Origin: Anaerolineae bacterium
Lineage (GTDB): Bacteria; Chloroflexota; Anaerolineae; 4572-78; J111
DNA length: 15,202 bases
Direction: 5' to 3'
Assembly (NCBI GenBank): GCA_020433785.1
Contig: JAGRCC010000427.1
Location: 1-15,202, forward strand
Shown in pieces: positions 1 to 15,202 of this stretch. The stretch's first letter is position 1. Every line of letters starts with the position of its first letter. The notes under the pieces were generated by a model, which saw nothing but the letters and a program-made list of their open reading frames with translations, was not told the DNA's origin and searched no databases. The position numbers and the translations under genes are program-made.

Positions 1-1
1 G

Positions 2-2536
2 GCGCTGGTGACCAAGTATCTCACGTTGCTGCTGCCGCTGGTGATCGTGTATGTGGCCTGGGTCAAAGTGGCAGAGTCGCAAGGTCGCAAGGTTGCAGGG
101 GAGCAGGGGAGGGGGGCCGCAAGTAATCAGATAGCAGATAGACAACTGGGAGGTGCATCCCCTGGAATACGCCCTACGCAACACGTACCACGTACTACAC
201 GCCCAATCTACTATTATTTAGCCCAAGCCCTTATCGCTTACCTGCTGATAATCACCCCCTGGTTTGCCTACCTGGTGACCAACTTCAATGAAATCGACAA
301 CTATGGGCCGGTTTTAGGGACATTGGCCCCGCTAATTCGCGGCGACGGCAGCGACCGAACTGTCGAGGGTATTTTTGCCTGGTTAAGCGGCGGACAAGCC
401 CCGGAACCGGCTTATATCGACCAGCAAAGCTACTCCATAGGACAAATTTTAGCCGAACTGCCGTTGACATTCTGGGGCAACCCGATTGTCGAACCTTATC
501 CGCTCAATTGGTTCGTGATGTTAATGGCGCTGATGACGATCCTGGCGATCATCGGCCTCATTATTTATTTTCGATTGACGATTGACGATTTACGAGCAAA
601 GACAGCAGAACGCTCAAAGTTCATAATTCATAATTCATCCTTCATAATTCTCATTTTAACCTGCCTGCTGCCGGTGCCGTTTATGCTCATCCGGCTTTTC
701 GGCGCGCGCGATGCACTGGAGGCGGTTCAAGGGCGTCACATTTTATTTCTGGCCGGTCCGGCCTTTGCCATACTCTTTGTATACGGTTTTACTATTTTTT
801 GGATCACAATTTTGCCGCGCCGCGGCGTTAACATTTTACGATTTACCTTTTATGGCCTATTGGCCCTCCTTCTTACCGCCAGTATGGCCCAACTACTTTT
901 TATGAAACAGGCTTATCCGCCGCTGCTGCCGGTTCGGACAACGACCGCGCTCCCTGCTGGAGTCGAGCCGCCGCCTCAGCCTGTCCGTTTGCCGAATAAT
1001 GCAGCCTTGGTGGGTTATCGCCTGTTGGATGAAAACGATCAAGCCTTGCATATCGAAATGTTTTGGCAGGGCAGCGATAGTTGGGCCTTAGAAGATTACC
1101 AAACCAAACTGGCATTGGTTGACGCCGGGGGACACATACAATCGGAGTGGTTTGGCTATCAAACCCAAGCGCACTACCCTACGCGCGCCTGGGAAACCGG
1201 CGATACCATCCGCGACGAGGGCTGGCTGCCGCTCGTTGGCCTGCCGGCGGGTGACTACCGTATCCAACTCCAAATCCTGGGCGAAGCCGGCCCGATCACC
1301 GACTGGCAGACAGTCGAGCGTTACGCCCTAAAACAACCCATATCACCCCCGTCTACCAACTCCGACTGGCTTCTCTGGCACAACGGCCAAATTACCATCC
1401 GCCCGCCTCTCCTCCGCGAACGCGAAACCGTCCAACTGACACCCCCCAATTACCAATTACCAATTACTCAATTACCCAATCTCCAATCTCCAATCTCCAA
1501 TCTCCAACTCCCTATCTCCTCCACCTTCACCATCCCGCCCCAGTGGCCCGCCGGCGACTACACGCTCACCGCCGATCCCTCAAGTCCCATTTTTCGCATC
1601 GCCGAAAGCGCGCGCAACTTCGATCTGCCGGTCATCAGCCACCCGCTTGATGTCAACTTTGCCGGTCACATTAAGCTGCTTGGTTACGATTTGGCTACGC
1701 ACCGGGCCGAACCGGGCGGCGGGTTACCCGTAACCTTGTATTGGCAAGGACTGGATTGGATGGGCGAAGAATTTATCATCTTTAATCGACTGCTGGATAA
1801 TCAACAGCTTGCCTGGGGCGGTTACGATCGTATGGCCCAGGAAAATTACAGCACCTTGCTCTGGGCGCCGCAGGAGATCATCGTTGATGGCTTCGCCGTG
1901 CCGGTTGCGCCGGATGCGCCGGACGGAGTCTACACCTTGAGCATAGGCTGGTATCAACAGGTCGATGATGGTTCGCAATCGTTACCCATTCTGCGGCCTG
2001 AAACGGGTGAGGTAACCGACGCAACCGCTGTGACCATCGGTCCGATCAAGGTTGGCGGCCCACCACCGGGAGCCACCGTCGATCAAGTCGAGCCGCAGTT
2101 CGAAGTGAACACTGTTTTGGGAGACAAAATTAGGCTGTTAGGTATCGATCGGAACTTCTCGACCTCTTGTGAAACCCTTCCCCTGACTGACTGTCCTCTA
2201 TCACTCACGTTTTACTGGATCCCCATCGCCCCGATAGATGTTGATTACACTGTTTTTGTTCATGTGCGAAACGAGGCCGGGGAAACCGTGGCTCAAAATG
2301 ATCGGCCTCCGCTGGAGGGCGCTTATCCAACGAGTTTGTGGGATGAAGGAGAAATAATTCAGGACGAGCTATCTATCCCCCTAAACCCCATCGAACCGGG
2401 GCGCTATGACATTGCGATTGGCATGTACGATCATTCAACCGGCACCCGGTTGGTGGTAGATGGAACGGCCGACAATGCCATCGTCGTGTATTCCTTTGAG
2501 TTCCCGACTGATGCCGATATTCATGACAGTCAGTAG
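2..2536 (+). CDS. GT-C-fold membrane glycosyltransferase-like protein with C-terminal beta-sandwich modules (5' partial)
   Basis: The frame is open from the first bases. The GTG at 8 is probably internal: the visible start aligns with about residue 226 of the 1023-aa paralogue at 8145-11216, so some 220 residues, including the catalytic DE loop, lie upstream. Numbering from GTG 8, residues 1-300 are membrane helices and loops, with the family motif QGRH at 241-244. The rest is exported and beta-rich: a first sandwich (about 330-435), a second irregular one (450-535), then module A (about 548-680, GGYDR and YSTLLW motifs) and module B (about 700-828, VFVH, YPTSLW and GEII motifs) joined by a GPIKVGGPPPG linker. 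Likely role: lipid-linked sugar transfer outside the membrane, substrate unknown. Oddities: three loops or strands are built from 7-8 bp tandem repeats, and module B has an extra loop with two cysteines (C721, C729). Being a GT-C paralogue is well supported; its chemistry is inferred. Confidence 0.85.
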   Translation, partial: ALVTKYLTLLLPLVIVYVAWVKVAESQGRKVAGEQGRGAASNQIADRQLGGASPGIRPTQHVPRTTRPIYYYLAQALIAYLLIITPWFAYLVTNFNEIDNYGPVLGTLAPLIRGDGSDRTVEGIFAWLSGGQAPEPAYIDQQSYSIGQILAELPLTFWGNPIVEPYPLNWFVMLMALMTILAIIGLIIYFRLTIDDLRAKTAERSKFIIHNSSFIILILTCLLPVPFMLIRLFGARDALEAVQGRHILFLAGPAFAILFVYGFTIFWITILPRRGVNILRFTFYGLLALLLTASMAQLLFMKQAYPPLLPVRTTTALPAGVEPPPQPVRLPNNAALVGYRLLDENDQALHIEMFWQGSDSWALEDYQTKLALVDAGGHIQSEWFGYQTQAHYPTRAWETGDTIRDEGWLPLVGLPAGDYRIQLQILGEAGPITDWQTVERYALKQPISPPSTNSDWLLWHNGQITIRPPLLRERETVQLTPPNYQLPITQLPNLQSPISNLQLPISSTFTIPPQWPAGDYTLTADPSSPIFRIAESARNFDLPVISHPLDVNFAGHIKLLGYDLATHRAEPGGGLPVTLYWQGLDWMGEEFIIFNRLLDNQQLAWGGYDRMAQENYSTLLWAPQEIIVDGFAVPVAPDAPDGVYTLSIGWYQQVDDGSQSLPILRPETGEVTDATAVTIGPIKVGGPPPGATVDQVEPQFEVNTVLGDKIRLLGIDRNFSTSCETLPLTDCPLSLTFYWIPIAPIDVDYTVFVHVRNEAGETVAQNDRPPLEGAYPTSLWDEGEIIQDELSIPLNPIEPGRYDIAIGMYDHSTGTRLVVDGTADNAIVVYSFEFPTDADIHDSQ
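76..203 (+). repeat. Patch of degenerate 7-8 bp tandem repeats inside the first CDS
   Basis: Octamer units start at 76: GTCGCAAG at 76-83 and 84-91, then the decayed forms GTTGCAGG and GGAGCAGG. The heptamer CAGATAG occurs twice in tandem at 128-141. A third run reads ACGCAAC, ACGTACC, ACGTACT, ACACGCC at 176-203. The patch stays in frame. It encodes roughly 45 polar residues between two predicted membrane helices, where the paralogue at 8145-11216 has a linker of only about 12 residues. It resembles the short tandemly repeated repetitive (STRR) sequences described in cyanobacteria, which normally lie between genes. Confidence 0.75.
572..654 (+). repeat. Second heptamer tandem-repeat patch inside the first CDS
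   Basis: CGATTGA at 572-578 and 579-585 is followed by CGATTTA (586-592) and CGAGCAA. After a 20-base spacer come TTCATAA (620-626, 627-633), TTCATCC (634-640), TTCATAA (641-647) and TTCTCAT (648-654). The patch is in frame. It lies in a predicted loop between membrane helices, just upstream of the QGRH motif, and makes that loop about twice as long as in the paralogue at 8145-11216. Confidence 0.8.
1446..1517 (+). repeat. Third heptamer tandem-repeat patch (CCAATTA / CCAATCT) inside the first CDS
   Basis: Three exact CCAATTA units lie at 1446-1466. Two 8-base transition units follow (1467-1482). Then come three exact CCAATCT units at 1483-1503 and two decayed ones to 1517. Because 7 is not a multiple of 3, the encoded peptide repeats roughly every seven residues and is rich in Gln, Leu, Pro, Asn and Ile (about residues 480-504). 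It takes the place of central strands of the second sandwich domain seen in the paralogue at 2955-5615. This is the cleanest of the three patches. Confidence 0.9.
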
Positions 2537-2582
2537 ATCAATCCCAGGTGACAGTTACTTATTGTCAATAAATCAACATTTC

Positions 2583-2825
2583 GGCGGCATTTTCCGTTGG
2601 AGCACACTCGGCTACAGTGAGTTTCAGGGCGATGAGGTAAAGGCGCTCGTACCGGCGGCTGAGGCCCTCGAAGGACAGGCAGAGGCCCTATTTTACCAGC
2701 GCAAAAAGGGACCGGGCGAGATTGTCGTGCCTATACTGGTCTGGTCGATGACCGGGCTCATCTGCTTCCGTCGCCACGAACAGAGCCGGGCGATGGCCTT
2801 CTGCTCATGTGCTCTTTTGAAGTAG
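2583..2825 (+). pseudogene. Decayed N-terminal fragment of a GT39-type glycosyltransferase
   Basis: The frame reading GGC at 2583 encodes a recognisable first-loop region of a GT39/PMT-like enzyme: GYSEFQGDE followed about 27 residues later by KKGPGEIVVP. FQGDE is the acidic DE loop and KGPGE is a companion motif known in this family. No membrane helix or plausible start precedes it, and resemblance fades after about 2760. The frame ends at TAG 2823-2825. An ATG-led frame could be opened at 2460, but it would overlap the 3' end of the first gene and lack any family N terminus. No other gene in the window has this head type, so the parent was a further array member or was copied from elsewhere. 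The 46 bases between 2537 and 2582 show nothing else. Confidence 0.65.
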
Positions 2826-2828
2826 ACG

Positions 2829-2888
2829 GGCCAAGAATTTGTCATATTTAATCGGTTGCTGGATAATCAACCCTTTGTCTGGGGACAG
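2829..2888 (+). pseudogene. Fragment of a C-terminal beta-sandwich module (module A)
   Basis: Directly after the TAG that ends the previous fragment, and in the same frame, about 20 codons read GQEFVIFNRLLDNQPFVWGQ and end at TGA 2889-2891. This matches module A of the first gene (EEFIIFNRLLDNQQLAWGG, around residues 587-605), including long runs of identical DNA. The N-terminal fragment therefore abuts a C-terminal fragment with the whole gene body missing, as expected from an internal deletion or a recombination scar. The bases from 2892 to about 2933 may hold further decayed module sequence, but I cannot align them with confidence. Confidence 0.7.
2839..2867 (+). promoter_or_regulatory. 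Candidate sigma70-type promoter for the downstream operon
   Basis: TTGTCA (2839-2844) and GATAAT (2862-2867) each match the bacterial -35/-10 consensus at 5 of 6 positions and are 17 bases apart. Transcription would start near 2874, about 80 bases before the TTG start at 2955. The pair lies wholly within the module A fragment, and the matching coding stretch of the first gene has a similar pair (TTATCA, GATAAT), so it may be a coincidence of coding composition. Confidence 0.3.
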
Positions 2889-2942
2889 TGATGACCGTTG
2901 TGGAACAATCGACTAAATGGGTCCCCTTAATTACGAGGTGGT

Positions 2943-2946
2943 GGAG
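2943..2946 (+). promoter_or_regulatory. Shine-Dalgarno site that decides the TTG start of the next gene
   Basis: GGAG lies 8 bases upstream of TTG 2955, in a purine-rich stretch that also contains GAGG at 2935-2938. The first in-frame ATG, at 2985, has no such site near it. This favours the TTG start. Confidence 0.6.
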
Positions 2947-2954
2947 ATTAAATA

Positions 2955-5615
2955 TTGAACGGTAACCATGCAATACCATTCAATATGCGATTCAATGCTC
3001 GATTAGGCTTATTACTCCTAATGGTTGTTTATTTAGGCTTTGGCCTGGCCTTCAGCCAACGGCTGCACTTCAGTCGAGCTTTAGATGAGGGCTATCATCT
3101 GGAACTGGTCACCTTTATCAAACAGCATGGACGCCTGCCTATCACCTTTGATGAACGCTTGCAGATGGCCCGGGCCGACCTGCCCCCTCTCTATCATCTG
3201 CTGGTGGCGATATTGCCTCCTAAAATTGATCCCACGAGCGATCAACCCGATTTTAGACTTTACAAGGACTCATTTCGGTATCAGGTCATTGATGCCCCTC
3301 CTGGGCAGCGCTGGTCGGTTGACACCGAAGATTTAACTTGGCCTTATTACGGTCAATTTTTAGCCTGGCAACTGGGGCGAGGCTTGTCGCTGCTTTTTGG
3401 AGCCGCGACGCTGGTCGTCTTATTTTTGATACTACAAGAAATTCCGCTAGGAAAACGGCCTTTGACCTCGATTGTTGGTGTCGCACTTTTGGCGTTTACG
3501 CCGCGCTATTTAATCTTGAGCGCCGCCTTAAATGATGATACGCTGCTTGGCTTGACGGCAGCGATTTGTTTCTGGATGCTGATCAAGATCGTCAAATCGC
3601 CTACGCGTTGGCTGCCCATGCTCGTTTTAGGGGCTGCATTAGGTATTTCAATGACGATTAAATATTCTTTGGCGTTGTTGCCGCTTGAAATCATCGTGGT
3701 GTTGGGTTTTCTGACCTGGCAGCAAAAGCTGGGCTGGCTTTGGTTAGCCAAACGCGTGACGGTGATTGGTGGCATGGCCGCCTTGTTTTCCAGTTGGTGG
3801 TTCGGCTGGAATATTTATTATTTTAACACCGTGGCCCAAGATGGGGTGGTAGTGGGCCTCATCCGGGCCTTGTTTTCTGGGGGCTATAATGCCACCCTCA
3901 ACAGCATTGGCGACGTTTTATCCGGGGGGCAGCTAGACGCCTCGACTGAAATAGTCAACGAATCTTCAGCAACATTAGCGCAATGGTTGCGCCTAACCTT
4001 TTTATCGTTTTGGGGATTTAGTATCGATGACCGGATTCCCCTATCACCCTTGGTGTTCTGGCTGGTAGGGCTTATTTTGGTGGCGGCGGCCTGGGGTAAC
4101 TGGCGCTTATGGCGGCGCGATAGCCGATCACACCGCTGGCTGCTGCTGGCCGGGTTTCACCTGTTGCTGTTGGGGGTCATACCCCTGCTCCGGTTTGTTA
4201 CCTCAGGCCGATTAGGCCAAACCGCTCAGGGTCGGCATATTCTTGTCCCGGCGGCGGCGGCCATTATAGCGCTGTTGGTGTGGGGCTTGGCCGCAGCCTT
4301 TCCTCAACCCCGTTGGCAGCGATCGGTCTTTGCCGCCGTCATCGTCATGATGGGTGTCTGGTCAGCGGCGCATCTTTATCAGTTAACCAACCAACCCCCA
4401 TCACTGCTGCCGATGCGGACCGTCGCCTTCGCCGCTGACTGGCTGCCGCAAACCGTCGATCAGGGTCAATTTGGCGAAGGGGTCGAACTCGTGAGTTATG
4501 CGTTAACGCCCCAACCGGCTACCGGCCAGTTGGTCGTTGAACTGGCCTGGCGATCGCTGGGGTACGTTAACGAAAACTATCTCATGGCCTTAACCCTCAT
4601 CGATGCCAACGGTAGGGCGGTATCGCAATGGACGGGGTATCACGGAGCCGGCCAAATCCCGACCCTGGCTTGGACTCCTGGCGATACAATTTTTGATCGG
4701 CTTTCGCTACCACTGCCCAACTTGCCGCCCGGCGAATACCATTTGCAGGTGCAGGTACTGGCCGATGGCCAACAGCTTTTGTTGCCAACCGGCTCGGATA
4801 CGTTGACGCTGAAGCCGATAACGCTCGATGAGCCGTCTACGTTGCCTTTCACTCATCGGCTGACATCTGAGACCAACGGCGCTGCTTTGGCTTTTTCAGT
4901 GTGGCAAGCTAACGGGCCGGATCCGGCTGAACAACCGCACTTTCGCTATCCTCACACCATTTCGATTGTGGTTGAGCCGTCCACACAGACTTTCTCGCTG
5001 GACTTGATCGATAGTCAAGGTACAGCCTGGTCGCCTACACGTACTGTGAATGGGGTGTACACCTTTGTCATTGGCCCACGTTGGCCTACCGGTGATTACC
5101 AACTGGCTATTAATGACGCCGTTCAGCCAGATCCCATCCTGTTTGTAGAAAACTGGCAGCCCCGCCGCTATACCCTGCCGCCGGAGATCGAAACTCCTTT
5201 AGTCGCCAACTTCGCCAACCAGATTTTGCTGGCCGGTTATACGCTGCCCCAAAAAACCGTGACCGCTGGTGAGCCGTTTCCGATCACCTTCTACTGGCAA
5301 TCGCCGGAGCGGTCGCCGCAGGCTGATTTTATCCAGTTTAACAATTTGCTGGACAGCGCCGGCCATGTCTGGGGCGGCTATGAGCGGTTGCCTTTGGAAA
5401 ATTACAGTACCTTGTTGTGGGACGCCGGCGAAGTGGTGGTCGATGGCTACACTGTTCCGGTCGATCCGGATGCCCCGCCGGGCCAATATTATTTAGATGT
5501 GGGTTACTACATTGTCGTTGGCGGCAGCGCCGTCAATTTGCCGTTGGTCATCGATGGCGCGATGTCTGATACCAGCAGTATCAGCGTCGGGCCGATCGAA
5601 GTTGTAGCGCCGTAA
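2955..5615 (+). CDS. GT-C-fold (DUF2142/PMT-like) membrane glycosyltransferase with three C-terminal beta-sandwich domains
   Basis: The start is TTG 2955, chosen from the GGAG at 2943; ATG 2985 would remove ten residues before the first helix. The 886-aa protein opens with a membrane helix. An outside loop follows with the acidic motif LDEGYH (D44, E45) and DLPPLYH at 75-81, then further helices with NDD at 193-195 and QGRH at 425-428. This is the head of GT-C enzymes that use polyprenyl-linked sugars. From about residue 505 it is exported and beta-rich: a first sandwich (505-605), a second (635-730), and module A (748-882, GGYER and YSTLLW motifs). It ends at GPIEVVAP, exactly where the paralogues at 2-2536 and 8145-11216 have the linker into module B, so module B is missing. 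The next gene starts 34 bases later. Acceptor and donor are unknown. Confidence 0.88.
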   Translation: MNGNHAIPFNMRFNARLGLLLLMVVYLGFGLAFSQRLHFSRALDEGYHLELVTFIKQHGRLPITFDERLQMARADLPPLYHLLVAILPPKIDPTSDQPDFRLYKDSFRYQVIDAPPGQRWSVDTEDLTWPYYGQFLAWQLGRGLSLLFGAATLVVLFLILQEIPLGKRPLTSIVGVALLAFTPRYLILSAALNDDTLLGLTAAICFWMLIKIVKSPTRWLPMLVLGAALGISMTIKYSLALLPLEIIVVLGFLTWQQKLGWLWLAKRVTVIGGMAALFSSWWFGWNIYYFNTVAQDGVVVGLIRALFSGGYNATLNSIGDVLSGGQLDASTEIVNESSATLAQWLRLTFLSFWGFSIDDRIPLSPLVFWLVGLILVAAAWGNWRLWRRDSRSHRWLLLAGFHLLLLGVIPLLRFVTSGRLGQTAQGRHILVPAAAAIIALLVWGLAAAFPQPRWQRSVFAAVIVMMGVWSAAHLYQLTNQPPSLLPMRTVAFAADWLPQTVDQGQFGEGVELVSYALTPQPATGQLVVELAWRSLGYVNENYLMALTLIDANGRAVSQWTGYHGAGQIPTLAWTPGDTIFDRLSLPLPNLPPGEYHLQVQVLADGQQLLLPTGSDTLTLKPITLDEPSTLPFTHRLTSETNGAALAFSVWQANGPDPAEQPHFRYPHTISIVVEPSTQTFSLDLIDSQGTAWSPTRTVNGVYTFVIGPRWPTGDYQLAINDAVQPDPILFVENWQPRRYTLPPEIETPLVANFANQILLAGYTLPQKTVTAGEPFPITFYWQSPERSPQADFIQFNNLLDSAGHVWGGYERLPLENYSTLLWDAGEVVVDGYTVPVDPDAPPGQYYLDVGYYIVVGGSAVNLPLVIDGAMSDTSSISVGPIEVVAP

Positions 5616-5649
5616 TTGGGGGCGAATTTTCTACGATGAGAAGCATCCG

Positions 5650-8148
5650 ATGGACACCCGAACAATAAGGCTCTCGCTTATCATTTGCCTATGGCTAGCC
5701 TTTTTCCTCCGGGTCTGGGGCCTCGATTTTGGGCTGCCTTATGATTTTCACCCCGATGAACACCAATATGTCGAGGCGGCAATCGATTGGCATACCACCG
5801 GCGCCCTAGAACTGAGTTTCATCAACCCCCCGCTTTACACCTATCTGTTGATGGGCGCGTATTGGCTTTGGTTGATCGTTTCCCCTTTTGAGCCAACAAC
5901 CGACTGGGCTTCGACCGCCTATTTTTTCGCGCGACTGTGGAGTGTGGCCTTCGGCGTACTGACGGTGGCGCTGGCTTACCCATTAGCTAAACGGCTCTAT
6001 AACCGCAGCGCCGGCTTATTGGCCTCAGCTTTGTTGGCCGTTCTCTTTCTCCCGGCCCGCGAAGCTCATTTTGCGGTAAACGATACCATAGCGGCCTTTT
6101 TCGTCTTATTGGCCATCTACTTTAGCGTCATTATTATCAATCGCCCGCAGCGCCGATTCTATCTACTGGCCGGGTTGGCCGTAGGCTTAGCGGCTTCGGC
6201 TAAACTTACGGGCGGGTTGGTTGTCTTGGCTTTGTTGGCTGGTCATCTTGCTGCCCAGTGGCGCAATCCCCATACAATGGATACGACTAAGTCCCCTGCT
6301 ATAGCGCACTTGGGGGGTGGTCTGCTGATGGCGCTGGCAACATTTTTGCTGGTCTTCGGGCATATCTTTGGCGATATCCCTCATTTTCTTAACACCATTG
6401 TCGAGCATCTTCAGTTTGGCAGCGAGGGTTACAAGGGCTTACGGATGTCCCCCACGGCGGGCTGGGGGTTCTATCTTCAAGTGCTCAGTTGGGGCATCGG
6501 TTGGTTGGCTCTGGTCGCGGCTGTCGTGGCGCTTGGTCTGGTTGTATGGCGGCAGCATTGGCCGGGCATGGTTGTAGCCGTCTTTCCATTGGTTTTGTTT
6601 CTCTATATGGGCGCTCAAAAAATTCTGTTTGCTCGATTTTTGCTGCCGGCCGTCCCCCCATTGATCGTCTTAGCGGCGGTGGGTCTTGTTTGGCTCGAAC
6701 AAAGCGTCCCTATGTTTCACCGGCATCGATACCTATTCTGGCCGGCTGTCGTCGGCCTCTTGATCGCCCAGCCGCTCAGCAATCTGCTCTGGTTCGATCA
6801 TTTGCTGACCCTGCCCGACACGCGTGAGCTAGCCACACAGTGGTTTAGCGATCAATTCCCTGAAGATACCGTCATTGTTAAAGAAAGTTACGCTCTCTTT
6901 CCACCCACGCACCTTCTTGGCGGTAGTTGGCCCTACAAAATCATTCAGATCGACGAGCGCGGCCCCACCCGCAACGAGACCGATCACTACGTTCGCCACA
7001 AAACCGAATTCATCGCGATTAGCAATTTCACCTTCGACCGGGTTCGCGCCGATCCGGCTGACGAGGCGACTCGACTGGCTCAGCTCGCGTATCTGGACGA
7101 GCAGGCCGAGCTCATTCAAACCTTCGATCCCTACCAAGAGGCCGGTCAGCCGGGCTGGTTTTATCTTGATGAAATATACGGTCCCGCCGGCGAGACCCTG
7201 CAACGGATACGTCCCGGTCCGCTGCTCAAAATTTACGCGCTGCCCTACGAAAATCAACCCCGCCAATACGAAGTTCCGCCCATCTCCGTGCCGGTAGAAG
7301 CCAATTTTGATGACAAACTCCTGCTGCTTGGCTACGACTTACCGGCCCGACGAGCGCAGCCGGGCGAAACTATCCCGCTCACGCTCTACTGGCAGGCGCT
7401 CTCTCGAATGAATCAGACCTACGTTATATTCACGCGAGTGCTCGATGCCCGGCAGCAGCGGTGGGGCGGCTATGATCGCTGGCCTCAAGAAACAGCGAAT
7501 ACGGTATTGTGGCACGAAGGCGAGGTCGTCATCGACACATTTGGCATCCCCGTAGACGCCGACGCGCCCAGCGGCGTCTATACGATCGATATCGGCCTGT
7601 ATGATGATGCCGACCCGATGGGTTCGCCCCTGCCGATTTTGCACGATGGCCAGGTCACCGGCCAGAACAGCGTCCGGCTTGGTCCGGTGAAAATCGGTGG
7701 CCCGCCGCCTGAGGTATTGGCTTCGGCTGAGGCGGTCGCTCCCGATGTGGCCCTGACCGTGCCATTGGGAACCCCACCGGCCATTCTGCTGCGCGGTTAC
7801 AGTCTCGAGCCGCTTGATGGAGCGCTGAAAATAAAACTCACCTGGGAGAGTCTAAGCCAGACGCCCATCGACTGGTCGGTGTTCGTTCATCTGCGCGATG
7901 CGTCAGGCCAGACAGTCGCACAGAAAGACGGCCCAGCCGGAGGCTCGGTCAATTATCCATCGTCGTTGTGGGATACCGGCGACGTAATTATCGACGAAAT
8001 CCTCATACCCTTACCGGCGGATCTGGCCGCGGGCCAATATCACCTGGTCATCGGCCTCTACAACCTGAGCGACGGCGCCCGCCTGGCGGTACCGGACTCG
8101 CCACAAAACGAGATCATGTTGACCACCTGGGAGTCACCCGGATCATGA
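5650..8148 (+). CDS. PMT/GT39-type membrane glycosyltransferase with two C-terminal beta-sandwich modules (A-B)
   Basis: ATG 5650 is preceded by a weak GAGAAG site at 5638-5643. The 832-aa protein has a classical PMT_2/GT39 head: one helix, then the acidic loop HPDEHQY (34-40, D36/E37), INPPLYTYL at 58-66, the second motif REAHFAVNDT (137-146) and FARFLLPAVPP (327-337). Residues 391-417 begin the exported part, resembling the region GT39 proteins carry after the last helix. Module A spans about 548-681 and module B about 700-820, joined by GPVKIGGPPPE. The head differs from those of the genes at 2955 and 8145, but modules A and B are closely related to theirs, which points to domain exchange. 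Likely role: sugar transfer from a polyprenyl-phosphate donor outside the membrane, target unknown. Its stop overlaps the next start in ATGA. Confidence 0.9.
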   Translation: MDTRTIRLSLIICLWLAFFLRVWGLDFGLPYDFHPDEHQYVEAAIDWHTTGALELSFINPPLYTYLLMGAYWLWLIVSPFEPTTDWASTAYFFARLWSVAFGVLTVALAYPLAKRLYNRSAGLLASALLAVLFLPAREAHFAVNDTIAAFFVLLAIYFSVIIINRPQRRFYLLAGLAVGLAASAKLTGGLVVLALLAGHLAAQWRNPHTMDTTKSPAIAHLGGGLLMALATFLLVFGHIFGDIPHFLNTIVEHLQFGSEGYKGLRMSPTAGWGFYLQVLSWGIGWLALVAAVVALGLVVWRQHWPGMVVAVFPLVLFLYMGAQKILFARFLLPAVPPLIVLAAVGLVWLEQSVPMFHRHRYLFWPAVVGLLIAQPLSNLLWFDHLLTLPDTRELATQWFSDQFPEDTVIVKESYALFPPTHLLGGSWPYKIIQIDERGPTRNETDHYVRHKTEFIAISNFTFDRVRADPADEATRLAQLAYLDEQAELIQTFDPYQEAGQPGWFYLDEIYGPAGETLQRIRPGPLLKIYALPYENQPRQYEVPPISVPVEANFDDKLLLLGYDLPARRAQPGETIPLTLYWQALSRMNQTYVIFTRVLDARQQRWGGYDRWPQETANTVLWHEGEVVIDTFGIPVDADAPSGVYTIDIGLYDDADPMGSPLPILHDGQVTGQNSVRLGPVKIGGPPPEVLASAEAVAPDVALTVPLGTPPAILLRGYSLEPLDGALKIKLTWESLSQTPIDWSVFVHLRDASGQTVAQKDGPAGGSVNYPSSLWDTGDVIIDEILIPLPADLAAGQYHLVIGLYNLSDGARLAVPDSPQNEIMLTTWESPGS
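8145..8148 (+). other. ATGA start/stop overlap
   Basis: ATG 8145-8147 overlaps TGA 8146-8148. GGGAG at 8129-8133 lies 11 bases upstream. This arrangement usually means translational coupling, and it fixes the downstream start. The longer frame reaching back to 7968 would sit inside the preceding gene and encode an Arg/Pro/Gly-rich shadow peptide. Confidence 0.75.
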
Positions 8149-11100
8149 CCCGTCGGCAAGCTTACGAACGTCTGGGTTTGATTGTGGCGATTTGCATCGT
8201 GTTGGCTGGGCTGCACTCGTTCGCGCTGCCGCTGCACAAAGCGGCGGACGAAATCGCCCACTTTCGTTACAGCCGCTTCATCGCGCAGCATGGTCGCCTG
8301 CCGCTCACCCCGGCGGAGCGTGAAGCCGCCGATTATAAATCGAACCAGCCCCCCCTCTATCACGCGCTGGTGGCGGCGCTAACTGGCTGGAGCGACAGCC
8401 CCGGCCCGCCCCATCTCAAGTTTGTGTGGGAGTCGGCCCGCGCTGATTTGGCCCAAGAACTGCTGGATACCAAACGACTGGCCAACACCCTCGACGAGCG
8501 CCCCCCCTATCGCGGCGCGGTGCTGATGTGGCATCTGGGTCGAGGCGTATCGATCCTGTGCGGGCTAGCTGTCATTATGGTGACATTCTTGACCGCGCTC
8601 GAACTGTTTTCCGGCCGCTATCGCCCGGCGGTGATTAGCTCGGCTATCATTGCCTTTATCCCGGCTTTTGTTTTCTACAGCGCGGCCCTCTCCTACGAGC
8701 CGCTGTTCGCGCTAACTATTGGACTTTACTTTTTGATGCTCGTTAAAATTGCGAAAGGCGATACCCGTCTTCGAAATTTTCTGGTGCTGGGCGGGTTGAT
8801 GGGGCTATCGGTGATGGTTAAGTACGCCGGGGTCATCTTGCCGGTTGAGGCGGCGGCGGTGTTGGCCTATCTGGGCTGGAGCGAACGCTGGGGAGTGTGG
8901 CTTTGGCTACGCCGATTAGCGATGGTCGGTGTGGCGGCGGTGGCGGCCTCGGCCTGGTGGTTTCTGTTTTTGATGATCAACTTTAACGAGGTCGAGCAGT
9001 TGGGACCGATTGTCGGCCTGCTCAAACCGATCATCGCTGGCGGCGGCGATACCACCCAAAATTACATTGCTTACCAGTTGACGGAAGGCGAGATCGGCGC
9101 GGTTCAAACCTTTCAGATGACATCGGAGCCGCTGTGGGCCTGGGCGCTGCAAATTTTTCAAACCTTCTGGGTGGAAGAGATTGGCAGCTACCCGCTCGGT
9201 TGGGCTGGGCCGGTATTGATGGCCGTGACTTGTGTGATCGCTGTGTTAGGTGTCGCGCGTATTTGGCAGCGCCAACCGAAAGAACGATTAATTGTGGCTT
9301 TATTGGTTTTTCATTTGGCGGTTTTCTGGGTGCTGCCGCTGGTCCGCTTTCTCATTCAGGGGCTTCTTAGTCAAACCGCACAGGGTCGGCACGTGCTGTT
9401 TCCAACGGCGACGATGCTGCCCCTGCTGCTGGTTTATGGTTGGCAAGGTTGGCTATCGAAAAAAAGGCAGGCGCAGATGGCCATGGCGGTGGTCTGTGGC
9501 CTGGCCTGTTGGAGTGTGGCTCAACTGTTTTGGATTAACACTTATTACGCCAACCTTTATCTCCCGATTCGCACCACGGCAGACGTTGAACAGCAAATGG
9601 CGCATCCGATCCGACGAGGCTTTGATGGTCGGCTGTGGCTCATCGGCTACCGGACGGAAATCGATCCGGACAAAAGTCTGCTGGATTTGACGTTGTACTG
9701 GCAAAACTCGTCCTACGTCGATGAAGATTTCGAGCGGGTTATTCGACTGGTTCAAGATGATAGGGTCTATTTGGAATGGTCAACCTATCCTACCAACGGG
9801 CGTTATCCGACGCGCATCTGGGAAGAGGGCGAAACCATCATCGATGAAGTGACGCTACCGCTGATCGATGTACCGCCGGGTGATTATCAGATCCAACTTC
9901 AACTACGCGGCTTTGATGGTCCCCTGCCGGTTGATGGCGGCGAAATGGTCACTCTGGATAAGATTACCGTACCCGCTACCGGCTCAATCGAGCCGGATAT
10001 GACGATGGCGCTGTTCATTGACCAACGCGAAGTTGTCAGCGGGGTCTCCTTGTGGCAGCCGGAGCCTTATCGACAACTATATTTGCCTGAATATATTCCC
10101 CGTATGGCTATTCCCATCGTGTGGCAGGGCGAACTGGAGGCCAATGAAAAAATACAGTGGCTTCTGGTCAGCGAAGACAATATAGCCTATCCTGCTTATA
10201 CCGCCTCGCCCCATTTCTCTTCCTTTATGGTTGGACCAGCTTGGTTGTCGGGCGATTATCGTCTTCGGGCCGAGGTGTGGCGAGATGACGCGGTGCTGGC
10301 CTCTCAGGAAACGCCGCCGATTTTGACCCTCTTTAACGAGCGACCTCGGCCGGCAACGCCGCCTACCCCCACCTATCCGCTGCACGCCAACTTTGGTAAT
10401 CAGATAGAGTTGTGGGGTTACGACCTACCGGCTCGCTCTTTGTCGTCGGGCCAGGGGATACCCATGACATTTTATTGGCAGGGGCTGCATTCTACAGCTA
10501 AAGATTTTACGGTATTTACCAAATTATTCGACGAGCAGCAGCAGTTGTGGGCCAGTGTCGAGCGCTTGCCCGCCGATGGCTACCACACTTTTTACTGGGC
10601 CGAGGGCGAAGTGGTCACCGACAGCTTTGAACTGCCGATTGCTGCGACCGTCCCCGCCGGCGTTTACCATCTTAATGTGGGTCTATATGAACAAATTGAC
10701 CAGGCGGCGGTGTCGCTGCCGCTGGTGGTCGATGGCCGGCCGAGCGAGGTGACCAGCGTCACCTTTGGCCCGCTCAAAATTGGTGGACCGCCGTCGGGTC
10801 TTGTGGTCGATCATATTTCCCCCGACTATCCTGTCGATGTAAAATTTGGCGATGTGCTGCGCTTAAAAGGGTATGATAAACCGATTTATGACGACCAAAC
10901 CTTGCGCCTTAAACTGTACTGGCAAAGCGTCGCTCAGACCGATACCGATTACACGGTGTTTGTTCATATTCGAGACCGGTCCGGTACGGTGATCGCGCAG
11001 ATGGATCGCCCGCCGACCAATAACCAATATCCAACTTCGCTGTGGAGTCCGGGCGAAATCATCCCCGATGAAATTTTTGTCCCGCTGCCGGATGCCCAAA

Positions 11101-11216
11101 ATTTAGATGATTACGATATTTCGGTTGGGCTGTACGATTTTACCACGGGCGCGCGGCTCTCGATAGCGGATACCGATGAAGATAACCTCGTATTGTTACA
11201 CCCGATGACTGAGTAA
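8145..11216 (+). CDS. GT-C-fold (DUF2142/PMT-like) membrane glycosyltransferase with four C-terminal beta-sandwich domains
   Basis: This 1023-aa protein is the fullest example of the architecture in the window. A first helix leads to the acidic loop AADEIAHF (D35, E36), followed by SNQPPLYH at 66-73, several helices, and QTAQGRHVLF at 411-420. Exported domains follow: a first sandwich (about 488-595), a second (620-730), module A (746-878) and module B (895-1005), with GPLKIGGPPSG between A and B. Where the paralogue at 2955 has NDD, this protein reads SYE (183-185), a change in a usually acidic position. Its head aligns with the visible part of the first gene in the window, and both share the same domain order. 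The next gene begins 1 base after its TAA, so the two are almost certainly co-transcribed. Likely role: lipid-linked sugar transfer outside the membrane; specificity unknown. Confidence 0.9.
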   Translation: MTRRQAYERLGLIVAICIVLAGLHSFALPLHKAADEIAHFRYSRFIAQHGRLPLTPAEREAADYKSNQPPLYHALVAALTGWSDSPGPPHLKFVWESARADLAQELLDTKRLANTLDERPPYRGAVLMWHLGRGVSILCGLAVIMVTFLTALELFSGRYRPAVISSAIIAFIPAFVFYSAALSYEPLFALTIGLYFLMLVKIAKGDTRLRNFLVLGGLMGLSVMVKYAGVILPVEAAAVLAYLGWSERWGVWLWLRRLAMVGVAAVAASAWWFLFLMINFNEVEQLGPIVGLLKPIIAGGGDTTQNYIAYQLTEGEIGAVQTFQMTSEPLWAWALQIFQTFWVEEIGSYPLGWAGPVLMAVTCVIAVLGVARIWQRQPKERLIVALLVFHLAVFWVLPLVRFLIQGLLSQTAQGRHVLFPTATMLPLLLVYGWQGWLSKKRQAQMAMAVVCGLACWSVAQLFWINTYYANLYLPIRTTADVEQQMAHPIRRGFDGRLWLIGYRTEIDPDKSLLDLTLYWQNSSYVDEDFERVIRLVQDDRVYLEWSTYPTNGRYPTRIWEEGETIIDEVTLPLIDVPPGDYQIQLQLRGFDGPLPVDGGEMVTLDKITVPATGSIEPDMTMALFIDQREVVSGVSLWQPEPYRQLYLPEYIPRMAIPIVWQGELEANEKIQWLLVSEDNIAYPAYTASPHFSSFMVGPAWLSGDYRLRAEVWRDDAVLASQETPPILTLFNERPRPATPPTPTYPLHANFGNQIELWGYDLPARSLSSGQGIPMTFYWQGLHSTAKDFTVFTKLFDEQQQLWASVERLPADGYHTFYWAEGEVVTDSFELPIAATVPAGVYHLNVGLYEQIDQAAVSLPLVVDGRPSEVTSVTFGPLKIGGPPSGLVVDHISPDYPVDVKFGDVLRLKGYDKPIYDDQTLRLKLYWQSVAQTDTDYTVFVHIRDRSGTVIAQMDRPPTNNQYPTSLWSPGEIIPDEIFVPLPDAQNLDDYDISVGLYDFTTGARLSIADTDEDNLVLLHPMTE

Positions 11217-11217
11217 T

Positions 11218-13431
11218 ATGGCCATGCTCAAACGACTGGTAACCCACAAAATCACCATTACCGCCCTGGTTGTTTTCCTATTAGCGCTCCTTCCCCGCGT
11301 TTTGGGGTTAAGCCAATTCTTGACCACCGACGAACGCCTATGGTGGGGCCGCTCTCGCGATTTTTTTGGGGGCATCATCAGCCCTGAATTTACCTGCCCC
11401 GAGGTGGTTGAAAATGAACCCAGGATGGTGCTGGAGGCGGGTACCGGGCTGGCCTGTACCCTGCGGACGGGGCATCCCGGCGTAATCACCATGTGGAGCG
11501 GCAGCCTGGGCATTTGGCTGTATTATCTAAGCAGCGAGGTCGATCAATCCTTGCTTGAATTTGTTACCACCTTACCCGTTGACCCGATTGATCCGTCCAG
11601 TATCTTCTGGCTGCGACTGCCCACGGCGGTCAGCTATGCGGCGTTTGCTGCGCTCGTGTTTTTAATTCTGAATAAAATGGTGGCACAAGCTCGCCACGGC
11701 TACTGGGTGGCGCTGTTGGCGGCCCTGTTTCTGGCGCTGTCACCATTTAATATTGCCTTATCGCGTGTGCTGCACACCGATGCCCTGGAAACAGTTTTGG
11801 TCACGCTGACTGTGCTTGTCGCCTTTTATTACTGGACTCATTCTCCGGCGGCGCGTACCTGGCTGTTGGTTTCCGGAGCGTTAGCCGGCGCCAGTTTTCT
11901 GTCCAAAACACCGGCCCTTTTTACCATGCCGTTTATGGCCTTACTGGGCCTTTGGGCTATTGGCCAGCGATGGTCGGCCGGCCAAACTCGTTCTCAGAGC
12001 GTGGCGTTAGTGCGGCGCGTTTTTATCGATGGGCTTCTGTGGTTCGCTGCTGCCCTAACCGTAACCAGCTTATTGTGGCCGGCGTTGTGGATAATCCCGA
12101 ACACCGTCATCGATATTGTGGTTACAATGAATTTTGGTTACGCTAACCAGGGCCATGTTAAGGGCAATTTCTTCCTGGGGAGCATTTCGGACGATCCGGG
12201 TGTCTGGTTTTATCCGGTCAATTGGCTGCTGCATGTCACGCCGCTGGTGTTGGTCGGGGTGCTGCTGGGGTTGCTGTTCTGGGTAATCGGTTCGTCGTCA
12301 ATGGGAGTCCCTCGGGAGCAGAACAGCCGCTTGTCCGGCCTGTGGCGTCGTTTGGGATATCGGCCGGGGGCAACGTCGATCGATACCTTATTTTTCTTGT
12401 CGCTGCTATTCGCTATTTTGTTTACGCTGTTTTTAATGACCAGCAGTAAAAAACAAGATCGTTATTTGCTGCCGGTCTATCCGTTTCTGCATATTGTGGC
12501 GGCTATAGGCTGGGTTTGGCTGGGCGACCAACTGGTCCGGCTGCCAAAGCTACGCGGCTGGTCAATCGAGCACTACTATTTGCGGCCGTTGGTCGTGGTG
12601 ACAATTGTTTTGTACGGCCTGATGCTGGCCCCCACCTATCCTTATTATTTTACCTACTTTAACCCCCTGTTAGGCGGCCTCAACACCGCCGCCCAAATAA
12701 CCACCGTCGGCTGGGGCGAAGGACTGGAGCAGGCGGCTAACTATTTAAACCAGAAACCGCAGGCCGACAAATTGACGGCGGTCTCTTGGTATGGTTCAGC
12801 CTTTACACCCTATTTCGTTGGCACCAGCGCCGATTATTTCGAGCGGAAAGGTCCCGTCATCAGCGCCGATTATGCCCTGGTGTACATTAACCAAAAACAG
12901 CGCCGATTACCGGACGACGGTTTTTTTCAATTTCTAGCACAGCAGCCGTTGGAACGCGAATTCAAACTCAATGGTGTGCCTTATATATGGCTGTACCGCA
13001 TGCCGGGTGTGGCTTATTCGTTTGAGAATCAGCGATACGACGGAGTGGCCACCCTGCTGGGTTGGGAATATCTCTCTCCGATGGCGAGCGTCCCCCCGGT
13101 GGTGCGGCCCGGCGATAAATTAGATATTGGCTTGTGGTGGGAATATGAGGGCAAGTCACCGGATGAGGCGTTTTTCATCTGGCTGATTGGACCGGACTAT
13201 GGCGTCTGGAGCCGAACGGTCACCGCCCCAACCCCGGACGCTGGCAATCCTGATGGCTGGGAACACGGCCAAATCATCGCTGAGCGGGGCACGCTGGCGA
13301 TTCCGGTTGATGCCCCACCCGGCGACTACCGGCTGTTGATGGGGTTTTACCCCGAAACGCCAGCTAACCCTGATACGCTGTTGTTTTTTGAACCGGAAGA
13401 TACGCCGATGGGCGTGCAGGTCGTCGAATAG
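11218..13431 (+). CDS. GT39-type membrane glycosyltransferase with one C-terminal beta-sandwich domain
   Basis: ATG 11218 follows the previous stop by one base; a second in-frame ATG at 11224 is also possible. The 737-aa protein has one N-terminal helix and then the acidic motif TTDERLWW (36-43, D38/E39). The first outside loop contains TGHPGVITMW (84-93). Then come ALSRVLHTDAL (180-190), several helices, the GT39 hallmark KQDRYLLPVYP (412-422), and TYPYYFTYFNPLLGG (473-487) followed by GWGEGLEQAANYL (498-510), a conserved stretch in this subgroup. A single divergent sandwich covers about 605-725. The only two cysteines, C60 and C80, both fall in the first outside loop. It is shorter than its neighbours because it lacks the A-B pair. 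Donor is probably polyprenyl-phosphate-linked; acceptor unknown. Confidence 0.9.
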   Translation: MAMLKRLVTHKITITALVVFLLALLPRVLGLSQFLTTDERLWWGRSRDFFGGIISPEFTCPEVVENEPRMVLEAGTGLACTLRTGHPGVITMWSGSLGIWLYYLSSEVDQSLLEFVTTLPVDPIDPSSIFWLRLPTAVSYAAFAALVFLILNKMVAQARHGYWVALLAALFLALSPFNIALSRVLHTDALETVLVTLTVLVAFYYWTHSPAARTWLLVSGALAGASFLSKTPALFTMPFMALLGLWAIGQRWSAGQTRSQSVALVRRVFIDGLLWFAAALTVTSLLWPALWIIPNTVIDIVVTMNFGYANQGHVKGNFFLGSISDDPGVWFYPVNWLLHVTPLVLVGVLLGLLFWVIGSSSMGVPREQNSRLSGLWRRLGYRPGATSIDTLFFLSLLFAILFTLFLMTSSKKQDRYLLPVYPFLHIVAAIGWVWLGDQLVRLPKLRGWSIEHYYLRPLVVVTIVLYGLMLAPTYPYYFTYFNPLLGGLNTAAQITTVGWGEGLEQAANYLNQKPQADKLTAVSWYGSAFTPYFVGTSADYFERKGPVISADYALVYINQKQRRLPDDGFFQFLAQQPLEREFKLNGVPYIWLYRMPGVAYSFENQRYDGVATLLGWEYLSPMASVPPVVRPGDKLDIGLWWEYEGKSPDEAFFIWLIGPDYGVWSRTVTAPTPDAGNPDGWEHGQIIAERGTLAIPVDAPPGDYRLLMGFYPETPANPDTLLFFEPEDTPMGVQVVE

Positions 13432-13449
13432 GTGGCTCAGAATCTACCG

Positions 13450-15202
13450 ATGAGGCAAGGCAACGTTTTTACTTGGATCAAACAATTTGGGCCGGCAGCG
13501 GCGGCCCTGTTACTGGTGTTAGCCGGGGCGTTTTGGCTGTGCAGCCGCTACCTATGGGCTAACGGCATCACTTACGACGAAGGCCACTGGTTGATGTTTG
13601 GCCTGTTGGCCCACGCCGATTATGCGCCTTACCGCGAAATTTTCGTCGGCATCCCGCCGCTGGCGTTGCTGGTCATTCAACTCGGAGCGGCGTTGTTCGA
13701 TGTCACCCTGGCCGTGCGTTACCCGATGATGGTGCTCAGTTTAGTGGGGGTGGCCGCCCTTTATGGGTCGTTTCTGCCCTGGCAGGGCACAATTCCTTTT
13801 TGGAGTGGGCTGCTGGCGGCCTCGATTCTGGCCTTCGAGCCGCAATTTCTGGCGGGATCGGCCACCATTTTAGCCGAAGCGCCGGCCATCTCGGCCGCGA
13901 TTGTCTCATTTGTGCTGGCCTTGGCCTATCAACGCGGCGGGGGGAGAGTGTGGCTGTTTCTCTCCGGCGTGGCGTTTGGGCTGAGCCTGGCACTCAAGCT
14001 GTTTGCGGTGTTTCTGCCAGGGGTAATCGCCGTGCTGCTGGTGATCGTAGCGTTGACCCATCCGGGCGAGCCCATCAGTCGGCGGCTGCGTCGGTTGGGG
14101 ATCGATGGCTTATTGTGGTCGCTTGGGGTGCTATTGCCCTGGCTTATCTTGGCCTTGATGTATGATCTTCAGGCCATGTTCCATCAGATTTTTCTGTTCC
14201 GTTTGTCATTTCGAGAATTAAATTTTGTCGAGGGTGAAGCCAAATTTGGTGAACACCTGGTAGTGGTAGGGGAGATGCTGCGGCGGCGCTGGCCGCTGTT
14301 GCTGGGCGCGGCGGCGGGAACCTGGCTTGGCTGGCGGCAGCGCCGCCCCGATATTTGGTTGTGGGCAGTGTGGTTGGGGTTGGCTATCGTCCCCCTCATC
14401 TGGCAGGCTCCGCTGCGAGACCGGTATGTGGTGATGCTGCTGCCGCCGTTGGCTGCATTAACCGGCTACGCGCTGGCTTGTGGCCTGGCCAAACTGTCGG
14501 CCTCGCTGGTCAACAAGGGCCCGTGGCTCCGTCCGGTTGTCCTGCTTGCCGCTGTTTTGGGCCTGTACGGAGTCATATTAACGCCGGCCATCCGGCTGGC
14601 ATCCGCCCGGCCTTTAGCCGATCCCGACGGTTATATCTTCGATTATTTAACCACTGAGCGCCGGGATGCCATCGATTTTGTCCGGACAACCACGTTTGCC
14701 GGTGATTGTATCATTACCGATGATCAACGATTTGCTTTCGCCGCCGATCGGTTAGTGCCGCCGTGGTTGTCGGAAACGTCTGACGCCCGATTGATGGCCC
14801 GTTGGCTGATCGATACCGATGACATTATACGGCAGGCGGCCGAATACAACTGTCCCGCGACCGTATACGTCTATCGGCGCTTTCGCGATCACTTACCGGA
14901 CCTGGCCGAACGGTTACGCCAACTCTATTTCTTGGAAATCGCCTTTACGGATGAAGTTCGGGTTTTTACGGGGCTTAAATCTGTAACCACCCCGCCGTCG
15001 CAACCGCTGGCTGTGACGTTTGGCGAGACAATAGCCTTGCAAGGGCTTGATTTGACCCCCAGACCGTGGATGCCGGGGCAGCGGGTGCAGTTGGCTACCT
15101 ACTGGAGTGCTTCGCAGCCGCCGCCCCGGAGTTATAAAGTTTTTTTACAACTGCGCCATGATCAAGGTGAAGTCGTCGCTTCTTATGACCATTTTCCATT
15201 TG
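13450..15202 (+). CDS. GT39-type membrane glycosyltransferase (3' partial, runs off the window)
   Basis: The frame is open from the start to the last base, giving 584 codons. ATG 13450 has AGGTGG 14 bases upstream (13430-13435). An in-frame GTG at 13432, directly after the previous TAG, is an equally possible start and would add six residues. After one helix comes the acidic loop ITYDEGHWL (D43, E44) and then YREIFVGIPPL, a strongly conserved signature of this subgroup. RDRY at 323-326 corresponds to the RYLLP motif of the neighbour at 11218. The exported region contains CIITDDQ (residues 420-426) and DRLVPPWLSETS (433-444). A beta-sandwich begins near residue 518 and is cut by the window end. 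It is the fifth gene of the operon-like run; function as for the other GT39-type proteins, substrate unknown. Confidence 0.88.
   Translation, partial: MRQGNVFTWIKQFGPAAAALLLVLAGAFWLCSRYLWANGITYDEGHWLMFGLLAHADYAPYREIFVGIPPLALLVIQLGAALFDVTLAVRYPMMVLSLVGVAALYGSFLPWQGTIPFWSGLLAASILAFEPQFLAGSATILAEAPAISAAIVSFVLALAYQRGGGRVWLFLSGVAFGLSLALKLFAVFLPGVIAVLLVIVALTHPGEPISRRLRRLGIDGLLWSLGVLLPWLILALMYDLQAMFHQIFLFRLSFRELNFVEGEAKFGEHLVVVGEMLRRRWPLLLGAAAGTWLGWRQRRPDIWLWAVWLGLAIVPLIWQAPLRDRYVVMLLPPLAALTGYALACGLAKLSASLVNKGPWLRPVVLLAAVLGLYGVILTPAIRLASARPLADPDGYIFDYLTTERRDAIDFVRTTTFAGDCIITDDQRFAFAADRLVPPWLSETSDARLMARWLIDTDDIIRQAAEYNCPATVYVYRRFRDHLPDLAERLRQLYFLEIAFTDEVRVFTGLKSVTTPPSQPLAVTFGETIALQGLDLTPRPWMPGQRVQLATYWSASQPPPRSYKVFLQLRHDQGEVVASYDHFPF

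Follow-up and report, generated by a model that had tools for sequence, protein, structure and literature searches.

A heptanucleotide array within a glycosyltransferase-like gene of an Anaerolineae bacterium as a probable copy of a dispersed repeat tolerated as a linker

The window analysed here, the whole stretch of 15,202 nucleotides of contig JAGRCC010000427.1 from an Anaerolineae bacterium, carries an in-frame array of seven-base units inside a large gene whose homologues resemble family 39 glycosyltransferases. The observations are best explained if this array is one copy of a dispersed heptad repeat of the kind defined for cyanobacteria as the short tandemly repeated repetitive sequence (STRR), tolerated in the gene as a passenger and linker. 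We give this explanation, taken as a whole, a probability of about two in three.

The array and its host gene

The array lies at positions 1446-1511 on the + strand. It consists of three CCAATTA units, two 8-base units (CTCAATTA and CCCAATCT), three CCAATCT units and a tail of decaying CCAACTC/CCTATCT units, and it codes for residues ~482-504 (PNYQLPITQLPNLQSPISNLQLP) of the host protein. TRF called 4.3 copies at 1446-1476 and 5.3 copies at 1476-1511; sequence and calls agree with the make-up given in a preliminary description of this DNA, namely two triplets joined by two 8-base units. Identity at a lag of seven bases was 29/35 at the array; in 200 simulated windows (first-order Markov) it never exceeded 24. 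Tandem seven-base units in few copies and above chance, which characterise STRR-type heptad repeats, were found both in the window and in a relative, genome G001 (see below). The frame, described earlier as intact, is indeed open throughout the ORF at 2-2536.

This ORF (+ strand) is truncated at its 5' end and encodes 844 residues, predicted to form helices followed by beta-sandwich domains; by its homologues the protein is PMT_2/GT39-like. Its closest named relatives are proteins from Anaerolineae/Anaerolineales MAGs, at up to 68% identity. Both P0002 (68% identity) and P0003 contain PF13231 and are annotated as glycosyltransferase family 39, and PF13231 is present on most close homologues. 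A Pfam search of the truncated ORF itself gave no match. In an AlphaFold2 model (mean pLDDT of 84.2), helices are predicted up to residue 304 and strands beyond, which places the array in the beta-sandwich part of the predicted structure, with a block mean pLDDT of 72-84. A Foldseek search against the PDB returned mostly multi-domain beta-sandwich proteins, with low TM-scores among the 50 matches listed, and because of these low scores we claim no fold beyond a likeness to multi-domain beta-sandwich proteins.

The same ORF carries other short repeats, all read on the + strand. An octad stretch at 76-111 (GTCGCAAG followed by GCAGGGGA) falls within the predicted helix 7-45. An array of 3.4 copies of CGATTGA (RLTIDDL) at 572-595, residues ~191-198, lies at the end of the predicted helix 169-199 and coincides with the start of a stretch whose length varies among the homologues. 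An array of 4.4 copies of TTCATAA at 620-650, residues ~207-217, lies over the predicted short helices 205-210 and 212-222; its third unit reads TTCATCC, and a pure array at that point would yield an in-frame TAA (SKFIIHNSSFII). In the alignment of P0001-P0078, length varies at the octad, the CGATTGA and the TTCATAA regions. By eye, an octad array of 11.5 copies of GGAGCAGG at 4248-4339 of the related locus L003 belongs to the same family as window positions 95-111.

The window (2-15201) contains six large ORFs in series on one strand, four of which have PMT/PMT_2 Pfam matches. The ORF at 2955-5615 (+ strand, 886 residues, PF13231) is a paralogue in which no heptad array was detected. The preliminary description regarded it as intact at the place of the array; its alignment with the array-bearing protein does run through this stretch, but is weak inside it (31% identity overall). 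A plasmid search for this paralogue gave no match. Between the first two large ORFs, positions 2826-2890 resemble coding sequence of the first ORF at ~1761-1825 and look, by eye, like the remnant of a further paralogue.

Density, shared words and end phases of arrays in related genomes

Genome G001 (Chloroflexi bacterium isolate Dive96_bin10.46), which contains locus L001, was sampled as a relative. The systematic sample comprised 80 contigs (564,118 bp), that is, 80 of the 81 contigs numbered ...5 from 5 to 805; C165 was dropped, as it was already part of another set. In these 564 kb, 59 runs were found at a lag of seven bases and 0-10 at other lags. Only mechanically called ORFs were used for placement, so that some arrays scored as genic may sit in false N-terminal extensions (for example at L071); on this basis 18 of the 59 arrays lay inside ORFs (0.038/kb) and 41 outside (0.457/kb), a 12-fold difference. 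A second set consisted of 20 contigs chosen for matches to the window protein. Here, GT-like ORFs carried 51 arrays in 73.5 kb (0.694/kb), with arrays in 18 of 34 such ORFs, and the other ORFs of the same contigs carried 10 arrays in 95.9 kb (0.104/kb). Given the densities inside ORFs, outside ORFs and in GT-like genes, this type of array is, in G001, mostly intergenic and yet very common in this GT-like gene family. The earlier statement that such repeats usually lie between genes therefore applies to the genome sample but not to the GT-like genes.

The orientation and composition of the units are also uneven. AAAATCC was found on the coding strand of ORFs 27 times and its reverse, ATTTTGG, twice; both are stop-free, and the hydrophilic reading NPKSKIQ prevails in ORFs. 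Units that would generate a stop if the array were longer were present in 14 of the 79 arrays in ORFs. The GC fraction of the G001 units was 0.308, against a comparison value of 0.494, and 49 of the 59 units contained AAT or ATT, versus 26.7 expected for GC-matched words. For 50 of the 59 arrays the unit was common to another array, as compared to a mean of 9.0 and a maximum of 21 in 200 draws of GC-matched random words.

These figures bear on the possibility that each array arose by local replication slippage from a chance seed, with no dispersal and with seven as a favoured slip length. Array lengths do vary, as slippage predicts, but the identical units at unrelated sites (the 50 arrays just mentioned) and the locked phases described below do not fit this account, and neither does a 25-base AATCCAA pattern that matches G001 89 times in forward and 78 times in reverse orientation (overlaps included, so that there are fewer sites), its backward control giving no match. 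We consider slippage of this kind unlikely. In 24 further genomes of this order, the same 25-base pattern matched 0-5 times per genome. A looser pattern, (AATNNNN)3AAT, had matches in 22 of the 25 genomes, frequently with a large excess over the backward control (565+648 versus 83+113 in G003; 1108+1001 versus 419+407 in G001); G002 showed no such excess, and that in G015 was less clear. G023, G024 and G025, from the order of G001, showed zero matches to the AATNNNN pattern in ~10 Mb, versus hundreds in several other members of that order; these three form a contrast set for tracing a responsible gene. A search of 400 Chloroflexota genomes for (CCAATCT)3, a word of the window itself, gave matches in 12; G405 had 147+110 of them and the other genomes 0-14. 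The backward control gave two matches, both in one genome (G366). Dispersed loci with a common unit are thus seen in relatives (G001 and G405). No orthologue of the window protein was found at 1e-40 in the seven CCAATCT-bearing genomes asked, in a search that had no positive control.

The ends of the arrays are not placed at random phases. AAAATCC arrays whose sites lack homology to the window proteins began in phase 1 or 2, which are adjacent, in 16 of 18 cases and ended in the modal phase in 11 of 18; in this set, arrays fetched by the repeat pattern were counted only if at least 31 bases long, and the phases had first been seen in an earlier count that included 30 pattern-fetched loci. Among the loci not fetched by the repeat pattern, the start phase was shared by 17 of 27 and the end phase by 16 of 27, and 10 of the 27 arrays were 32 bases long. 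Frequent lengths overall were 26 and 32-33 bases, with some of 39. Neighbouring words that stand in register, such as aatcgt before AAATCC in L040, L103, L144 and L148, account for some of the phase lock. Eight 32-base copies in ORFs were read six times in one frame and once in each other frame; because all eight lie in contigs chosen for homology, common descent of some of them is possible, and it may also explain arrays at homologous places in GT-like genes. The recurrent block AATC(CAAAATC)4 is, on inspection, a direct repeat and not self-complementary, without the palindrome or terminal inverted repeats of MITEs or RPEs. Inspection of the array flanks by eye showed no target-site duplication. 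Together, the shared words, the locked ends and the many unrelated sites favour a spread in blocks, and we conclude that the arrays probably spread in this way and not by local slippage alone.

Arrays also lie inside genes of other kinds. Of 13 (CCAATCT)3 loci examined, 11 were in some open frame, not all of these frames being likely genes. Five had clear Pfam hosts with the array within the matched domain: RsmA (L162), MoeA (L165), RecJ (L166), a copper P-type ATPase (L168) and AlaRS (L176). The predicted host proteins score strongly against their own families. When compared with solved relatives, the repeat-coded residues of AlaRS form a nine-residue insert (LRSQSPISN), RsmA has ~25 unaligned residues before its NLPYY motif, and the copper ATPase has gained five residues and lost two (net three). 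In the rsmA gene of L162 (ORF 976-1887, - strand), a CCAATCT-type and an AAAATCC-type array adjoin from about residue 112, just before NLPYY.

Since seven is not a multiple of three, the gain or loss of one unit would shift the frame, and the window array might then be a contingency locus that switches a surface glycosyltransferase on and off. Phase variation by a heptanucleotide repeat is known for the Haemophilus adhesin HMW1A, and the enrichment of arrays in GT-like genes would be in line with it. However, with 3-5 exact units the present arrays are short, and they are internal to the gene; the linker is ungapped between the window gene and P0003 at 66% identity, and arrays also occur in AlaRS, RsmA and RecJ, whose inactivation should harm the cell. 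Because housekeeping genes are among the hosts, we regard phase variation as distinctly unlikely.

One variable loop in homologous proteins

Of 98 homologues, P0001-P0078 were used for the alignment, the periodicity scan, the tree and the family counts, P0079-P0098 being omitted. In the 78-protein alignment, a variable loop lies between a strand, ERETxQxT, and the conserved stretch LxGPDG...WANFII, the consensus of which was derived from an alignment of 52 sequences. Many rows have peptides in this loop with the period of seven residues that a seven-base DNA repeat yields, and their families differ (NLQSPIS, NPKSKIQ, FTIHNSQ, NYELRTT, DRRPPTA). A strict scan found 42 period-7 stretches in the 78 proteins, that of the window protein included, versus 0.4 per shuffle; periods of 4-6 and 8-10 gave 0-8 stretches in the same proteins. 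In the numbering of the window protein, the period-7 stretches cluster upstream of residue 1 (7 stretches) and at residues ~40-69, 190-216, ~259-289 (the largest group), 474-509 (4 stretches) and 718-739. Four stretches at residues 796-821 and that of P0036 at residue 378 are counted among the 42 but are not heptad arrays.

In the DNA of orthologues, the loop that holds the window array is occupied by (AAATCCA)4 in L001, by GACCGCC units in L107 and by AAATCCA units interrupted by other sequence in L108; no array was found at this loop in L104, L105, L106, L109 and L110. The words of the window, CCAATCT/CCAATTA, form an array in a different loop of the orthologous gene in L001. The initial picture of a repeat inside one glycosyltransferase domain therefore needs widening: other heptad families sit in the same loop of several orthologues, and arrays are present in further loops and further genes. 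At ~2690-2800, L001 also shows a longer repeat of a different type, likewise in frame: a 21-base unit (GCGGTTGCCGGTTGGCAAGCG and variants) that is present about five times.

A tree of the 78 proteins was built without the linker. With labels given by eye, of which at least that of P0012 is doubtful, 27 of the 78 rows had a recognisable family, and at least 19 family changes fell on the tree; with labels given by rule, the figures were 21 rows and 20 family changes (17 for presence). Gain and loss are indistinguishable with either set of labels. On this tree the window protein pairs with P0002 (support of 99), and P0003 branches next (support of 100). P0002 has a different heptad-like peptide, recognised by eye and unlabelled by the rule, and retains the hairpin. 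P0003 has the peptide of the window protein, ungapped and with its heptad periodicity partly decayed at the protein level, and no recognisable hairpin. As P0003 keeps the same linker ungapped, the repeat is now, as far as the sequences can tell, an inherited linker between this gene and that of the window. Moreover, P0003 branches outside the pair formed by the window protein and P0002, so that the window array would be old enough to be shared and P0002 must have changed or been converted. That the DNA repeat of the window is nearly perfect after such divergence suggests continuing homogenisation.

An alternative is that the stretch is an ordinary conserved functional linker and the DNA repeat incidental. 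The preliminary description had proposed to look for orthologues that share the peptide but not the DNA repeat, and P0003, judged by its protein, is the one case of this kind. The ungapped peptide of P0003 despite its decayed periodicity agrees with this alternative, as does FTIPP, common to P0001 and P0003 where most other proteins show a WANFII-like stretch. But in the sister protein, P0002, this place is taken by a different heptad-like peptide together with the hairpin, the loop switches family ~19-20 times over the 78 rows, the peptide varies in the remaining proteins, and family-wide it is not conserved beyond these sequences. We find a conserved functional linker very unlikely. It had also been claimed that the repeat replaced the middle of a beta-sandwich domain. 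The adjoining LxGPDG...WANFII stretch is indeed unrecognisable in the window protein, but the WAN/WVN motif is absent in 13 of the 78 rows (the window protein and 12 others), so that its loss alone is not unusual.

Spread of heptad blocks and relation to known repeats

In the relatives, which are Chloroflexota genomes of this group, the arrays draw on a limited vocabulary of seven-base words, many of which include AAT, such as AATTACC, AATCTCC, AATCCAA and AATCGTA. We propose that they arrive at new sites by copying, as short blocks formed beforehand, and may then grow, shrink and homogenise in seven-base steps via slippage or recombination. Arrays in genes would persist if the net change keeps the frame and if the array either is short or has no stop in the frame used, mostly where a hydrophilic reading falls in a variable loop, as the arrays found in ORFs bear out in part. 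Large GT39-like proteins, with their many variable loops, are a hot spot in the genome of one relative. On the alignment, the window array appears to occupy the place of the next conserved beta-hairpin, and it would now be inherited as a linker, probably with no specific task beyond that of linker or spacer. Most likely, then, the arrays are passenger blocks that are tolerated and sometimes kept as a linker. Their recurrence in the same loops of related proteins and, in other genomes, in basic enzymes suggests that repetitive DNA has been reused as protein linker.

In templated synthesis, heptads would be added to broken ends from a short template inside an enzyme, and the ends sealed afterwards. 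This would suit the fixed start and end phases, the preferred lengths (26, 32-33 and some 39 bases) and the genome-favoured words (167 matches in G001 versus 0-5 elsewhere; 257 in G405 versus 0-14), but block copying with slippage accounts for the same data, and RVT_1 was not found in the array-rich genomes G005, G007, G010, G011 and G012, whose assemblies may be incomplete, which makes this explanation highly improbable.

Two candidate drivers were considered among the 25 genomes and rejected. Neither a reverse transcriptase (RVT_1, in 12 genomes, 11 of them above the cut-off) nor a Y1 transposase (Y1_Tnp, in 15 genomes, 14 above the cut-off) tracks the arrays, and profile matches to both are absent from the array-rich G007, G010 and G012. 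A bolder proposal is that an active system in Chloroflexota writes or copies heptad blocks, short, with defined ends and made of genome-favoured words, to new sites and has repeatedly built new in-frame loops even in essential enzymes. This would be a mobile or templated form of linker writing with no known enzyme, and we hold it to be rather doubtful.

The presence of these arrays inside protein genes is of practical use: orthologues show differing states of one loop, which makes gain, replacement and homogenisation testable. Unrelated proteins can also acquire similar loops (PISNLQS, NPKSKIQ, NYQLPIT) without common descent, and such likeness could mislead homology searches.

STRR are present in RNase P RNA and in a tRNA-Leu intron. 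A literature search gave no account of heptad arrays in Chloroflexota genes among the matches listed, most subscription journals lying outside its coverage. STRR heptanucleotides are described from filamentous cyanobacteria, and other heptad families include GGGAATC of Xanthomonas and GGGGA(C/T)T of Nostoc (PMC4692102). The present arrays resemble these in their seven-base unit, in having many loci per genome with few copies each and in being over-represented outside genes; they differ in occurring in another phylum, in using other words and in recurring in frame within genes, in homologous loops. TAACTGA repeats occur in Beggiatoaceae, Cyanobacteria and Bacteroidetes and are likewise dispersed heptads, patchy over phyla, with a minority within ORFs (PMC4679880). 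Their intragenic copies are reported there mainly at the protein periphery, whereas the arrays described here also lie within Pfam domains and belong to several families per genome. The Rickettsia palindromic elements are also dispersed DNA, inserted in frame within unrelated protein genes, but they are palindromic and ~150 bp long, in contrast to direct repeats of ~20-50 bases (PMC10969869). Finally, the tandem repeats of Borgs similarly give rise within ORFs to new, often disordered segments, frequently in extracellular or membrane proteins; Borg arrays are described there as independent in origin, whereas the seven-base words of the present arrays are common to many loci and genomes (PMC9879509).
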